The position numbers and the translations under genes are program-made. DNA of 64,000 nucleotides from Alcaligenes faecalis (GTDB taxonomy: Bacteria > Pseudomonadota > Gammaproteobacteria > Burkholderiales > Burkholderiaceae_B), in contig NZ_CP031747.1 of the NCBI RefSeq assembly GCF_005311025.1, positions 3,263,634-3,327,633 on the forward strand, written 5' to 3'. The notes under the pieces are model-generated. The model did not search any database. It was not told where the DNA came from and saw only the letters and a list, made by a program, of their open reading frames with translations. This document shows positions 1 through 64,000 of the stretch, one piece after another (position 1 is the first letter of the stretch; every line of letters starts with the position of its first letter).

Positions 1-70
1 CCATTTTCAGCTCGCCTGTAATGTTGAACACGTAAGGCGGCAAACGCTCGATGCGCGGAAAGCGAATCAT
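1..70 (-). CDS. alaC: Alanine/aspartate-type aminotransferase AlaC (N-terminal fragment)
   Basis: Only the first 23 codons lie in the window; the gene runs leftward off the edge. The peptide begins MIRFPRIERLPPYVFNITGE. The motif RLPPYVFNITGELKM closely matches the N-terminus of E. coli AlaC (YfdZ), a PLP-dependent glutamate-pyruvate aminotransferase of the class I/II fold. The start is the ATG read from 70 to 68 on the minus strand. The catalytic lysine and PLP site are outside the window, so substrate cannot be judged here. In many Burkholderiales this gene precedes hom and thrC, which would lie further left; that is expectation, not observation. Confidence 0.8.
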   Translation of the reverse strand, partial: MIRFPRIERLPPYVFNITGELKM

Positions 71-237
71 GACATTCCTTGAGAAGAAAACAGCGAAGAC
101 CCAAACCAAAAGGTGCGAAGTAAATCAAAGAGTTTAATCCATGATTGACTTACTGAGAATCACTGCAAACAGATCAGGTGCCGCATCGTCCCTGACTCTT
201 TGCGCTATCATCGACCCTGTAACGGGAGAGACTCATC

Positions 238-681
238 GTGCAACTGCAACGCGAACACAATCCAGCCATGAATGCCATCACCGCTTACGGTGAGGACTAT
301 GTGGCAATCAACTTTCAAAACCACGATCATTCCATCTTCTTTAGCCCTGAAGGTCCTGTGCAGGACCTGGCCATTCAAAGCGCAACCGAGCTGACAGCCC
401 CGTTGCTGCGCCGGATTGCCGGACTGGAATCGGTCAAGCAAGACCCCATGGCCTTTCTGGACGACGCCCCACCGGCGCGCCCTGACAACGCCCCCGAATT
501 GATCTTGATTGGGACTGGCCAGCGCCAACACTTTCTGCACCCGGCTGTCACGCAGGAGCTGCTGCAGTGGGGCATAGGTGTGGAAATCATGGATACCCAG
601 GCCGCCGCCAGAACCTACAATATCCTCATGTCCGAAGGCCGCAAAGTTGTCGCCGCCTTACTCATACAGGAAAAAGCATGA
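238..681 (+). CDS. Mth938-like domain protein (DUF498 family)
   Basis: A 147-residue protein starting at a GTG at 238, preceded by a GGGAGAG Shine-Dalgarno at about 222-228. The C-terminal part contains GVEIMDTQAAARTYNILMSE followed by GRKVVAALL, which fits the conserved end of the Mth938-like/NDUFAF3-type family (glutamate or aspartate, MdT, AaRTyN, EgR). These are small single-domain proteins. The mitochondrial relative assists complex I assembly, but the bacterial function is not settled. Its stop overlaps the peroxiredoxin start (ATGA, 678-681), so the two are probably co-translated. It is divergent from alaC across about 167 bases that must hold both promoters. Confidence 0.8.
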   Translation: MQLQREHNPAMNAITAYGEDYVAINFQNHDHSIFFSPEGPVQDLAIQSATELTAPLLRRIAGLESVKQDPMAFLDDAPPARPDNAPELILIGTGQRQHFLHPAVTQELLQWGIGVEIMDTQAAARTYNILMSEGRKVVAALLIQEKA

Positions 682-1145
682 CAGCCCTACAAATTGGTGC
701 CCCCATCCCCGACTTTTCCGTGCCCTCCACCCAGGGCGAGTTCAGCGCCGCTGACCTGAAAGGAAAAATGACAGTGTTGTACTTTTACCCCAAAGACAAC
801 ACGCCGGGCTGCACCACCGAGTCCCAGAATTTCCGCGATGCCCTGACCGAATTTCAGGCTGCAGGCGCGCAAATCATTGGCGTTTCGCGCGACTCGCTCA
901 GTTCGCACGAACGTTTTATCGACAAGCAAGCCCTGACTTTCCCTTTGCTTGCCGACACCGAAGAGCGCTTGTGCGAACTGTTTGGGGTCATGAAAATGAA
1001 AAACATGTACAGTAAACAGGTACGTGGCATCGAGCGCAGCACCTTTTTGATCGACGCCCAAGGTGTGTTGATTCAAGAATGGCGTGGCATCAAAGTGCCC
1101 GGCCACGTCCAAGCTGTATTACAGGCTGTTCAGCAAGCCGCCTGA
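678..1145 (+). CDS. bcp: Peroxiredoxin, Bcp/PrxQ type
   Basis: A thioredoxin-fold thiol peroxidase of 155 residues that reduces hydrogen peroxide and organic hydroperoxides. I place the start at the ATG at 678, which overlaps the upstream stop as ATGA; longer in-frame starts would run deep into the upstream gene. The peroxidatic cysteine is C45 in FYPKDNTPGCTTES. The resolving cysteine that E. coli Bcp carries five residues later (C50) is replaced by Q here. A third cysteine equivalent to E. coli C99 is kept (C99 in EERLCELFGV). The enzyme therefore probably works as a 1-Cys type or resolves through C99 or an external thiol. A cytoplasmic location is expected, since no signal peptide is visible. 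Confidence 0.93.
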   Translation: MTALQIGAPIPDFSVPSTQGEFSAADLKGKMTVLYFYPKDNTPGCTTESQNFRDALTEFQAAGAQIIGVSRDSLSSHERFIDKQALTFPLLADTEERLCELFGVMKMKNMYSKQVRGIERSTFLIDAQGVLIQEWRGIKVPGHVQAVLQAVQQAA

Positions 1146-1197
1146 AACCTTACCGTGCCGACTTGCAGGTCGGCACACAACCAGGAGTACGTGTTAT

Positions 1198-2922
1198 ATG
1201 CCGCTACCAACGTTGCCCACCAAGCTGGGAACCCTGCTTAGCGAAAAAGATGACAGTGTCATCCTTGCCGATCCACCCGTACCACTAGACGAACCCGACA
1301 CTCCCCCCGCCAGCCCCAAAGCCGCCCCCAGTAAAGCGGCTGCTACGCCACGCTCCAAAAAGCCTGCGCCCGTCAAAACGGCGCCCGCGGCCCCCGCAGC
1401 AGCGCCTGCGCCCGCCAGTGTGGCCAAAGCAGCTCCCAGCAAAAGCGCTGCCGCCAGCCCTGCCCAGGCTCCCAAGCCTGTCGCCGGCGCAGCCAGCAAA
1501 CGCACCCGTCTGGCCCCCACCCAGCGCAAATTGTTTGTGCTGGATACCAACGTCTTGCTGCACGACTCCAATTCGCTGTTCAAATTTGAAGAGCATGACA
1601 TCTTCCTGCCCATGATGGTGCTGGAAGAGCTGGATCACCAGAAAAAGGGCCTGTCCGAAGTGGCTCGTAATGCACGTCAGGTCAGCCGCTCCCTGGAAGG
1701 TCTGGTGGGCGATCATGGTCTGGACAAGCCCATCAATCTGGATGGCATCGGCAATACCGAAGCGCGTGGCGCCGTCACCTTCCAGACCAGCGCTCTGGAT
1801 ACCACCCTGCCTATCCAGCTGCCGCTGGGCAAGGCGGACAACGCCATTTTGGCCGTGGTCAATGCCCTGACCCAGAGCATGCCCAAACGCGAAGTGGTGC
1901 TGGTGTCCAAAGACATCAATATGCGTCTGAAGGCCAAGGCACTGGGCCTGCTGGCCGAAGACTACCGCCACGATCACGTTCTGGATGACTCCGACCTGCT
2001 GTATGACGGTGTCATGCCCTTGCCGGACAATTTCTGGACCAAGCACGGCAAGAACATGGAGTCCTGGCAACAGGGTGGCACCACCTTCTACCGTATCAGC
2101 GGACCGCTGTGCAGCCAGTTCATGGTCAACCAGTTCGTATTTACCGAAGGCGACGATCCCTTGTATGCCCAGGTACGCGAAACCGCTGGCAATACCGCCG
2201 TACTGGCCACCTTGCGCGACTACAGTCACGGCAAGAACAACGTCTGGGGCATTACGGCTCGCAACCGCGAACAGAACTTTGCCCTGAACCTGTTGATGAA
2301 CCCGGATTTTGATTTCGTCTCCCTGCTGGGCCATGCCGGTACCGGTAAAACGCTGCTGGCCCTGGCCAGTGCGTTGACCCAAACCCTGGAGACCAAGCGC
2401 TACAACGAGATCATCATCACCCGTGCCACCGTGCCTGTCGGAGATGACATTGGCTTCCTGCCCGGTACCGAGGAAGAGAAAATGCAGCCCTGGATGGGTG
2501 CGCTGGAAGACAACCTGGAAGTCCTGCACCTGGGCACCGGCAAGTCCTCCAGCAACCTGAACAACCCACAAGGCACCGAGGCTCCGCGCAACTCCACCAT
2601 GGAACTGGTGCGCTCCAAGATCAAGGTCAAATCCCTGAGCTTCATGCGCGGTCGTACCTTCATGAACAAGTTCCTGATCATCGACGAGGCGCAGAACCTG
2701 ACGCCCAAGCAGATGAAAACACTGGTGACGCGCGCCGGTCCAGGAACTAAAATCGTCTGCTTGGGCAATATTGCCCAGATCGACACGCCCTACCTGACCG
2801 AGGGCAGTTCGGGGCTGACCTACGTAGTAGACCGATTCAAAGGCTGGCCGCATGCAGGCCACATTACCTTGCAACGTGGTGAGCGCTCCCGTCTGGCCGA
2901 TTACGCCAGCGACGCACTCTAA
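1198..2922 (+). CDS. phoH: PhoH family protein with PIN domain (PhoH2-like ATPase)
   Basis: A 574-residue two-domain protein. The start is the ATG at 1198, with CAGGAG upstream at about 1181-1186; a longer frame would overlap the previous gene. Residues 35-105 are an Ala/Pro/Lys-rich low-complexity linker. A PIN ribonuclease domain begins near residue 111 (KLFVLDTNVLLHD, then LEELD), carrying the acidic residues of the metal site. The PhoH ATPase domain follows, with Walker A GHAGTGKT near 377 and Walker B FLIIDEAQNL near 492. PIN-PhoH fusions are thought to be RNA helicase/nucleases; the physiological target is unknown. A strong terminator follows at 2942-2970. Confidence 0.9.
   Translation: MPLPTLPTKLGTLLSEKDDSVILADPPVPLDEPDTPPASPKAAPSKAAATPRSKKPAPVKTAPAAPAAAPAPASVAKAAPSKSAAASPAQAPKPVAGAASKRTRLAPTQRKLFVLDTNVLLHDSNSLFKFEEHDIFLPMMVLEELDHQKKGLSEVARNARQVSRSLEGLVGDHGLDKPINLDGIGNTEARGAVTFQTSALDTTLPIQLPLGKADNAILAVVNALTQSMPKREVVLVSKDINMRLKAKALGLLAEDYRHDHVLDDSDLLYDGVMPLPDNFWTKHGKNMESWQQGGTTFYRISGPLCSQFMVNQFVFTEGDDPLYAQVRETAGNTAVLATLRDYSHGKNNVWGITARNREQNFALNLLMNPDFDFVSLLGHAGTGKTLLALASALTQTLETKRYNEIIITRATVPVGDDIGFLPGTEEEKMQPWMGALEDNLEVLHLGTGKSSSNLNNPQGTEAPRNSTMELVRSKIKVKSLSFMRGRTFMNKFLIIDEAQNLTPKQMKTLVTRAGPGTKIVCLGNIAQIDTPYLTEGSSGLTYVVDRFKGWPHAGHITLQRGERSRLADYASDAL
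1290..1510 (+). repeat. Low-complexity Ala/Pro/Lys coding segment of phoH
   Basis: The DNA here is made of irregular GCC/CCC/AAA-type codon runs that encode the flexible linker between the N-terminus and the PIN domain. It is not a true tandem repeat and has no fixed period. It is the segment most likely to vary in length between strains. Confidence 0.6.
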
Positions 2923-2941
2923 ACCGAATCGCTACTCACTC

Positions 2942-2970
2942 AAACCGGGTCCTGGACCCGGTTTTTTTTT
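2942..2970 (+). terminator. Rho-independent terminator after phoH
   Basis: The inverted arms AAACCGGGTCC and GGACCCGGTTT are separated by one base and followed by a run of ten T. It lies 20 bases after the phoH stop and separates phoH from the pdxA-like gene. Confidence 0.9.
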
Positions 2971-3029
2971 ACCGCCAGGCTGCATCAAGGCCAACAAGCA
3001 CAGCAAAGACGCAGCGTGGAGGATTTTTA

Positions 3030-4031
3030 ATGACTGTTATGAAACGTACCGCACAGCCCATCGGGCTTACCATGGGCGATGCCGCTGGCATAGGCCCGGA
3101 AATTATTGCCCGCCTGATTGTTGAAGGCCTGCCCCACCCCGCCGTAGTCTATGGCGATGCGGGTGCGCTGCGCCGTGCCCTGACACTGATTGGCGCCGAC
3201 CAGGACTGGCACGTCGAGGAGGTGGAGCAGCCTGTTTGCACACCCAAGGGGCTCATTGCCGTCCTGAATCGCTGGCAAGCCCTGCCCGACGATCTGCCCT
3301 ATGGCGAAGTTAACGCTCAGGCCGGACGCGGCGCCTACGAATACCTGTGCCACGCTATTGATGATGCCCAAGCCGGTCTGATCCGTGCCATCGTCACCGC
3401 CCCACTGAACAAGCTTGCCATGCAAAAAGGCGGTATCGATGCCCCTGGCCACACCGAGATTCTGGCCGAGCGCAGCCACACCGAGCACTACGCCATGATG
3501 CTGGCTAACGAACACTTGCGCTCCATTCTGGTCACCATTCACGAACCGCTGGCCCGTGTCCCCTCCCTGATTACTACAGAACGCGTCTTGCAAACCATCC
3601 GGCTGGCACAGTTGGCCTGCACCCAGGCCGGGATCGCCAAGCCCCGTGTGGCTGTGGCAGGCTTGAACCCCCATGCCGGTGAGGGCGGCAAATTCGGCTC
3701 TGAGGATATTGAGCAGATCACACCGGCCATTGAACAAGCCTGCGCCGAAGGCATCCAGGCCAGCGGCCCCTGGCCCGGCGACACGATCTTCATGCGGGCT
3801 CGTCAGGGAGAGTTCGATATTGTGGTGGCCCAGTACCATGACCAAGGGCTGATTCCCATCAAGCTGCTGGGTCTGGACGAAGGCGTGAACGTGACAGTGG
3901 GCCTGCCCTTTATTCGCACCAGTGTCGACCACGGCACCGCGTACGACATTGCCGGACAGGGTAAGGCCGACGCCTCCTCTCTGGGCTATGCCTACCGTAT
4001 GGCTCTTTCCATGAGCGCGCATCAAGCATGA
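3030..4031 (+). CDS. pdxA: PdxA-family 4-phospho-hydroxy-acid dehydrogenase (closer to PdxA2 type)
   Basis: A 333-residue NAD-dependent, metal-dependent oxidative decarboxylase of the PdxA family. The three metal-binding histidines are visible in APGHTEIL, AQYHDQGLIP and TSVDHGTAYD, together with the AGLNPHAGEGG signature. The start ATG at 3030 follows GGAGG at about 3018. The N-terminal motif is LTMGDAAGIGPEI, and other segments (IVTAPLNK, GDTIFM, KLLGLDEGVN) also resemble the PdxA2 branch (4-phospho-D-threonate/erythronate dehydrogenase) more than classical vitamin B6 PdxA, which has TPGEPAGIGP. Automatic annotation would call it pdxA. Its stop overlaps the start of a transporter gene by ATGA, hinting at a shared substrate. 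No DUF1537 kinase partner lies nearby. Confidence 0.85.
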   Translation: MTVMKRTAQPIGLTMGDAAGIGPEIIARLIVEGLPHPAVVYGDAGALRRALTLIGADQDWHVEEVEQPVCTPKGLIAVLNRWQALPDDLPYGEVNAQAGRGAYEYLCHAIDDAQAGLIRAIVTAPLNKLAMQKGGIDAPGHTEILAERSHTEHYAMMLANEHLRSILVTIHEPLARVPSLITTERVLQTIRLAQLACTQAGIAKPRVAVAGLNPHAGEGGKFGSEDIEQITPAIEQACAEGIQASGPWPGDTIFMRARQGEFDIVVAQYHDQGLIPIKLLGLDEGVNVTVGLPFIRTSVDHGTAYDIAGQGKADASSLGYAYRMALSMSAHQA

Positions 4032-4999
4032 TCAGGCGCTTACCGATTGACCCGTTTTTGCTAAAGCTGTTTGCCACTGTTGCTCTTGCCAGCCTGCTGC
4101 CCGCCCAAGGTTGGGGCGTGCCGCTGTTTCAACACATCACGCAGATCGCGATTGCCCTGCTGTTCTTTCTGCATGGTGCTCGTCTGTCACGAGAGGCCAT
4201 TTGGGGCGGCTTGTCTCACTGGCGCTTGCACCTGCTGATTCTGTCCGTCACCTTCCTGCTCTTCCCGATTCTCGGCAGTGGCGTGGCGGCTGTGCTGCGT
4301 CCCTGGCTAACCGACAATCTGTACCTGGGAATTCTGTTTCTGGCTTGCCTGCCCAGCACCGTGCAATCTGCGGTGGCGCTGACCGCAATGGCCAGAGGGA
4401 ATGTGCCGGTGTCGATTTGCAGCGCCTCGGCCTCCACCTTGCTGGGCGTGTTCATCACTCCCTTGCTGGTCGGCATCATGCTGGCGGGTGCCACCAGCGC
4501 CCAGGCCACCGTGTCGCTGGAGGCGGTGGGAAAGATCATGCTGCAGCTATTTTTCCCCTTTGTCTTCGGGCATATGCTGCGTCCCCTGATCGGAGCCTGG
4601 GTCATGAAGCGCCAGCAACTGCTGAAAGTCGTGGATCAGGGATCGATTCTGCTGGTGGTGTATACGGCCTTTTCGGGCGCGGTGGTGGGCGGCCTGTGGT
4701 CCTCCACCCCATTGAGTGCCTTGGGACTGATTGTGCTGTCCAACGCCGTTCTGCTGACCTTGGCGCAAGTGCTGGCCTGGAACCTGGGGCGCTGGCTGGG
4801 CTTTTCCTTTGAGGACCGTGTCAGCCTGCTGATGTGCGGCTCCAATAAAAGCCTGAGCAGCGGCATCCCGATTGCCAATGTCATTTTCCCCAGTGCCATG
4901 GTCGGGCCTATCATCTTGCCGATCATGTTGTTTCACCAGTGGCAGCTACTGGTATGTGCATGGCTGGCGAAACGGCTGGCGGCCCGGAGTGAAAACTAA
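4028..4999 (+). CDS. Bile acid:sodium symporter (BASS) family transporter, YfeH-like
   Basis: A 323-residue integral membrane protein with about nine or ten hydrophobic segments. Family features include FLHGARLSREAI near the N-terminus, ACLPSTVQSAVALTAMARGN in the middle, and CGSNKSLSSGIPIANVIFP in the C-terminal half, where broken helices usually bind sodium and substrate. This is the SBF-like branch that includes E. coli YfeH. The substrate is unknown; relatives carry organic acids, bile acids or pyruvate-like anions. The ATG overlaps the upstream pdxA-family stop (ATGA), so translation is probably coupled and a shared pathway is plausible. Confidence 0.87.
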   Translation: MIRRLPIDPFLLKLFATVALASLLPAQGWGVPLFQHITQIAIALLFFLHGARLSREAIWGGLSHWRLHLLILSVTFLLFPILGSGVAAVLRPWLTDNLYLGILFLACLPSTVQSAVALTAMARGNVPVSICSASASTLLGVFITPLLVGIMLAGATSAQATVSLEAVGKIMLQLFFPFVFGHMLRPLIGAWVMKRQQLLKVVDQGSILLVVYTAFSGAVVGGLWSSTPLSALGLIVLSNAVLLTLAQVLAWNLGRWLGFSFEDRVSLLMCGSNKSLSSGIPIANVIFPSAMVGPIILPIMLFHQWQLLVCAWLAKRLAARSEN

Positions 5000-5050
5000 G
5001 AGAACGGCGAACCACCTTGCCTGACTACCCATACACGCTGAACGATGAAT

Positions 5051-5084
5051 AAAAAAGAGGCATACTTTGGTATGCCTCTTTTTT
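5051..5084. terminator. Bidirectional terminator between the BASS transporter and dnaB
   Basis: The perfect 15-base arms AAAAAAGAGGCATAC and GTATGCCTCTTTTTT flank a four-base loop. The A and T runs make it function on both strands, which suits the convergent genes on either side. Confidence 0.93.
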
Positions 5085-5143
5085 GTCCTGACATCTGGCA
5101 AACGGCCTCACAAGCCCGCGCACTGAAGCAGCCACTGTGCTTT

Positions 5144-6514
5144 TTAATTGGGCATGTAATCCAGAAAGCGCGTGCTGGCTCCGGCGAAGGTCAAGCGAAC
5201 CGAACCAATAGGACCGTTACGCTGTTTACCAATAATAATTTCAGCCGTGCCTTTATCGGGCGAGTCCGGGTTGTAGACCTCGTCACGGTAAATAAACAAG
5301 ATCAAGTCAGCATCCTGCTCAATAGCACCGGATTCGCGCAAGTCACTCATCACTGGGCGCTTGTTGGGCCGTTGCTCCAGGCTTCGGTTCAACTGCGACA
5401 AAGCAATCAAGGGACAATTCAATTCTTTGGCCAGACCTTTCAAGGAACGACTGATTTCAGAAATTTCCGTTGCCCGGTTCTCGCCACCGCTTGAGGACAT
5501 CAGCTGCAAGTAGTCGATGATGATCAAGCCCAGTTGGCCACACTGTCGTGCCAGACGTCGAGCTCGTGCCCGCACTTCCATGGACGACAGGCCGGGCGTT
5601 TCATCAATGTAAATCTGGGCCTCCTGCACCTGCTGCACGGCATGTGTCAGACGTGGCCAATCGTCGGCTGTCAGCTTGCCGGTACGCATACGGTGCTGGT
5701 CCAGCAAACCGACCGAACCGACCATACGCATGGCCAACTGCACCGCGCCCATTTCCATGGAGAACACGGCAACGGGCAAACCCTGGGCAATCGCAACGTG
5801 CTCGCCAATATTCATGGAAAACGAAGTTTTACCCATGGAAGGACGACCCGCCACAATCACCAGGTCGCCTGGCTGCAAGCCTGACGTCATCTTGTCCAGG
5901 TCAATAAAGCCAGTTGGGACCCCGGTTACTTCCGAATCGCCTTCGCGGTGATACAGCTCGTCAATACGTTCCACCACCTGGCTTAGCAGGGGCTGGATTT
6001 CCAGAAAGCCCTGCGAACCACGCGCCCCTTCCTGGGCAATCTGAAACACACGGGTTTCCGCCTCGTCCAGAATCTGCCGGGCCTCCTTGCCCTGCGGATT
6101 GAAGGCGGCCGAGGAAATATCATCAGCAACGGTGACCAGCTTGCGCAGCGTGGAACGTTCGCGAACGATCTCGGCGTAGCGACGAATATTGGCCGCCGAT
6201 GGCGTGTTGTGAGCCAGCGCATTCAAATAGGCCAGCCCACCCACCTCCTCCTGCTTGCCTGCAACCGACAAGGACTCAAAGACCGTGACGACGTCGGCAG
6301 GACGGGCCAGACCAATCAAGCGGGTAATGTGTTGCCAGATCAGCTTGTGATCAAAACGATAAAAATCCTCGTCGGTGACAATATCGGCCACCCGGTCAAA
6401 CGCGGCATTATCGAGCAACAAGCCACCGAGCACCGACTGCTCCGCCTCAATGGAATGAGGCGGGACCCTGAGGTAGTCCAGCGTTGAATCGGATTTGGCT
6501 GACTTGCTTTCCAT
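5144..6514 (-). CDS. dnaB: Replicative DNA helicase DnaB
   Basis: A 456-residue hexameric helicase that unwinds DNA at the replication fork and recruits primase. The N-terminal primase-interacting domain covers roughly residues 15-120. The RecA-like ATPase domain has Walker A GRPSMGKTS at 223-231, the conserved FSMEMG, and IIDYLQLMS further on. The family C-terminus IIIGKQRNGPIGSVRLTF is intact. The start ATG at 6514 follows GAAGG seven bases upstream. The length matches the family and no intein interrupts it. It lies downstream of rplI, as in many proteobacteria, but a terminator at 6705-6736 separates them. Confidence 0.97.
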   Translation of the reverse strand: MESKSAKSDSTLDYLRVPPHSIEAEQSVLGGLLLDNAAFDRVADIVTDEDFYRFDHKLIWQHITRLIGLARPADVVTVFESLSVAGKQEEVGGLAYLNALAHNTPSAANIRRYAEIVRERSTLRKLVTVADDISSAAFNPQGKEARQILDEAETRVFQIAQEGARGSQGFLEIQPLLSQVVERIDELYHREGDSEVTGVPTGFIDLDKMTSGLQPGDLVIVAGRPSMGKTSFSMNIGEHVAIAQGLPVAVFSMEMGAVQLAMRMVGSVGLLDQHRMRTGKLTADDWPRLTHAVQQVQEAQIYIDETPGLSSMEVRARARRLARQCGQLGLIIIDYLQLMSSSGGENRATEISEISRSLKGLAKELNCPLIALSQLNRSLEQRPNKRPVMSDLRESGAIEQDADLILFIYRDEVYNPDSPDKGTAEIIIGKQRNGPIGSVRLTFAGASTRFLDYMPN

Positions 6515-6704
6515 GCATATACCTTCAAATCAAGGAAAAAAATCGACGCCGCAGCCAACAGAATGTGTTGTGCGGGCTTGAACAGTATGTGTATCTGGGG
6601 TCAGAACAGTCAGGCTCAACAGCGTGCTGGGCTGACAGGACCGAATGCGGCAATACAGTCACGCCGCAGGCGTGCTGGCTCTCTTCAAACAGAATGAAGA
6701 GAAA

Positions 6705-6736
6705 ACAAAAAAGCCGGCTTGCACCGGCTTTTTTGA
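6705..6736. terminator. Terminator downstream of rplI
   Basis: The hairpin arms AAAAAAGCCGG and CCGGCTTTTTT surround the loop CTTGCA. On the minus strand it lies about 55 bases past the rplI stop and ends the rpsF-priB-rpsR-rplI transcript before dnaB. Confidence 0.9.
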
Positions 6737-6788
6737 GCTTGGCAGATACACTCCATGAAAGAATGTACCATGCGTCAACGCGCTAGGC

Positions 6789-7244
6789 TTAGGCTACATC
6801 GCCTTGAACCACAACGTTGATTTCAGCGATCACGTCAGGGTGCAGAACAACCTGAACGGGGTACTCGCCAATGGCTTTCAGGTGACCGTCTGGCAGACGA
6901 ACCTGAGTCTTGACCAGGTCGGCAAAGCCGGCATTTTGCAATGCATTGGCGATGTCCATGGTGGTCACGGAACCAAACAAACGACCGTCCACGCCGGCTT
7001 TTTGAACCAGGGTGAAAGCTTGGCCGTTCAACTTTTCGTTCTGAGCCTGAGCAGCGGCCAGCTTTTCAGCTTGCAGCTTTTCCAGTTCGGCACGGCGTGC
7101 TTCGAACTCTTGCAGAGCGGCAGCCGTAGCACGGCGAGCAACTTTGCGTGGCAGCAGGAAATTACGGGCGTAACCATCACGTACGCGCACAACGTCACCC
7201 AGATTACCCAGGTTGGCGACTTTTTCGAGCAAAATAACTTGCAT
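6789..7244 (-). CDS. rplI: 50S ribosomal protein L9
   Basis: A 151-residue large-subunit protein beginning [30 protein letters not shown], written here in shortened form as [19 protein letters not shown]. The RNA-binding N-domain, the central charged helix (residues about 45-75, rich in E, K, A and Q) and the C-domain all match family L9. The start ATG has a GAGGAA ribosome site. It is the last gene of the rpsF-priB-rpsR-rplI operon, 18 bases after rpsR. Confidence 0.97.
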
Positions 7245-7262
7245 GACTAAGGTTCCTCTGGA

Positions 7263-7535
7263 TTATTTGTGGTTGTCGGTGTACGGCAACAGAGCCAGGA
7301 AACGAGCGCGCTTGACAGCGGTGTCCAGCTGACGCTGGTAGTGAGCTTTGGTGCCCGTCAAACGTGCAGGGATGATCTTGCCATTTTCCTGGATGAAATC
7401 ACGCAGGGTGTCCAGATCTTTGTAATCAATTTCTTCAACGCCAGCGACGGTGAAGCGGCAGAATTTGCGGCGCTTGAACAGTGGGTTCTGTTGTGCAAAT
7501 TTGCGTTTTTTGTCTTTGCCTCTACGGAAAGCCAT
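7263..7535 (-). CDS. rpsR: 30S ribosomal protein S18
   Basis: A 90-residue small-subunit protein that pairs with S6 on 16S rRNA. The conserved core includes [16 protein letters not shown], then [19 protein letters not shown] and the basic [12 protein letters not shown]. It is somewhat longer than the 75-residue E. coli protein because of a basic N-terminus ([17 protein letters not shown]). The start ATG follows ACGAGGC. It sits between priB and rplI in the standard beta-proteobacterial order. Confidence 0.97.
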
Positions 7536-7624
7536 TTTGTGCCTCGTTAGTAACCGGGCTATACCCGGAAGAATTCAGTGTGAAGCGAGGTGTTGAACAC
7601 TTCGCGACGATCGAGCCAGACCAG

Positions 7625-7942
7625 TCAAACCGTAACAGAGCCTTGTCCCGGAAAGTGACGCTGATATTGCTGTACATGCAGCACCAGACGCGTCGAACCT
7701 TTACGGGCTGGGGCAATAAAACCTTGTAGCTGCAAACGGGCTCCCAAAGGAGTGTCTGCCAGACCCAGTGCATTATTTCCCAAAGCCACTACCTGCATCG
7801 TCAAAGCGATTTGCCGGGAGTGACCGGCTTCCATTACGGAAGATTCGTGTTCCAGAACCAATTCCAGAGCTGGGACACCAGCCGGCGTATAACGCAAGGG
7901 CTTGATGTCGACAAGCTGACCGGCAAGAGAGAACTGGTTCAC
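7625..7942 (-). CDS. priB: Primosomal replication protein N (PriB)
   Basis: A 105-residue single-OB-fold protein that binds single-stranded DNA and helps PriA restart stalled forks. The sequence begins MNQFSLAGQLVDIKPLRYTP and carries PALELVLEHES and MQVVALGNNALGLAD, as expected for PriB/SSB relatives. The start codon is GTG (7942-7940), 13 bases after the rpsF stop. The ribosome site is weak, so translation is probably coupled to rpsF. Position between rpsF and rpsR is the classic location. Confidence 0.92.
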   Translation of the reverse strand: MNQFSLAGQLVDIKPLRYTPAGVPALELVLEHESSVMEAGHSRQIALTMQVVALGNNALGLADTPLGARLQLQGFIAPARKGSTRLVLHVQQYQRHFPGQGSVTV

Positions 7943-7955
7943 GTAGTCGGAGCTA

Positions 7956-8354
7956 TTACTCTTCAGCTTGAGCTTCGGCTTCAGCAGCTGCAGGAGCGCT
8001 GGCTTCAGTACTTGCTTTACGTGCTTCTTCGCGTTCGACGGACTTCATCATGACCGAAGCGCCTTCAGGGGCTTTCTTCGTGCCAGCGACGAGGTAACGC
8101 AAGATAGCGTCGTTGTAGCGGAAGGAATGCTCCAGCTCGTCCAGGGTGGACTGACCGCATTCGATGTTCAGGCACACGTAGTGAGCCTTGACCAGTTTCT
8201 GGATTGGGTAAGCCAGTTGACGGCGGCCCCAGTCTTCCAGACGATGAATAGCACCGCCTTCGGAAGTAACAATCGCCGAATAGCGCTCGATCATGGCGGG
8301 CACTTGCTCGCTTTGATCGGGATGCACAATGAACACTACTTCGTAGTGACGCAT
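7956..8354 (-). CDS. rpsF: 30S ribosomal protein S6
   Basis: A 132-residue small-subunit protein. It begins [20 protein letters not shown] and has the conserved [19 protein letters not shown] and [12 protein letters not shown]. Residues after about 110 form an Ala/Glu-rich acidic tail ([11 protein letters not shown]), the region that receives glutamate residues from RimK in E. coli; whether that happens here is unknown. AAGGAG precedes the ATG. First gene of the S6-PriB-S18-L9 operon. Confidence 0.97.
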
Positions 8355-8457
8355 GGAACAACTCCTTGTGGATATCGCCTACTACCCGCTGTAAAACCAG
8401 TCAGGCACCAAGCGCGACAGCCCGCCCATTCAATCCGGGTCGAGCAAGAAACCATAG

Positions 8458-8487
8458 ATACTAGCACCAAGAAAGGCTGGCTGACAA
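8458..8487 (-). promoter_or_regulatory. Probable sigma-70 promoter of the rpsF operon
   Basis: On the minus strand, -35 TTGTCA (8487-8482) and -10 TAGTAT (8463-8458) are 18 bases apart. Transcription would begin near 8451, leaving a leader of about 95 bases before rpsF. Leaders of this operon in many bacteria bind S6:S18 for autoregulation, but I could not identify that motif with confidence. Confidence 0.55.
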
Positions 8488-8497
8488 GCCAAAAGCC

Positions 8498-9307
8498 TTA
8501 GCCCTGCACGCTTGCGTAGGCAGAGTGATTATGAATCGACTCAAAATTCTCGGCTTCGATGCTATAACGCAACACTCCGGGCAAGCTGCGCACGCTAACG
8601 GCTACATCACGCACCAGATCTTCGACGAATTTGGGATTGTCGTACGCGTATTCGGTAACGTACTTTTCGTCAGTGCGCTTGAGCAAGCCCCACAGCTGGC
8701 AGGACGCCTGCTCTTCAACCGATTTGATCAGCGTAGGCAAGTCCAGCGCAGCCGGATCTGCAAACACGGCCTGCACGGTAACGTGCGAGCGCTGATTATG
8801 GGCACCGTACTCTGAAATTGCCTTGGAGCACGGGCACAGGCTGGTAACCGGAACCAGCACGGACAACTCAAATTCGGGCTGGGCATCCACACCAACACGT
8901 GCTGTCCAGCTGACGGTGTAATCCATCAGGCTGGCCACACCGGATACGGGTGCCACTTTTTCCAGGAAAACGGGGAAGGTGGCTGTCATGTCGCCACGCC
9001 CGGCATTGAGCAAAGGCAACATAGCCTGGGCCATCTGCACAAAACCGGCGGGCGTCATGGCTTGACGGCGGTACTCTTCCAGCAAAGCCACAAAGCGCGA
9101 CATATGGGTGCCTTTTTCTTCGGGCGGCAAGGCCACCGTCAACTCCCATTGCGCCACGGTGGGCACGGCCTGCCCTTGCAGGTCCAGCATCATCGGATGC
9201 CGCACCCCGCGCACACCCACGCGCTGAATCGCAACACGGCGTGTATCCGTGCTGCTTTGCACATCTGGCATGGCCAAAGGCGATTCCGACACTGTATTCA
9301 TATCCAT
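8498..9307 (-). CDS. folE2: GTP cyclohydrolase FolE2 (type IB)
   Basis: A 269-residue enzyme converting GTP to 7,8-dihydroneopterin triphosphate, the first step of folate synthesis. The family signature TSLCPCSKAISEYGAHNQRS is present, with C158, C160 and H170 around the metal site. Type IB enzymes can use metals other than zinc, and in several bacteria folE2 is induced under zinc limitation by Zur. An AT-rich palindrome lies upstream at 9345-9364. It follows dxs on the same strand but 143 bases away, so it probably has its own promoter. The ATG at 9307 gives MDMNTVSESP; a second in-frame ATG two codons on is also possible. Confidence 0.94.
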   Translation of the reverse strand: MDMNTVSESPLAMPDVQSSTDTRRVAIQRVGVRGVRHPMMLDLQGQAVPTVAQWELTVALPPEEKGTHMSRFVALLEEYRRQAMTPAGFVQMAQAMLPLLNAGRGDMTATFPVFLEKVAPVSGVASLMDYTVSWTARVGVDAQPEFELSVLVPVTSLCPCSKAISEYGAHNQRSHVTVQAVFADPAALDLPTLIKSVEEQASCQLWGLLKRTDEKYVTEYAYDNPKFVEDLVRDVAVSVRSLPGVLRYSIEAENFESIHNHSAYASVQG

Positions 9308-9344
9308 CAGGTTCAGCTACGACAGAGCCGCAACCGTAAATAAA

Positions 9345-9364
9345 AACAATAATGAATTATTATC
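9345..9364. promoter_or_regulatory. AT-rich palindrome upstream of folE2, Fur/Zur-like candidate
   Basis: AACAATAATGAATTATTATC contains the perfect arms AATAAT and ATTATT around a GA centre. On the folE2 strand it reads GATAATAATTCATTATTGTT, which looks like a Fur-family operator. It is 38 bases before the folE2 start. Since folE2 is a known Zur target in other proteobacteria, Zur control is plausible but not shown. Confidence 0.4.
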
Positions 9365-9450
9365 TTACGCTTATCGCACGCGAGGTTCGATAACCTTAAT
9401 AAGAACGCGCATATTGGGGTATTTAAACCCTAAACTGTGCAGAAATTGCC

Positions 9451-11316
9451 TCACGCCTCAAGCAAACTTGAGAAACGTTCACGAATGGAGCGCTCAATGC
9501 CTGCGGCATCCAGGCCCAGATCCTGAGCAATTTTCTTCTGATCGCCGTGATCGATGAACTCGTCGGGGTAGCCCAGTTGCAATACCGGCATCACCAGCGC
9601 TTCACGGCTGACAAACTCCAGCACCGCGCTGCCTGCGCCCCCCATCAAACAGCCCTCTTCCACGGTCACAAATGCCTGATGGCTTTGTGCCAGCTCTTGC
9701 AGCAAGGCTTCGTCCATAGGTTTTACAAAACGCATGTCTACCACGGTAGCGTCCAGAACCTCGGCTGCTTTCAGCGCCTCGTGCAACACGGGACCAAAAG
9801 CCAGAATGGCCAGGCTCTTGCCCTGACGGCGCAGATTGGCCTTGCCCAGCGGCACGGTATGGAGCTCCTGATCCACTTCAGCACCGATACCCGCTCCGCG
9901 CGGATAGCGCACCGAGCTGGGCCCTGGGTGCTGATAACAACAGGTCAGCAGCAAGCGGGTTTCGTTTTCGTCCGACGGCGTGGCCACCACCATGTTCGGA
10001 ATGCAGCGCAGAAAGGCGATGTCGTAATTACCGGCATGCGTTGCCCCGTCTGCGCCCACAATACCGGCGCGATCCAGCGCAAAAGTGACATCCAGATTCT
10101 GCAGGGCTACATCATGAATCAGTTGATCGTAGCCGCGCTGCAGGAAGGTGGAGTAAATCGCCACAACCGGCTTTTGCCCCTCACAGGCCAAACCACCGGC
10201 AAAGGTCACGGCGTGCTGCTCGGCAATACCCACATCAAAATAACGACGGGGGAATTGTTGCTCGAACTCCACCATGCCACTGCCTTCACGCATGGCGGGA
10301 GTAATACCGTACAGACGTTGGTCCTGCCTGGCCATATCGCACAGCCACTGACCGAAGATCTGTGTAAAGGTAGGGCGCGGCTTGGTCGTAGGCGTGACCA
10401 AACCCACAGAAGGATCGAATTTGCCGGGACCGTGGTAGAGCACCGGATCGGCTTCAGCCAGCTTGTAGCCCTGCCCTTTACGGGTCACCACATGCAGGAA
10501 CTGCAAACCACCCAGATCACGCAGATTGCTCAAGGTAGAGACCAGCGCATCCAGATCGTGGCCATCAATCGGGCCTACGTAGTTAAAACCCAGCTCTTCA
10601 AACAGCGTGGCCGGAGACAGAATCCCCTTGGCGTGGCCTTCAAACTTGCGCGCCAGCTCCAGCACAGGCGGGACATGCTGCAAGACAGTACGGCCTACAT
10701 TTTTGGCAGCGGCGTAGAACCGGCCCGACATCAGGCGAGCCAGATAATGATTCAAGGCGCCCACCGGCGGCGAGATCGACATGTCGTTGTCGTTCAACAC
10801 CACCAGCACATTTACATCGGGCGTCACACCGGCATTGTTCAGGGCTTCAAACGCCATACCGGCCGTCATCGCGCCATCACCGATCACGGCAATGTGCTGA
10901 CGCTCGATCCCGGCATTGCGCGAGGCCACGGCCATACCCAGCACTGCGGAAATCGAGGTTGAGGAATGTGCCGTACCAAAGTCGTCGTACTCGGACTCGG
11001 AGCGCTTGGGAAAACCGGAGATGCCATCTTGCTGACGCAAGCTACCCATCTGATCGCGGCGGCCAGTCAGAATCTTGTGCGGATAGGACTGGTGACCCAC
11101 ATCCCACACAATACGATCGTGGGGAGTCTCGAACACATAGTGCAAGGCAGTGGTCAATTCAACCGTGCCCAGATTGGACGACAAATGCCCACCGGTTTTG
11201 GATACGGATTGCAGAACAAACTCGCGCAGTTGTCGTGCCAGCTCGGGAAGATCACGTTGATCAAGCTGGCGCAAGTCGGCGGGAGACTGGATCTGCTCTA
11301 GGGAAACGGTTGTCAT
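9451..11316 (-). CDS. dxs: 1-deoxy-D-xylulose-5-phosphate synthase
   Basis: A 621-residue thiamine-diphosphate enzyme that condenses pyruvate and glyceraldehyde 3-phosphate, committing carbon to the MEP isoprenoid pathway. The thiamine site is seen in [17 protein letters not shown] and the transketolase-type pyrimidine domain in [17 protein letters not shown] chose the ATG at 11316 ([20 protein letters not shown]) over a longer frame because this matches the usual 620-residue length; the ribosome site is weak. It follows ispA by 113 bases in the xseB-ispA-dxs order common in proteobacteria. Confidence 0.96.
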
Positions 11317-11429
11317 ACTAAAGACGTCTATCCGGGCAAATAAGTGAAACGACTGTCTAAAAACAATCGCCAATCGGCTATTGTAAAACGCTTCGCGGCC
11401 TGTGCCAAAGTAGCACAGGCCCGCGTCGC

Positions 11430-12338
11430 TTAATGATTGCGACCCACGATGTAATCAGCCAGTTGCGTCAGACGTGCCGCAGCAGGTCCCAAAGGACGCA
11501 AGGCCAACTGGGCCTGCTCATTCAGAGCACCGAGCAACTCGCGCGATCCGTCCATACCCAGGATGGAGACATAGGTGGGCTTGTTATCGGCGGCATCTTT
11601 GCCCGCCGTCTTGCCCAGCGTGGCGGTGTCAGCCGTCACATCCAGAATATCGTCCACGACCTGGAAGGCCAGACCCACAGCCTGAGCGTACTCTTCCAAA
11701 CCATTACGCACGGTAGAGGAAGCACCCGCCACAATACCACCCAGCAAAACGCTGGCTTGCAACATGGCGCCAGTTTTCATGCTGTGCATCTCTTGCAACT
11801 GATCACGGTCCAGAGCAATGCCCACGCTGGCGCAATCAATAGCCTGACCACCAGCCATACCGGCACTGCCGGCGGCCTGCGCCAACTGGGTAATGGCTTG
11901 CACAATCAGCGCAGGGGCAATCGGCATTTGTGCCAGCAGTTCAAAGGCCAAGGGTTGCAAGGCATCGCCAGCCAGCATGGCGCACGCTTCATCAAACTGA
12001 ACATGGGTGGTTGGGCGACCACGACGCAATTTGTCGTCATCCATGCACGGCAAGTCGTCGTGAACCAGCGAGTAGGCGTGGATCAATTCCACCGCCGCCG
12101 CTGCCAACTCCAATGCTTTCAATTGGGCAGCGGCCATGGGCTTGCCTTGCAAGGCAGCCTCACCGGCGGCATACACCAAGGCAGCGCGCACGCGCTTGCC
12201 ACCACCCAGCACGGAGTAGCGCATGGCTTCGTGCAAACGAGCAGGTTCCTGGCTGACAGGGGGCAGCAATTGTTCCAGTACGGTCTCAGTCTGCTCAACC
12301 CGCGCCTGCAGCCAATCAGAAAAACTGGTAGAACTCAT
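11430..12338 (-). CDS. ispA: Farnesyl diphosphate synthase (geranyltranstransferase)
   Basis: A 302-residue prenyltransferase that builds farnesyl diphosphate from IPP and DMAPP. The first aspartate-rich motif is visible in [17 protein letters not shown] and the second in [12 protein letters not shown]. The start is the ATG at 12338 ([18 protein letters not shown]), with GGAG nine bases upstream; the longer frame would overlap xseB. One base separates it from the xseB stop, so the two are co-translated. Confidence 0.95.
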
Positions 12339-12339
12339 C

Positions 12340-12606
12340 TTAACTATCTCCAACAGCTTCATCCCCGGACAAGGGGCGCAGCAGATTGCCTTGCAATACG
12401 CTGACTTGTTCTTGTGCAAGGTCCAGCTTGCGCTGACACAATTGGGCTAACTCCACGCCCTGCTCGTAAGCTTGCAAAGCCTGCTCCAGCGGCAATGCCC
12501 CGCTTTCCATGCGAGCGACCAGCGCTTCCAGTTGTGCCAGAGCGGACTCGAAATCCTGCTGGGCTGGCGCCTGGGCGCTTTGATTATCATCGCGAGATTT
12601 AACCAT
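12340..12606 (-). CDS. xseB: Exodeoxyribonuclease VII small subunit
   Basis: An 88-residue helical protein that partners XseA to degrade single-stranded DNA. It has the family core FESALAQLEALVARMESGAL, then LEQALQAYEQGVELAQLCQ. The start ATG follows AGGAAT. It is the first gene of xseB-ispA-dxs, a widespread arrangement; the large subunit gene xseA is not in the window. Confidence 0.94.
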   Translation of the reverse strand: MVKSRDDNQSAQAPAQQDFESALAQLEALVARMESGALPLEQALQAYEQGVELAQLCQRKLDLAQEQVSVLQGNLLRPLSGDEAVGDS

Positions 12607-12732
12607 AACTATTCCTGATCAATGAGGGCCGTCAGGACTGGCTGAGACCCAATTGGAAGTGGCATTGTACGGGAGGCGGCGGCTTGCTGCCCTTCCCAAG
12701 GAGTACTTTCTACTTTGGGACCGCTCCACAGC

Positions 12733-12760
12733 AAAAAAGCCGCTCCGGAGCGGCTTTCTC
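12733..12760. terminator. Terminator downstream of sseA
   Basis: AAAGCCGCTCC and GGAGCGGCTTT are a perfect inverted repeat with an A run on the left side, giving a U tract on the minus strand. It ends the DMT-sulfurtransferase transcript and separates it from xseB upstream sequence. Confidence 0.85.
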
Positions 12761-12785
12761 AGCACCAGAAACTCAGGGCATTGAA

Positions 12786-13637
12786 CTAGCTGCGCGCAAC
12801 AGGTCGGCTGGCGTCACTCACCCATTCACTCCAGGAGCCGGGATAAATGCTGGAGCCAGACAAACCGGCCAACTCCATGGCAAAAAGATTGTGACAAGCT
12901 GTAATGCCGGAACCACACTGGTGCACAACCATCTCTGCCGAAATCGCTCCCAGCAAGTCCTGAAACTCCTGGCGCAGCTGATCGGCCGGTTTGAAACGCC
13001 CCTGTTCACCCAGATTATTCAGGTGCGACCGATTAAGCGCATCGGGGATATGACCCGCTACCGGGTCCATCGGTTCCACGTCACCGCGATATCGCTCGGC
13101 AGCACGTGCGTCCAATACGGTAAAGATAGGTTTGGACAGGTTTTTCAGTACCTGCTCGGTCTGCACAGTAGGCATGGCAGCCTGCTCAGGCACACTCAAT
13201 TTAGCAGTTGCTGGTACAGGCTTGGCCTGGCCGCTTTCTTCGGCTCCGCCCAACTGCTGCCAGGCCTGCCAGCCCCCATCCAGAATGGCGACTTGAGGAT
13301 GCCCCAACCAGCGCAGCATCCACCACATATGGCTGGCGAATAAAGAACCTTGGGCGTCGTAGACCACGACCTGCATACCATCACGCAAGCCGTTTTTCTG
13401 CAAAAGCTGCGCCAGCTCCTGACGGCTGGGTAAAGGATGACGGCCATTCAGACCCGTCTTGGGTGCCGCCAGATCCAGCTCGTGATCCAGAAACACGGCA
13501 CCCGGAATATGCCCCTGTTCGTAAGCGCGTCGCCCTGCCTGGTGGTCGGCCAAATCATGGCGTACATCCAGAATCAGCCACTCCGAATTATTCAGATTGG
13601 CCTGGACTTGCTCTGCGCTAATCAGAAATTCAAACAC
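12786..13637 (-). CDS. sseA: 3-mercaptopyruvate sulfurtransferase
   Basis: A 283-residue double-rhodanese-domain enzyme that moves sulfur from 3-mercaptopyruvate to thiol acceptors or cyanide. The catalytic loop CGSGITACHN has the nucleophile at C241; the CGSG(I/V)TA loop is typical of mercaptopyruvate rather than thiosulfate enzymes. The start is a GTG at 13637, chosen because AAGGAGG sits six bases before it and because the first rhodanese domain begins at once. The start lies inside the 3' end of the upstream DMT gene, an 8-base overlap implying coupled translation. Confidence 0.88.
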   Translation of the reverse strand: MFEFLISAEQVQANLNNSEWLILDVRHDLADHQAGRRAYEQGHIPGAVFLDHELDLAAPKTGLNGRHPLPSRQELAQLLQKNGLRDGMQVVVYDAQGSLFASHMWWMLRWLGHPQVAILDGGWQAWQQLGGAEESGQAKPVPATAKLSVPEQAAMPTVQTEQVLKNLSKPIFTVLDARAAERYRGDVEPMDPVAGHIPDALNRSHLNNLGEQGRFKPADQLRQEFQDLLGAISAEMVVHQCGSGITACHNLFAMELAGLSGSSIYPGSWSEWVSDASRPVARS

Positions 13638-14538
13638 GTTCTGCCTCCTTGACGGGAGCCTGCTCCGCTGTCGCGGCCTGACCTCGCAAGATACGATCCT
13701 CGCTGTAGGTACGCCAGGCCGACAACAGACCAGACCCAATAATCAATGCCATACCTGCCCAGGCTAACCAGTCAGGCACATCCCCCCAGAAAGCAATGCC
13801 AATCAGGGCGGCGAAAATAATGGTGGTGTATTGCAAGGCTGCGGTCAACAAGGCCGAACCCAAGCCAAAAGCACGCGTCATGGTCAATTGCCCGAACAAA
13901 CCGGACAGGCCCACGCCCAGCAAGGCCAGCCACGCGCGCCAGCTCAGCTCGCGCCAGCCTTCCCACAAAAGTCCAACCAGGCTGGAACAGACGACAAAAC
14001 AGGAGAACAGCAGCACGGTGCGCCATTCCGGCTCGCCAGAGCGCCCCAGAGCGCGTACCTGCATCATGGCCACCGCGCTCAAGGCGCCGGCACACAGGCC
14101 CAGCATGGCGGCCCACCATTGGTCTGGCGTAATGCTGGGGCGCAGGACACCGATCACGCCCATGAAGCCCAACAACACGGCAATCAGACGCACAGGGTCA
14201 CGCTGGGTGCCACCCCAGGCAAGCATCCAGAAAGCAATAAACAAGGGAGCGGTGTAGTTCAGGCTGACCGCGGTGGACAAGGGCAGATTAGCCAGAGCCA
14301 GAAAGCCCAGCCACATGGAACTGACCCCGGAGACATTACGCCGGACATGCAGTTTCCAGCTTTGAGGAGCCAGCCTCAAACCACGGCTTTTAGCCCAGAA
14401 CACCAGAAGAAGAACCGAGGGCACACCCCGGAACAAAACAATTTGCGCCATCGACGCCCCGGCATCGGCGGACACTTTGACACAAGCCCCCATAATGGCA
14501 AACATGGCGCAGGCTACCAGCATCCATAATGACTGCAT
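13630..14538 (-). CDS. DMT superfamily (EamA) transporter
   Basis: A 302-residue membrane protein with two EamA repeats and about ten hydrophobic helices. The family pattern is seen in QIVLFRGVPSVLLL, LNYTAPLFIAFW and the C-terminal ALLTAALQYTTIIFAAL. EamA proteins usually export metabolites or amino acids; the substrate is not predictable from sequence. It overlaps the sulfurtransferase gene by 8 bases, so a link to sulfur-amino-acid traffic is possible but speculative. The ATG at 14538 lacks a clear ribosome site. Confidence 0.87.
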   Translation of the reverse strand: MQSLWMLVACAMFAIMGACVKVSADAGASMAQIVLFRGVPSVLLLVFWAKSRGLRLAPQSWKLHVRRNVSGVSSMWLGFLALANLPLSTAVSLNYTAPLFIAFWMLAWGGTQRDPVRLIAVLLGFMGVIGVLRPSITPDQWWAAMLGLCAGALSAVAMMQVRALGRSGEPEWRTVLLFSCFVVCSSLVGLLWEGWRELSWRAWLALLGVGLSGLFGQLTMTRAFGLGSALLTAALQYTTIIFAALIGIAFWGDVPDWLAWAGMALIIGSGLLSAWRTYSEDRILRGQAATAEQAPVKEAERV

Positions 14539-14733
14539 GTGATCAAACCAGATTCAGTAATAAGGGAAAGCCATTACTATACTCCCCACCTTGTAAAAGT
14601 GGACCGGTAACCCCATATCCAGACCACTTACGCAACAGCAAGAACCTCGGCGCAAGAAACTATCTTGCCCGGAAGCTGACTAAAAGCTGAATATTTTATT
14701 TTAACGCCTGGAATCAAGGCTAAAATTCGCGCA

Positions 14734-14761
14734 GATCGTGTTCTCACGATCACGATTTTTT
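14734..14761 (+). promoter_or_regulatory. Hairpin in the htpX 5' leader
   Basis: The arms GATCGTG and CACGATC with loop TTCT are followed by ACGA and six T, ending 24 bases before the htpX ATG. It could be a weak terminator, an attenuator or a stability element. No function can be assigned from sequence. Confidence 0.4.
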
Positions 14762-14784
14762 CTGTTACACCGGAATCCGCATTC

Positions 14785-15666
14785 ATGAAACGAATTGTCC
14801 TTTTCTTAATCACCAACCTGGCCGTCATGCTGGTGCTCAGCGCCTCCATGAATATTTTGGGTGTGGGACGTTACCTGAACGCGCAAGGTCTGGACCTGAC
14901 TCAATTGCTGATCTTCTCGGCTTTGGTCGGTTTTACCGGCGCCATTATCTCCTTGCTGATGAGCAAATGGATGGCCAAGCAAAGCGTGAACGCCCGTGTC
15001 ATTGACCCGAATGCCCCCGCCAATGCCGAAGAGGCCTGGCTGGTCGATACCGTGCACCAACTGGCCGACCGTGCCGGTATTGGCCGCCCCGAAGTGGCCA
15101 TTTACGAAGGCGAGCCCAATGCCTTTGCCACCGGCGCTTTCAAGAATGATGCTCTGGTCGCCGTGTCCACGGGCTTGCTGCGAGGCATGACCGAAGAAGA
15201 AGTCATGGCGGTGCTCGGCCACGAAGTTGCCCACATTGCCAATGGCGACATGGTCACCCTGACCCTGATCCAAGGCGTGGTGAACACCTTTGTGATCTTT
15301 CTGGCCCGTCTGGCCGGCTACTTTGTTGACCGCGTGCTACTGCGCAATGATCGCGATGTGGGCATGGGTTACTACGCCTCGGTCTTTGTGTTTGAGCTGA
15401 TTTTTGGCGTGCTGGCCTCCATCATCGTGGCCTGGTTCTCGCGTCAGCGTGAATACCGTGCCGATGCCGGTTCCGCTCAGTTGCTGGGTTCGCGTCAGCC
15501 CATGATTCACGCGCTGGCCCGCCTGGGCGGCATGGCTCCTGGCGAACTGCCCAAGAACTTTGAAGCCTCCGGTATTTCGGGTGGTCGTTCGATCAGTGCG
15601 ATCTTCGCCTCCCACCCTCCTATCGCTGCACGTATTCAGGCTTTGCAAAGCGCTCAATCAGTCTAA
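14785..15666 (+). CDS. htpX: Membrane metalloprotease HtpX
   Basis: A 293-residue zinc protease of the inner membrane that helps degrade misfolded membrane proteins. Two N-terminal hydrophobic helices precede the zinc motif HEVAH near residue 146, with the third ligand expected in the later [13 protein letters not shown] segment. Two more hydrophobic stretches lie at about 165-215. The length matches E. coli HtpX. In E. coli it is under CpxR and heat-shock control; I could not place such a box here with confidence. A strong terminator follows. Confidence 0.95.
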
Positions 15667-15698
15667 GATCCCAGGCGGCCTGAACGGCACAGCCAAAT

Positions 15699-15738
15699 AA
15701 AATGCCCCAAAAGCACACAGGCTTTTGGGGCATTTTTT
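15699..15738 (+). terminator. Terminator after htpX
   Basis: The 15-base arms AAATGCCCCAAAAGC and GCTTTTGGGGCATTT flank a six-base loop and end in a T run. It lies 33 bases after the htpX stop and can also act on the minus strand for the GyrI-like gene. Confidence 0.93.
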
Positions 15739-15754
15739 ATGCCTTGGCGCAAAG

Positions 15755-16374
15755 TTAGCGTATGGGCTGCCGAACAATCATCTTGTGCCGACTCGACGAC
15801 GCTTTGCTCCAATCACTCAGATAGATCTCGTGATACACGCCCAAAGCTCCAGCCCTTCCTGCGGCAGGAACTTCGCATAGAGCTGCGATAACAAAGCTGA
15901 CAGATCGGCTGGGGAGCCCACATGCATCACCTGCACGCACTTGCCCTCCGTCACGGCTTCCCACCTGGGAGCTGGAGCGTTCCCCAACTGAGCACGCATC
16001 TGGGCCACCGCGCCTTCCAGACCCGCCTTATCGGTCCATACAGGCAAGGTCACTTGTACACGCCACTGCCAGTTTTCCCGCCGCCCTGCTTCCACATCTT
16101 TCGGATCCGCAGCCCAGTACAGAACTTCGACCGGCGCTTCCATAAAGTCACGCCCCATGCGTTGGCGTGCCTCTCGACGGATAGGCTCAATAGCAAGCTG
16201 CAAGGTCTTGATAGCCGCCCCCACCGCAACAGGCTCGGGAGCACCTTTGCCATCCAGAATGGCAAACGGCAAAGTGGGCACATCCAGCACCCGAAAATGG
16301 TGCTGCAAAGGCGCATACAACATCTTCAGGGCTGGGATATCCTGGCTTAAATCGATCATGTTTTCGTAAGCCAT
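15755..16374 (-). pseudogene. GyrI-like small-molecule-binding domain protein, frameshifted near its 3' end
   Basis: The main frame (16374-15817, 185 codons) encodes a GyrI-like protein: LDGKGAPEP near residue 42, EVLYWAADPKD in the middle and GKCVQVMHVGSPADLS near 150. It then ends abruptly after LELWACITRSI. The family C-terminus, usually HHEIYLSDP...IIRQP, is found intact in another frame just downstream as VYHEIYLSDWSKASSSRHKM and then IVRQPIR, ending at 15755. Restoring one G in the GGG run on the minus strand (15842-15840) joins the frames as LELWGVYHEIYLSD, giving about 206 residues. A one-base homopolymer loss is therefore either a real recent mutation or a sequencing error. Family members bind diverse ligands; some hydrolyse cyclopropanoid compounds. 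Confidence 0.82.
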
Positions 16375-16399
16375 AAAAAGGTCTCACCTAACTCCAAAC

Positions 16400-16858
16400 C
16401 TAATCAGCAAAGTGATATTCCAAAATATCGTCACCGAACTCATCACGCTGGCCGCTTTCGGTCCAGCCTAAATGACGATAGAAACCATAGGAGCGCACCT
16501 GAGGATCACTATTACAAGCCAGGAACAGGCGCGTAAAACCACGCCCCTGCAAGTCCTGCATCATCTGTTTCAGCAAACGACGGCCCAGACCCAGGCTTTC
16601 ATAGTCGGGCAACAGCGCCAGCACCATGATCTCGCCGCTCTCGCTATCACCGAAGCAATAGCCAGCCATCTGCTCATCGACCAGGGCCACATAGCCGGGG
16701 CAACTACCATCCTCAATACCTGCGGCCCAGCTTTCGGCGGTAACTCCCAAGGCGGCCAGATCCTCTTCAGAAAAAGCATTTTCACGAGTCAGTCCCCGGA
16801 TACGCAGGCATTCGCGGGCGTCATCAGGCACTGCAGCGCGCAAGACTATCTTGCTCAT
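16400..16858 (-). CDS. GNAT family N-acetyltransferase
   Basis: A 152-residue single-domain acetyltransferase. The acetyl-CoA-binding motif A is ALLPDYESLGLGRRLLKQMM (residues about 82-101), with the GLGRRL loop. Motif B-like SYGFYRHLGW follows near 123-132. Substrate cannot be inferred. It stands alone on the minus strand, 25 bases upstream of the frameshifted GyrI-like gene and in the same direction, so the two could share a transcript. Confidence 0.88.
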   Translation of the reverse strand: MSKIVLRAAVPDDARECLRIRGLTRENAFSEEDLAALGVTAESWAAGIEDGSCPGYVALVDEQMAGYCFGDSESGEIMVLALLPDYESLGLGRRLLKQMMQDLQGRGFTRLFLACNSDPQVRSYGFYRHLGWTESGQRDEFGDDILEYHFAD

Positions 16859-16922
16859 TCACTACTCCAATATAAAAAGGGCAATGACGGCAAATCATCA
16901 CGTCATCGACCATACAAAAGAC

Positions 16923-17867
16923 TTAAGGGGTGTCAGTGTTGAGTTGGCTCAACCACTGGGCAATGTCGCCCACGACCTGGGGCATGGCCGAGCTGCCATC
17001 GGCCTGCGTCATGACGTGATCCAGATCGGGATAGCTGCGCCACACCACATGCGGGTTATCCACCTGTGCCACCATCTGGGCAGCGGCTTGCGGCGAGACC
17101 GAGGTATCGCGCCCGGACTGAATCACCAGAGTGGGGATAGCAATCCGTCGCAGCACCTCAGCCTGATCCAGATTCAGCATCTGCTGCCACCAATCGCGTC
17201 CATGTCCGCTCATCCGAGTATCCAGGCCGGCCCTGGCCTGCCTCAAAAATTCGCCCAAGCCATCAAGCATGGTTTGCTTGTCGGCAGCCGGCATCTCTTG
17301 GATTGAGGCGCTATAGAGCACATCATCCTGGAACCAGCGCCCGCCGCCATTAAAACTGATGGCCGCATCCAGATGCGAAGTCTGGGCCGCCAGCAAATGA
17401 ACAATCACCGCTCCCTCGCTGCCACCCAAGGCAAAAAGCTTGTCATAGCGGGTCTGACTTTGCAGCTGTTTTAAAACCGCATCCAGATCAGCCACACGCT
17501 GTTGGGGCTGGTCGCGCTGAATATAGTCTGTCGGGCAATCGCTACGCTCGGGATCGTCGCTATCAGGCAGCGCGGCCGTCAGCGCATATTTTTCCACCGC
17601 CAGCACCTGGGCTTGTGGACGAGCCTTGGCCAGGGTTTCCCAAACAACTTTCTTGTGCGCCACGCTATTGCAATCCGAGCCTTGCACAATCAGAAGCAGC
17701 TCATGCACACCTTCTTGAGGGGCGATGGCAGGCTGGACGTAATAATGAATGGTGCTGCCATCTGCACGCGCCAATTCATGTGGCTGCGCTTGAGCATAAG
17801 CCTGGCTGCCCACGACCCCAGAGATAGCAAGGCCCGCCAGGCGGGCCAGAGAAATTGAATAATCCAT
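16923..17867 (-). CDS. Exported alpha/beta hydrolase
   Basis: I start this 314-residue protein at the ATG at 17867, because MDYSISLARLAGLAISGVV followed by GSQAYAQA looks like a signal peptide cleaved after about residue 25. The ribosome site is poor, so this is a judgement. The catalytic triad of an alpha/beta hydrolase is suggested by the nucleophile elbow GGSEG, the acid in QSGRDTSVSP and the histidine in DLDHVMTQ. It resembles dienelactone-hydrolase-like or prolyl-oligopeptidase-like enzymes acting in the periplasm. Substrate unknown. Confidence 0.78.
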   Translation of the reverse strand: MDYSISLARLAGLAISGVVGSQAYAQAQPHELARADGSTIHYYVQPAIAPQEGVHELLLIVQGSDCNSVAHKKVVWETLAKARPQAQVLAVEKYALTAALPDSDDPERSDCPTDYIQRDQPQQRVADLDAVLKQLQSQTRYDKLFALGGSEGAVIVHLLAAQTSHLDAAISFNGGGRWFQDDVLYSASIQEMPAADKQTMLDGLGEFLRQARAGLDTRMSGHGRDWWQQMLNLDQAEVLRRIAIPTLVIQSGRDTSVSPQAAAQMVAQVDNPHVVWRSYPDLDHVMTQADGSSAMPQVVGDIAQWLSQLNTDTP

Positions 17868-18053
17868 GCCGCACTGTGGCACAGAATGATGAAGATTTGA
17901 TGGAGAAAAATGGCGGACTCGCCGCCATGAAAAGGGACCAGTCAGCAAAGAGCTGACCTGACCGGGGGAGACATCAAGCCATCACACCCTTTGCTGGCTG
18001 GTGTCCCGCCGCCGGTCGCCATTTGCCCAAAAAGACGACCGGACTGGCAAGAC

Positions 18054-20729
18054 TCAAGGCTTCATGGGATTGGTCTTTTCTGGATTGATTTGATAGCGCT
18101 GCAAAGCATCGCTGACCAGCGAGCGTGGCACCGAACCTTCGTCGGCCAAGGCCTTCAAGGCCGAGACCACGATAAAGTGTCGGTCCACTTCAAAGAACTC
18201 GCGCAGCGAGGCCCGTGTGTCGGAACGCCCAAAGCCGTCCGTACCCAAAACCAGCAAACGACGCTCCGGCAAAAAGGGCCGGATCTGCTCGCCCACAATC
18301 TTCATATAATCCGTGGCAACCACAATCGGGCCTGCATGCCCTTCCAGGCAAGACTGCACATAAGGGATACGCGGCTCGCTTTCCGGGTGCAAGGTGTTCC
18401 AGCGCTCCGTATCCAGGCCATCACGACGCAGTTGGTTCAGGCTGGGCGCACTCCACACATCGCTGGCCACACCAAAGTCCTCTTGCAGCAATTGTGCGGC
18501 AGCCAGCACCTCCATCAAGATAGAGCCACTGCCCATCAACTGCACACGCGGGGCCTTGGCTTTTTGCTGCGGTCCCGCCTGCAATAGATACAGCCCTTTG
18601 ATAATGCCCTGCTCCACCCCGTCCGGCATCTCGGGATGCGGGTAGTTTTCATTGAGCACGGTAATGTAATAGAACACGTCCTCCTGATCCTGATACATGC
18701 GACGGATACCATCCTGCATGATCACGGCCAGCTCATAAGAGAAGGTGGGGTCATAAGAGCAGCAGCTAGGCACCACGCTGGAGAGCACATGGCTATGACC
18801 ATCATCGTGCTGCAAACCTTCGCCCATCAAGGTGGTGCGACCCGACGTTGCACCAAACAAGAAGCCTCGTGTCCGTGCATCCGCCGCAGCCCAGATAAAG
18901 TCCCCTACTCGCTGAAAACCGAACATGGAGTAGAAGATAAAGAGCGGAATCGTGGGCACACCATGATTGCTGTAGGCCGTGCCTGCTGCAATCCAGGAGG
19001 AGATCGCCCCGGACTCATTCAGGCCTTCCTGCAAGATCTGCCCGTCCTTGGCTTCTTTGTAATAGCTCAGCTGGCCAGCATCCTGTGGCGTGTACAACTG
19101 CCCCAAGTACGAGTGAATACCAATCTGGCGGAACAGACCTTCCATACCAAAGGTGCGCGACTCATCCGGCACGATGGGCACAATCAATTTGCCCAGTACC
19201 GGGTCTTTCAACAAGGTGCTCAAAATACGTACAAAGGCCATGGTCGTGGACAGGCCACGCTCGCCCCTGCCCTTCAACTGGGCCGCAAAGCTGTCCAGCG
19301 TGGGCACCGTCAAGGCCCGAACAGAGGTTCTTCGCGATGGCACAAAGCCACCCAAGGCAGCACGACGCTGCTGCAAGTACACCGCTTCCGGGCTGCCTGG
19401 CTCGGGGCGCAGATAAGGCAGCTCTTCCAGTTGTTCATCCGTAACGGGTAGCTGGAAACGATCCCGGAAGGCACGCACTGCATCTGCGCTCATTTTCTTG
19501 AGCTGGTGATTGATGTTCTGGCCTTCACCAGCCTCGCCCATACCAAAACCCTTCACGGTTTTCACCAGAATTGCGGTCGGCCCGCCATGGCTGTTACGTG
19601 CGGCTTGGGCATACGCGGCGTAGACCTTGTCGGGATCGTGACCACCACGGGCCAGGGCCCAGATGTCATCGTCCGACAAACCCGCTACCAGTTCCAGCAG
19701 CTCGGGATATTTGCCAAAGAAATGCTCACGTACATAAGCGCCACTTTGGGACTTGAAGGTCTGATAATCCCCGTCCACGCATTCCATCATGCGCTTGCGC
19801 AACAGACCGGTTTTATCCTTGGCAAGCAGCTCATCCCAGCCCGCGCCCCAAATTACCTTGATGACATTCCAGCCTGCCGCACGGAAGTTCGCTTCCAGTT
19901 CCTGAATGACTTTGCTATTGCCACGCACAGGGCCGTCCAGACGTTGCAAATTGCAGTTGACCACGAAGATCAGGTTATCCAGCTTCTCACGCCCACCCAC
20001 GGCAATGGCGGACAGGGACTCGGCCTGATCCATTTCCCCATCCCCCAGGAACGCCCAGACCTTGCGACCATCCATAGGCTTCAAACCACGGAAATCCAGA
20101 TAGCGCATATAGCGTGCCTGATAGGCAGCCATCAAAGGCCCCAGGCCCATGGACACCGTGGGAAATTGCCAGAACTCGGGCATCAGGCGTGGATGCGGGT
20201 AAGACGACAAGCCACGACGCCCCGCCTCACGACGGAAGTTGTCCATCTGTTCATCATCCAGACGCCCTTCCACATAAGCACGGCCATAAATACCAGGGGC
20301 GGAGTGACCCTGTATATAGACCAGGTCACCGTCAAAGCTTTCTGTGCGGCCCCGAAAAAAATGGTCAAAGCCCACGTCGTACAGAACGGCCGCGGACTGA
20401 TAAGTAGCAATGTGTCCGCCCACATTGGAGTGCCGACCGGCACGCAGCACCATGACCATGGCGTTCCAGCGCACATAGGCATTGAGCTTGCGCTCCAGTT
20501 CCTTGTCACCGGGATACGGGGTTTGCTGATGCACCGGAATGGTATTCACATACGAGGTGGTCACGCGTGTGTACAGGTCACCGTGATGACGCGCATCGAA
20601 ATCCAGCAATTGATCAATCAGATAGTGGGCACGGGGGCGTCCTACTGCCGCCGTGACCGATTCCAGGGCATCCAGCCACTCGGTCGTCTCTTGCGGGTCC
20701 ACATCCGCGATCTGCAAAGCGTGATTCAT
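18054..20729 (-). CDS. aceE: Pyruvate dehydrogenase E1 component, homodimeric type, without neighbouring E2/E3 genes
   Basis: An 891-residue thiamine-diphosphate 2-oxo-acid dehydrogenase E1 that decarboxylates pyruvate (or a close analogue) and transfers the acyl group to E2 lipoyl domains. The diphosphate site GDGEMDQAES and the IFVVNCNLQRLDGPVRGNSK segment match E. coli AceE. The start ATG at 20729 follows GGAGA seven bases upstream. The length is close to the 887 residues of E. coli AceE. Unlike the usual aceE-aceF-lpd operon, it stands alone and is divergent from a MarR regulator. It may be a paralogue with its own substrate, as MdeB (2-ketobutyrate) is in Pseudomonas putida; this is inference. 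Confidence 0.9.
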   Translation of the reverse strand: MNHALQIADVDPQETTEWLDALESVTAAVGRPRAHYLIDQLLDFDARHHGDLYTRVTTSYVNTIPVHQQTPYPGDKELERKLNAYVRWNAMVMVLRAGRHSNVGGHIATYQSAAVLYDVGFDHFFRGRTESFDGDLVYIQGHSAPGIYGRAYVEGRLDDEQMDNFRREAGRRGLSSYPHPRLMPEFWQFPTVSMGLGPLMAAYQARYMRYLDFRGLKPMDGRKVWAFLGDGEMDQAESLSAIAVGGREKLDNLIFVVNCNLQRLDGPVRGNSKVIQELEANFRAAGWNVIKVIWGAGWDELLAKDKTGLLRKRMMECVDGDYQTFKSQSGAYVREHFFGKYPELLELVAGLSDDDIWALARGGHDPDKVYAAYAQAARNSHGGPTAILVKTVKGFGMGEAGEGQNINHQLKKMSADAVRAFRDRFQLPVTDEQLEELPYLRPEPGSPEAVYLQQRRAALGGFVPSRRTSVRALTVPTLDSFAAQLKGRGERGLSTTMAFVRILSTLLKDPVLGKLIVPIVPDESRTFGMEGLFRQIGIHSYLGQLYTPQDAGQLSYYKEAKDGQILQEGLNESGAISSWIAAGTAYSNHGVPTIPLFIFYSMFGFQRVGDFIWAAADARTRGFLFGATSGRTTLMGEGLQHDDGHSHVLSSVVPSCCSYDPTFSYELAVIMQDGIRRMYQDQEDVFYYITVLNENYPHPEMPDGVEQGIIKGLYLLQAGPQQKAKAPRVQLMGSGSILMEVLAAAQLLQEDFGVASDVWSAPSLNQLRRDGLDTERWNTLHPESEPRIPYVQSCLEGHAGPIVVATDYMKIVGEQIRPFLPERRLLVLGTDGFGRSDTRASLREFFEVDRHFIVVSALKALADEGSVPRSLVSDALQRYQINPEKTNPMKP

Positions 20730-20819
20730 AACAATCTCCAGGTGGATAGGCCGGATCCGCCACGCGACGTCCTCACGGCCTGAACAAGACGCAGGGCAGG
20801 ACAGACCCTCACCCATACG

Positions 20820-20835
20820 ATTGCAATTGCAACTA
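20820..20835. promoter_or_regulatory. MarR-type operator candidate, copy 1
   Basis: ATTGCAATTGCAACTA contains the perfect 12-bp palindrome TTGCAATTGCAA. A near copy occurs 44 bp downstream (15 of 16 bases identical). It lies between the divergent aceE and marR genes, where autoregulating MarR proteins normally bind. Confidence 0.6.
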
Positions 20836-20859
20836 CTTTATGAGCGCATCTTATCCGCG

Positions 20860-20865
20860 TATAAT
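20860..20865 (+). promoter_or_regulatory. Probable -10 element of the marR promoter
   Basis: TATAAT at 20860-20865 is a perfect -10 hexamer. The candidate -35, TTTATG, 17 bases upstream is poor. The second operator copy begins inside this -10, so a bound repressor would block transcription. Confidence 0.5.
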
Positions 20866-20879
20866 TGCATTTGCAACTA
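20864..20879. promoter_or_regulatory. MarR-type operator candidate, copy 2
   Basis: ATTGCATTTGCAACTA differs from copy 1 by one base and is almost palindromic (TTGCATTTGCAA). It overlaps the marR -10 element and lies 28 bases before the start codon. Confidence 0.6.
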
Positions 20880-20906
20880 AAAAATAAATTCCTGGGGGAA
20901 AGAACG

Positions 20907-21356
20907 ATGAGTCGCTCCGACACTGATCTGTGGTTTTCCTTTGTGCGCGCGCACCGTAGCACCCTGAAAGAAATCGAACGCAGACTGGCTGCCGAAAAAT
21001 TGCCACCCTATGCCTGGTACGACGTGTTGTGGGGACTGGAAAGCGGGCCGGAGGGAACCCGTCGCATGCATGAACTGGCCGATCGACTGGTCATAGAACG
21101 CTATAACCTGACGCGACTGATCGACCGGCTGGAAGCCCAGGGGCTGGTCCAGCGCAGTCGCTCCTCGGAAGATGGTCGGGCCGCCTTTGCCAGCATCACG
21201 GATGAAGGCCGGGCCTTGCGCAAACAGATGTGGCAGATCTACCAAAGCGCTGTGCAGGAACTGTTTCTGTCGGCCTTTTCCGATCAGGAACAAACGCAGT
21301 TTGCACACGGGCTGGATCAGGCTGCCCGACAAGCGCGGCAATCCTCCAACACCTAG
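20907..21356 (+). CDS. MarR family transcriptional regulator
   Basis: A 149-residue winged-helix dimeric regulator. The start is the ATG at 20907 (MSRSDTDLWFSFVRAHRS), with GGGGGAA eight bases before it; the longer frame would begin inside the operator. The DNA-recognition region is RRMHELADRLVIERYNLTRL and the wing is QGLVQRSRSSEDGRA, typical of MarR. It is divergent from the orphan aceE and two operator-like repeats lie between them, so it most likely controls both genes and responds to a small, possibly aromatic or acidic, ligand. Confidence 0.9.
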   Translation: MSRSDTDLWFSFVRAHRSTLKEIERRLAAEKLPPYAWYDVLWGLESGPEGTRRMHELADRLVIERYNLTRLIDRLEAQGLVQRSRSSEDGRAAFASITDEGRALRKQMWQIYQSAVQELFLSAFSDQEQTQFAHGLDQAARQARQSSNT

Positions 21357-21416
21357 ATGTGTCTAACTGATACCTGAGGCTCACGCTTGTAAGAGGCGCT
21401 GGGCTATTATTTAGCA

Positions 21417-23081
21417 ATGAAAGAAATCTTCGCACTTCTCGATTTCGGGGGTTATATCGCCTTGCTCCTGTGGGGTATCCACATGGTGCAAAGCGGTGTG
21501 CAACGCGCCTTCGGTGCCGAACTGGGCATCTGGATGGGTCATGCCCTGGGGCGTCCCCGCCGTGCTTTTGTTGCCGGAGCGGCCATTACGGCCGCCATCC
21601 AAAGCAGTACCGCCACCGGGCTGATGATTACCAGCTTTGCCGCCACCGGCATGGTCGCCCTGGTTCCGGCCCTGGCCGCCATGCTGGGCGCCAATGTGGG
21701 TACGACGCTGATCGTGCAACTGCTGTCCTTCAAAATGACCGCGCTGGCCCCAGCCCTGATTCTTCTGGGCGTCTGGCTGTTCCGCTCGCAGGAGCCTGGA
21801 CGCCGTCGTGACCTGGGTCGCGTCTTTATTGGTCTGGGCCTCTTGCTGCTGTCCCTGCATGAACTGGTGGGCTTGTTCTCCCCCATTCAGGACGCCCCCC
21901 TGCTGCAAACCATTCTGGAAGCGCTGGCAGGCAGTCCCATGACGGGCATGTTGCTGGCCGCTTTGCTGACCTGGGCCGCACACTCCAGTGTGGCCATTGT
22001 GGTGCTGATCATCTCGCTGGCCAGTCACCAGCATATGGACCCGCAACTGACCTACGCATTGGTGCTGGGTGCCAATGTGGGTACCGCTATCAACCCGATT
22101 CTGGAAGGTGCTGGCGGCTCCAAGGACCCAGCCAACAAACGTCTGCCCATCGGCAACTTGGGCACACGTGTGTTTGGTTGTCTGGTCGGCATGATTTTGC
22201 TGCCCTGGATTCCGGATTTGATGAGCTGGTTCACCAATGACCCAGCTCGTGCTGTGGCCAACTTCCATACCTTCTTCAACCTGGCCGTGGCAGCCTTGTT
22301 CCTGCCTTTACTCAAACCCTATTCGCGTCTGCTGAGCCGTTATCTGCCCCGCCGCACCGACCCGGATGATCCCGGCCTGCCCTTGTATCTGGACCAGTCC
22401 GCCCAGGAAGTGCCTGCCGTGGCCTTGGGCAATGCTGCGCGTGAGGCGTTGCGTCTGTCCGATATGCTGCAGGAAATCCTGGATACGGCCCGTCAGAACA
22501 TGCTGAACAATAGCGCCCAAAGCATTAACCATGCGCGCTATATCAGTAATGCCGTCAACCGTCTGGAGCCGCTGATCACCACCTATCTGGCCAGTATGGA
22601 CCAGGAAAACCTCAGCAAGAAGGATACCCGTCGTCTGAACGATATTCTGACGTTCTCCACCAATATCTCGCACGCCGCCACGATCAGCGTCAATGGCTTG
22701 CTCAGCCACACGGCCAAGCTGCGTAAACAAGGCTGGATACTGCAATCGGAAGAACAGGCCGAAATCGGCAAAGTCATGGACAGGCTGATTCGCAACCAGC
22801 GTCAGGCAGCAGCCCTGTTTGTGGCCGAAGATGTAAAAACCGCCCGCTTCCTGGCCTTTGAAAAAGACTTCTTCCGCGAACTGGAAGTGGCGGCGGGAGA
22901 CCGTCATATTCGCAAGATCAAGGCCGGACAGTTGGACTCCGCCGAGCAGGGCTCCTTGTACCTGGAGATTTTGCGCGACGTGCGTACCATCAACTCCTAT
23001 CTGGTCAGCGCCGCCGCCTATCCAATTCTGGCCAAGCACGACGAGTTGCTGCCCAACCGAGTACGCTCCAACGAGGAATAA
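21417..23081 (+). CDS. Na+/phosphate cotransporter family protein with PhoU-like C-terminal domain
   Basis: A 554-residue protein related to NptA and E. coli YjbB. The N-terminal 300 residues form two inverted transport repeats, each with the characteristic QSSTA-like motif: AAIQSSTATGLM near residue 62 and AAHSSVAIVVL near 187, plus the two GANVGT motifs. Residues from about 330 on are a helical PhoU-like cytoplasmic domain. The family moves inorganic phosphate with sodium, often as an efflux route. The ATG at 21417 follows the MarR gene by 60 bases, so it may have its own promoter. No pho box was recognised. Confidence 0.9.
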   Translation: MKEIFALLDFGGYIALLLWGIHMVQSGVQRAFGAELGIWMGHALGRPRRAFVAGAAITAAIQSSTATGLMITSFAATGMVALVPALAAMLGANVGTTLIVQLLSFKMTALAPALILLGVWLFRSQEPGRRRDLGRVFIGLGLLLLSLHELVGLFSPIQDAPLLQTILEALAGSPMTGMLLAALLTWAAHSSVAIVVLIISLASHQHMDPQLTYALVLGANVGTAINPILEGAGGSKDPANKRLPIGNLGTRVFGCLVGMILLPWIPDLMSWFTNDPARAVANFHTFFNLAVAALFLPLLKPYSRLLSRYLPRRTDPDDPGLPLYLDQSAQEVPAVALGNAAREALRLSDMLQEILDTARQNMLNNSAQSINHARYISNAVNRLEPLITTYLASMDQENLSKKDTRRLNDILTFSTNISHAATISVNGLLSHTAKLRKQGWILQSEEQAEIGKVMDRLIRNQRQAAALFVAEDVKTARFLAFEKDFFRELEVAAGDRHIRKIKAGQLDSAEQGSLYLEILRDVRTINSYLVSAAAYPILAKHDELLPNRVRSNEE

Positions 23082-23124
23082 ACAGACTGCAGCCAGGCAG
23101 TGAAAACAAGCCGCTCTGCTACTT

Positions 23125-23157
23125 AAAAAAAAGGCGACCATCAGGTCGCCTTTTCCT
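23125..23157. terminator. Bidirectional terminator between the Na/Pi gene and polA
   Basis: The arms AAAAGGCGACC and GGTCGCCTTTT flank the loop ATCA. A run of A on the left and T on the right lets it serve both convergent genes. Confidence 0.9.
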
Positions 23158-23175
23158 TTAGCTTGCCAGGAAGCC

Positions 23176-25893
23176 TTAGTGAGCCTGTTCCCAGTTATCA
23201 CCCACGCCGACTTCAGCCACCAGCGGCACATCCAGCTTGGCTACATTGCACATCAGGCCCGGCAGGTTTTCACGCAGAACATCCAGCTCGTCTTCGGGTA
23301 CATCGAATACCAGCTCGTCATGTACCTGCATCACCATCTGCGTGCGCAGCCCTTTTTCTTCCAGCCAGCGCTGCACAGCCACCATGGCCATCTTGATCAG
23401 GTCGGCCGACGTGCCCTGCATCGGCGCGTTAATGGCGGCACGCTCTGCACCGGCCATGCGTGGCCCTTTCGCGCCCTTCAGTTCAGGTAGCCACAGACGG
23501 CGACCAAACACGGTTTCCACATAACCCTGCTCATGCGCCTGCGCCTTGATGCGCGTCATGTAGCTGGCCACGCCAGGATAGCGGGCGAAGTAGCGATCAA
23601 TATAGGCACGGGCTGCATCACGAGTAATGCCCAGATTGCTGGCCAGACCGAATTCGCCCATGCCGTAGATCAGACCAAAGTTGATCGCCTTGGCCGCACG
23701 ACGCTGGTCCGAGCTGACGTCCTTGGCATCCACACCGAAGATCTCGGCAGCGGTTGCCGTGTGCACGTCCCCGCCCTGCTCGAACACCTGCTGCAGATTC
23801 TCGTCGCCCGATACATGGGCCATGACACGCAATTCGATCTGGGAATAGTCAGCCGACACCACTTTGCCCAGTTCAGACACGAAAGCGGCGCGAACACGGC
23901 GGCCTTCTGCGGTACGAACAGGAATGTTCTGCAAGTTGGGATCGGAGGAAGCCAGACGTCCGGTAATGACGGCAGCCTGTGCATAACGGGTATGCACACG
24001 GCCACTGTCCGGATTTACCATTTTGGGCAGTTTGTCCGTGTAGGTGGACTTGAGTTTGGCCAGGCCACGGTACTCCAGCAGTACCTGCGGCAAGGGGTAA
24101 TCCTGAGCCAAACGGGTCAGCACATCCTCATCGGTAGAGGGAGCACCGCTGGCCGTTTTACGAACCACCGGAATACCCAGCTTGCCGAACAGAATCTCGC
24201 CCACTTGCTTGGGGGAGTTCATATTGAAGGGCTGGTCGGCCAGTTCGTAGGCCTTGTTTTCCAGCTCCAGCATTTTCTGACCCAACTCGTGGCTTTGGCG
24301 CGCCAAAGTAGGTACATCAATCTTGACGCCATTGCGCTCCACAATGGTCAGCACGTCCGAGGCCTGAACTTCCAGCAGGTAAATGCGCTCCAGCCCCTCT
24401 TCCTTGGCCACTTGGGGACGCAGGCACTGATGCAGACGCAAGGTGTAGTCCGCATCTTCGCAGGCGTATTGCGAAGCCACCGGAATATCCACCTCATCAA
24501 AGCCGATCTGCTTGGCACCCTTGCCACAAATATCCTCGTAAGACGCCCCTTTCAGACCCAGCCATTGCAAGGCCAGTTCTTCCATGCCGACACGCTTGTG
24601 CGATTGCAGAACATAAGCCTGCAACATGGTGTCCTCGCGGATACCGCGCAGGCTGACTTTTTCATTCAGCAGGACATGAGTATCGTATTTGGCGTTATGC
24701 AGGACCTTGGCCGCCTCTGCTTTTTCCAGCCAGGGACGCAGGGTTTCCAGCACATAGTCTTTATCCAGCTGCTCTACATCCAGCGAGCCACGGTGGGCCA
24801 CCGGCACATAGAAAGCCTGACCGACCTTGACCGACACCGACAAGCCCACCAGACGCGCCATCAAGGGGTCCAGGGAGGTGGTTTCGGTATCCAAGGCCAC
24901 CAGCTCGGCCTTTTCCAGCAGGTTTAGCAGGGTCTGTAGTTGTTCTTTCGTCATGACGGTCTGGTAATCCAGCTCGGCAGGCGCAGCAGGTGTTTCAGCC
25001 TCGACACGGGCATCCTGGGCGGGAACGCGCTTGGGATCATCTGTCAATTCACGCAACCAGGTGCGGAAACCGAAGGTCTCGTAGATATCCTGCAACACGG
25101 CGTTGTCGCGGGGCTCTGGCTCCAGCGCCTCGAAATCCCCCGTAAACCCAGGCACTTCGCAATCAAGTTTGACGGTGACCAGTTTGCGCGTCATTTCAAA
25201 GTTGGAGCTGAAGTCGCGCAGATTCTGGCCGGCCACTCCTTTGATTTTGTCGGCATGCTGCAACAGTTCATCCAGACTGCCATATTCGCCCAACCACTTG
25301 GCAGCCGTCTTGGGCCCCACCTTGGGAACGCCGGGAATATTGTCCGAGGTGTCGCCAATCAGCATCAAATAATCGATAATCTGATCTGGGCGTACCCCAT
25401 ACTTGCTGGTAACGCCTTCTACATCCAGCTTCTCGTTACTCATGGTGTTGACCAGCTGCACATGCTCATTGACCAGTTGGGCCAGGTCCTTGTCCCCGGT
25501 AGACACCACGGTCTCGATGCCATTTTCTGCCGCCAGACGGGAAAGCGTGCCGATGATATCGTCGGCCTCTACGCCAGGCTGACAAATCAGATGCCAGCCC
25601 ATGGCGCGTACCGCTTTATGAATAGGCTCTATTTGCACCGCCATATCTTCGGGCATGGAGGGCCGGTTAGCCTTGTATTGATCGTACAGATCGTCCCGGA
25701 ATGTGCGGCCTTTGGCATCAAATACGCATACCATATAGTCCGCTTGATAATCCTGTAGCAGACGGCGCAGCATATTGATGACCCCGTACAAGGCGCCTGT
25801 GGGCTGGCCTTGCGCGTTTCGCAGATCGGGCATCGCATGGTACGCTCGGTACAGATAGCTGGAACCATCAACGAGCAACAAGGTTTTTTTCAT
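23176..25893 (-). CDS. polA: DNA polymerase I
   Basis: A 905-residue repair and Okazaki-fragment-processing polymerase. The 5' nuclease domain starts at MKKTLLLVDGSSYLYRAYHA, which fixes the ATG at 25893. The 3'-5' exonuclease domain keeps the catalytic LVALDTETTSLDP motif, so proofreading should be active. Polymerase motifs A (SADYSQIELRVMAH), B (RRAAKAINFGLIYGM) and C (QVHDELVFDV) are intact. No clear ribosome site is seen. The start codon overlaps that of the divergent LOG-family gene by two bases (CATG). Confidence 0.97.
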   Translation of the reverse strand: MKKTLLLVDGSSYLYRAYHAMPDLRNAQGQPTGALYGVINMLRRLLQDYQADYMVCVFDAKGRTFRDDLYDQYKANRPSMPEDMAVQIEPIHKAVRAMGWHLICQPGVEADDIIGTLSRLAAENGIETVVSTGDKDLAQLVNEHVQLVNTMSNEKLDVEGVTSKYGVRPDQIIDYLMLIGDTSDNIPGVPKVGPKTAAKWLGEYGSLDELLQHADKIKGVAGQNLRDFSSNFEMTRKLVTVKLDCEVPGFTGDFEALEPEPRDNAVLQDIYETFGFRTWLRELTDDPKRVPAQDARVEAETPAAPAELDYQTVMTKEQLQTLLNLLEKAELVALDTETTSLDPLMARLVGLSVSVKVGQAFYVPVAHRGSLDVEQLDKDYVLETLRPWLEKAEAAKVLHNAKYDTHVLLNEKVSLRGIREDTMLQAYVLQSHKRVGMEELALQWLGLKGASYEDICGKGAKQIGFDEVDIPVASQYACEDADYTLRLHQCLRPQVAKEEGLERIYLLEVQASDVLTIVERNGVKIDVPTLARQSHELGQKMLELENKAYELADQPFNMNSPKQVGEILFGKLGIPVVRKTASGAPSTDEDVLTRLAQDYPLPQVLLEYRGLAKLKSTYTDKLPKMVNPDSGRVHTRYAQAAVITGRLASSDPNLQNIPVRTAEGRRVRAAFVSELGKVVSADYSQIELRVMAHVSGDENLQQVFEQGGDVHTATAAEIFGVDAKDVSSDQRRAAKAINFGLIYGMGEFGLASNLGITRDAARAYIDRYFARYPGVASYMTRIKAQAHEQGYVETVFGRRLWLPELKGAKGPRMAGAERAAINAPMQGTSADLIKMAMVAVQRWLEEKGLRTQMVMQVHDELVFDVPEDELDVLRENLPGLMCNVAKLDVPLVAEVGVGDNWEQAH

Positions 25894-26560
25894 GTCTAAC
25901 AATAAAATCGTCCGTTTACCGGCCTCTGAGCAGATTCCTACCATCATGAAGGAGCTGCAAACTGCGGTCGATACATTAAAAGAAATGGGTGCTGGCGTTA
26001 GTGTTTTCGGCAGCGCACGCATCAAACCCGGTCATCCTTACTACGAACTGGCCCAGGAACTGGGCCGTCGTCTGGCCGAAGCGGGCGTCACCCTGATTGC
26101 TGGCGGTGGCCCTGGCCTGATGGAAGCCGCCAATAAAGGCGCGTACGAAGCAGGCGGGCAAAGTATTGGCCTGAATATACGCTTGCCTCACGAAACCACC
26201 AACAACCCTTACCAGACACAAAGTCTGCAGTTCGAGTACTTCTACTCGCGCAAGGCCACCTTTTTCATGCACAGCTGGGCCTACATTGCCCTGCCTGGCG
26301 GTTTCGGTACCCTGGACGAGCTGTTTGAAGTCATGACCCTGGTTCAAACAGGCAAAGTCCCACCCGCACCCATTGTACTGATCGGCACTTCCTTTTGGTC
26401 CGGCCTGATCGAATGGATTGGTGACCAATTGATGGAGATGGGCCTGATTGGTCCGAAAGACCTGAATTTGCTGGTCCTGACCGACGATCTGGACGAGGTC
26501 ATGGGCTACATCAACCAGTGCTGCGTACTGCCTAGGGCGGAACCCGCATTGCCCCAGTAA
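25892..26560 (+). CDS. LOG family protein (cytokinin riboside 5'-monophosphate phosphoribohydrolase-like)
   Basis: A 222-residue Rossmann-fold protein of the TIGR00730/LOG family, which releases adenine-type bases from nucleoside monophosphates. The two signatures are present: GGGPGLMEAANKGA near residue 72 and ALPGGFGTLDELFE near 132. The ATG at 25892 overlaps the polA start codon; a later in-frame ATG at 25946 is an alternative but would drop only 18 residues. The biological role in bacteria is thought to be nucleotide salvage. A weak hairpin at 26589-26614 may terminate it. Confidence 0.88.
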   Translation: MSNNKIVRLPASEQIPTIMKELQTAVDTLKEMGAGVSVFGSARIKPGHPYYELAQELGRRLAEAGVTLIAGGGPGLMEAANKGAYEAGGQSIGLNIRLPHETTNNPYQTQSLQFEYFYSRKATFFMHSWAYIALPGGFGTLDELFEVMTLVQTGKVPPAPIVLIGTSFWSGLIEWIGDQLMEMGLIGPKDLNLLVLTDDLDEVMGYINQCCVLPRAEPALPQ

Positions 26561-26588
26561 GGCGTACGGGTTAAATTTGCAGTCTTTC

Positions 26589-26617
26589 TTCGGCCCTCCA
26601 TCAGCAGGGCCGAATTT
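26589..26617 (+). terminator. Possible terminator after the LOG-family gene
   Basis: The arms TTCGGCCCT and AGGGCCGAA form a nine-base stem, but only three T follow. It lies 29 bases past the stop codon. A weak or Rho-assisted terminator is likely. Confidence 0.5.
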
Positions 26618-26662
26618 GTATTGAATGCCACAAGCTAGTCGATATTTGCCGGAGTCCTCCAC

Positions 26663-27457
26663 ATGAACAAAATGCTTGCCCGCCTCCTGATGGTGGCTTT
26701 TTGCAGTGCCTTGGTGCCCGCTGCTGCCCATGCAGCCGGGCCGTCCGAAATCCGTTTTGCCACTGAGGCGGGTTATCCCCCCTTCGAGTTTCTGGACCCC
26801 AGTGGCGAGCTGCAAGGCTTTGACATCGACATCGGCAACGAAATCTGTAAGCGCCTGCAAGCCAAGTGCGTGTGGATCGATCAGTCCTTTGACAGCTTGA
26901 TCCCCGGCCTGCAAGCGCGCAAATTCGATCTGGCCAACTCCACCATGACCGCCACCGAGGCACGCGCCAAGGTGATCGACTTTAGCGAGCCCATGTATAT
27001 CGTGCCGGTTCGCCTGGCCGCCCGCAAAGGCAGCGGTCTGGAGCCCACCGCCGAATCCCTGAAAGGCAAGCGTGTCGGTGTGCAGCAAGGCACCACCATG
27101 GAAACCTATGCGCGCCAGAACTGGGCCAACAACGGTGTCACCATCGTGGCTTACCCCAGCTACACCGACGCCTTCAATGACCTGGCCGGTGGCCGCGTGG
27201 ACGCCACCTTCCAGGAAGCCCAGAACGCCGTTGAAGGCTTTTTGACCAAACCTGCCGGTGCCGACTTTGAGCTGACTGGCAGCACCGTGGACGACAGCCC
27301 CATCCTGAACGAGCCTATCGCCATGGGTATTCGCAAGGGCAACAAGAAACTCAAGAAAACTGTTGATGAAGTTCTGCGTGAAATGAAGGCCGATGGCACC
27401 ATGCAGACCTTTGCCGACAAATACTTCCAAAAAGAAAACATTCGCATCGCGCCCTGA
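26663..27457 (+). CDS. Polar amino acid ABC transporter substrate-binding protein (HisJ/ArgT type)
   Basis: A 264-residue periplasmic protein with a signal peptide (MNKMLARLLMVAFCSALVP, cut after AAAHA near residue 24). The mature part begins with the family pattern IRFATEAGYPPFEF and GFDIDIGNEICKRL, then STMTATEARAKVIDFSEP. This is the cluster 3 amino-acid binder family, with lysine, arginine, ornithine or histidine as likely ligands. GGAG lies eight bases before the ATG. It is followed by two permease genes, but no ATPase gene is found. Confidence 0.9.
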   Translation: MNKMLARLLMVAFCSALVPAAAHAAGPSEIRFATEAGYPPFEFLDPSGELQGFDIDIGNEICKRLQAKCVWIDQSFDSLIPGLQARKFDLANSTMTATEARAKVIDFSEPMYIVPVRLAARKGSGLEPTAESLKGKRVGVQQGTTMETYARQNWANNGVTIVAYPSYTDAFNDLAGGRVDATFQEAQNAVEGFLTKPAGADFELTGSTVDDSPILNEPIAMGIRKGNKKLKKTVDEVLREMKADGTMQTFADKYFQKENIRIAP

Positions 27458-27473
27458 CCTGGATACCTGAACC

Positions 27474-28163
27474 ATGTTGCTTTACGGTTATGGGCCGCAG
27501 TTGCTGGTCGGCACCTGGGAAACCATCAAACTGGCAGTGCTCTCGCTGCTGGTTTCCCTGGTGCTGGGTCTGGTCGCTGCCCTGATGAAACTGTCCCGCA
27601 CCTCGCTGCTGCGATGGGTGGGCGGTTTGTATACCACCTTGATCCGGGGCGTCCCGGATCTGGTGCTTTTGATGTTGTTCTTTTTCAGCTTGCAAATCTG
27701 GCTGAACGAACTGACTGACTGGCTGGAATGGGACATGATCGAGATCGATCCCTTCGGAGCCGGTGTGGTCACGCTGGGCTTTATTTATGGTGCTTACTTT
27801 GCCGAAACCTTCCGTGGCGCCCTGATGGCTATCCCCAAGGGCCAAATGGAAGCGGGCAAAGCCTGTGGCTGGAGCGCCTGGCAAGTTCTGCATCGCATCC
27901 AGATTCCTCAAATGATGCGCTACGCCCTGCCCGGACTGGGCAATAACTGGCAAATCCTGCTCAAATCCACCGCGCTGGTGTCCCTGATCGGCCTGAGCGA
28001 TGTGGTCAAGATTGCGCAAAATGCCGGTAACGCGACCTTCAACTCCTTCCTCTTTGTGGGCATCACTGCCCTGATCTATCTGGGCCTGACCGCCGTCAGC
28101 AATATTGGACTGGGCTACCTGGAACGACGCTACAACATTGGCGTGAAAGGAGCACAGTTCTAA
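27474..28163 (+). CDS. Polar amino acid ABC transporter permease (HisQ type)
   Basis: A 229-residue inner-membrane subunit. About five hydrophobic helices are visible. The cytoplasmic EAA loop that docks the ATPase is GQMEAGKACGWSAWQVLHRI near residues 124-143. TLIRGVPDLVLLMLFFF matches the HisQ/GlnP family. It starts 16 bases after the binding-protein stop and its TAA overlaps the next ATG by one base. Confidence 0.9.
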   Translation: MLLYGYGPQLLVGTWETIKLAVLSLLVSLVLGLVAALMKLSRTSLLRWVGGLYTTLIRGVPDLVLLMLFFFSLQIWLNELTDWLEWDMIEIDPFGAGVVTLGFIYGAYFAETFRGALMAIPKGQMEAGKACGWSAWQVLHRIQIPQMMRYALPGLGNNWQILLKSTALVSLIGLSDVVKIAQNAGNATFNSFLFVGITALIYLGLTAVSNIGLGYLERRYNIGVKGAQF

Positions 28164-28864
28164 TGGATGTTCTGAACGAATTCTGGCGCGCCTATCTGTA
28201 CCAAAGCAATGGTCAGCTCTCGGGTCTGGCCATGACACTTTGGCTGCTGGTGATCTCGGTTGCCATCGGCTTTTTCCTGTCGATTTTCATGGCCATTGGC
28301 CGTGTCTCGGGCAAGGCCTGGCTATCGCGCCCTATCGGTGCCTTCACCTACTTTTTCCGTGGCACCCCCTTGTACGTGCAGATCCTACTGATCTACACCG
28401 CCATGTACAAGCTGGCCATCGTCAAATCCGTACCTGCACTGGAAGCCTTCTTCATGAGCGGCTTCAATTGCATGATTCTGGCACTGACCTTGAACACTGT
28501 TGGCTACACCACCGAGATTTTTGCCGGAGCCATCCGCTCCATGCCTCCCGGTGAAGTGGAGTCGGCCCGTGCGTATGGCATGTCCGGCTGGACCTTGTAC
28601 CGCCGCGTGATTCTGCCGCAAGCCCTGCGCCGTGTGCTGCCTGCTTACAGCAATGAAGTGGTGCTGATGCTGCATGCCACCTCGCTGGCCTTTACAGCCA
28701 CCGTCCCGGATCTGCTCAAGATCGCGCGCGATGCCAATGCGGCCACCTATCAAACCTTTACCTCCTACGGGATTGCTGCACTGATTTACCTGTGCGTGTC
28801 CTTCATTCTGGTGGGCATTTTCCGTATCGTGGAAAAGCGCCAAATGGCATTTTTGAATCACTGA
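28163..28864 (+). CDS. Polar amino acid ABC transporter permease (HisM type)
   Basis: A 233-residue permease partner of the upstream gene. It has TYFFRGTPLYVQILLIYTAM and the EAA loop GEVESARAYGMSGWTLYRRV near 133-152. The ATG overlaps the previous stop (TAATG). Since HisQ and HisM pair with HisP, the lack of an ATPase gene before the strong terminator at 28893-28926 means the ATPase must be encoded elsewhere, as in systems that share one ATP-binding subunit. Confidence 0.9.
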   Translation: MDVLNEFWRAYLYQSNGQLSGLAMTLWLLVISVAIGFFLSIFMAIGRVSGKAWLSRPIGAFTYFFRGTPLYVQILLIYTAMYKLAIVKSVPALEAFFMSGFNCMILALTLNTVGYTTEIFAGAIRSMPPGEVESARAYGMSGWTLYRRVILPQALRRVLPAYSNEVVLMLHATSLAFTATVPDLLKIARDANAATYQTFTSYGIAALIYLCVSFILVGIFRIVEKRQMAFLNH

Positions 28865-28892
28865 ACGCTGAGGTGCTGAGGTGCCGAACAAG

Positions 28893-28926
28893 AAAAAAGG
28901 GCCGCTTTCACAAGCCGCCCTTTTTT
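28893..28926. terminator. Bidirectional terminator after the ABC permease gene
   Basis: The arms AAAAAAGGGCCGCTT and AAGCCGCCCTTTTTT pair with one mismatch around the loop TCAC. It serves the convergent permease and DUF1641 genes. Confidence 0.88.
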
Positions 28927-28948
28927 CTTTAGCGATACAGCGGCCGTG

Positions 28949-29407
28949 TCAGTCCCCCGTGTGATCCAGGTCCTGATAACGCATCTGGCGCCCCATCACA
29001 CCGGCCATCATCAAAAAGAAAGTCAGGCCGCGACGCACTTCCGGCTCCTTGGCCAGTCGTATCAGGCCCATCAGGGTCGGTGTGGTCTCCGTGGCCCGCA
29101 CCTGATCCGAAGCCATACGTGCCGCATTTCCAACCGACCAGGCGGCCCCTATGCCCTCCTCAAAGCCCTTCATAAGCTTTTCGAGCATATAGTCGTCCGT
29201 CATATCCACCAGATCGGCCAGCAGGGACACCGCATCCACCACCCGATTAAGGCGACCACCGGCCAGCAAAGGTTCGATCTTGCCGATCAGTTCATCCAGG
29301 CCCTTGATGCCCGGATCCTCTCCAAGCAGGCTTTCCAGGGCGGAAGGGGACTTCTGAGCAGCTCCCGCATCACCGGGATTCAAGGATTTATCCGATACCG
29401 AATTCAT
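28949..29407 (-). CDS. DUF1641 family protein
   Basis: A 152-residue protein with the family core LIGKIEPLLAGGRLNRVVDA, then VSLLADLVDMTDDYMLEKLM and the C-terminal GLIRLAKEPEVRRGLTFFLM. DUF1641 proteins are small, helical and often encoded beside SQR-like flavoproteins or formate dehydrogenases; no enzymatic activity is established. AGGAGAG precedes the ATG. It starts 14 bases after the flavoprotein stop and is surely co-transcribed with it, so a role as a partner or membrane adaptor is plausible. Confidence 0.8.
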   Translation of the reverse strand: MNSVSDKSLNPGDAGAAQKSPSALESLLGEDPGIKGLDELIGKIEPLLAGGRLNRVVDAVSLLADLVDMTDDYMLEKLMKGFEEGIGAAWSVGNAARMASDQVRATETTPTLMGLIRLAKEPEVRRGLTFFLMMAGVMGRQMRYQDLDHTGD

Positions 29408-29421
29408 CTGTCTCTCCTGAA

Positions 29422-30612
29422 TTAGACCAAGCCACGGGCCACGGCCCAGTAAATACCCCGGTTAAAACCCTTGCGCAGCAGTCCACCCAGTTTGGTGGGC
29501 GGCGTGGGATGCACATCCTCCTTGTAGTCGTACCAAAGCGGCATACCGCCCTCCAGACCCATTTGGGCTACCGCCACCACCCGGCCATCGTACTCGTCGC
29601 TGGTGCGCCCAAATCGCAACTCTGAGGCCAGGTTGTTGACCACTACGGGCGATTGGTTATGGCAGGAGCCGCCCGCTTTACTGATAGGCAGGTCCACCGT
29701 GTCACCCAGCACGTATACATTGTCCAGCCCCAGCACCTTCATGGTTTGGTGATCGGTGGGGACCCAGCCTTCGTTGTCGGCGGCTTGAGAAATCCCCGAG
29801 TCACGTACAGCAGGCACCGCCGTAATGGGAGGAGTCGCCATCAGGAGGTCGAACGGCTCTTCTGCGCCTTCTTCGGAATAGGCAATCTTGCGTTCAGGGT
29901 CCACACGGCTCAGGGTGAAACCGCGTTGATGCTTGATGTCCCGATCCTCAAAAATGGGCGGCAAGACCTGACAAACCTCGTTCTGCATGAACAGACAATT
30001 ACGCAAAAGCTGGGAGGTTGTGGGATAGGTATAAGCAATCTCCACCTTGTCGCGTACACCACGACGACGCAGGTACTCGTCCAGCATCAAGGTTGTTTCT
30101 ACCGGTGCAATACCGCACTGGTGAGGAACGTTATGAGTTTTGGGGAAGGTGACCGTTACCAATACGCGGCCTTTTTCCAACTTGCTCAGGCGGTCAGCCA
30201 GTTGACGCGCAGGAGCATGCTGATAGAAGTGGTCACCGCCCTCTTTCAAACCTTCAATTTTTTCCGGAGAGGGCACGCAGCCCGTAGACAGCACCAGGTA
30301 GTCGTAATCAATCTTCTTGCCACTGGCGCAATGCAGGCGGCTGGCCTTGAAGTCAAAACCACTGACTTCCTCTAGCTGAAAATCAATTTCGGGGCGCAAA
30401 AGTGAAATTTGCGGACGTCGCAACTCGTCCCGAAAAAAAGCATCAAACGCCACGTACATAAAAGCGGGCTTGTAATAATGCCAGGGAGAGTTGGACAGCA
30501 TGGTAATGCGGACTTTACCAGAGCGAATTTCCGGGTATAGCTTGGTCACTAAATGATTGGCGGTCATCGTGCCGCCAATACCACCACCTACAATCACAAT
30601 ATGCTGCACCAT
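29422..30612 (-). CDS. FAD-dependent oxidoreductase, sulfide:quinone oxidoreductase-like
   Basis: A 396-residue flavoprotein. The FAD Rossmann motif is VIVGGGIGGTMTANHL at residues 6-21. Three cysteines sit where SQR enzymes carry theirs: LSTGCVPSPE, HQCGIAPVE and GGSCHNQSPV. The C-terminal segment with GDTVDLPISKAGGSCHNQSP resembles the second FAD contact of SQR and NDH-2 enzymes. It probably oxidises sulfide or a related sulfur compound and passes electrons to quinone at the membrane; the substrate is inferred from family only. AAGGAG precedes the ATG. It is the first gene of a two-gene operon with DUF1641. Confidence 0.82.
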   Translation of the reverse strand: MVQHIVIVGGGIGGTMTANHLVTKLYPEIRSGKVRITMLSNSPWHYYKPAFMYVAFDAFFRDELRRPQISLLRPEIDFQLEEVSGFDFKASRLHCASGKKIDYDYLVLSTGCVPSPEKIEGLKEGGDHFYQHAPARQLADRLSKLEKGRVLVTVTFPKTHNVPHQCGIAPVETTLMLDEYLRRRGVRDKVEIAYTYPTTSQLLRNCLFMQNEVCQVLPPIFEDRDIKHQRGFTLSRVDPERKIAYSEEGAEEPFDLLMATPPITAVPAVRDSGISQAADNEGWVPTDHQTMKVLGLDNVYVLGDTVDLPISKAGGSCHNQSPVVVNNLASELRFGRTSDEYDGRVVAVAQMGLEGGMPLWYDYKEDVHPTPPTKLGGLLRKGFNRGIYWAVARGLV

Positions 30613-30843
30613 CAGTATTCTCCTTAATGGGGGAAACTGCGCACCGGCTCTTGCAATGAAAAAATCTTTTCAAAAACAAGAAGATGCCCAGCTACAACTG
30701 AGACTTTGCAAAGCGAGCTTGGTAATGTGTCCAGCCAGTTTGTATCAGGCAGGTATTAAGCAGAAATTAAAGCAACCCATCAGACTCAATAAGCCACTTA
30801 ATCAATTTTATTTATCCCACACCCTTTCTTGAATTTAAAAATC

Positions 30844-30878
30844 AAGCTGGGGTGCTTATGCATACACCCCAGCTTTTT
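30844..30878. terminator. Second terminator-like hairpin left of typA
   Basis: The arms AAGCTGGGGTG and CACCCCAGCTT flank a ten-base loop and are followed by T on the plus strand. On the minus strand it would back up the typA terminator. No plus-strand gene precedes it. Confidence 0.65.
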
Positions 30879-30921
30879 AATACCGCGTTCTAAATCCGGC
30901 TGACGCCAACCATAGTAAGAC

Positions 30922-30953
30922 AAAAAAAACGCCTGCATCAAGCAGGCGTTTTC
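30922..30953 (-). terminator. Terminator after typA
   Basis: The arms AAAACGCCTGC and GCAGGCGTTTT flank the loop ATCAA. Eight A on the plus strand give a long U tract in the typA transcript, 23 bases past its stop. Confidence 0.9.
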
Positions 30954-30975
30954 TCGTATCGCTAAACCCGAAGAA

Positions 30976-32793
30976 TTAACTTTCGCGTTGGCTGCGACGG
31001 CGCTCGTGTTCTTTCAGGTAACGCTTGCGCAGGCGAATGGACTTGGGAGTCACTTCAACCAGCTCGTCGTCATCCAGGAAGTCCACGGCGTATTCAAGAG
31101 TCAGACGAATAGGTGGAACCAGATCAATATGCTCGTCCTTGCCGGAAGCACGCACGTTGGTCAGTTTCTTTTCCTTGATGGGGTTAACCACCAGGTCGTT
31201 GTCGCGGCTGTGAATACCGATGATCATGCCTTCGTACAGGGCATCACCCGGGGACACGAACATGCGACCACGATCCTGCAGCTTCCACAAGGCGTAGGCC
31301 ACGGCATCACCGTCGTCCTGGCTGATCAGCACGCCGTTACGACGCTCGCCAACCGTGCCTTCACGCATGGGGCGGAACTCGTCGAAGGTGTGGCTCATCA
31401 AGCCGGTACCGCGTGTCAGCGTCATGAACTCGCCCTGGAAACCGATCAGGCCACGGGCGGGAATACGGTACTCCAGACGTGTACGACCACGGCCATCAGC
31501 AACCATATCCTGCAAGTCACCACGACGGCGACCCAGTTCTTCCATCACGCCACCTTGGTGGCCGTCTTCGACGTCCACGGTCAGTTGCTCGTAGGGCTCC
31601 ATCTTGACGCCGTTCTCTTCACGAATCAGCACGCGTGGACGCGACACGGCCATTTCATAGCCTTCACGACGCATGTTTTCGATCAGAATGGTCAGGTGCA
31701 ATTCACCGCGACCGCACACTTCAAACACGGTATCGTCGTCAGTTTCGTTAACGCGCAGAGCCACGTTGGACTTCAATTCACGGTCCAGGCGATCACGCAG
31801 CTGACGGCTGGTCACGAACTTGCCTTCACGACCGGCCAGAGGCGAGGTGTTCACCATGAAGTTCATGGTCAGGGTAGGCTCGTCAATGCGCAGCAAAGGC
31901 AGAGCTTCCTGGTGAGCAGGATCGGTCACCGTGCAACCAATGCCCAGCTCTTCAATACCGTTGATCAGCACGATGTCGCCGGCTTCAGCTTCATCTACCG
32001 ATACACGCTCCAGGCCCTTGAACTTCAGAACCTGATTGATACGGCCTTTGATGACTTCACCATCAGGACCAAATTTCACGACCACGTCCTGGGCAGCGCG
32101 CACGCGGCCACGGTTCACACGGCCTACACCGATCTTGCCCACGTAGGAGCTGTAGTCCAGCGAACAGATCTGCAACTGCAACGGTGCGTTGACGTCGTCT
32201 TCACGCTGAGGCACATGCTCCAGGATAGCGTCGAACAAAGGACGCATATCGCCTTCACGCACGTCTTCGGTCAAACCGGCGTAGCCCGACAGACCCGATG
32301 CATAAATGATGGGGAAATCCAGCTGTTCGTCGGTCGCGCCCAGTTTGTCGAACAAGTCGAACGTAGCGTTGATCGCGAAGTCAGGACGGGCGCCGGGACG
32401 GTCAACCTTGTTGACCACCACAATCGGACGCAGACCCAGTTCCAGAGCTTTGCGAGTCACAAAGCGGGTTTGAGGCATGGGGCCTTCAACCGCATCCACC
32501 AGCAACAACACGCCGTCAACCATGGACAGCACGCGTTCGACCTCACCACCGAAGTCGGCGTGACCGGGGGTGTCGATAATGTTGATGTGGGTGCCTTCGT
32601 ATTCGACGGCACAGTTCTTCGCCAGAATGGTAATACCGCGTTCTTTCTCGATATCGCCCGAGTCCATGACACGTTCGGAGATATGTTCGTTGTCACGGAA
32701 CGTACCTGCCTGTCTCAACAATTGATCGACCAGGGTGGTCTTCCCGTGGTCAACGTGGGCAATAATGGCCACATTGCGCAATGCGCGTCTCAT
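30976..32793 (-). CDS. typA: Translational GTPase TypA/BipA
   Basis: A 605-residue ribosome-associated GTPase important in stress and cold adaptation. The G1 motif is [11 protein letters not shown] near residue 12, switch II is [15 protein letters not shown], and [11 protein letters not shown] provides the base-specificity motif. The EF-G-like domains and the C-terminal TypA-specific domain are complete. AAGGA precedes the ATG. It starts three bases after truB ends, making it the last gene of the scpB-to-typA block. In E. coli rpsO would follow truB; here typA does. Confidence 0.96.
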
Positions 32794-32796
32794 AAC

Positions 32797-33549
32797 TCAT
32801 CCTTCTGATTGAAGTTTTTTGGGCAAAATCTCGGTAGGCAAGCTCTCGATGGCCAGCAAGGCCGACATCGGGTCTTCCATCGCCTGCAACCCGTCCAGGG
32901 TGTAGGCGTCGTCGATATGAAAAGGTCCTAATTCTGTCCGGCGCAAGGCCGTCAGATGGGCAAAACACCCCAGAGCACGTCCAATGTCTTGCGCCAGGGT
33001 CCGGATATAGGTTCCCTTGCTGCAACGTACAAACAAACGCGCCGATTGCGGCGTAAAGTCTTGCACCTGCAAATCGTGAATCACGAGATGTCGTGCCTCA
33101 CGTTCCAGCTCTATACCCTGACGGGCATATTCATACAGGGGCTTGCCATCGCGCTTGAGCGCGGAATACATGGGCGGCACCTGGGTAATGGGTCCTCGGA
33201 AAGCAGGTAGAACTGCTTCCAGCGCCTCGAGGGTGACACCGGCAAAATCTGCCGGAGCCTGGGACACCACATTGCCGGTCAAGTCACCTGAATCGGTTTC
33301 CTGCCCAAACTGCAAGGTAGCTTCATAGGCTTTGTCTGCTTCCAGCATCGTGGCGGAAATCTTGGTAGCCCGGCCAAAACAGCAAACCAGCAGGCCCGTT
33401 GCAAACGGGTCCAGGGTTCCAGTATGGCCAGCTTTGCGGGCATCCAGAGTGCGGCGGGCACGCTGCAAAGCGTGGTTGCTGGACATTCCGTCGGACTTGT
33501 CCAGTAGCAGCACACCATCAATCAACTGCCCGCGTTTTCGCGTAGCCAT
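32797..33549 (-). CDS. truB: tRNA pseudouridine(55) synthase TruB
   Basis: A 250-residue enzyme that makes pseudouridine 55 in the T-loop of tRNAs. The catalytic aspartate is in GHTGTLDPFATGLL near residue 43, preceded by LLLDKSDGMSSNHALQ. It lacks a long C-terminal PUA extension and is therefore shorter than E. coli TruB (314 residues). It follows rbfA by 33 bases and has a weak ribosome site. The nusA-infB-rbfA-truB order is conserved across bacteria. Confidence 0.95.
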   Translation of the reverse strand: MATRKRGQLIDGVLLLDKSDGMSSNHALQRARRTLDARKAGHTGTLDPFATGLLVCCFGRATKISATMLEADKAYEATLQFGQETDSGDLTGNVVSQAPADFAGVTLEALEAVLPAFRGPITQVPPMYSALKRDGKPLYEYARQGIELEREARHLVIHDLQVQDFTPQSARLFVRCSKGTYIRTLAQDIGRALGCFAHLTALRRTELGPFHIDDAYTLDGLQAMEDPMSALLAIESLPTEILPKKLQSEG

Positions 33550-33582
33550 CGTGTGTCAATCCGTGAAGAAACAACAGCCGCG

Positions 33583-33996
33583 TCAGGGCTGTTCGTCTGG
33601 CTCGTCCGATTTGGAAGCAGAGCCAGTCAATTCGCTATCGGCCTGGTTGGCGCTGTCGATGAGCTTGGAGAGCTCCATGCCGCGTTCCAACTGTCGGTCG
33701 TGATGAAAATGCAGAGTAGGAACCGTGTGGATGTGCAGCAGCTTGAACAGCAGCGAATGCAACCAACCGGCCTTCTCGGTCAAAGCCGCCTGAGCGACTT
33801 CGGGCTCGGCGCCCAGCACCGAGTAATACACTTTGGCGTGTGCGTAGTCTGGAGACAGCTCCACGCCGGTCAAGGTAATCAGACCAGCGCGGGTCATGTC
33901 GATCTCGCGCTGGATCAGAACCGCCAGATCCTTCTGGATCTGGTCGGCCAGGCGCAGGTTGCGCCCTGGGTTTGGTTTGGACTTGTGTCGTGCCAT
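33583..33996 (-). CDS. rbfA: Ribosome-binding factor A
   Basis: A 137-residue KH-fold protein that matures the 30S subunit and helps process the 16S 5' end. It has [20 protein letters not shown], then [19 protein letters not shown], with the conserved kinked AxG region. The last 25 residues are an acidic Ser/Asp tail. The gene begins three bases after infB ends, so translation is coupled; no strong ribosome site is present. Confidence 0.94.
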
Positions 33997-33999
33997 AAA

Positions 34000-36900
34000 T
34001 TACAGTGTCCGGGCGATCTCTTTGATCTCGAAGATCTCAAGCTGGTCGCCCACTTGGATGTCGTTGTTGCCACGCAGCGTGATACCGCAATCGAAGCCGG
34101 AACGCACTTCCTTGACGTCGTCCTTGAAGCGGCGCAGGGAATCCAGGTAGCCACTCCAGTGCACGACGTTGTTGCGCAGCAAGCGAACTTGCGAATCGCG
34201 ACGGACCACGCCTTCGGTAACCATACAACCGGCGATATTGCCAATACGCGACACGTTGTAGACTTCGCGGATTTCAACCATACCGATGACTTCTTCGCGC
34301 TGCTCGGGAGCCAGCATGCCGGACAGGGCTGCTTTGACCTCGTCAACCGCATCGTAAATGATGTTGTAGTAACGCAGATCAATGCCGTTGGCTTCAGCCA
34401 GTTTCTTGGCGCTTTGCTCGGCACGGACGTTAAAGCCGATCACTACCGCGTTGGAGGCAATCGCCAGGTTGACGTCGCTCTCGGAAATACCACCCACGGC
34501 GGCGTGTACAACCACCACACGCACTTCGTCGGTAGACAGCTTGACCAGCGACTGTACCAGCGCTTCTTGCGAGCCCTGAACGTCGGTCTTGATGATGAGC
34601 GACAGGGTTTGCATGCCTTCGCCCAGGTTGTCGAACATGGACTCCAGCTTGGCGGCCTGTTGACGCGACAGTTTCACATCACGGAACTTGCCTTGACGGA
34701 ACAGCGCGATCTCACGAGCTTTACGTTCGTCAGCCATCACAACCAGTTCATCACCCGCAGCGGGCACTTCAGTCAGACCCTGGATTTCTACAGGAATCGA
34801 CGGACCAGCCGAATTCAGCGACTTGCCGGTTTCGTTCAGCATGGCGCGAACGCGACCGAAGGAGGCGCCGACCAGCACGCTGTCACCACGGTTCAAGGTA
34901 CCGCTTTGAACCAGGATGGTGGCCACAGGACCGCGGCCCTTGTCCAGACGGGCTTCAATAACCGTACCCTTGGCAGGTGCGTCAACCGGAGCCTTCAACT
35001 CCAGCATTTCGGCCTGCAGCAGCACGTTTTCCAGCAATTCGTCGATGCCCTGGCCGGTTTTGGCCGACACAGGAATAAAGGGCACATCGCCACCGTATTC
35101 TTCAGGCACCACTTCTTCGGCTACCAGCTCTTGCTTGACGCGCTCTGGATTAGCTTCAGGCTTATCAATCTTGTTGATCGCCACCACCAGCGGCACGCCA
35201 GCGGCGCGAGCGTGGTGAATGGCTTCACGGGTCTGGGGCATCACACCGTCATCGGAGGCCACCACCAGAATCACCACGTCAGTGGCTTTGGTACCGCGAG
35301 CACGCATGGCCGTAAAGGCTTCGTGACCGGGGGTGTCCAGGAACGTAGCCGTGCCACGTTCTGTCTTGACGTTGTACGCACCGATGTGCTGTGTAATACC
35401 ACCGGCCTCGCCCGAGGCGATCTTGGCACGACGGATGTAGTCCAGCAGCGAAGTCTTACCGTGGTCAACGTGACCCATGACAGTTACCACTGGAGCACGG
35501 GGCTTCAGTTCGGCGTCGTTCTGAGCATCGGTATCGACCAGGAAGGCTTCAGGATCGTCCAGCTTGGCAGCAATCGCCTTGTGACCCAGTTCTTCGACCA
35601 GAATCATGGCTGTTTCCTGATCCAGAACCTGGTTGATGGTAACCATCTGACCCAGCTTCATCAGGTGCTTGATCACCTCGGCAGCCTTGACGGCCATCCG
35701 GTGAGCCAGATCGCTGACCGAAATGGTTTCTGGCACGTGCACTTCACGGGCAATGAATTCTGCCACTTGTGGTTCACGGCGCTCGGCCTGAGCGTTGCGG
35801 CCACCACGACCACCCTTGCCACGACCTGCCTTGGCATTGGCTTTCCAGCCTTCACGACCACCACCGGCACCGGCGGAAGCCACATCAGCTTTGGAAGGCT
35901 GCTTCTTGCGGCTGGCATCGCTGGTCCAGCCAGGGGTGCTGTCAGTCTTGACGGGTTTGCCCGGGGCCTTCTCGGTCTTGGAGCCTTTGGCGTCTTTCTT
36001 CTGAGCGCCCTTGGCACCTGCCTTGCTATCAGCCTCTGGCTCGGGAGCACGCAAGACCTTACGAGGACGGTTCAACATATCGCGCAACGCAGCGGCTTCG
36101 GCCTCTGCGGCCTTACGGGCGCGATCACGATCCTGGTCTTGCTCCACATCGGCGGCAACAGGAGGAATCACCGGGCCACGCACTGCACGGCGCTGACCAG
36201 TAGCGGCCATATCCCGAGGTTTTCCAGTCGAAGTGGGCGTTTTAGTCCCTTGAGGGTGCTGATTTTTATTCACAGAGTTAGCTTGACGGGCGTCGTTTAC
36301 AGATTTAGTAGGTTCCACGGGCTTTTCTTGGGCCGTAGGAGAGGGAGCCGATTCGGCCTTTTCCTGAACAGGCGCTGCCGCGGCTTCGGATGGCTCCGTT
36401 GCAGCAGGTGCTTGTTCCTGAGGCTGAGGCTCGGGTTTCTTTGTATCTTCCTGAGCAGCCTCAACGGGCTGTGCAGGAGCAGCAGGTTCGGGCGCAGGCT
36501 CGGCAACAGGAGTCGGCTCGGGAGCAGCCACCACTTCGGGCTCAGGCTCTGGCTTGGGCTCAGGCTTGGGCTCGACAGGGGCTTGCTCTTTCACAGGAGC
36601 TTCAGGAGTTGCTGCCACAGGATCTACGGGCTTGCTGACAGGCGCGGCAGGCGCCTGTTCAACAGCTTGCTTTTCCTGACTGGCCGCCTGGGCCTGAGCA
36701 GCTTGCTCCTTTGCATTTTCCTGTGCCAATGCCGCATTGGCTTCTGCCACCAGCTCGGAGGGATCACGCTTTACAAACACGCGTTTTTTGCGTGTTTCCA
36801 CCTGAATCGTGCGGGAGCGACCCGATCCGTCATCCTGACGGATCTCCGATGTTTGACGGCGAGTCAGGGTGATCTTGTTGCCTTCCTGACTGCCGTGCGA

Positions 36901-37056
36901 GCGGCGCAACGATTCAAGCAGCTTCGCCTTATCCGAATCAGTGATGGCGTCATCAACTGATTTGAGCTCAATACCTGCGCTACGCAACTGCTCCAGCAGA
37001 ACATTCGCAGGCATTTTCAGTTCTTGAGCGAACTGGGCGACAGTGTTACTCGACAT
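34000..37056 (-). CDS. infB: Translation initiation factor IF-2
   Basis: A 1018-residue GTPase that brings initiator tRNA to the 30S subunit. The IF2_N fold occupies residues 1-60 ([20 protein letters not shown]). A long low-complexity region rich in A, P, E, Q and K runs from about 90 to 430. The G domain starts near 525 with [17 protein letters not shown], followed by [15 protein letters not shown] and [10 protein letters not shown], then domains II-IV. It is longer than E. coli IF-2 (890 residues), mainly through this linker. An AGAGAGAG site precedes the ATG. It lies 67 bases downstream of nusA. Confidence 0.97.
36290..36740 (-). repeat. Low-complexity Pro/Glu/Ala/Gln coding region in infB
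   Basis: Imperfect repeats of short motifs such as PEPKPEPE and APAPEP encode the disordered linker of IF-2. Codon usage is repetitive, with gaggct/cctgag-type units on the coding strand. Length polymorphism is likely. Confidence 0.65.
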
Positions 37057-37123
37057 TCGACTCTCTCTTGCTTTACTACAACTATTCTTAATGAATACAA
37101 CGCGCGGGACCTAGCTAGACATA

Positions 37124-38608
37124 TCAGGCCTCGTCGTCAAACCAGTGGGCACGGGCACGCATGATCAGTTCGCTGGCCGCATCTTGCGCCAGGCCGGTCA
37201 TCTCGGACAGTTCGTCCGTTGCCAGTTCCGCCAGTTCATCCAGCGTTGTAATCTCGTTTTCGGCCAGTACGGCGATCAGCTCAGGCGTCATGCCCTCGAC
37301 TCCTGCCAGTTCCTTGACCGCGGTCTGTACCAATTCTTCCTTGGCGATGGCCTCGCTCAGCAGCGCATTGCGGGCGCGGGCACGCAGCTCGTTGACGGTT
37401 TCTTCGTCAAAGGCTTCGATGTCCTGCAATTCCTGCAGAGGCACATAAGCGATTTCTTCCAGACCGGTAAACCCTTCGTCGATCAGAATATCGGCCACGG
37501 CTTCGTCCACATCCAGACGGGACATGAAGGTAGCGCGCAATTCTTCGCGCTCTTCGTCCTGACGGTTGCGGCTTTCTTCCGGTGTCATGATGTTGATCTG
37601 CCAGCCCGTCAATTCCGATGCCAGACGCACGTTCTGACCACGCGAACCAATCGCCTTGGGCAGGTTTTCCTCGTCTACCACCACATCCATGGCGTGCTTG
37701 TCTTCGTCCACCAGAATGGATTCGACGTGTGCCGGTGCCAGAGCACCGATCACGAATTCGGCCGGATCATCGGCCCACAACACGATATCGACCTGCTCGC
37801 CGCCCAGTTCGTTACGCACCGCAGTAACGCGCGAACCTCGCATGCCCACACAAGTACCGATAGGATCGATACGCTTGTCGTAAGCAATAACAGCGATCTT
37901 GGCGCGCACACCCGCATCACGGGCAGCGGCCTTGATTTCCAGCAGGCCCTGTTCGATCTCGGGTACTTCGTTCTCGAACAGTTCTTTAATGAATTCAGGT
38001 GCTGTACGCGACAAGATGACCTGCTGGCCACGTGCTGCGTAGTCCACCTTCTGTACCCAGGCGCGGACACGGTCGCCCACGCGGATATTTTCCTTGGGGA
38101 TCATTTCCGAACGAGGCAAACGTGCTTCGATCTTGCCCATTTCGATAATGGCATCGCCCTTGTCCATGCGCTTGACCGTACCGGAAACAATGGTCTCACC
38201 ACGCTCCAGAAAGTCGTTGAGCACTTGCTCGCGCTCGGCATCACGGATTTTTTGCAGGATGGCCTGCTTGGCAGCCTGGGCACCGATACGGCCAAACTCG
38301 ATAGGCTCGAGTGGCTCTTCGATGTAATCGTCCACTTGCAGCTCGGGATCGATCTCCTGGGCGTCCGACAGCATCTCCTGCTTGTCCGGCTCTTGCAGAC
38401 CGGCCTCGTCGGGCACGACCAGCCAGCGCCGGAAGCCTTCGTGGGCGCCGGTTTCCCTGTCGATTTCCACACGGATATCGACATCTTCCTTGAAGCGCTT
38501 TTTCATGGCCGAGGCCAAGGCGCTCTCGAGCGCGGTGAACACGACATCACGCGCTACGGATTTTTCACGCGCCAGCGCATCGACCAGCAATAGAATTTCG
38601 CGACTCAT
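37124..38608 (-). CDS. nusA: Transcription termination/antitermination protein NusA
   Basis: A 494-residue RNA polymerase-binding factor that modulates pausing, termination and antitermination. The N-terminal domain begins [20 protein letters not shown]. The S1 domain lies near residues 135-200, and the two KH domains follow ([20 protein letters not shown], then [15 protein letters not shown]). Two acidic C-terminal repeats end the protein, matching the E. coli length of 495. The ATG overlaps the rimP stop (ATGA, 38605-38608). Confidence 0.97.
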
Positions 38609-39096
38609 CGCTTCTTACCCTTGAAATCAAGAACGGGATCCAATTTGGCACGATCCACCTGGTCATAGGTGAATTCGACCTGCGTCAGCTTGCCCGATGC
38701 TTCGTCCAGTTCCAGCCTAAAAACGGTATCCAGCGGAACACTAGCCGGTAGCGCCCCTTCAGGAGCGTGGAGCGTACCCACAAACACTTTCCGATTGTCG
38801 AGCGCCTCGTGCAGGCGCACCTGCACCCGACTGCCCGCAAAGCGCACGTAATCGCCAATACGCAACAAGGGGCGATCTATCCCCGGCGAGGCCACTTCCA
38901 TGCGCTTGTAATCCACGTTTTCCACTTCGAAAACGCGTGATAATTGTTTAGACACCCATTCACAGTGTTCGATACGCACCCCTTCCGGGTGATCGATGAC
39001 GATGCGTAACAAGCCTAGCGGCGCACGCTCCACGTCCACCAGTTCGTACTCGGTACCCGCCAGGGTCTCTTGTGCCAAAGCTAGAATGTCTGCCAT
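38605..39096 (-). CDS. rimP: Ribosome maturation factor RimP
   Basis: A 163-residue factor needed for 30S assembly. I start at the ATG at 39096 ([20 protein letters not shown]), because a longer frame would run through the terminator-like hairpin of the leader; a GGA ribosome site lies just before it. The family signature [20 protein letters not shown] and [11 protein letters not shown] is intact. It is first in the rimP-nusA-infB-rbfA-truB-typA series and its stop overlaps nusA by four bases. Confidence 0.95.
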
Positions 39097-39103
39097 AAAA
39101 TCC

Positions 39104-39131
39104 AAAAAAAATGGGCTGTACGCCAGCCCAT
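39104..39131 (-). terminator. Terminator-like hairpin immediately upstream of rimP (attenuator candidate)
   Basis: On the minus strand ATGGGCTG, loop GCGTA and CAGCCCAT are followed by a T run (39110-39104). The run ends eight bases before the rimP start. Its position favours premature termination of the nusA-operon leader rather than ending rluB, whose stop points the other way along the same strand further left. Confidence 0.7.
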
Positions 39132-39143
39132 GGTCACCATGCA

Positions 39144-39160
39144 CGCTTGAGAATCAAGCG
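39144..39160 (-). other. Leader hairpin 2 of the rimP-nusA operon
   Basis: The arms CGCTTGA and TCAAGCG flank a three-base loop. It lies 13 bases upstream of the terminator-like hairpin and could compete or stack with it. Confidence 0.5.
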
Positions 39161-39230
39161 GGCCCTGGTCTTGCGCATTGCCAACGTCAAATCGGGATAG
39201 TTGCAGGCGCAACCGAACCGTATGATCCAC

Positions 39231-39254
39231 GCGGTCTCTGCCTTGAAAGACCGC
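39231..39254 (-). other. Leader hairpin 1 of the rimP-nusA operon
   Basis: The arms GCGGTCT and AGACCGC flank a ten-base loop. It is the most upstream of three predicted stems in the leader. Confidence 0.45.
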
Positions 39255-39419
39255 CCTATTCGCTGGCGCGCAGCATCAAAAAAGACCCAGCCGACACAAA
39301 CGTCTCTGAGCCAAGTTCTATATTCTACCAGAAAACCGGAAAATACGTGCATTCACACGGCCTTACAGGCCCAAACCGCAGGGTTCGGGCCACAAACTCA
39401 AAGTCCGTGCGTCCTGGCT

Positions 39420-41252
39420 TTACCGGCGCCCGCGTCCCAGGTGGGATTCATGGGCCGCCGAGCTGGCTGGTTGCCAGTCATCATCACGACGGCTGACACG
39501 GCGCACCACCGTTGTTTTCTTCACATGAGCCTTGGGAGTTTGCCCGGCTCCGGCACGATCGGACGCGCCGCGACGGGCCGAAGGCGCACGTCCTTCCTGA
39601 GCACCGCGAGCGTGACCACCACGGGCCTGATCACCACGCCCCTGGTCACCGCGCGCCTGGTCGCCACGCACTGGACGGCGGCCATTGTGCACACGCGCAC
39701 CTTCCTGCGAACGCCCCTCGCGACTGCGACCTTCATGCGCGCGTCCTTCCGAAGAACGCCCTTCCGCCGAACGACCGCGTTGCTGGCCACCACGTACACC
39801 CTGACCGCTACGTGGAGCACCACGCCCTTGACCACCGTGTTCACGACGACCACCATCAGGATGGCCATTGGCCAGACCACCGCTAATGAACAAGGCACCG
39901 CTGACGGATTCGTTTACACGCACATTATTTGAGGAGCGACCGCGACCTGCCACACGACCACCACGCCCCATGCGAGCACCACTCAGACCGTTGTGCTCCA
40001 GCGTACCGAAACCGGGAGGCAAAGCGCTGTCGTGGGACAGAGGTTGACGTTCGCGACGCTGGTGGGTGCCTTCGTCATCCGACTCTTTCACCAGCCCCAG
40101 GCGCAGCATGAATGCCATCACCACATCAGCATCCAATTCTTCCCAACGGCCACGGCGCAGATTTTTAGGCAGACCCACATCCCCAAAACGAGTGCGAATC
40201 AGACGGCTGACCGTCACACCCATCGCTTCAAACATACGGCGCACTTCACGGTTACGGCCTTCATGAATAGTGACGCGATACCAACGGTTGCTGCCTTCGC
40301 CACCCAAAAATTCGATCATGCCGAACTTGGCCACACCGTCCTCCAACTGCACGCCATCGCGCATGGATTGCATTTGCTCTTCGCTCAGCTCACCCAGAAC
40401 ACGTACAGCGTATTCACGCTCGGCACCGTAGCGCGGATGCATCATGCGGTTGGCAATATCACCCGATGTCGTGAAGATCAGCAAACCCTCGGTATTCAAA
40501 TCCAGTCGACCGACCGACAACCACTTGCCCACTTTCAGGGAAGGCAGGCGACCAAACACGGTGGCACGGCCTTCGGGATCGTCGTGCGTGACAATTTCGC
40601 CAGCCGGCTTGTGATACAGAATCACGCGCGGAGGACGCTTGGTGTTCGCACGATTGATCAATTGACCATTGATACGCACCTTGTCATCGGCACTGACACG
40701 TTGACCGATATGGGCAGGTTCGCCATTCACGGAGACACGACCTGCAACGATCAGCTCTTCCATATCGCGGCGCGAGCCGATACCGGCTTCGGCCAGCACC
40801 TTGTGCAATTTAGGCTGCACCAAGTCGCTGCCCATATATTTGCCCAGACGCTGCGACAAACGGCTTTGCTTGTCCAGATGACTGAATGCGATGTCATCAT
40901 CACCATCCAGAATCACGACAGGAGCGTCATCAGCAGGGTTCGAGTAACGAGCGGCCTGGGTGTTGCCCGGACGCTTGTTGGCACCACCGCGTGTATCTTG
41001 ACGACGGCCAGCAGCCGCTGGTTTGCGTCGATTGTTTTGTGGGCGAGCCGGACGGGCCTTGGCTTCGCCAGGAGCAGCCGCCTGGGTCTCTTCATTCTGA
41101 CGAGGAGCCGACTCTTGCGTGGCATCGCCACGACGGCGGCGAAACGGGGTGCGCAGCTTGCGCCCTTGGCCCTTCGCGCGGGGATTCTTGGGGTCGGCCG
41201 CGCCAGAGGCGTCCGACATGGAGGCTGTGTTCGTCTCGTGCGAATCAGTCAT
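39420..41252 (-). CDS. rluB: 23S rRNA pseudouridine synthase RluB with long RG-rich tail
   Basis: A 610-residue protein, about twice the size of E. coli RluB (291). Residues 1-110 are basic and disordered. An S4 RNA-binding domain follows ([20 protein letters not shown]), then the RsuA-type catalytic core with [20 protein letters not shown] near 240-260 and [20 protein letters not shown]. From about residue 395 the tail is rich in R, G, E and S with repeated EGRS/RGDQ units. RluB modifies U2605 of 23S rRNA. The gene begins two bases after scpB ends. Confidence 0.92.
39560..39920 (-). repeat. Degenerate RG/EGRS repeats in the rluB tail
   Basis: The coding strand holds imperfect units such as GEGRSSEGR and [10 protein letters not shown], encoding an arginine-glycine-rich disordered tail. 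The units are short, degenerate and in frame, so this is a protein repeat rather than a CRISPR or mobile element. Confidence 0.7.
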
Positions 41253-41254
41253 TT

Positions 41255-42274
41255 TTAATCATTTACTCCAGAGTTTTTTATTTCGTCCGGTACCTGTATA
41301 TCCGATAGGCCAGCCGCAGCCTGGGCCTCATCCACGGGGTCCGGTGTCGTATTCACTTCAGCTTGTTCGGTTTGTGGCAGCTCCGCTTCTGAAACTGCCT
41401 CAAGCAAATCGTCCTGACTGCCTGGCTCGAAATCCGGTTCGGACTCCAGCTCAAGCTGAGCAACAGAGGCCTGTAGCGGCTCCATGCTCACTTCCAAAGC
41501 AGCGTCTTGCTCTGCTTCTAGTTCTATTTCTTGCCCTGCTTCGGAACCAGTTTGCTGCCCTGCCACAGATGCAGACTCTTGCTCTGCACCCTGCTCTGCC
41601 GCTTGCTCCTGGCTCTGATCCTGATGATCCCCACCCTGCTGTTGATCTTGCTGTTGATCCTGTTGCTGATCCCGTTCTTGATCCGATTCTTTGTTCTGCT
41701 CCTGATCAGCCGACGCAGCTGCTTGCCCGTTTGGCAAGGAAGCCAAGGCATCCAGGGAGTCCAGAGTTTCAACCGAAGGCAACTCATCCAAAGAGCGCAG
41801 ACCCAGATCATTCAGAAACTGACGGGTCGTTCCCAGCAATGCCGGGCGTCCGGGCGCATCACGATAGCCCAGCACTTCAATCCAGCCCCGATCCTCCAGG
41901 GTACGCACAATTTGAGTCGATACGCTCACACCACGTATGTCCTCAATATCCCCACGGGTAACAGGTTGCCGCCAAGCAATAATCGCCAAGGTTTCCAGCA
42001 CGGCCCGCGAATACTTGGGCGCGCGCTCCAGACTAAGACGGGACAAAAACACTTGCATGGCCGGGCGACTTTGAAAGCGCCAACCCGAGGCAACCTGAAC
42101 CAATTCCAGGCCACGCTCTTTCCAATCCAATTGCAAGATAGCCAGATAACGGCGCAGATCATCCGCGCTCAGCGGCGGGGAGACAAACATTTTGCGCAAC
42201 TCGGCGCTGTTCATGGGCTGCTGTGCACACAGCAAAGCCGTCTCCAGGACTCGGATTATTTCACTTTCAGTCAC
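41255..42274 (-). CDS. scpB: Segregation and condensation protein ScpB with extended acidic/Gln-rich tail
   Basis: A 339-residue partner of ScpA and SMC in chromosome condensation. The two winged helices are in residues 1-180, with the hallmark [20 protein letters not shown] and [20 protein letters not shown]. After about residue 195 the sequence becomes a Q/D/E-rich tail ([12 protein letters not shown] and following), more than 100 residues beyond the usual family end. The start is GTG at 42274 with a GAGG site. scpA is not adjacent. Confidence 0.92.
41600..41690 (-). repeat. Short tandem repeat encoding the Gln/Asp run of ScpB
   Basis: On the coding strand CAACAGGATCAACAGCAAGA-like units with a nominal 12-base period encode DQQQ repeats. 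The units are imperfect. It is a candidate for strain-to-strain length variation. Confidence 0.6.
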
Positions 42275-42303
42275 TGCTGGGAAGCCTCACTTTCTGGCGA
42301 TAC

Positions 42304-42333
42304 TTGCATAAAGCAAAAATTCCATGTTAGTAT
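42304..42333 (+). promoter_or_regulatory. Promoter of the first tRNA-fMet gene
   Basis: TTGCAT (42304-42309) and TAGTAT (42328-42333) are 18 bases apart. The tRNA begins 14 bases past the -10 element, as expected for a stable RNA promoter with a short leader. Confidence 0.55.
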
Positions 42334-42346
42334 TTATCTTTTCCGG

Positions 42347-42423
<77 letters not shown>

Positions 42424-43254
42424 TCACCCGGAACTGCTTAGCAGAATCAAACAAGCCAGCCAATTTGTGCTGGCTTTTTTGTTGCCCGCTATTTTGATCT
42501 GCAATCTTGCGCGCGGCGCAGCCCACAGTCAGAACACGCAGGCCAGCCATCAGCAATGTGGCAACAACCCCAGCCCAAACAACGGCCACCACAGCAGCCG
42601 CAGCACGCATCCGAATCACCATCGTCGCCATCATCGGGCTTTTTTTCATCGGGCCGGAAGCGCACGCAAGCCCGCCGCCCTGGCTCAAACCAGAAACAGC
42701 CGCTTTAAAAGCAATTAAAAATGTTGTGTAAGCACACATGCTGATGATGAGTATGTCCGCAAGCCCTATCGGACTGGATTTGAATTGGCGCTCCTGATTG
42801 GCGGAACGCGAAAACAGCACAACAACGTTTGGGGCAATAACTGATCGGGGCGACAGGTCTACATTGTCAAATGCCAACATCAAGGCACCAACAGACCACC
42901 GCAGGGCTTATCGATTGCCTAAACCTGAAGCAAAGCCAGAAACAGAGAAATTCGTTTTGCCGGGACATCCCGCCTAGTAGGGGAGCCGACTGCTATCAAA
43001 GCCAGATGCCAGCCATCAAGAACTGGTCGCTATACAGGAAGCCGCTTGCGCGTTTGAACTTTTTGAAATGCCAGTCCGGCTGAACCTGTAAGCACAGTTC
43101 GTATTACACCATTGCGACCAGCAAGACGCAAGAAAATTGAGGATCGTTTTATCCAGCCTTTATGCCCCTTCCAGCGGCAATCGCCAAATATTAATGAAAT
43201 AAACACGCCACACTATGTACATAATCAAAAACTATGTTATAGTTATTTTTCTGA
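42424..43254. other. Spacer between the two initiator tRNA genes, no convincing gene
   Basis: The 831 bases hold one terminator and no frame I would call a gene. The longest minus-strand frame reads through tRNA copy 1 and ends in GAGFEPTTFGL, a familiar artefact of translating a tRNA antisense. No integrase, transposase or inverted repeat was found. Confidence 0.65.
42453..42480 (+). terminator. Terminator after tRNA-fMet copy 1
   Basis: The arms AAGCCAGC and GCTGGCTT are followed by a T run. Confidence 0.88.
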
Positions 43255-43331
<77 letters not shown>

Positions 43332-43682
43332 AATTCATTTATCGGCCTCTTGCAGATAAATTTGAAAAAACCGGATTTATTCCGGTTTTTTTTATGCCCG
43401 TTGTTTTTAAATAGTCTGGTTTCCTCAAAACAATAAACACGGCGTACCCACGACAAGCCCTCTTCCTGCAGTAACTCCCACCCCGCTAGTACGCCCCCAT
43501 CTACTTCAAGCACGAAATTTTCTTGACGGCCGCAGTCTCACCGTGCGATAAACCTTCCCGTGCGGGTGATTAGCCAGCTTGAGCATGACCAGAACACAGA
43601 ATAACAAGTCAGCTCCAGCCCCTCTAATCGTGCTTCAAAACCCGTCAATCAGCTTATCTGTGCGTGAACACAGTGGCATCCC
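43332..43682. other. Intergenic region after tRNA-fMet copy 2
   Basis: About 350 bases with one terminator at the left end and nothing else recognisable. Short frames here overlap the tRNA or lack a ribosome site. Confidence 0.55.
43365..43393 (+). terminator. Terminator after tRNA-fMet copy 2
   Basis: The arms AAAAAACCGGA and TCCGGTTTTTT flank TTTAT, and the T run extends to eight. Confidence 0.88.
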
Positions 43683-43877
43683 GTGGATGCCGCCAACGCT
43701 GTACGTGCACGATCCACAGCCAAGCTGAGTTTCAAGAAAGACGACATCCCTTATGAAAGCCAGGCCGCCTCTTCTCCAGCGCTGGAGCAAGCGCGTGCCT
43801 GCGTGATCCTGGGACAAGTCGTACTTTTTCTGCAGTCAATCAAAAACAACCGGAACTGGCTGGAGACAGCCGACTAA
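43683..43877 (+). CDS. Doubtful small protein
   Basis: A 64-codon frame starting at GTG and ending 11 bases before the next gene. The product (MDAANAVRARSTAKLSFKKD and so on) resembles no family I recognise and there is no strong ribosome site. Its closeness to the exported-protein gene is the only support. It could be the leftover 3' end of a longer gene. Confidence 0.25.
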   Translation: MDAANAVRARSTAKLSFKKDDIPYESQAASSPALEQARACVILGQVVLFLQSIKNNRNWLETAD

Positions 43878-43888
43878 AGGATCAAGAC

Positions 43889-44251
43889 ATGAAACGAGTA
43901 CCAGCAACCGCAGGTGCCGCCCTGGCCTTGCTGATGGCCAGCACCAGCACCTTTGCCGCCACCACCTATTTGACTTGCGAGTTTGCCGACCCCTCTGGCA
44001 AGCCCCAGGTCTTCAATTTCGCCCTGAATCAAGAGGCAGGAACATTTGGGGTCTACGTTCCTGCTTCGGGCAGCGAAAGAATGGAGCGAGGCACCTTTGC
44101 CGACAACAAGGCCAGCCTGAATGAAGGCGCGATTGCTTGGGAAATTGACCTGGCAAGCGGCACCATCATCCGTGATCGCCGCATGGTAGGCGAGAAAGAT
44201 CAGGGCAGTTGCAGCGCCATTTCCGCCGAACGCAGCGGCTTCGAGCAGTAA
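43889..44251 (+). CDS. Small exported protein of unknown function
   Basis: A 120-residue protein with a clear signal peptide (MKRVPATAGAALALLMASTS, then TFA, cut near residue 23). The mature part has a pattern of beta strands (YLTCEFADPSGKPQVFNFAL, GTFGVYV) and two cysteines, C31 and one near the C-terminus (GSCSAI), that could pair in the periplasm. AAAGGA lies nine bases before the ATG. I do not recognise the family. Confidence 0.7.
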   Translation: MKRVPATAGAALALLMASTSTFAATTYLTCEFADPSGKPQVFNFALNQEAGTFGVYVPASGSERMERGTFADNKASLNEGAIAWEIDLASGTIIRDRRMVGEKDQGSCSAISAERSGFEQ

Positions 44252-44324
44252 TCCCCCTCTCCCCCAAAAGACATGTCTCTGCCCCCTCTCCAGGGGCAGC
44301 GCAGCTTATCTCTACAGCGCGAAA

Positions 44325-45350
44325 ATGAAGAAACTTACAAGTATTGTGATCCTGGGCGCGATCGGTATTGCCGTCGGGGCCTACGCCAGTGGCCAATTCA
44401 ATACCTGGCTGCCACAGGAAATGAAGGTCGGCACCTCCAGCAGCTCCCTTCTGGGTAATGGTGAGGTCAACCTGCAAAAACAGGATATGCAACTGGCCGA
44501 AAAACTGCAGCCAGTAATTGCCTGCCTGAATGAAGTCGCCAGCCCCTTGAGCCAGCATGCCCAGAAATACATCAAGGAATATCAGAACCTTGTCGCTACC
44601 CCCGGCTCCACCCGCATTGCCGCCAGCTTCAAGATCAAGGTGTACGAGCAGAACAACTCCATCTCGCGCGAATGCATCACCCAAATGCGCAATGCCATTA
44701 CCATGCCTCCGGCCGACGCTGGACTGGACAAGCCAGGTCAAGTGTTTGCTGACACGCTGGAAAAGCTGATTCCCGTCATGAATGAAGCGGATCTCTATTA
44801 CAGTCGCAAGGACAATATTGACGACCAGATGAAGAAAGGCCGCGAGCTGGACGAGCAGATCATGCCTCTGTTCATCAGCTTCTTTGATGCGGAAGACACG
44901 CTCAGACAAACAGTCTCGGAGCGCAATCACAGTCTGCGGGAAAAACAGCTGGTAGCGATTGAAGAGGCTTACGGCACCGAGAACTTTGCTTGGCACACGC
45001 TGAATGTCTCTCTGGCCGCCCGCCGCGCCGTTGATGCCATCAGCACGTTGGCAGAGTCCGAGCAGCTCACTGGCCAGTCCATCGAGAAAATCGAGCAAGC
45101 GTATCAAGCCGCCTGCGACAAGGCTGATGCCTTTGCCAAAGCACATCCCGACACCAAAACGCAGCTGGGCAACGCGCCCAAGTGGTTTGCCCTGTCCAGC
45201 AACTTCAATACCTTCCTGGTGGGCTTGAAGGATCTGCGCCGAGCCCTGGCATCGGACGCAAAGCAAACCAATGTGGAGTACCAGCTCTCCAAGCTGGAGA
45301 ACGACTACAACAGCATGATCAGAAACTACAACATGCTACCCGACGCCTGA
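44325..45350 (+). CDS. DUF3829 family exported or membrane-anchored protein (YiiG-like)
   Basis: A 341-residue protein with an N-terminal hydrophobic helix (SIVILGAIGIAVGAYASGQ) and a long, mostly helical body. The family features include LYYSRKDNIDDQMKKGRELD near residue 160 and YQLSKLENDYNSMIRNYN at the end. DUF3829 includes E. coli YiiG, whose function is unknown. The helix may be an uncleaved anchor, since no lipobox is seen. It follows the small exported protein by 73 bases on the same strand. Confidence 0.72.
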   Translation: MKKLTSIVILGAIGIAVGAYASGQFNTWLPQEMKVGTSSSSLLGNGEVNLQKQDMQLAEKLQPVIACLNEVASPLSQHAQKYIKEYQNLVATPGSTRIAASFKIKVYEQNNSISRECITQMRNAITMPPADAGLDKPGQVFADTLEKLIPVMNEADLYYSRKDNIDDQMKKGRELDEQIMPLFISFFDAEDTLRQTVSERNHSLREKQLVAIEEAYGTENFAWHTLNVSLAARRAVDAISTLAESEQLTGQSIEKIEQAYQAACDKADAFAKAHPDTKTQLGNAPKWFALSSNFNTFLVGLKDLRRALASDAKQTNVEYQLSKLENDYNSMIRNYNMLPDA

Positions 45351-45481
45351 CGAAACCAGGCTAATGGCTGCGTTTTCCGTAAGCAGGAGAGCGCAGCCTG
45401 CGCCCTGGCAATGGCAGACCCCAAGCAAGATGGGGTTGGTCCGGTATTACAGGGCCTCCCGCCACCAGGGCCAAACGCTCA

Positions 45482-46447
45482 TTAGCGCGCCGCGTCATCC
45501 TTGCGAAGATCGAAAAACCGCAAACCATCACGCAGACGATCACGCAGCCAGACATAGACAGACGGGGCTTCTTGCCCTGTATTGAATCTGGCTTGCACCT
45601 TCATGCCAGACATCAATTTACGCACCTGATCCACAGACAAGCCAGACTCCAGACGTGCCGCTGGCCAAGGGGGATCCATTGTCATATTCAACGACAAGCG
45701 CCCATGAGGCGCGGGTAACTGAGCAATAAATGCCAGCAAGGCATCGCGGCTGTCCCGATCCGCCACCGAGTCAGGCATCAACTGCACGGAAGTGCGTGCT
45801 GCCAACAAGGCCTTCTCAATACCGGGGCGCGGGTCTTCGTACATGCTCATGTTCATCACCAACGCAGGCATGATCATGGACTGGATCAGATTCTGATTAT
45901 CCAGGTACAGATTCAGACTTTTAAGCTCTACCTGCTCAAGATCATCGGCACCCAAGGGGCGTCCTGCGGCCGACCTAATCCCGAATTGCGCCTGAGCACG
46001 AACCTCACGCAGGTACTGACTACGCAGTCGAACCTGCTCCAAATTCAATTGTGCCAAGGCCGAGTCCCACTTGTACTTGAAAGTAAAATCCATAGGCTTG
46101 GCTTGCAGGCGCATTACGTAGTCCTGCCCTGGCAAACGTCCCGTCAGAACATAGATCCCGCTAACTTGTAGATCCATGGAGTCTGGAATAACTTGCCGCT
46201 CGGACAAGGATGCCAAGCCTTCATCACGCAAGACCAGCTCATCAAAGGCCAGCAGCATTGACGAAAAACCGGCCGACCATTGTCCGTTCTGAACCAGACA
46301 AGCCCCCTCCTGATCCTGCATCTGCAGCTCGTCGCCGGATTGCGGCTGTAAAGCGACATAATTACGCAAATACTCACAAGCAGGACCCGCTTGAGCCGAA
46401 CCTGCCAGCACCATCCACGTACCCAGCGCCAAGGTAATTTTCTTCAT
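45482..46447 (-). CDS. Exported protein of unknown function
   Basis: A 321-residue protein with a signal peptide (MKKITLALGTWMVLAGSAQA, cut after 20) and a mature N-terminus GPACEYLRNYV. The body alternates beta strands and charged loops, with SLNLYLDNQNLIQSMIMPAL in the middle. The last 60 residues are rich in R and D. The general layout recalls periplasmic DUF945/YdgA-like proteins, but the match is too weak to assign. It is convergent with the DUF3829 gene. Confidence 0.65.
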   Translation of the reverse strand: MKKITLALGTWMVLAGSAQAGPACEYLRNYVALQPQSGDELQMQDQEGACLVQNGQWSAGFSSMLLAFDELVLRDEGLASLSERQVIPDSMDLQVSGIYVLTGRLPGQDYVMRLQAKPMDFTFKYKWDSALAQLNLEQVRLRSQYLREVRAQAQFGIRSAAGRPLGADDLEQVELKSLNLYLDNQNLIQSMIMPALVMNMSMYEDPRPGIEKALLAARTSVQLMPDSVADRDSRDALLAFIAQLPAPHGRLSLNMTMDPPWPAARLESGLSVDQVRKLMSGMKVQARFNTGQEAPSVYVWLRDRLRDGLRFFDLRKDDAAR

Positions 46448-46587
46448 GAATTCCTCTTATTGGGCAAGCGCTGGCAACAATACCAATCAAGCCTTCCCTT
46501 TGTATGAAACGCTGGCTAGTATACAAAGCCGTCAGGGTCTATGCCCTAGCCCTGTTTCAAGTTGAGCTTACCGACGTACTCCTTGCC

Positions 46588-47730
46588 ATGGTCAGCACTG
46601 AACCGATCCAATTTTCACTTTGCACACAACTGAGTCAGCTCGACGCAGCACACTGGGACGCGCTCTCTGGCCATCACCTGTTGCTCAGTCATGCTTTTCT
46701 GACGTCATTGGACGAAGCTGGCTGCGCCATTCCACAGACAGGCTGGTCGCCACATTACCTCTTGATGCATCGTGGACAGACGCTGTGTGGTGCCGTGCCC
46801 CTGTATCTGAAGCACCATTCGCGCGGCGAGTATGTGTTTGATCAGGGCTGGGCTCAGGCTTATCAACGCCATGGGCTGGACTATTACCCCAAGCTCCTGT
46901 GTGCCATCCCGTTTACACCCGTCAGCGGCCCTCGCCTGCTGGCTCACACCCTGGAGGATCGCGTACTGCTGGCCAGGCAACTGATCCAGCTGACGCAAAG
47001 TAATCAGCTGTCCTCTGTGCATGTCCTGTTCCCGAATCCGGAGGACAGGCAAGCTCTGGAGCAGGCGGGCTTCATGATTCGCCACGATGTGCAGTTTCAC
47101 TGGCAGAACCAGGACTACGCCAGCTACGAAGACTTTCTGGCCTCCCTGACCCAGCAAAAGCGCAAAAAAATGCGACAGGACAGCCGCAAGGTTTACGAGC
47201 AGGGGCTGTCCTTTGAGCACAAACAGGGTCAGGAGATTAGCGAGCAGAACCTGGACTACTTTTACCAGTGCTATGCCAATACCTATCAGGAGCGCGGACA
47301 ACGCCCCTATCTGAATCGGAATTTCTTTGCGCGCCTGCACGAACATCTACCCGACTCTCTGGTACTGATTCTGGCGCAACAAGATGGGCAAGATGTAGCC
47401 TGCGCCCTGTCGCTGCGGGACGGGCACACACTTTATGGACGTTACTGGGGCTGTACTCGATACGTGCCAGGCCTGCATTTCGAGACCTGCTACAACCAGG
47501 CAATTCAGTTCTGCATTGCGCAGCAACTGCGTTTCTTTGAAGGCGGTGCTCAAGGGGAGCACAAGCTCTCGCGAGGTTTGCTGCCCACTCCCACCAGCTC
47601 GGCGCACTGGATTGCTGACCCCCGCTTTGCCCACGCCATTGAAGAGTTCCTGCATGAAGAAGCGGGCCATGTGGCCCGCTATCAGGAAGCATTAAGCAGC
47701 CATACCCCGTTTAAAACGCTGGCAGGCTAA
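46588..47730 (+). CDS. FemAB-like GNAT acyltransferase (PF04339-type)
   Basis: I start this 380-residue protein at the ATG at 46588 (MVSTEPIQFSLCTQLSQLDA), since the family normally begins just before the Ile/Leu-Trp-Asp-Ala motif and the 28 extra upstream codons look unlike coding sequence; neither site has a good ribosome site. Two GNAT-like halves are present, with FLASLTQQKRKKMRQDSRKV in the middle and GRYWGCTRYVPGLHFETCYN, then FFEGGAQGEHKLSRGL, in the second. Such proteins are annotated as peptidoglycan-related acyltransferases, but a substrate has not been shown. Confidence 0.8.
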   Translation: MVSTEPIQFSLCTQLSQLDAAHWDALSGHHLLLSHAFLTSLDEAGCAIPQTGWSPHYLLMHRGQTLCGAVPLYLKHHSRGEYVFDQGWAQAYQRHGLDYYPKLLCAIPFTPVSGPRLLAHTLEDRVLLARQLIQLTQSNQLSSVHVLFPNPEDRQALEQAGFMIRHDVQFHWQNQDYASYEDFLASLTQQKRKKMRQDSRKVYEQGLSFEHKQGQEISEQNLDYFYQCYANTYQERGQRPYLNRNFFARLHEHLPDSLVLILAQQDGQDVACALSLRDGHTLYGRYWGCTRYVPGLHFETCYNQAIQFCIAQQLRFFEGGAQGEHKLSRGLLPTPTSSAHWIADPRFAHAIEEFLHEEAGHVARYQEALSSHTPFKTLAG

Positions 47731-47733
47731 AAA

Positions 47734-48276
47734 TCAGTCTTTCTTGTCTTTGCCTGGTGGCGCAAAGGGAAAGACCGAGAACATTTGCCGGGTCTGATCC
47801 TGCATCTGGTCCTGCATTTGCACAAACAGATTCTTGCTTTGATCGATATAGCTGTTCATGACGGTTTGCATCACAGGCGCCTGTATGCTCATGAACTGCG
47901 CCCAGGCTTCGGGGCCGAACTGACCGCCGTAGACGCCTTTGGACTGTTCGGTCATGCGCTCCTGGATTTCCATGAAGGCCTGAATGTTCTTTTCCAGATA
48001 CGAGCCCATCACCCCCTGCATAGCATTGCCATAAAAGCGGATGATCTGCATCAGCACCGGAGTGGAGAACATGGGGATACCCCCGCTTTCTTCCTCAAGA
48101 ATGATCTGCAACAGAATACTGCGCGTCAGGTCCTCGCCGCTTTTGGCATCGACGACCGCGAACTCCTCTCCTGACAGGACCAGTTGCTTGACATCGACCA
48201 TAGTGATGTAAGCGCTGGCCTGCGTGTCGTACAAGCGACGATTGGGGTATTTCTTGATGAGTCGAGGGGATCCCAT
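47734..48276 (-). CDS. phaR: Polyhydroxyalkanoate synthesis repressor PhaR
   Basis: A 180-residue regulator that binds both DNA and PHA granules and represses phasin genes until polymer accumulates. The N-terminal PHB/PHA accumulation domain is diagnostic: LIKKYPNRRLYDTQASAYIT, then VKQLVLSGEEFAVVDAKSGE and DLTRSILLQIILEEE. AGGAAG precedes the ATG at some distance. It is third in phaC-phaB-phaR, 59 bases after phaB. No phasin gene is in the window. Confidence 0.95.
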   Translation of the reverse strand: MGSPRLIKKYPNRRLYDTQASAYITMVDVKQLVLSGEEFAVVDAKSGEDLTRSILLQIILEEESGGIPMFSTPVLMQIIRFYGNAMQGVMGSYLEKNIQAFMEIQERMTEQSKGVYGGQFGPEAWAQFMSIQAPVMQTVMNSYIDQSKNLFVQMQDQMQDQTRQMFSVFPFAPPGKDKKD

Positions 48277-48335
48277 GCTGGTGCTTACTTCCTAATCAAT
48301 AAAACAAAAACACGCGCTATGCACTGCAACAAGCC

Positions 48336-49073
48336 TTAGCTCATGTGCAAGCCACCGTTCAAGGAGAAATCCGCACCCGTGGCAAAGCCGGAATCACCCG
48401 AGGCCAGCCAGGCCACCATGGAGCCAATTTCATCCGGTGTACCCAAACGGCCGACTGGAATGGTCGCCACGATTTTCTCCAGAACGTCGGGGCGAATCGC
48501 ACGCACCATGTCCGTACCAATATAACCGGGGGAAATAGTATTGACCGTCACCCCCTTATTGGCAACCTCCTGGGCAAGAGCCATGGTAAAGCCATGGATC
48601 CCGGCTTTAGCCGTGGAGTAGTTGGTCTGGCCAAACTGCCCTTTCTGCCCGTTTACTGAACTGATGTTGATGATGCGGCCCCATTGGCGCTCTACCATGC
48701 CATCAATAACTTGTTTGGTCACGTTGAACAGGCTGTTCAGGTTGGTGTCGATTACCGCACGCCAGTCTTCCTGGCTCATTTTACGGAAGGTACCGTCGCG
48801 TGTAATCCCGGCATTATTGACCAGCACGTCCACACGACCAAACTCGGCAAAGACCTTTTTAAACGTCTCAACGGTCGAGTCCCAGTCTGCTACGTTGCCC
48901 ACCGAAGCATGAAATGTGTAGCCCAGCTCGGCCTGCTCACCCAACCATTTCTGAAAATCACGGTTGGGGCCGCAGCCTGCAATAACGGTAAAACCGTCTT
49001 TGGCCAGACGCTGACAAATGACTGTCCCTATCCCTCCCATACCACCAGTTACGTAAGCTACTTTGCTGCTCAT
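48336..49073 (-). CDS. phaB: Acetoacetyl-CoA reductase
   Basis: A 245-residue short-chain dehydrogenase that reduces acetoacetyl-CoA to (R)-3-hydroxybutyryl-CoA with NADPH. The nucleotide-binding motif is TGGMGGIG at residues 9-16, NNAG follows near 88, and the catalytic Ser-Tyr-Lys are in NISSVNGQKGQFGQTNYSTAK. AGGAGAAG precedes the ATG. It lies 124 bases downstream of phaC with no phaA thiolase gene between them. Confidence 0.96.
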   Translation of the reverse strand: MSSKVAYVTGGMGGIGTVICQRLAKDGFTVIAGCGPNRDFQKWLGEQAELGYTFHASVGNVADWDSTVETFKKVFAEFGRVDVLVNNAGITRDGTFRKMSQEDWRAVIDTNLNSLFNVTKQVIDGMVERQWGRIINISSVNGQKGQFGQTNYSTAKAGIHGFTMALAQEVANKGVTVNTISPGYIGTDMVRAIRPDVLEKIVATIPVGRLGTPDEIGSMVAWLASGDSGFATGADFSLNGGLHMS

Positions 49074-49197
49074 ATACTTCTCCTGAAAGGGGTGACAAAG
49101 CTCGATCCCTGGGCCGGCCCGGGCAATGAAAAAGCCTGGCGTCGGGATAATGGAAGCAGGCAGACCGCCCTGCTCCCGAAACCTGAAAAATTGAAAA

Positions 49198-50829
49198 TTA
49201 ACTGGCGCGCACTTTCACATAACTGCCGGGCGCATCCTCCAGCACGGGATAACGCGCATGGCCCAGACGACGTTTTGCGCGACGCCGCGTACCCGACAAG
49301 GGTGCAAGCCACGCAATCCAATCGGACCACCAGCTACCAGGTACGGACTGAGCCCGCTCCATATACTGCTGGGCATCCAGCGTGGCGACTGGCTCGCCAT
49401 CTTGCAGCACCCAGTAATTACGGCGCTGCTTGGCAGGCGGATTGATCACGCCTGCGATATGGCCCGAGGCCCCCAGCACAAAACGATGCTGAGCCGCAGG
49501 CAGTGCCTGCAAGGACGCATAGGCCGACTGCCAGGGCACGATATGGTCTTCTTTCGAGCCATACAGGTACACAGGCAAATCCAGTTGGCTCAGGTCGGCG
49601 CGGTGCGCCCCCACGGGGACACCACCTTTTTGAACCAGACGATTTTCCAGATAGGTATTGCGCAAATACCAGGTAAAGAAAGGACCGGGCAAATGGGTGC
49701 CGTCGGAGTTCCAGTACAGCAAGTCAAAGGCAGGTGGTTTTTTACCCTGCAAGTAGTTACTGTTCACATAGTTCCAAACCAGCTCGGCGGGGCGCAGGAA
49801 AGAAAAGGTACTGGCCAGCTCACGGGCATTGAGCAATCCGCCCTGCCCCAACTGCCACTCCCGAAACGCAACCTGTGCTTCGTCGATAAAGACATTCAGC
49901 ATGCCCACGTCGGTGAAATCCAACATGGTGGTCAGCAAGGTCATGGAAGCGGCTGGGTCCTGACCTTTATCGCGTGCCAGTGCCAAAGCGCTGGCCAGCA
50001 AGGTGCCACCGATACAAAAGCCCAGCGTATTGATTTTTTCCTGGCCCGACAGCTCCTGGCTGACACGAATCGCCTCCAGCACGCCCTGCTCCAGATAATC
50101 CTGCCAACTCAGTGCATGGATATGGGCCGCGTCATTCGGCTGGGGATTGCGCCAGGACATCAGGTATACCGTCAGCCCCTGATCCAGAGCGTGGCGCACA
50201 AAGGAATTCTCCGGCTGCAGGTCCAGAATGTAGAACTTATTAATGCAAGGCGGCACGATCAGCAAGGGCACGGCATGGACCATGCTGGTAGTAGGTGCGT
50301 ATTGAATCAGTTGAAAAATATCGTTCTGGAACACCACGGCACCGGGGGTGGTACCCACGTTTTGCCCCAGTTGAAACTGGCTTTCATCCGTTTGTGTCAG
50401 ACGGCCTTTTTGCCAGTCGTCCATAAAATTGGACATCCCTTCCAGCACGGACTGGCCGCCCGTATCCATCATGGTTTGCAGGGCCTGGGGGTTGAGCATC
50501 AAATAGTTGCTGGGCGACATGGCCTCAGCCCACTGCATCATGGAAAAGCTCAGGCGCTCACGCTGCGCGGCTTCCAGCTCCATCGAGTCCAGCATCTCGT
50601 TCATGGCCTGAACGCTAAGCTGCCAGATATGGGCGTTGAACAAGGCGGTGGGATTGCTCTGCCAGGCGGCATCCGCAAACCGGCGATCCTGGGGAGGTGG
50701 CAAGGCACCGCGCTGGGCCTGGTCCCACAACTCCTGCCACTGTTGCATATAACGAGCTTGCAGTTCAGCACAGCGGGTGGCATCGATCGGTTTGCCAAAA
50801 CCTTGAAAAGCTCTGTTGTTACTCGACAT
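49198..50829 (-). CDS. phaC: Class I poly(R)-hydroxyalkanoate synthase
   Basis: A 543-residue polymerase that builds short-chain PHA such as PHB from 3-hydroxyacyl-CoA. The lipase-like box GFCIGG carries the nucleophile C272; the catalytic aspartate and histidine are in GSKEDHIVPW (D428) and GASGHIAGVINPP (H457). The N-terminal 90 residues are the variable class I region. The start ATG at 50829 follows AGGTGG; an upstream in-frame start adds only eight residues. A class I enzyme works alone, without PhaE or PhaR-type subunits. Confidence 0.95.
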   Translation of the reverse strand: MSSNNRAFQGFGKPIDATRCAELQARYMQQWQELWDQAQRGALPPPQDRRFADAAWQSNPTALFNAHIWQLSVQAMNEMLDSMELEAAQRERLSFSMMQWAEAMSPSNYLMLNPQALQTMMDTGGQSVLEGMSNFMDDWQKGRLTQTDESQFQLGQNVGTTPGAVVFQNDIFQLIQYAPTTSMVHAVPLLIVPPCINKFYILDLQPENSFVRHALDQGLTVYLMSWRNPQPNDAAHIHALSWQDYLEQGVLEAIRVSQELSGQEKINTLGFCIGGTLLASALALARDKGQDPAASMTLLTTMLDFTDVGMLNVFIDEAQVAFREWQLGQGGLLNARELASTFSFLRPAELVWNYVNSNYLQGKKPPAFDLLYWNSDGTHLPGPFFTWYLRNTYLENRLVQKGGVPVGAHRADLSQLDLPVYLYGSKEDHIVPWQSAYASLQALPAAQHRFVLGASGHIAGVINPPAKQRRNYWVLQDGEPVATLDAQQYMERAQSVPGSWWSDWIAWLAPLSGTRRRAKRRLGHARYPVLEDAPGSYVKVRAS

Positions 50830-50944
50830 CTGCCACCTGTAAACGAATTGCAAATACGCTTAGAGCATGACGTTCGTAACAAAAGCAGTCAATTGGGGTA
50901 ATTAATTAGGCTGGCACGCCAATAGACGGAATTAAAGATTCCAT

Positions 50945-50961
50945 ATCGTATTTAATACGAT
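50945..50961. promoter_or_regulatory. 17-bp palindrome between pgeF and phaC
   Basis: ATCGTATTTAATACGAT has perfect eight-base arms around a central T. It stands 116 bases upstream of the phaC start and 11 bases past the pgeF stop. No T run follows, so an operator is more likely than a terminator. The binding protein is unknown. Confidence 0.5.
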
Positions 50962-50971
50962 CAAAAAACCG

Positions 50972-51739
50972 TTAAAGCAGGTTCAAGCGAGCAATGGTGG
51001 CTTGTCGGCCGGTCAAGGGCGAGCGCCGGTAGGAATAAAACAATCCATTCTCTTGAAACGTACACAAGCCACTTAAGTGCACGGTCATTTTTCCAGGGCT
51101 TAATTTTTCCAAACGGTGGCGGGCAATACCGGGCAAATCCGCCTGCCATTTTCCAGGACGCTTTCCCTGAATAAAAAAGGCGGCCAATTCCGGCTCATCC
51201 TGAACATAGACATCAAAGACCTCCTGCCCGACTTCGAAGTGCTCCTGACTGATTGCCGGACCAATCCAGGCTTGCCAGGATTGCGCCTGGGGACAACGGG
51301 CGGCCATCGCCTGCCAGGTACGCTCCAGGACTCCGGCTTGCAGACCACGCCAACCGGCATGGGCCACACCCAAGACCTGAGATTGCTTGTCCCAGATCAC
51401 CACCGGCAGGCAATCAGCGGTCAGAATAGCCAGGGTACGATCCCGGCGTGTAGTGATGGCAGCATCAAACTCTCTGGGCACGGCAGGCAACACATCCTGA
51501 TCCGCATCCAGCACGTCTGTGCCGTGCACCTGTGCCAGCCAGACTGGCTCCGAGCCCAGGAAGTCCGCCAGCCGCTGGCGATTTACCTGCACCCGCTCCG
51601 GATCGTCACCGGTATTCAGGCCCAGATTCAGGCTGTCACGCTCGTCCTGACTGACGCCCCCAGCCCGAGTCGTACAGAAATAAAGCAGCCCCGCTTGTTC
51701 GGGGCCGCTAACACCCGGAATCAGCTTTGAGTGTGCCAT
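50972..51739 (-). CDS. pgeF: Peptidoglycan editing factor PgeF (YfiH/DUF152 family)
   Basis: A 255-residue enzyme of the multicopper polyphenol oxidase-like fold. In E. coli PgeF removes wrongly built muropeptides with L-Ser. The metal-site residues are visible in WLAQVHGTDV, LTADCLPVVIWD and GVAHAGWRGLQ. The gene overlaps the 3' end of rluD by 19 bases, a very common pairing in proteobacteria, so the two are co-transcribed. Confidence 0.93.
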   Translation of the reverse strand: MAHSKLIPGVSGPEQAGLLYFCTTRAGGVSQDERDSLNLGLNTGDDPERVQVNRQRLADFLGSEPVWLAQVHGTDVLDADQDVLPAVPREFDAAITTRRDRTLAILTADCLPVVIWDKQSQVLGVAHAGWRGLQAGVLERTWQAMAARCPQAQSWQAWIGPAISQEHFEVGQEVFDVYVQDEPELAAFFIQGKRPGKWQADLPGIARHRLEKLSPGKMTVHLSGLCTFQENGLFYSYRRSPLTGRQATIARLNLL

Positions 51740-52686
51740 TCAATCGCCTCTGCAACAGACTGATAGTCAGACGCTGGCTCCGCCGAGAAGCGACGGCGCT
51801 CGCCCGTATCGGGATCATCAAACTCCAGCACATGGGCATGCAGCATTTGGCGCTGCGCCCCCGCGACAACGCGACCACCATATAAGGTATCGGCCAGCAA
51901 AGGATGCTTGATTGAGCTCAGGTGGACACGAATCTGGTGGGTACGCCCTGTCTCCAGTCGGCAAGCCACCTCGGTCACCGCTTCCTCGCCTGCATAACCC
52001 TGACGCAACATTTGATAATGCGTTACAGCATGCTTGGGAGCGACGGACGGCCCAGTACTCATGCGCACTGGCACGCGCAAATCGCGTCCAATCGGCTCAT
52101 CGACCGAGCCCTGGCCCGGCAAGACGCCATGGACCAACGCCAGATACTGGCGTCCCATGCTACGCTCTTGCAGTTGTCGGACAAAGTGAGTTTGTGCGAC
52201 TTCCGTGCGGGCCACGACCAGCAAGCCGGAAGTGTCTTTGTCCAGCCGGTGTACAACACCGGCACGGGGTACCTGACGCAGATGGGGGAAGCGAAACAGC
52301 AAACCATTGAGCAAGGTGCCACGCCAGTTACCCGCGCCAGGATGCGTGACCAGACCCACTGGCTTGTTAACCACCAGCCAGGAGTCGCTTTGAGCCACAA
52401 TCTCGAAGTCCACGTCATCAGGTTCGAAGGCCATGTCTTCTGGGGCCTGCTGCGCCCAGACCAGCACGGTATCACCGGGGTAAACCGTATGCTTGACCTT
52501 GACGGCCTGGCCGTTGACGAGAACATGCCCACTCTCGACCCAGGACTGTAGACGGCTGCGCGAATGCTGTGGCAGTAAACGCGCTAACGTCTTGTCCAGA
52601 CGATCGGGAGACGCAGTGATGGGAAGGATAAAACGCAGTGCGTCGGAAGAAACAACACTATCTTTTTCAGTATCTGTGTCAGGCAT
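51721..52686 (-). CDS. rluD: 23S rRNA pseudouridine(1911/1915/1917) synthase RluD
   Basis: A 321-residue enzyme modifying helix 69 of 23S rRNA, needed for normal ribosome assembly. The N-terminal S4 domain is LDKTLARLLPQHSRSRLQSW; the catalytic aspartate is in VVHRLDKDTSGLLVVARTE, and the RluA-family C-terminus (RTHQIRVHLSSIKHPLLAD) is complete. The gene is divergent from bamD, with about 50 bases between the starts, an arrangement conserved in many proteobacteria. Confidence 0.95.
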   Translation of the reverse strand: MPDTDTEKDSVVSSDALRFILPITASPDRLDKTLARLLPQHSRSRLQSWVESGHVLVNGQAVKVKHTVYPGDTVLVWAQQAPEDMAFEPDDVDFEIVAQSDSWLVVNKPVGLVTHPGAGNWRGTLLNGLLFRFPHLRQVPRAGVVHRLDKDTSGLLVVARTEVAQTHFVRQLQERSMGRQYLALVHGVLPGQGSVDEPIGRDLRVPVRMSTGPSVAPKHAVTHYQMLRQGYAGEEAVTEVACRLETGRTHQIRVHLSSIKHPLLADTLYGGRVVAGAQRQMLHAHVLEFDDPDTGERRRFSAEPASDYQSVAEAIEWHTQS

Positions 52687-52736
52687 GGCGACAAATCATA
52701 TAATTGAGCAGCAATGCTAACACCAAGGACGCTTTT

Positions 52737-53579
52737 GTGACTCGCCTGAACCTGAACTTGCCACGTATTCGTGGTACCAAGCTGGCCCACGTAGCCGCAT
52801 TAATGCTGGCTGCCACTTTGCTTGCTGGCTGCGGCACTACCAAAAAAGAAGTTGACCCCACCTCGGGTTGGACCGCCGAGCGCCTGTATAAAGACGCCCG
52901 TGAAGAAATGTCCGCCGGCAACTGGAAAGACGCGCGTACCCGCCTGGAAGCCGTCGAGTCCCGCTACCCCTTTGGCACGTACGCACAGCAATCGCTGATC
53001 GACCAAGCCTATATCAACTGGAAAGACGAAGAGCCTGCCAAAGCCCTGGCCGCTATCGACCGCTTCCAGAAGCAATACCCCAGCCACCCCGGTACCGACT
53101 ACATGCTGTACCTGAAAGGGCTGATCTCCTTTACACCTCCTAGCGCTGCCCTGTCCAACATTACCCAACAGGACCCCAGCGAGCGTGACCCCAAAGGTCT
53201 GCGTGAATCCTACGAAGCCTTTAACGATCTGCTGCAACGCTACCCCAATAGCCGTTACGCACCGGATGCCGCCAAGCGTTTGACCTGGCTGGTCAGCACC
53301 ATCGCCCAGAACGAAGTACACGTAGCCGAGTACTACTACAAGCGTGGCGCTTACGTGGCTGCTGTGAACCGTGCGCAAACCGTGATTACGGACTTCAAGG
53401 GCGTGCCTATTGCTGAACGCGCGCTGTACTTGATGTACCTGTCCTACGACAAGATGGGTCAAACCGAGCTGCGTGACACCACCAAACGCGTGATGGATCA
53501 GAACTTCCCGGACTCCACCTACTTCAAGGACGGTCTGGATGCCAAGGTTAACTACTGGAACCCGATTAACTGGTTCTAA
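52737..53579 (+). CDS. bamD: Outer membrane assembly lipoprotein BamD
   Basis: A 280-residue lipoprotein of the Bam complex that inserts beta-barrel proteins in the outer membrane. I start at the GTG at 52737, with AAGGA seven bases upstream, rather than at an earlier TTG. The lipobox LLAGC places the lipid-modified cysteine at C32. Several TPR repeats follow (ERLYKDAREEMSAGNWKDAR, then RFQKQYPSHPGTDYMLYLKG). The end YWNPINWF is typical of Burkholderiales. The length fits the family. Confidence 0.94.
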   Translation: MTRLNLNLPRIRGTKLAHVAALMLAATLLAGCGTTKKEVDPTSGWTAERLYKDAREEMSAGNWKDARTRLEAVESRYPFGTYAQQSLIDQAYINWKDEEPAKALAAIDRFQKQYPSHPGTDYMLYLKGLISFTPPSAALSNITQQDPSERDPKGLRESYEAFNDLLQRYPNSRYAPDAAKRLTWLVSTIAQNEVHVAEYYYKRGAYVAAVNRAQTVITDFKGVPIAERALYLMYLSYDKMGQTELRDTTKRVMDQNFPDSTYFKDGLDAKVNYWNPINWF

Positions 53580-53653
53580 ACCTTGAAGCAAAGCAGCACA
53601 AAACACAGGCTGCTTTTGTGAAGCGACAATAAAACGCCTCACAGAACTTAGTC

Positions 53654-53690
53654 AAAAAAAGGCCGAATCCCATACAGGATTCGGCCTTTT
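53654..53690 (+). terminator. Terminator after bamD
   Basis: The arms AAAAGGCCGAATCC and GGATTCGGCCTTTT flank a six-base loop. The stem is 14 base pairs and lies 75 bases past the stop. Confidence 0.92.
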
Positions 53691-53832
53691 TAGTTTTCCG
53701 GCTTCAAGCTGATATTCCTTACCAGTCTGCTCTGCCCTGCTCATCAAAACAGTAACGACAAGTCAGGTAGATCCTTAGCCTGCAGCCATCTAAACACACC
53801 CCGCCCCCACAGGCTCCAGAGCCTCCTGAATA

Positions 53833-54513
53833 TCACCCCACCTTCTTGGCATTGTCCTTTTGCACGCTATACATACGCTCTGCAAAAGCCTTGGCCTTGG
53901 CTGGGTCCAGGGGCTGGCCTCCCAGAATCTTCATGGTGTCGTCCAGATACACCATGCGGTCTTCCAGCTCTTCCTGCAGGCCAATCAGGTAATAGCCAAT
54001 CTGACAAAAGTACGTCGTCCGGGCTCGGGTCTGGGCTTCAATCTCTTCCAGACCCATACGCTGAAAGAAATTGGCCAAGGCATTCATGCAGGCCTTGTCC
54101 GCCCGCGCGACGGCCTGACGCACTCGCTCGGAGCGCCTTGCCCAATCCCGCATGGCCATATCCAGGCCCGGCTCAAAACGGGACACATCCAGCCAAGTGG
54201 AGAACAGGGACAACATGCCATCTTGCAGATTGTCCACATTCTCCAGCGCCAGCATGGTGGAGCGCATATTCTTTTGTTCCCAGAAACCGACCAGCCCATC
54301 CAGCAGATCGTCCCTGTCCTTGAAATGCCAATAAAAACTGCCTCGCGTGACGGCCATGACCTGCGCCAGGCGAGTGATGCGCACCGCCTCCACGCCTTCC
54401 TGCATAAACAGGCGAATGGCCGCCTCCAGCCAGTCCGCCCGCGTCAAATGCACATTGGGCTCGGTCAGCGCGCCGGCCTGGGCCACACGTTCAATCAATT
54501 CCTTATCGCTCAT
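53833..54513 (-). CDS. TetR family transcriptional regulator
   Basis: A 226-residue regulator started at the ATG at 54513; a TTG eleven codons upstream is an alternative. The helix-turn-helix is in ITRLAQVMAVTRGSFYWHFK near residues 45-64, preceded by WLEAAIRLFMQEG. The C-terminal ligand domain is family-typical but not specific. It is the last gene on the minus strand after the TRAP cassette, so it probably controls it. A perfect 20-bp palindrome at 59147-59166 before the first gene of the cassette is the natural candidate operator. Confidence 0.88.
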   Translation of the reverse strand: MSDKELIERVAQAGALTEPNVHLTRADWLEAAIRLFMQEGVEAVRITRLAQVMAVTRGSFYWHFKDRDDLLDGLVGFWEQKNMRSTMLALENVDNLQDGMLSLFSTWLDVSRFEPGLDMAMRDWARRSERVRQAVARADKACMNALANFFQRMGLEEIEAQTRARTTYFCQIGYYLIGLQEELEDRMVYLDDTMKILGGQPLDPAKAKAFAERMYSVQKDNAKKVG

Positions 54514-54564
54514 ATCGCCTGCTTGTAGAGTCGCTTTAGTCGCCAAAGTATACCGGCGCTCCTC

Positions 54565-55860
54565 TTATAACAGGCCCAGCATTCGTGGAAACGCCAAGGA
54601 AACAGCGGGCACGAAGGTGGTGATCAATTGAATCGGAATAGCCACAAACACGATCATGGCGATGGCCGGGCCAAAGGAACGATGTACCGTCACCTTGCTG
54701 ATACGGCAGGACATGTACAGCACAGGTGCCATCGGCGGGCTGTTGGAACCCACAATCACCGCACACGCCACAATCGCGGCAAACTGTATCGGATTGACAT
54801 CGGCCACGCCCACCAAAGGCAGCAGCAAGGGAGCCACCACCACGGTCAAGGACACATCGTCAATAATCATGCCCACCAGAATCAGGAACACATTGACCAT
54901 CAAGAGAATGCCGATGGGGCTATCCACCAGACCCGTCACAAAGGCGGTCAAGTCCTGTGGCACACCTTGCGCAACCAAAATACGGCCGATCAGAAAGGAG
55001 AACAGCAAGATCAGGATAACGGTGCCCGTAGTCTCTGCCGTACGTACGAAGCTGTCGCGCAGCTTGCTTAGGGTCAGTTCACGATACACAAAACAGCCGA
55101 TGCCAATCACCAGCACAACCGCCACCGCCGCAGCTTCCGTGGGTGTGAATACGCCCCCGTAAATACCACCCAGAATCAAGGCGGGAATACACAAGGCGGG
55201 CACGGCATAAAGCAAGGTCTTGAGGGAAGAACGACGGGATTGCTCATCAGCAGGCTGTGCAGGCAACTCCTTGAACCAGCGTCCAGCCACCACATAGTTG
55301 AACAGCGTCAGCCCGACCATCAACAGAATCCCTGGCCCGATCGTGGCTGCAAAACACGCCACTACCGACTGCTGCGTCACCACCGCGAACAGAATCATGG
55401 TGATGGACGGCGGAATCAGAATCCCCAGCAAAGAGGAAATCCCCAGCAAGGCCGCCGAGTACTGACGCGGATAACCGCGCTGCTCCATGGGATCGACCAG
55501 AATGGTGCCAATGGACGCTACCGCCGCCGAGGCCGTACCCGAAATCGCCCCGAACACCCCGGAAGCCAGCACCATGCTGGCCCCCATGCCACCACGACGA
55601 TTCTTGACCAGCATTTCGGCAAAACCCACCAAACGGTGCGCAATCCCGCCTGCCTGCATCAAGTATCCCGCCATGATGAACAAAGGCAAAGCCAGCAGAA
55701 CCAGAGAGTTCAAGGAACGGAAACCTTGCAGCATCAAGGTGTTCAAGTTGACGTCATACACCAGCGTCAACATCAGCAGCGTGCCCGCAAAGGACCAGGC
55801 CACCGGCACCCCGACACCCAGCAGAAACAAGAGCAAGAGAACAGAAAATCCGGCATGCAT
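54565..55860 (-). CDS. TRAP transporter large permease (DctM)
   Basis: A 431-residue membrane protein with about twelve hydrophobic segments, the transport subunit of a tripartite ATP-independent periplasmic importer. Family segments are LPLFIMAGYLMQAGGIAHRL, GTASAAVASIGTILV and SNSPPMAPVLYMSCRISKVT. I start at the ATG at 55860, two bases after the DctQ stop; an upstream TTG adds two residues. It uses a sodium gradient to import organic anions or zwitterions. Confidence 0.92.
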   Translation of the reverse strand: MHAGFSVLLLLFLLGVGVPVAWSFAGTLLMLTLVYDVNLNTLMLQGFRSLNSLVLLALPLFIMAGYLMQAGGIAHRLVGFAEMLVKNRRGGMGASMVLASGVFGAISGTASAAVASIGTILVDPMEQRGYPRQYSAALLGISSLLGILIPPSITMILFAVVTQQSVVACFAATIGPGILLMVGLTLFNYVVAGRWFKELPAQPADEQSRRSSLKTLLYAVPALCIPALILGGIYGGVFTPTEAAAVAVVLVIGIGCFVYRELTLSKLRDSFVRTAETTGTVILILLFSFLIGRILVAQGVPQDLTAFVTGLVDSPIGILLMVNVFLILVGMIIDDVSLTVVVAPLLLPLVGVADVNPIQFAAIVACAVIVGSNSPPMAPVLYMSCRISKVTVHRSFGPAIAMIVFVAIPIQLITTFVPAVSLAFPRMLGLL

Positions 55861-55862
55861 AA

Positions 55863-56369
55863 TCAATGGCCCCCATGGCGCAAGGCCATCAAAGACTGAT
55901 AAACATCGCGCAAGGCATAGATCAGGCTACCGGCGGCGTTCAGACCAATAGCGGCTTGCGGCACCCAGACAGGAATTCCCAGCTCGGCCATCGTGGTCGA
56001 GAACCGGGAACCCCACATGAACATGCGCAAGGTCCAATAGGCAAAAGCCACCACAATGATCAGTACCAGTACGGACACGATGAAACGATGGATAGCACGC
56101 GCCCCTGGGGTCTTCAAACGATGCGACAGGTAATCCACCACCAGATGCTGACGGGACTGGCTGGCAATCAAGGCCCCCGTCATATACAGCCAGATCGCCG
56201 CCACCATCACAATGGTGTGCACACCGGCTGCCGGCCAATTCAGGTAATAACGTGCGGCCACCACATAGGCCAAACCTGCCGCCACCACAACGCTGGACGC
56301 AATGGCCAGCCATTCCAGGGCGATCAGGGTCGGCCCTCGCTTGATCAGAAAGTCCTCACTCACAGTCAT
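55863..56369 (-). CDS. TRAP transporter small permease (DctQ)
   Basis: A membrane subunit with four hydrophobic helices (LIALEWLAIASSVVVAAGLA, HTIVMVAAIWLYMTGALIAS and two more). I give the ATG at 56369 (168 residues). A GTG at 56393, which overlaps the DctP stop as GTGA, is equally possible and would add eight residues; the AAGGGAG before the ATG is too close to be a good ribosome site. RQHLVVDYLSHRL matches the DctQ family. It pairs with DctM. Confidence 0.85.
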   Translation of the reverse strand: MTVSEDFLIKRGPTLIALEWLAIASSVVVAAGLAYVVAARYYLNWPAAGVHTIVMVAAIWLYMTGALIASQSRQHLVVDYLSHRLKTPGARAIHRFIVSVLVLIIVVAFAYWTLRMFMWGSRFSTTMAELGIPVWVPQAAIGLNAAGSLIYALRDVYQSLMALRHGGH

Positions 56370-56389
56370 ACTCCCTTGTTCCAAGGTGT

Positions 56390-57382
56390 TCACTTGAGAG
56401 CCGAGGCGTTTTTCTCGATATGGGCCATGATGCTGTCGCCCACTTCAGCGTGCATCGCAGGCCAGACCTTGGCACGCACATGGGTGCCCAAAGCAGCCAG
56501 TTGATCCTTGTCGAGCTCAAGGTAGGTTTTACCCAGCGCTTTCCACTTCTCCACAATGGCCGCGTCCGCTACCTGGGCCTTGGAAAACTGATCTTGCATG
56601 ATGGTGATGGCCGAGGTCTGGATCACTTCCTGCTGCTCGGGCGTCAAGGCTTCCCAGGCTTCCAGGTTCATGGACAGCACACCGGTAATGAACTGCTGCT
56701 TGCTGCGCACGTAGTAATCCAGCGTGTCGCGGAAATATTCGTAGTCGTAATAAATGACGTTGGCTGCATCGCCATCCACCACGCCGGTCTGAATGGACGT
56801 AAACACTTCGCCCCAGTCAATGGCTGCCGTTTGGTAACCCATGGCTTGCACGGACTGCTGCATCATGGAGATCGGGGGGACACGTACCTTGATGTTCCTG
56901 GCGTCCTCTACCGTCACCGCATGTTTGCCTTTAGTGGCGACGCCATTGAATCCTTCAGGCCAGGCACCGAAGAACTTCAAGCCGTTCTCTTTGTAGATAC
57001 CGTCCAGCGTTTCATTCAACCAGCCACCGGGCTGGTACGCGGCCAAGGCTTCTTCCCAGGTGGTGAACATGTAGGGCGTGTAGATCACCGCAATGCGCTT
57101 GTCGTAGGAAGTCATGGGCCAGTTCAGCATCAACTGCACATCACCGGCTACATGCTGGTCGAACACCTCTTCCTGACCACCCAACTGGTTTTGATAGAAA
57201 ACGCGTGGCGACACCGCGCCTTGCGTACCCTCTTTGATCAGCGCAGCCCATTTCTCGATTGCATCACCGCTAGGCGAGCCTTGCGCGCCCGAGTCCGTTG
57301 CAATGCGCATGGTCTGTGCGGACACGGTGGCCGCGCTCAGGCTGAACATCACCGTCAGCAAGGTCTTGCTCAAAAGCTTCAT
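56390..57382 (-). CDS. TRAP transporter substrate-binding protein (DctP family)
   Basis: A 330-residue periplasmic receptor with a signal peptide (MKLLSKTLLTVMFSLSAATV, then SA, cut near 22). The mature part begins MRIATDSGAQGSPSGDAIEK. The family arginine and carboxylate-gripping region appears as NIKVRVPPISMMQQSVQAMG, followed by GEVFTSIQTGVVDGDAANVI. Ligand is unknown. In context with a DAO-type oxidase and an EutQ-like cupin, an amine, N-methylated amino acid or amino-acid-derived acid is plausible. Confidence 0.9.
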   Translation of the reverse strand: MKLLSKTLLTVMFSLSAATVSAQTMRIATDSGAQGSPSGDAIEKWAALIKEGTQGAVSPRVFYQNQLGGQEEVFDQHVAGDVQLMLNWPMTSYDKRIAVIYTPYMFTTWEEALAAYQPGGWLNETLDGIYKENGLKFFGAWPEGFNGVATKGKHAVTVEDARNIKVRVPPISMMQQSVQAMGYQTAAIDWGEVFTSIQTGVVDGDAANVIYYDYEYFRDTLDYYVRSKQQFITGVLSMNLEAWEALTPEQQEVIQTSAITIMQDQFSKAQVADAAIVEKWKALGKTYLELDKDQLAALGTHVRAKVWPAMHAEVGDSIMAHIEKNASALK

Positions 57383-57430
57383 AACTCCTCCTGGGTATGT
57401 CTTTTAAATTTATTGTTCAAACGTCGGCTA

Positions 57431-58756
57431 TCAGGCTTCCGCCCGGTGCCGCCATAACTCCCAGCCCAAACGGGCCCGGACACCCACATCCAGAAACGGA
57501 CGTGGCGGCAAGGCATCGGGTTGCCCCAAAGCCTGCATATCGGCAATCAAGGGATTGTCCACACCGCAAGCCAGATCGGCGACCAACATGCCGGAAATCG
57601 TGCCCTTGGTCAGACCCACCCCGTTCTGACACACCGCGGAATACACATGCGGTGCCACCTGCCCAAAGCCTGGGGAACCATTACGGGACAAGCAGATAAA
57701 GCCGGTCCAGGTGTGCTCCATTTCCACGTTTTTCAGATTCGGGAAACGCTCGTCAAACAGGGTTTTGTGCTCAATGCGCACGCGGCGGCGGCTTTCATCA
57801 TCACTGCGCAAATTGGGCGCGTAAGTCATGTGCTGACGAATCAGAATGCGCTGGTCATTGGTGCGACGCATGGTAATGCCCACAAAGGCATTGGCGGGGG
57901 TCAAACCCCAGCTGGGCAAACCACCCAATTCGCGCTGCTCGCTTTCTGTCAGGCAACGGGTCAGGCTTGCATGAGCCGCCATCGGCATCAGCTTGCCGCT
58001 GTAGAAACCGAACTGCTCGGCGAACACATTCACGGCCAGAATCATCTTGCCTGCACGAACCTTGCCACCGGGGGTTTCCAGCGTGACACCGTCGCCTTGC
58101 TGCAAGGACAGCACGGGCGTTTTTTCGTAGACGGTAACGTTGGGAGGCATATTGTCGGCCAGACCACGCGACAGACCCGCCGGGTTCAGCAACACCGTAC
58201 CGGGGGTGTAAATGCCTGTGCGGAAATGCGTGAACCCCAGCTTGTCGTGCAAGGCTTTGCCGTCCAGCCACTCATGCGGTTCCTTCAAGGACTCCAGCAC
58301 CTGCAGCGTAGGCTTCAAGGTTGTGCGTACGCCTTCCTCCGAAACCGCTGCGTGGAATTTCCCGATGGGGCTCCAGTCGCACTCGATACCGTAACGCTCG
58401 ACCTGGGTTCTTAAATAAGCAATCGCGGTACGCGCCAGGCGCACATGCGAGCGGGCGGCGTCCAGTTCGCCCATGGAACTGCCGACGTTATGAGGGCTAT
58501 CAATCGCAAAGCCGGAGTTTCGGCCTTGAGCGCCCTCGCCCACCAGATCGGCCTCCAGCACCACGATGCTGTCACCGGGGCGGTTCTCTGCCAGGCGACG
58601 GGCAGCGGCCAAACCGGCCAGGCCACCGCCGACAATCACCCAATCAGCCTGCACGTCTTTGGCCAAAGCGGGCTTGGGAGTACGGGGAGCCAGGAGCCGA
58701 CTCCACCCATTTGTCTTGTCGTTCTCCGGCAGACGCGTAATTTTCTTGATGCTCAT
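57431..58756 (-). CDS. FAD-dependent amine oxidoreductase (DAO family, PuuB/OrdL-like)
   Basis: A 441-residue flavoenzyme. The FAD site is WVIVGGGLAGLAAARRLAE at about residues 39-57, followed by GRNSGFAIDSPHNVG, a motif typical of gamma-glutamylputrescine oxidase-like enzymes. The C-terminal half has TWTGFICLSRNGSPGFGQVA and NGVGLTKGTISGMLVADL, which line the isoalloxazine pocket. It should oxidise a C-N bond in an amine or N-substituted amino acid using oxygen or another acceptor. It overlaps the cupin gene by four bases and lies 48 bases before dctP. Confidence 0.87.
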   Translation of the reverse strand: MSIKKITRLPENDKTNGWSRLLAPRTPKPALAKDVQADWVIVGGGLAGLAAARRLAENRPGDSIVVLEADLVGEGAQGRNSGFAIDSPHNVGSSMGELDAARSHVRLARTAIAYLRTQVERYGIECDWSPIGKFHAAVSEEGVRTTLKPTLQVLESLKEPHEWLDGKALHDKLGFTHFRTGIYTPGTVLLNPAGLSRGLADNMPPNVTVYEKTPVLSLQQGDGVTLETPGGKVRAGKMILAVNVFAEQFGFYSGKLMPMAAHASLTRCLTESEQRELGGLPSWGLTPANAFVGITMRRTNDQRILIRQHMTYAPNLRSDDESRRRVRIEHKTLFDERFPNLKNVEMEHTWTGFICLSRNGSPGFGQVAPHVYSAVCQNGVGLTKGTISGMLVADLACGVDNPLIADMQALGQPDALPPRPFLDVGVRARLGWELWRHRAEA

Positions 58757-59118
58757 GCCGCCGTCCGTGCGCTAGCCCAGTTGCTGGGATGCAGGCAGTA
58801 ATGGATCAGAGCAGATTCTGCTTCATAGATCAGGGGCGTGCCCGCTGGCAACCACACACAATCACGTGGACCGGCTTCCAGAATGCCCTGCGGCGTATGA
58901 ATGCGCATGCTGCCCTCGATCACCGTCACGACCTCGTCGTACAACACGGTCCATTCAATGCGGGCCTGGTTCAAGCGTGCATACCCCGCCCCCAAGGGCG
59001 TCCCATCCTCCTCACCCACGATTTCCGCCAACTGCGCCATCTCCGGTTTTTCCTGTCTGGGCTGAAAGACCAAATCGTCAAAACGTATTACTCGCGGCAA
59101 AGTTTTTTCTGTTGTCAT
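58753..59118 (-). CDS. Cupin domain protein (EutQ/DUF861-like)
   Basis: A 121-residue single-cupin protein. The start ATG at 59118 (MTTEKTLPRVIRFDDLVFQP) is preferred to an upstream in-frame start closer to the operator. The cupin motifs are VLYDEVVTVIEGSMRIHTPQ and PRDCVWLPAGTPLIYEAESA, with fewer metal-ligand histidines than classical cupins; the EutQ-like group has this feature. It is first in the cassette and overlaps the oxidase gene by four bases. A binding or auxiliary role in amine catabolism is inferred. Confidence 0.82.
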   Translation of the reverse strand: MTTEKTLPRVIRFDDLVFQPRQEKPEMAQLAEIVGEEDGTPLGAGYARLNQARIEWTVLYDEVVTVIEGSMRIHTPQGILEAGPRDCVWLPAGTPLIYEAESALIHYCLHPSNWASARTAA

Positions 59119-59475
59119 GTGGATCACCAAACACAAGTGGTTTTAGAACATACATAGTTGTATGTTGTGATGGTAATGAGCCGAATTTGACGCGTCAATG
59201 CGTGGAGAGATGGGGATTACCCTGCGTTCCAGGCGGGAGAGCTTTATATTTAAATAATTAAATTAGCCTTGTGACGGGCTCTGCAAGCAGGGAGCTTCGT
59301 AGCGCTTTGGGCTGTTTTTAGCAGGCTTATTGATAAGAAAAATAGCGCATGACAGTGGCGACTATTCAACAAGCAGTCGCTAAGACGCAGGAATGAAATG
59401 GAGTTCTTCAGCCACAGCCAGAAAGCACGGAAGATGGCGAGACTCCATCTGCGCACATTCCTTCGCAAAGCCTAT
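59119..59475. other. Intergenic region upstream of the cupin gene
   Basis: The 357 bases hold the cassette promoter and operator on the left side and otherwise nothing recognisable. A 72-codon minus-strand frame (59468-59250) has no ribosome site and an unusual composition, so I do not call it. Confidence 0.6.
59147..59166. promoter_or_regulatory. TetR-type operator candidate upstream of the cupin-oxidase-TRAP cassette
   Basis: AACATACATAGTTGTATGTT has perfect eight-base arms around TAGT, a layout common for TetR/AcrR operators. It stands 28 bases before the cupin start and overlaps the likely -10 region. Confidence 0.65.
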
Positions 59476-60363
59476 CTACGCCTGTTTTCTGCGCAACGCT
59501 TCTTCCAGCTTTTCACGCCCTTCTCCCATCAGCCAAGAACGCAGCGAGACAAGTTCAGGATTGATTTCTCGCATCAGACCGAGGTCCACCTGTTCTGCAA
59601 GAGGGCCATCCTCCAGACTTGACGCCATATGCCCCAAATCGGCGTTGGCAGCTAATACTTCATCAGGGAATCGGGCATAAGTGATAGAGCGACCTGCGGC
59701 TTCAGAAAAGGCGGCCTCCAGCTCCTGGCCGGTCACACGATCACTGGCGATCTTCAAGGCCATCCCGGCAAAACGTGCCCTGTCCGCAAACAGGGCGGCA
59801 ACGATTTTCCCTATGTCTTGCACCGCAGTGAGTTGGATCGAATGATCACGGTGTATCAGAGAAACCAACCGCCCTTCCTCCAGGCCAAAGCCCGGCCGCA
59901 CAAGCATCTCCATGAAGATCATGGGACGGATGATGGTTGCAGTCAGCGGCAGTTCGCGAATATGTGCCTCAATAAGAGGCTTGGCATCAAAGCGCGCAAC
60001 ACCTGTCAGTTTGTCCCCAGCGCTAGCCCCCGAGGAATAGATGAAATGCTCGACGCCATTTTTTGCCGCCAGATCAGCAAGACGTGTGCCATAACAAACC
60101 TCCTCTTCTGCTGATAGGTTCGCAGGCATCACGCTAAATACGCCATACACATCCTTCATGGCCGACGCGATAAGATTGGCATCGTCCAATGCCCCTTGCA
60201 CGAGTTCAGCGCCTGCTTCCCGCAGAGCGATTGAAGCCGGTTTGGATGGAGATTGCACAAAAGCGCAGACAGGCCAGTGAGCCTCCAGAAGTGCTTTGGC
60301 CACCGATCCACCTTGCCGGCCTGTGGCTCCGAAAACCAGAATGGGACGATGTACTTTATTCAT
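59476..60363 (-). CDS. NmrA-like NAD(P)-binding protein
   Basis: A 295-residue Rossmann protein of the atypical short-chain dehydrogenase group. It begins with LVFGATGRQGGSVAKALLEA, where GxxGxxG binds NAD(P). The tyrosine/serine region IYSSGASAGDKLTGVARFDA lacks the usual YxxxK catalytic motif, as in NmrA/HSCARG redox-sensor proteins. It is divergent from an HxlR regulator that probably controls it. Possible roles are redox sensing or reduction of a quinone or aldehyde. Confidence 0.87.
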   Translation of the reverse strand: MNKVHRPILVFGATGRQGGSVAKALLEAHWPVCAFVQSPSKPASIALREAGAELVQGALDDANLIASAMKDVYGVFSVMPANLSAEEEVCYGTRLADLAAKNGVEHFIYSSGASAGDKLTGVARFDAKPLIEAHIRELPLTATIIRPMIFMEMLVRPGFGLEEGRLVSLIHRDHSIQLTAVQDIGKIVAALFADRARFAGMALKIASDRVTGQELEAAFSEAAGRSITYARFPDEVLAANADLGHMASSLEDGPLAEQVDLGLMREINPELVSLRSWLMGEGREKLEEALRRKQA

Positions 60364-60382
60364 GATTCAGCTCGAAAAAAAG

Positions 60383-60397
60383 AGAATGTCGTATTCT
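60383..60397. promoter_or_regulatory. Inverted repeat between the NmrA-like and HxlR genes
   Basis: AGAATGTCGTATTCT has five-base arms around GTCGT in the 89-base divergent intergenic space. HxlR-family operators often look like this, but the repeat is short and may be chance. Confidence 0.35.
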
Positions 60398-60452
60398 TTC
60401 CTCGATATCTGAATTGCGGAAGACGGCACTTTTTTGAACCTCAGGCACAGAA

Positions 60453-60866
60453 ATGAAACCCATAGATCCAGCAGAGTCGGATGCTCTCAAGGAGAAACCC
60501 GACAGCGACTCATCCTTCCAGCCAATTCCATTGAATGGAGTCTGCACACGCCTTGGTGACAAATGGACCGTGCAGGTCATCTGGCGCCTTGCCATCGCGG
60601 GTGATCGTAGACTGCGATTTTCCGAAATCAAGCGTGAGGTGGAAGGAATCACACAGCGCATGCTGACGCTAACACTGCGAAACCTGGAACGAGATGGCTT
60701 GGTAGAACGCCATTATTTTCCCGAGGTGCCCCCTCGTGTGGAATATGAACTGACGGAGATGGGGAAAAACATGCTCGATGCGCTGAAAGGCATCAATGTG
60801 TGGGTCAAAGAGAACCTTCCGCGTATACAGGAATCACGTCAAACGTACGATGCCAAAAAGCCTTGA
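60453..60866 (+). CDS. HxlR family transcriptional regulator
   Basis: A 137-residue winged-helix protein. The single cysteine before the helix-turn-helix (NGVCTRLGDKWTVQVIWRLA, C31) is characteristic of the family and can sense electrophiles or oxidants. The recognition helix is in EGITQRMLTLTLRNLERDGL and the wing in YFPEVPPRVEYELTEMG. Divergence from the NmrA-like gene suggests direct control in response to reactive electrophiles, as with YodB/HypR; that is inference. Confidence 0.9.
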   Translation: MKPIDPAESDALKEKPDSDSSFQPIPLNGVCTRLGDKWTVQVIWRLAIAGDRRLRFSEIKREVEGITQRMLTLTLRNLERDGLVERHYFPEVPPRVEYELTEMGKNMLDALKGINVWVKENLPRIQESRQTYDAKKP

Positions 60867-61111
60867 TGTAGAACGGAGAACGACGCGAAATTGAAGTCCA
60901 AGCTTATGATGCTGCGACTTTATACAATGTCGTGCCCCGTGCCTGGTACTGTGCAGCACCTAGCTCAAAACTCCACCGTGGCAAGCAATGGCTGAAACCT
61001 GTCCTAAGTTGTTGGCCCGTAAGACCCACTACTCCGCTTCCCGACGTCACAAGAACATGAAAACAGACATTTTCCAATGTCCAAGAATGCCCCTTTCATA
61101 AAACATACTCC

Positions 61112-61591
61112 ATGAACCACGAACAAGCAGAAACACGGGTACTCGAAGCCATTCCTGTACTGGCAAAGGATCAAAGCATTGAGGAGTGCATCGCTCAACT
61201 GCAAGCCAGCGGCCTGTCTGAAGTCCGTGCGACCAAGCTTTGCGTGATGATTCCCGAAGCCTTCGGGCTGGCACTGGCCTGGCGCCTGGGTGCAGCACTG
61301 CCTGATGAAGAGCAGATGTTTGATGTGCACAATCGCGCAGGCGAGACGGTTCAGGTCCCCATGCTGGGCCAGCATGTGTTTTCCGTCGCGCTGGCAATGG
61401 CGGTAGCGGTGCTCAAAAAAGGCTGGTTTACGCCTATCACTCGGGAAGCGTTTGAGGCAGTCAGCAATCGCAGTGCCGTCATGTCCGTTCTTCAGCAGAT
61501 AGAGGGCAGTCTGGAAGGCGCTAGCACACCCAGCCTGTTCTTATGGGGCCTGGTGGCAGAGGACATCGTCGCAGACGAGTCCTTACCCTAG
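61112..61591 (+). CDS. Unrecognised cytoplasmic protein
   Basis: A 159-residue, mainly helical protein without signal peptide or membrane segment. It contains the stretch ATKLCVMIPEAFGLALAWRL near residues 40-60 and an alternating hydrophobic C-terminal half. It starts at ATG 61112 and ends 21 bases before the convergent helicase gene stop. I do not recognise the family. Codon usage looks ordinary for the region, so it is likely a real gene. It stands alone with 245 bases upstream. Confidence 0.6.
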   Translation: MNHEQAETRVLEAIPVLAKDQSIEECIAQLQASGLSEVRATKLCVMIPEAFGLALAWRLGAALPDEEQMFDVHNRAGETVQVPMLGQHVFSVALAMAVAVLKKGWFTPITREAFEAVSNRSAVMSVLQQIEGSLEGASTPSLFLWGLVAEDIVADESLP

Positions 61592-61611
61592 TTTTAATAG
61601 ACGGAATACGC

Positions 61612-63666
61612 TCAAGCCTGCTCCGAGCTGTCGTTCAGCTCCACATCACTGACCTGAGCGCTCTGCCGCTTCGCTTTCTGCTCCCGCAGAAACGCCAAGG
61701 CACGGGCAGGATCACGCGTACGGGCAAAGGGCGGCAAACCACGCCACAGCAATTTGCCGTAGGGCTTCTCGACAATACGGGTGTCGCCCACCATCAGCAC
61801 GCCCCAGTCGCGCTCGGTACGAATCAGACGCCCTGCCCCTTGCTTCAAGGCAATGGCGGCTTCGGGCAACTGGTATTCCATGAAGGGATTACCCCCCCTG
61901 TCCTTGCACTCCTTGATACGCGCTTCCAGCACCGGATCATCCGGCGGAGCAAAGGGCAGCTTGTCGATAGCCACCAGCGTCAAGGCATCACCGGGCAGGT
62001 CAATCCCTTCCCAGAAGCTGGCGCTCCCCACCAAAACCGCATTACCACGGGCACGGAACTCGTCCAGCAGAACTTGCCGTGAACGCTCCCCTTGGCGCAG
62101 CACATTGCGTTCGATGTCTTCCCGATCAAATCGGTCCCGCAGCATATCTGCAATCCGCTCGACCGAGCGCAAGGTGGTACAGAGCACCAGCACACCACCC
62201 TGACCCGCCTTGATCAGCGGAATGAGCGCATCCACGAAGGCCTGATTGAAGTTGGGATGGCTAGGAAGCGGCAAGGTGCTGGGGACGTAGAACAGCGCCT
62301 GATTCGGATAGTCGAACGGCGAAGCCCAGGCTTCGGTGCGAGCATCAAACAAACCCAGTTGACGCTTGAAGTGATTGAAATCACCATGCACCGACAAGGT
62401 GGCCGAGGTCAGCACCCAGGACTGCTCCTTGCCTCGGTAGCGCGAGAAAATCTTGGCGACCGACAAAGGCGCGCTATGCAAGCGCAGATAATGCTGCCCA
62501 CTTTCTACCCAACGCACGAACTCGTCGGGCTGGTCTTCGTCTTTTTCGCTTTCTGGCAAATAGGCGTGGCGGCCCTGACGGTCCGGCTGGCTCCATTGGA
62601 ACAAGCGCGCACGTAACTCCAAGGCGCTTTTATGCGCCGCCGTCAGATCAGGATGGCGCTCAGCCACCATGGCCAGCATCTTGATGACCTTGTCGAAGGT
62701 CTCCAGCAAATTCTCCAACGCTTCATCAAACAGCTCGGGCTCGGGCAAGGCCTGAAAAGTGGCACGGCCACCTTGAGCGGCCAGCGACGCGGTGCGCAAA
62801 TGCAAATCCCGAGCCGCTTGCTCCAGCTTGCGCGCCACCTGACTCCAGTCCACGGTCTCGCGCGCCTGGGCCAGACCCGCCGCTTCTATCTGACGACACA
62901 AATCCGTCAATTGATACAAGGACACGCTACTACCCAGAAAACGGGTGGCCACGTCGGGCAGTTGGTGTGCCTCGTCAAACACCACCAGATCCACGCTAGG
63001 CAGCAAATCCGTCACACCCTCTTCGCGCAAGGCCAGGTCCGCCATGAATAGAGCATGGTTCACCACTACTACATCCGCATCCTGGGCATGACGGCGCGCC
63101 TTCATCACAAAGCAGTCGCGCACAAAGGGGCAATCCTGTCCCAGGCAGTTATCGCGTGTGGAAGTGACTCGGTGCCAAATATCCGCGTCCTCCGGGACTT
63201 CGGCCAACTCACCCTTGTCGCCGCTACGGCTGCGTTCAGTAAAAAGCTGGATGGCCCGCAGATAAGCAATTTCCGCACGGGACTTCAGGGCTCGATCATC
63301 CTGACCCAATCGTTCCAAATGGTAATGACAAACGTAGTTGCTGCGCCCCTTGAGCAAGGCCACATCCACCGGCAAGGCCAGCGCTTTACGCAGGTGGGGA
63401 ATATCCCGACGGAACAATTGATCCTGCAAGGTACGCGTTCCGGTCGAAACCAGCGCTTTGCCACCTTGCATGAACACAGGCACCAGATAGGCCCAGGTCT
63501 TGCCCGTGCCTGTGCCCGCCTCGGCAATCAATACGCCGGACTCGGCGACCGTCTCGCTGATGGCTTGGGCCAGCTCCAGCTGAGCCTGCCGCGGACGATA
63601 GTGCGAGACAGACTCTGCCAGAGGGCCTTGGGGAGAAAAGATATCGGAATAATCCTGCAACAACAT
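61612..63666 (-). CDS. DinG/YoaA-type ATP-dependent DNA helicase
   Basis: A 684-residue XPD-like 5'-3' superfamily 2 helicase. Walker A is EAGTGTGKTWAY near residues 49-60, and the DEAH box is VVFDEAHQLPD. Four cysteines, C113, C174, C179 and C185, match the iron-sulfur cluster of this family. The C-terminal motifs QGAGRLIRTERDWGVLMVGD and FWEGIDLPGDALTLV are complete. I start at the ATG at 63666, which gives the normal YoaA-like length, though the ribosome site is weak. A consensus LexA box lies 38 bases upstream, so the gene should be SOS-induced. Confidence 0.92.
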   Translation of the reverse strand: MLLQDYSDIFSPQGPLAESVSHYRPRQAQLELAQAISETVAESGVLIAEAGTGTGKTWAYLVPVFMQGGKALVSTGTRTLQDQLFRRDIPHLRKALALPVDVALLKGRSNYVCHYHLERLGQDDRALKSRAEIAYLRAIQLFTERSRSGDKGELAEVPEDADIWHRVTSTRDNCLGQDCPFVRDCFVMKARRHAQDADVVVVNHALFMADLALREEGVTDLLPSVDLVVFDEAHQLPDVATRFLGSSVSLYQLTDLCRQIEAAGLAQARETVDWSQVARKLEQAARDLHLRTASLAAQGGRATFQALPEPELFDEALENLLETFDKVIKMLAMVAERHPDLTAAHKSALELRARLFQWSQPDRQGRHAYLPESEKDEDQPDEFVRWVESGQHYLRLHSAPLSVAKIFSRYRGKEQSWVLTSATLSVHGDFNHFKRQLGLFDARTEAWASPFDYPNQALFYVPSTLPLPSHPNFNQAFVDALIPLIKAGQGGVLVLCTTLRSVERIADMLRDRFDREDIERNVLRQGERSRQVLLDEFRARGNAVLVGSASFWEGIDLPGDALTLVAIDKLPFAPPDDPVLEARIKECKDRGGNPFMEYQLPEAAIALKQGAGRLIRTERDWGVLMVGDTRIVEKPYGKLLWRGLPPFARTRDPARALAFLREQKAKRQSAQVSDVELNDSSEQA

Positions 63667-63703
63667 GGGGCAAAACCGCTCAGGGAGAGGTGACGAATGA
63701 CAG

Positions 63704-63723
63704 AACTGTCTACAATCACAGTG
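63704..63723. promoter_or_regulatory. LexA box upstream of the DinG-type helicase
   Basis: On the minus strand it reads CACTGTGATTGTAGACAGTT, i.e. CTGT-N8-ACAG with the extended CACTGT and ACAGTT half-sites. This fits the proteobacterial LexA consensus. It is placed as an SOS operator would be, about 40 bases upstream of the start codon. Confidence 0.78.
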
Positions 63724-63826
63724 GAATACATACAAGATGATACCTGCCAATTCTGGGTCGCTGCCGGTCTTTATGGCAAAATGCGGCGCTTGCAGACCCT
63801 TTTACAACGATGGACCCATAACTGAA

Positions 63827-64000
63827 ATGACTGTGGAAACCCTCGCCCAGCAACAGGATCACCAACAGATTCTGGCGCTACTGGCCTCTGAACTGAACAT
63901 CCGCATCCAACAAGCCGCCTCTACGGTTGAGCTCTTGGACAACGGGGCCACGGTCCCTTTTATTGCCCGTTACCGCAAGGAAGCGACTGGCGGCCTGGAC
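63827..64000 (+). CDS. tex: Tex family transcription accessory protein (N-terminal fragment)
   Basis: The first 58 codons of an RNA-binding protein that runs past the right edge. The peptide contains TVELLDNGATVPFIARYRKE followed by ATGGLD, which closely matches E. coli YhgF/Tex (AVRLLDEGNTVPFIARYRKE, then ITGGLD). Tex proteins are large multi-domain factors with a YqgF-like nuclease fold and a C-terminal S1 domain, both outside this window. The start is the ATG at 63827. It is divergent from the helicase gene across 160 bases. Confidence 0.9.
   Translation, partial: MTVETLAQQQDHQQILALLASELNIRIQQAASTVELLDNGATVPFIARYRKEATGGLD

Follow-up and report, generated by a model that had tools for sequence, protein, structure and literature searches.

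Several described systems resemble parts of the operon analyzed here or of its relatives. The Puu pathway of Escherichia coli includes PuuB, a FAD oxidase of the same superfamily as the operon's oxidase, whose gene belongs to a catabolic cluster that has a dedicated regulator. Growth of Ruegeria pomeroyi on N-methylated osmolytes increases two MTTB-domain proteins, and the corrinoid protein is encoded by a separate gene (PMC12478193). We examined a 64,000-nucleotide stretch of Alcaligenes faecalis DNA (the window) in which six genes follow one another on the minus strand in the order cupin, FAD oxidase, DctP, DctQ, DctM and TetR, as first described (Table 1). Gene content and operon layout are established by computation: the single-strand run reported in the earlier note is confirmed, with Pfam matches for all six genes, as are the 4-base overlap of cupin and oxidase and the 2 bases between the end of DctQ and the DctM ATG at 55860. 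Whether DctP and DctQ touch, as had been stated, depends on the DctQ start; the GTG at 56393 gives a 4-base overlap with DctP and the ATG at 56369 leaves them 20 bases apart. A hairpin lies between the operon and a plus-strand gene; the list from the terminator scan does not contain it.

Table 1. Coordinates of the operon and its predicted control elements in the window
Feature	Position	Strand	Remarks
EutQ-like cupin	58753..59118	-	121 aa; Pfam EutQ 3e-10
FAD-dependent amine oxidase, DAO/glycine-oxidase fold (PuuB/OrdL-like)	57431..58756	-	441 aa; Pfam DAO 1e-47
DctP, TRAP solute-binding protein	56390..57382	-	330 aa; Pfam DctP 2.3e-41
DctQ, TRAP small permease	55863..56393	-	GTG start; ATG 56369 possible; Pfam DctQ 2.7e-15
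DctM, TRAP large permease	54565..55860	-	431 aa; Pfam DctM 2.6e-83
TetR-family regulator	53833..54513	-	226 aa; Pfam TetR_N 6.3e-11
Hairpin with flanking A and T runs, probable bidirectional terminator	53656..53691	.	read in sequence
Operator, predicted TetR binding site	59147..59166	.	8-bp perfect arms and 4-bp centre: AACATACA-TAGT-TGTATGTT
Candidate sigma-70-like promoter TTGACG-17-TACCAT	59170..59198	-	directly upstream of operator

The last gene encodes a TetR regulator by its TetR_N domain (42.3 bits against a Pfam cut-off of 24), and the segment TRGSFYWHF, presumably the DNA-reading part of the protein, is invariant in 18/18 aligned sequences. The inverted repeat that the earlier note had placed 28 bases ahead of the cupin ATG is indeed there. 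The perfect 20-bp palindrome described at this position was rejected, as only 16 of the 20 positions are symmetric and the two perfect 8-bp arms flank an asymmetric centre. By itself the repeat is only mildly unusual compared with shuffled sequence: the window contains seven 8-4-8 repeats versus a shuffle mean of 1.5 (range 0 to 4; 20 shuffles), and when the 300 upstream bases were shuffled 2000 times, 58 of the shuffled sequences contained some repeat with 8-bp arms and a gap of 0-8. It goes beyond chance because it is conserved across loci. Allowing at most 1 mismatch, we found CATACAnnnnTGTATG within the 300 bp that precede the first gene in all 28 related loci with a TetR gene and in none of the 38 related loci without one, of which 34 hold 300 bp upstream and four (L036, L052, L064 and L065), with at most 123 bases before the oxidase, could not show the operator. 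There were no further sites in 1.17 Mb of the same related loci, the exact motif has a single occurrence in the 4.2-Mb home genome, and of 17 genomes or records picked from the 28 TetR loci and searched for the tandem form, 15 contained it exactly once. Allowing 2 mismatches added 14 background sites and one TetR-minus locus (L111), whose contig stops inside DctM so that a TetR gene beyond it would be missed. The pairing of operator and TetR gene across loci is thus established by computation, which strengthens the operator proposal beyond what could be known from one locus; the predicted site is very probably the operator of the TetR regulator. Only the position of the candidate promoter is suggestive, since such matches in the region number 2 versus a shuffle mean of 2.7.

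Comparison with 49 loci encoding an oxidase at least 55% identical indicated that the conserved core is TetR, EutQ-like cupin and FAD oxidase, a unit that is established by computation. TetR is found in 28 of these loci and the cupin in 24, every cupin being accompanied by TetR; 12 have the TRAP importer, and 10, not counting the window itself, have all six genes, Tistrella and Paracoccus plasmids being among them. Some loci are near relatives (L012/L018, L109/L110 and L031/L033) and L116 comes from the same genome as L015, so these numbers lack independence. We therefore rejected a fixed six-gene unit: linkage holds for TetR-cupin-FAD, and the TRAP genes are partly scattered. For what the earlier note called a complete import-and-oxidise cassette, the data support an operon for import and oxidation that brings along a regulator and an operator; 'complete' is too strong because of the TRAP count and because some relatives have other importer genes next to the oxidase. 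In the oxidase tree, the TetR-bearing loci do not form a clade of their own. Co-occurrence across Burkholderiales, where linkage had been proposed for checking, is sparse, with matches at E <= 1e-60 in 7 of 300 genomes of the order sample (six of them at most 42% identical) and at E <= 1e-120 in 15 of 200 genomes of the family sample (seven of them Alcaligenes). In a scan of named genomes the nearer relatives were mostly Alphaproteobacteria, and, judged from sequence comparison, the core and its predicted DNA switch are kept in distantly related Beta- and Alphaproteobacteria. In line with the statement that no characterised pathway has exactly this set, no characterised cluster of the same gene order was found in open-access text, including by the gene names of the cassette.

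The DctP, DctQ and DctM domains (142.5, 56.9 and 280.6 bits versus Pfam cut-offs of 23.4, 28.3 and 23.8) identify a TRAP transporter. Arg167 of DctP is invariant in 9/9 aligned sequences, and the equivalent Arg is the acid-group anchor in TRAP binding proteins; the predicted DctP structure is poor (pLDDT 66.6). The cupin matches Pfam EutQ (40.5 bits, cut-off 21) and falls short of the ethanolamine-utilisation EutQ equivalog, which it matches in the C-terminal part only (44.4 bits, cut-off 193). Its invariant residues include no histidine, which makes an accessory or binding role probable for the cupin.

An MTTB-family (corrinoid-methyltransferase-family) gene is present, instead of or alongside TRAP, in 18 of the 49 oxidase loci, an assignment that Pfam confirmed in the two loci tested. 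All 18 carry TetR, so MTTB adjoins the TetR-FAD unit in 18/28 TetR loci; two of them (L031 and L033) have MTTB plus an orthologous TRAP set, with DctP 65 and 66% identical to that of the window. The N-methyl reading is carried over from relatives, since MTTB is missing from the home genome and from the surroundings of 8 of the 10 six-gene loci. A lone MTTB gene is plausible because the R. pomeroyi corrinoid protein is encoded separately (PMC12478193). GbcA and SoxB families gave only matches below cut-off in the home genome. Scattered demethylation-type neighbours adjoin the oxidase in other relatives; beyond MTTB these are small in number, were chosen by eye and lack a background count for comparison. 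Neighbours that do not fit an N-methyl reading include Fe-ADH (L030), zinc ADH (L113) and an aldehyde dehydrogenase (Klebsiella plasmid). An OYE-like flavoprotein adjoins the oxidase in L017 and L044 and lies nearer or farther in L025, L046, L059 and L066; it was dropped as demethylation evidence, as no betaine demethylase was among the best 25 of its 30 NCBIfam matches. Leads on homarine and N-methyltaurine gave nothing usable in the open-access literature, and the name N-methyltaurine was absent from the papers listed for the second lead.

From these data we infer repression, import, oxidative chemistry and an N-methyl substrate, and favor, with moderate confidence, a dedicated ligand-inducible operon for the uptake and oxidation of a single acidic amine, which is probably N-methylated. 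The TetR protein, which is assumed to act as a repressor, would, in the absence of substrate, bind the 8-4-8 operator, which overlaps the predicted transcription start, and shut off cupin-FAD-DctPQM-TetR. Binding of the substrate or its product would free it from the inverted repeat and allow expression, and location of the repressor gene inside its own operon would provide negative autoregulation. DctPQM would take up an amine also bearing an acid group, and the FAD enzyme would oxidise its carbon-nitrogen bond, yielding an aldehyde (formaldehyde if N-methyl is removed) and a simpler amine or amino acid for general metabolism.

As modelled, the FAD oxidase has the glycine/sarcosine oxidase fold: the prediction (pLDDT 92.9) best matches glycine oxidase 4ysh (Z 37.4, rmsd 2.4, 356 residues aligned), with sarcosine oxidases lower down the list. 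This fold, a weak match to L-pipecolate oxidase AmaA and amino-acid-type ABC binding proteins beside relatives would suit oxidation of an alpha-amino or imino acid (sarcosine, an N-methyl amino acid, pipecolate or a D-amino acid). We consider this unlikely, as scores are far below curated cut-offs (123 versus 600 bits for AmaA, 34 versus 529 for SoxB) and, in one profile alignment, the Arg of the glycine-oxidase GLRP motif, which is the acid-binding residue, is Ile in the oxidase family profile. The replacement argues against glycine oxidase (ThiO) function as well as against sarcosine and other simple alpha-amino acids as substrates. The GLRP-type Arg is absent from PuuB as well as from the window's oxidase, and the two are 28% identical over 410 aligned columns, as might be expected if the enzyme acted on a glutamylated or other acid-bearing polyamine, like PuuB on gamma-glutamylputrescine, with ligase and dehydrogenase encoded elsewhere. 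A glutamine-synthetase-type gene lies ~4 kb from the oxidase in L030, scoring 213.8 bits with the gamma-glutamylputrescine synthetase model (cut-off 650) and passing the type III glutamine synthetase cut-off. Polyamine catabolism is nevertheless quite improbable: the enzyme shares little sequence identity with PuuB, no PuuA (ligase), PuuC (dehydrogenase), PuuD or PuuE type occurs among the six genes, and MTTB in relatives is left unexplained.

The best NCBIfam match of the oxidase is a putative aminophosphonate oxidoreductase (TIGR03329), and the DctP profile finds an isethionate-binding DctP (E 6.2e-24), which would suit oxidation of an aminophosphonate or an amino-sulfonate such as methylated taurine; both Alcaligenes faecalis and Paracoccus versutus are reported to use N-methyltaurine. 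Two plasmids of Paracoccus carry the operon just past a run of a UxaA-type pair, a sulfate-exporter-family gene and a sulfite oxidase (sulfite dehydrogenase SorA model, 259/600 bits). Xsc (sulfoacetaldehyde acetyltransferase) exceeds its cut-off in 14/14 MTTB-type genomes compared with 91/149 in the family of one, a loose comparison in that the 14 are not all of that family. We nonetheless judge this alternative very unlikely. TIGR03329 scores 143.4 bits versus a cut-off of 632.8, the home genome has no Xsc over cut-off (best 283.6 versus 676.4 bits), which argues against a sulfoacetaldehyde route there, and, of 7 Alcaligenes genomes that encode the oxidase, just one has Xsc, as does an Alcaligenes that lacks the oxidase.

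A bolder version of the acidic-amine operon, which we put forward tentatively as possible, is that an undescribed pathway has TetR-cupin-FAD as its core and acts on an N-methylated acid in which the carbon adjoining the nitrogen does not bear the acid group (an N-methylated omega-amino acid, betaine or taurine). In Roseobacter-type versions an additional corrinoid methyltransferase would deal with the first methyl group, Alcaligenes/Paracoccus versions would import a less methylated compound that the flavin enzyme alone oxidises, and the EutQ-like cupin would represent a novel type of amine oxidase partner. The locus offers a well-defined regulon candidate, with one regulator, one operator and one target operon from Beta- to Alphaproteobacteria, and a reporter on the operator could screen for the inducer as a pointer to the substrate. 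Importer exchange and an added corrinoid methyltransferase around the same oxidase may also aid the reading of uptake and demethylation genes in soil and marine bacteria.

Overall, the operon shares parts with several known systems. The top profile matches of DctP include binding proteins of the ectoine TRAP systems TeaABC/UehABC (2vpn, 3gyy and 3fxb, which we take to be TeaA and UehA; 5.9e-24, 6.4e-24 and 2.5e-22), whereas the six genes include no ectoine-degradation family. AcrR is the best model for the HTH region of the TetR protein, and the operator is presumably of the ACATACA...TGTATGT kind, as in AcrR-type regulators; however, the score is far under the AcrR cut-off (49.4 versus 271 bits) and the operon looks catabolic rather than efflux-related. 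Unlike the Puu pathway, the six genes lack a ligase, hydrolase and dehydrogenase, and a TRAP importer and TetR take the place of PuuP and PuuR. Compared with Roseobacter glycine betaine demethylation by MtgB/C/D (PMC12478193), the window's genome lacks MTTB and no gene here other than that of the flavin oxidase is clearly catalytic, while relatives of the operon resemble that system in carrying an adjoining MTTB-family gene.

Gene reading and family matches bore out the order read earlier for the operon: cupin, FAD oxidase, DctP, DctQ, DctM and TetR genes lie in a row on one strand, and all six match their Pfam families clearly. The spacings also agreed with the earlier note, save that the DctP-DctQ contact it described varies with the start codon chosen. 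We found no description of this gene set in the open-access full text searched, and the operon is a conserved and apparently dedicated catabolic unit. Of the named genomes scanned, Alcaligenes sp. SORT26 holds the nearest relative, with 99% identity in the oxidase, and a close oxidase orthologue (at least 95%) is present in 7 out of 10 Alcaligenes genomes; two others have only homologues at 39-40% and one has none. A long hairpin with A and T runs on its flanks, probably a terminator serving both directions, lies between the operon and a plus-strand gene that we take to be bamD. The operon also adjoins an NmrA-family gene divergent from an HxlR-type regulator gene.

The element upstream of the cupin gene had been described as a perfect 20-bp palindrome, but only its two 8-bp arms are perfect and the 4-bp centre is asymmetric. 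Taken alone it is weak evidence for an operator, because shuffling the 300 upstream bases 2000 times gives a comparable repeat in 58 cases and the window holds seven 8-4-8 inverted repeats, operator included, versus a shuffle mean of 1.5. The related loci make this weak candidate a strong one. We scanned 66 loci with an oxidase relative: 55 from named genomes (out of 79, after dropping 24 with no more than 31% identity), five from the 71 matching plasmid records, and six further genome regions. Allowing one mismatch at most, all 28 TetR-bearing loci, several of which are close relatives and so not independent, carry CATACAnnnnTGTATG in the 300 bp before their first gene (the cupin, or the oxidase if no cupin was found). 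It is found there in none of the 38 TetR-minus loci (34 informative, four holding at most 123 upstream bases) and at no further site in the 1,168,973 bases of scanned loci; relaxing the scan to two mismatches brings in 14 background sites and a site in a single TetR-minus locus. Two sites, mostly spaced 20 bp, are present at that threshold in 22 of the 28, and a single site in the window and in Alcaligenes loci L012 and L018. A search for the tandem operator (at most three mismatches) returned exactly one in 15 of the 17 genomes or records searched, all from the 28 loci, and none in the other two. The home genome has a single exact copy of the motif, and the TetR HTH-region segment TRGSFYWHF shows no variation among the 18 proteins aligned. 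Sigma-70-like promoter matches in the region show no excess over chance; the predicted operator's position just past the -10 hexamer would suit repression.

Coordinates of features in the window and in related loci
Feature	Sequence	Position	Strand	Remark
Six-gene operon	window	53833-59118	minus
Predicted operator	window	59147-59166
Sigma-70-like promoter	window	59198-59170		directly before operator; -10 hexamer ends 3 bases ahead of it
Six other perfect 8-4-8 inverted repeats	window	5058, 12737, 23132, 27641, 33924, 47661
Hairpin	window	53656-53691
Presumed bamD	window	ends 53579	plus
NmrA-family and HxlR-type genes	window	59476-60866	minus; plus
Gene run before operon	L109	1-9972
Second cupin-TetR pair	L109	16806-17989	divergent
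Oxidase and ABC-type genes	L019	8974-13154
PhyH-family gene	L025	11326-12102
PhyH-family gene	L027	11332-12119
PhyH-family gene	L035	11418-12227		domain tested

Among 49 loci with an oxidase at least 55% identical (window excluded), TetR is present in 28, cupin in 24, the TRAP importer in 12, a corrinoid-methyltransferase-family (MTTB) gene in 18 and all six genes in 10, with cupin (24/24) and MTTB (18/18) always accompanied by TetR. The 38 of these with at least 3 kb on either side give 23, 21, 10, 13 and 9, respectively, and the 17 loci at 40-55% identity hold two cupins and no TetR, TRAP or MTTB. In Rhodovibrionaceae bins L031 and L033, MTTB and an orthologous TRAP set both adjoin the TetR-FAD unit. 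Different importer genes stand beside the oxidase in other relatives, so the importer looks exchangeable: Falsochrobactrum L019 has the oxidase between an ABC_sub_bind binding-protein gene and permease- and ATPase-like genes (assigned by reading translations), in what looks like an ABC importer run, Pollutimonas a Peripla_BP_6 (LivK-like) gene about 3 kb away, and Rhodoferax L054 a gene for an NlpA-type lipoprotein immediately before it. Judged by gene content, the stable core is TetR-cupin-FAD alone, and calling the import-and-oxidise gene set of the window a complete cassette was therefore too strong. An exclusive oxidase clade of TetR-bearing loci was rejected, as their common ancestor covers 50 tips (support 0.594), 21 of them without TetR.

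The best reading is an operon for an acid-bearing, probably N-methylated amine, and the N-methyl group is suggested most strongly by the MTTB neighbour. Two members tested gave Pfam E-values of 6.9e-191 and 1e-190, the other 16 calls resting on tblastn; the home genome has no MTTB. MTTB-domain proteins of Ruegeria pomeroyi rise on N-methylated osmolytes along with a separately encoded corrinoid protein, which would make sense of the lone MTTB gene in roseobacter loci (PMC12478193). Other demethylation-type neighbours, chosen by inspection without a background count, are weaker hints: homocysteine S-methyltransferase-family genes close to the oxidase in L048, L049, L050 and L063 (domain tested in L048), a GCV_T-DAO protein adjoining it in L042 and L044, Glu_synthase-domain proteins no farther than about 6 kb away in L030 and L039, the former also carrying a type III glutamine synthetase, and, in Agrobacterium, electron-transfer flavoprotein and formaldehyde-detoxification genes with a GbcA/GbcB-like pair under cut-off (414.6 bits against 670, and 319 against 500). 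At odds with an N-methyl substrate are an Fe-ADH (L030), a zinc ADH (L113) and an aldehyde dehydrogenase (Klebsiella plasmid). A PhyH-family dioxygenase gene adjoins the oxidase in three MTTB-bearing loci.

A sulfonate substrate is a minor rival. Use of N-methyltaurine is reported for an Alcaligenes and a Paracoccus, and on Paracoccus plasmids (L109, from P. versutus, and L162) the operon stands just past a UxaA-type pair and sulfate-exporter-family, pyruvate carboxylase, transhydrogenase and sulfite oxidase genes, which together resemble a cluster for sulfonate or sulfite metabolism. A second cupin-TetR pair lies just past the operon on L109. Sulfoacetaldehyde acetyltransferase (Xsc) is over cut-off in all 14 MTTB-type genomes searched, among 18 of 39 genomes or records (the others being L021, G372 and two Alcaligenes), and in 91 of 149 genomes of the family of one MTTB-type genome. 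It occurs, however, in only one of the seven Alcaligenes genomes with the oxidase, as well as in one without, and none is over cut-off in the home genome, so the classical Xsc route is, on gene content, unavailable there and the sulfonate reading stays minor.

The cupin is of EutQ type, with invariant residues in 20 sequences that include Trp56, Tyr60, Asp61 and Glu62 and no His, which makes a conventional metal site unlikely. Across nine DctP orthologues, Arg167 and many aromatic and acidic residues are invariant, and the profile matches of DctP include 4p47, chains that we take to be ectoine-binding TeaA/UehA, and isethionate-binding DctP. The oxidase falls far under every curated cut-off of the named amine oxidases listed for it; its predicted structure (pLDDT 92.9) best matches glycine oxidase 4ysh (Z 37.4, rmsd 2.4, 356 residues), with further glycine oxidases, a proline dehydrogenase and sarcosine oxidases next in rank. 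The Arg of GLRP in glycine oxidase 7cyx, the residue that holds the substrate acid group, aligns to Ile in the oxidase family, from which we infer that the carbon adjacent to the nitrogen is not the one bearing the acid group; invariant Arg 296, 302 or 306 could hold one instead. Together, the oxidase and DctP features suggest an acid-bearing amine as substrate. PuuB, 28% identical to the oxidase, likewise has no Arg at the glycine-oxidase GLRP position.
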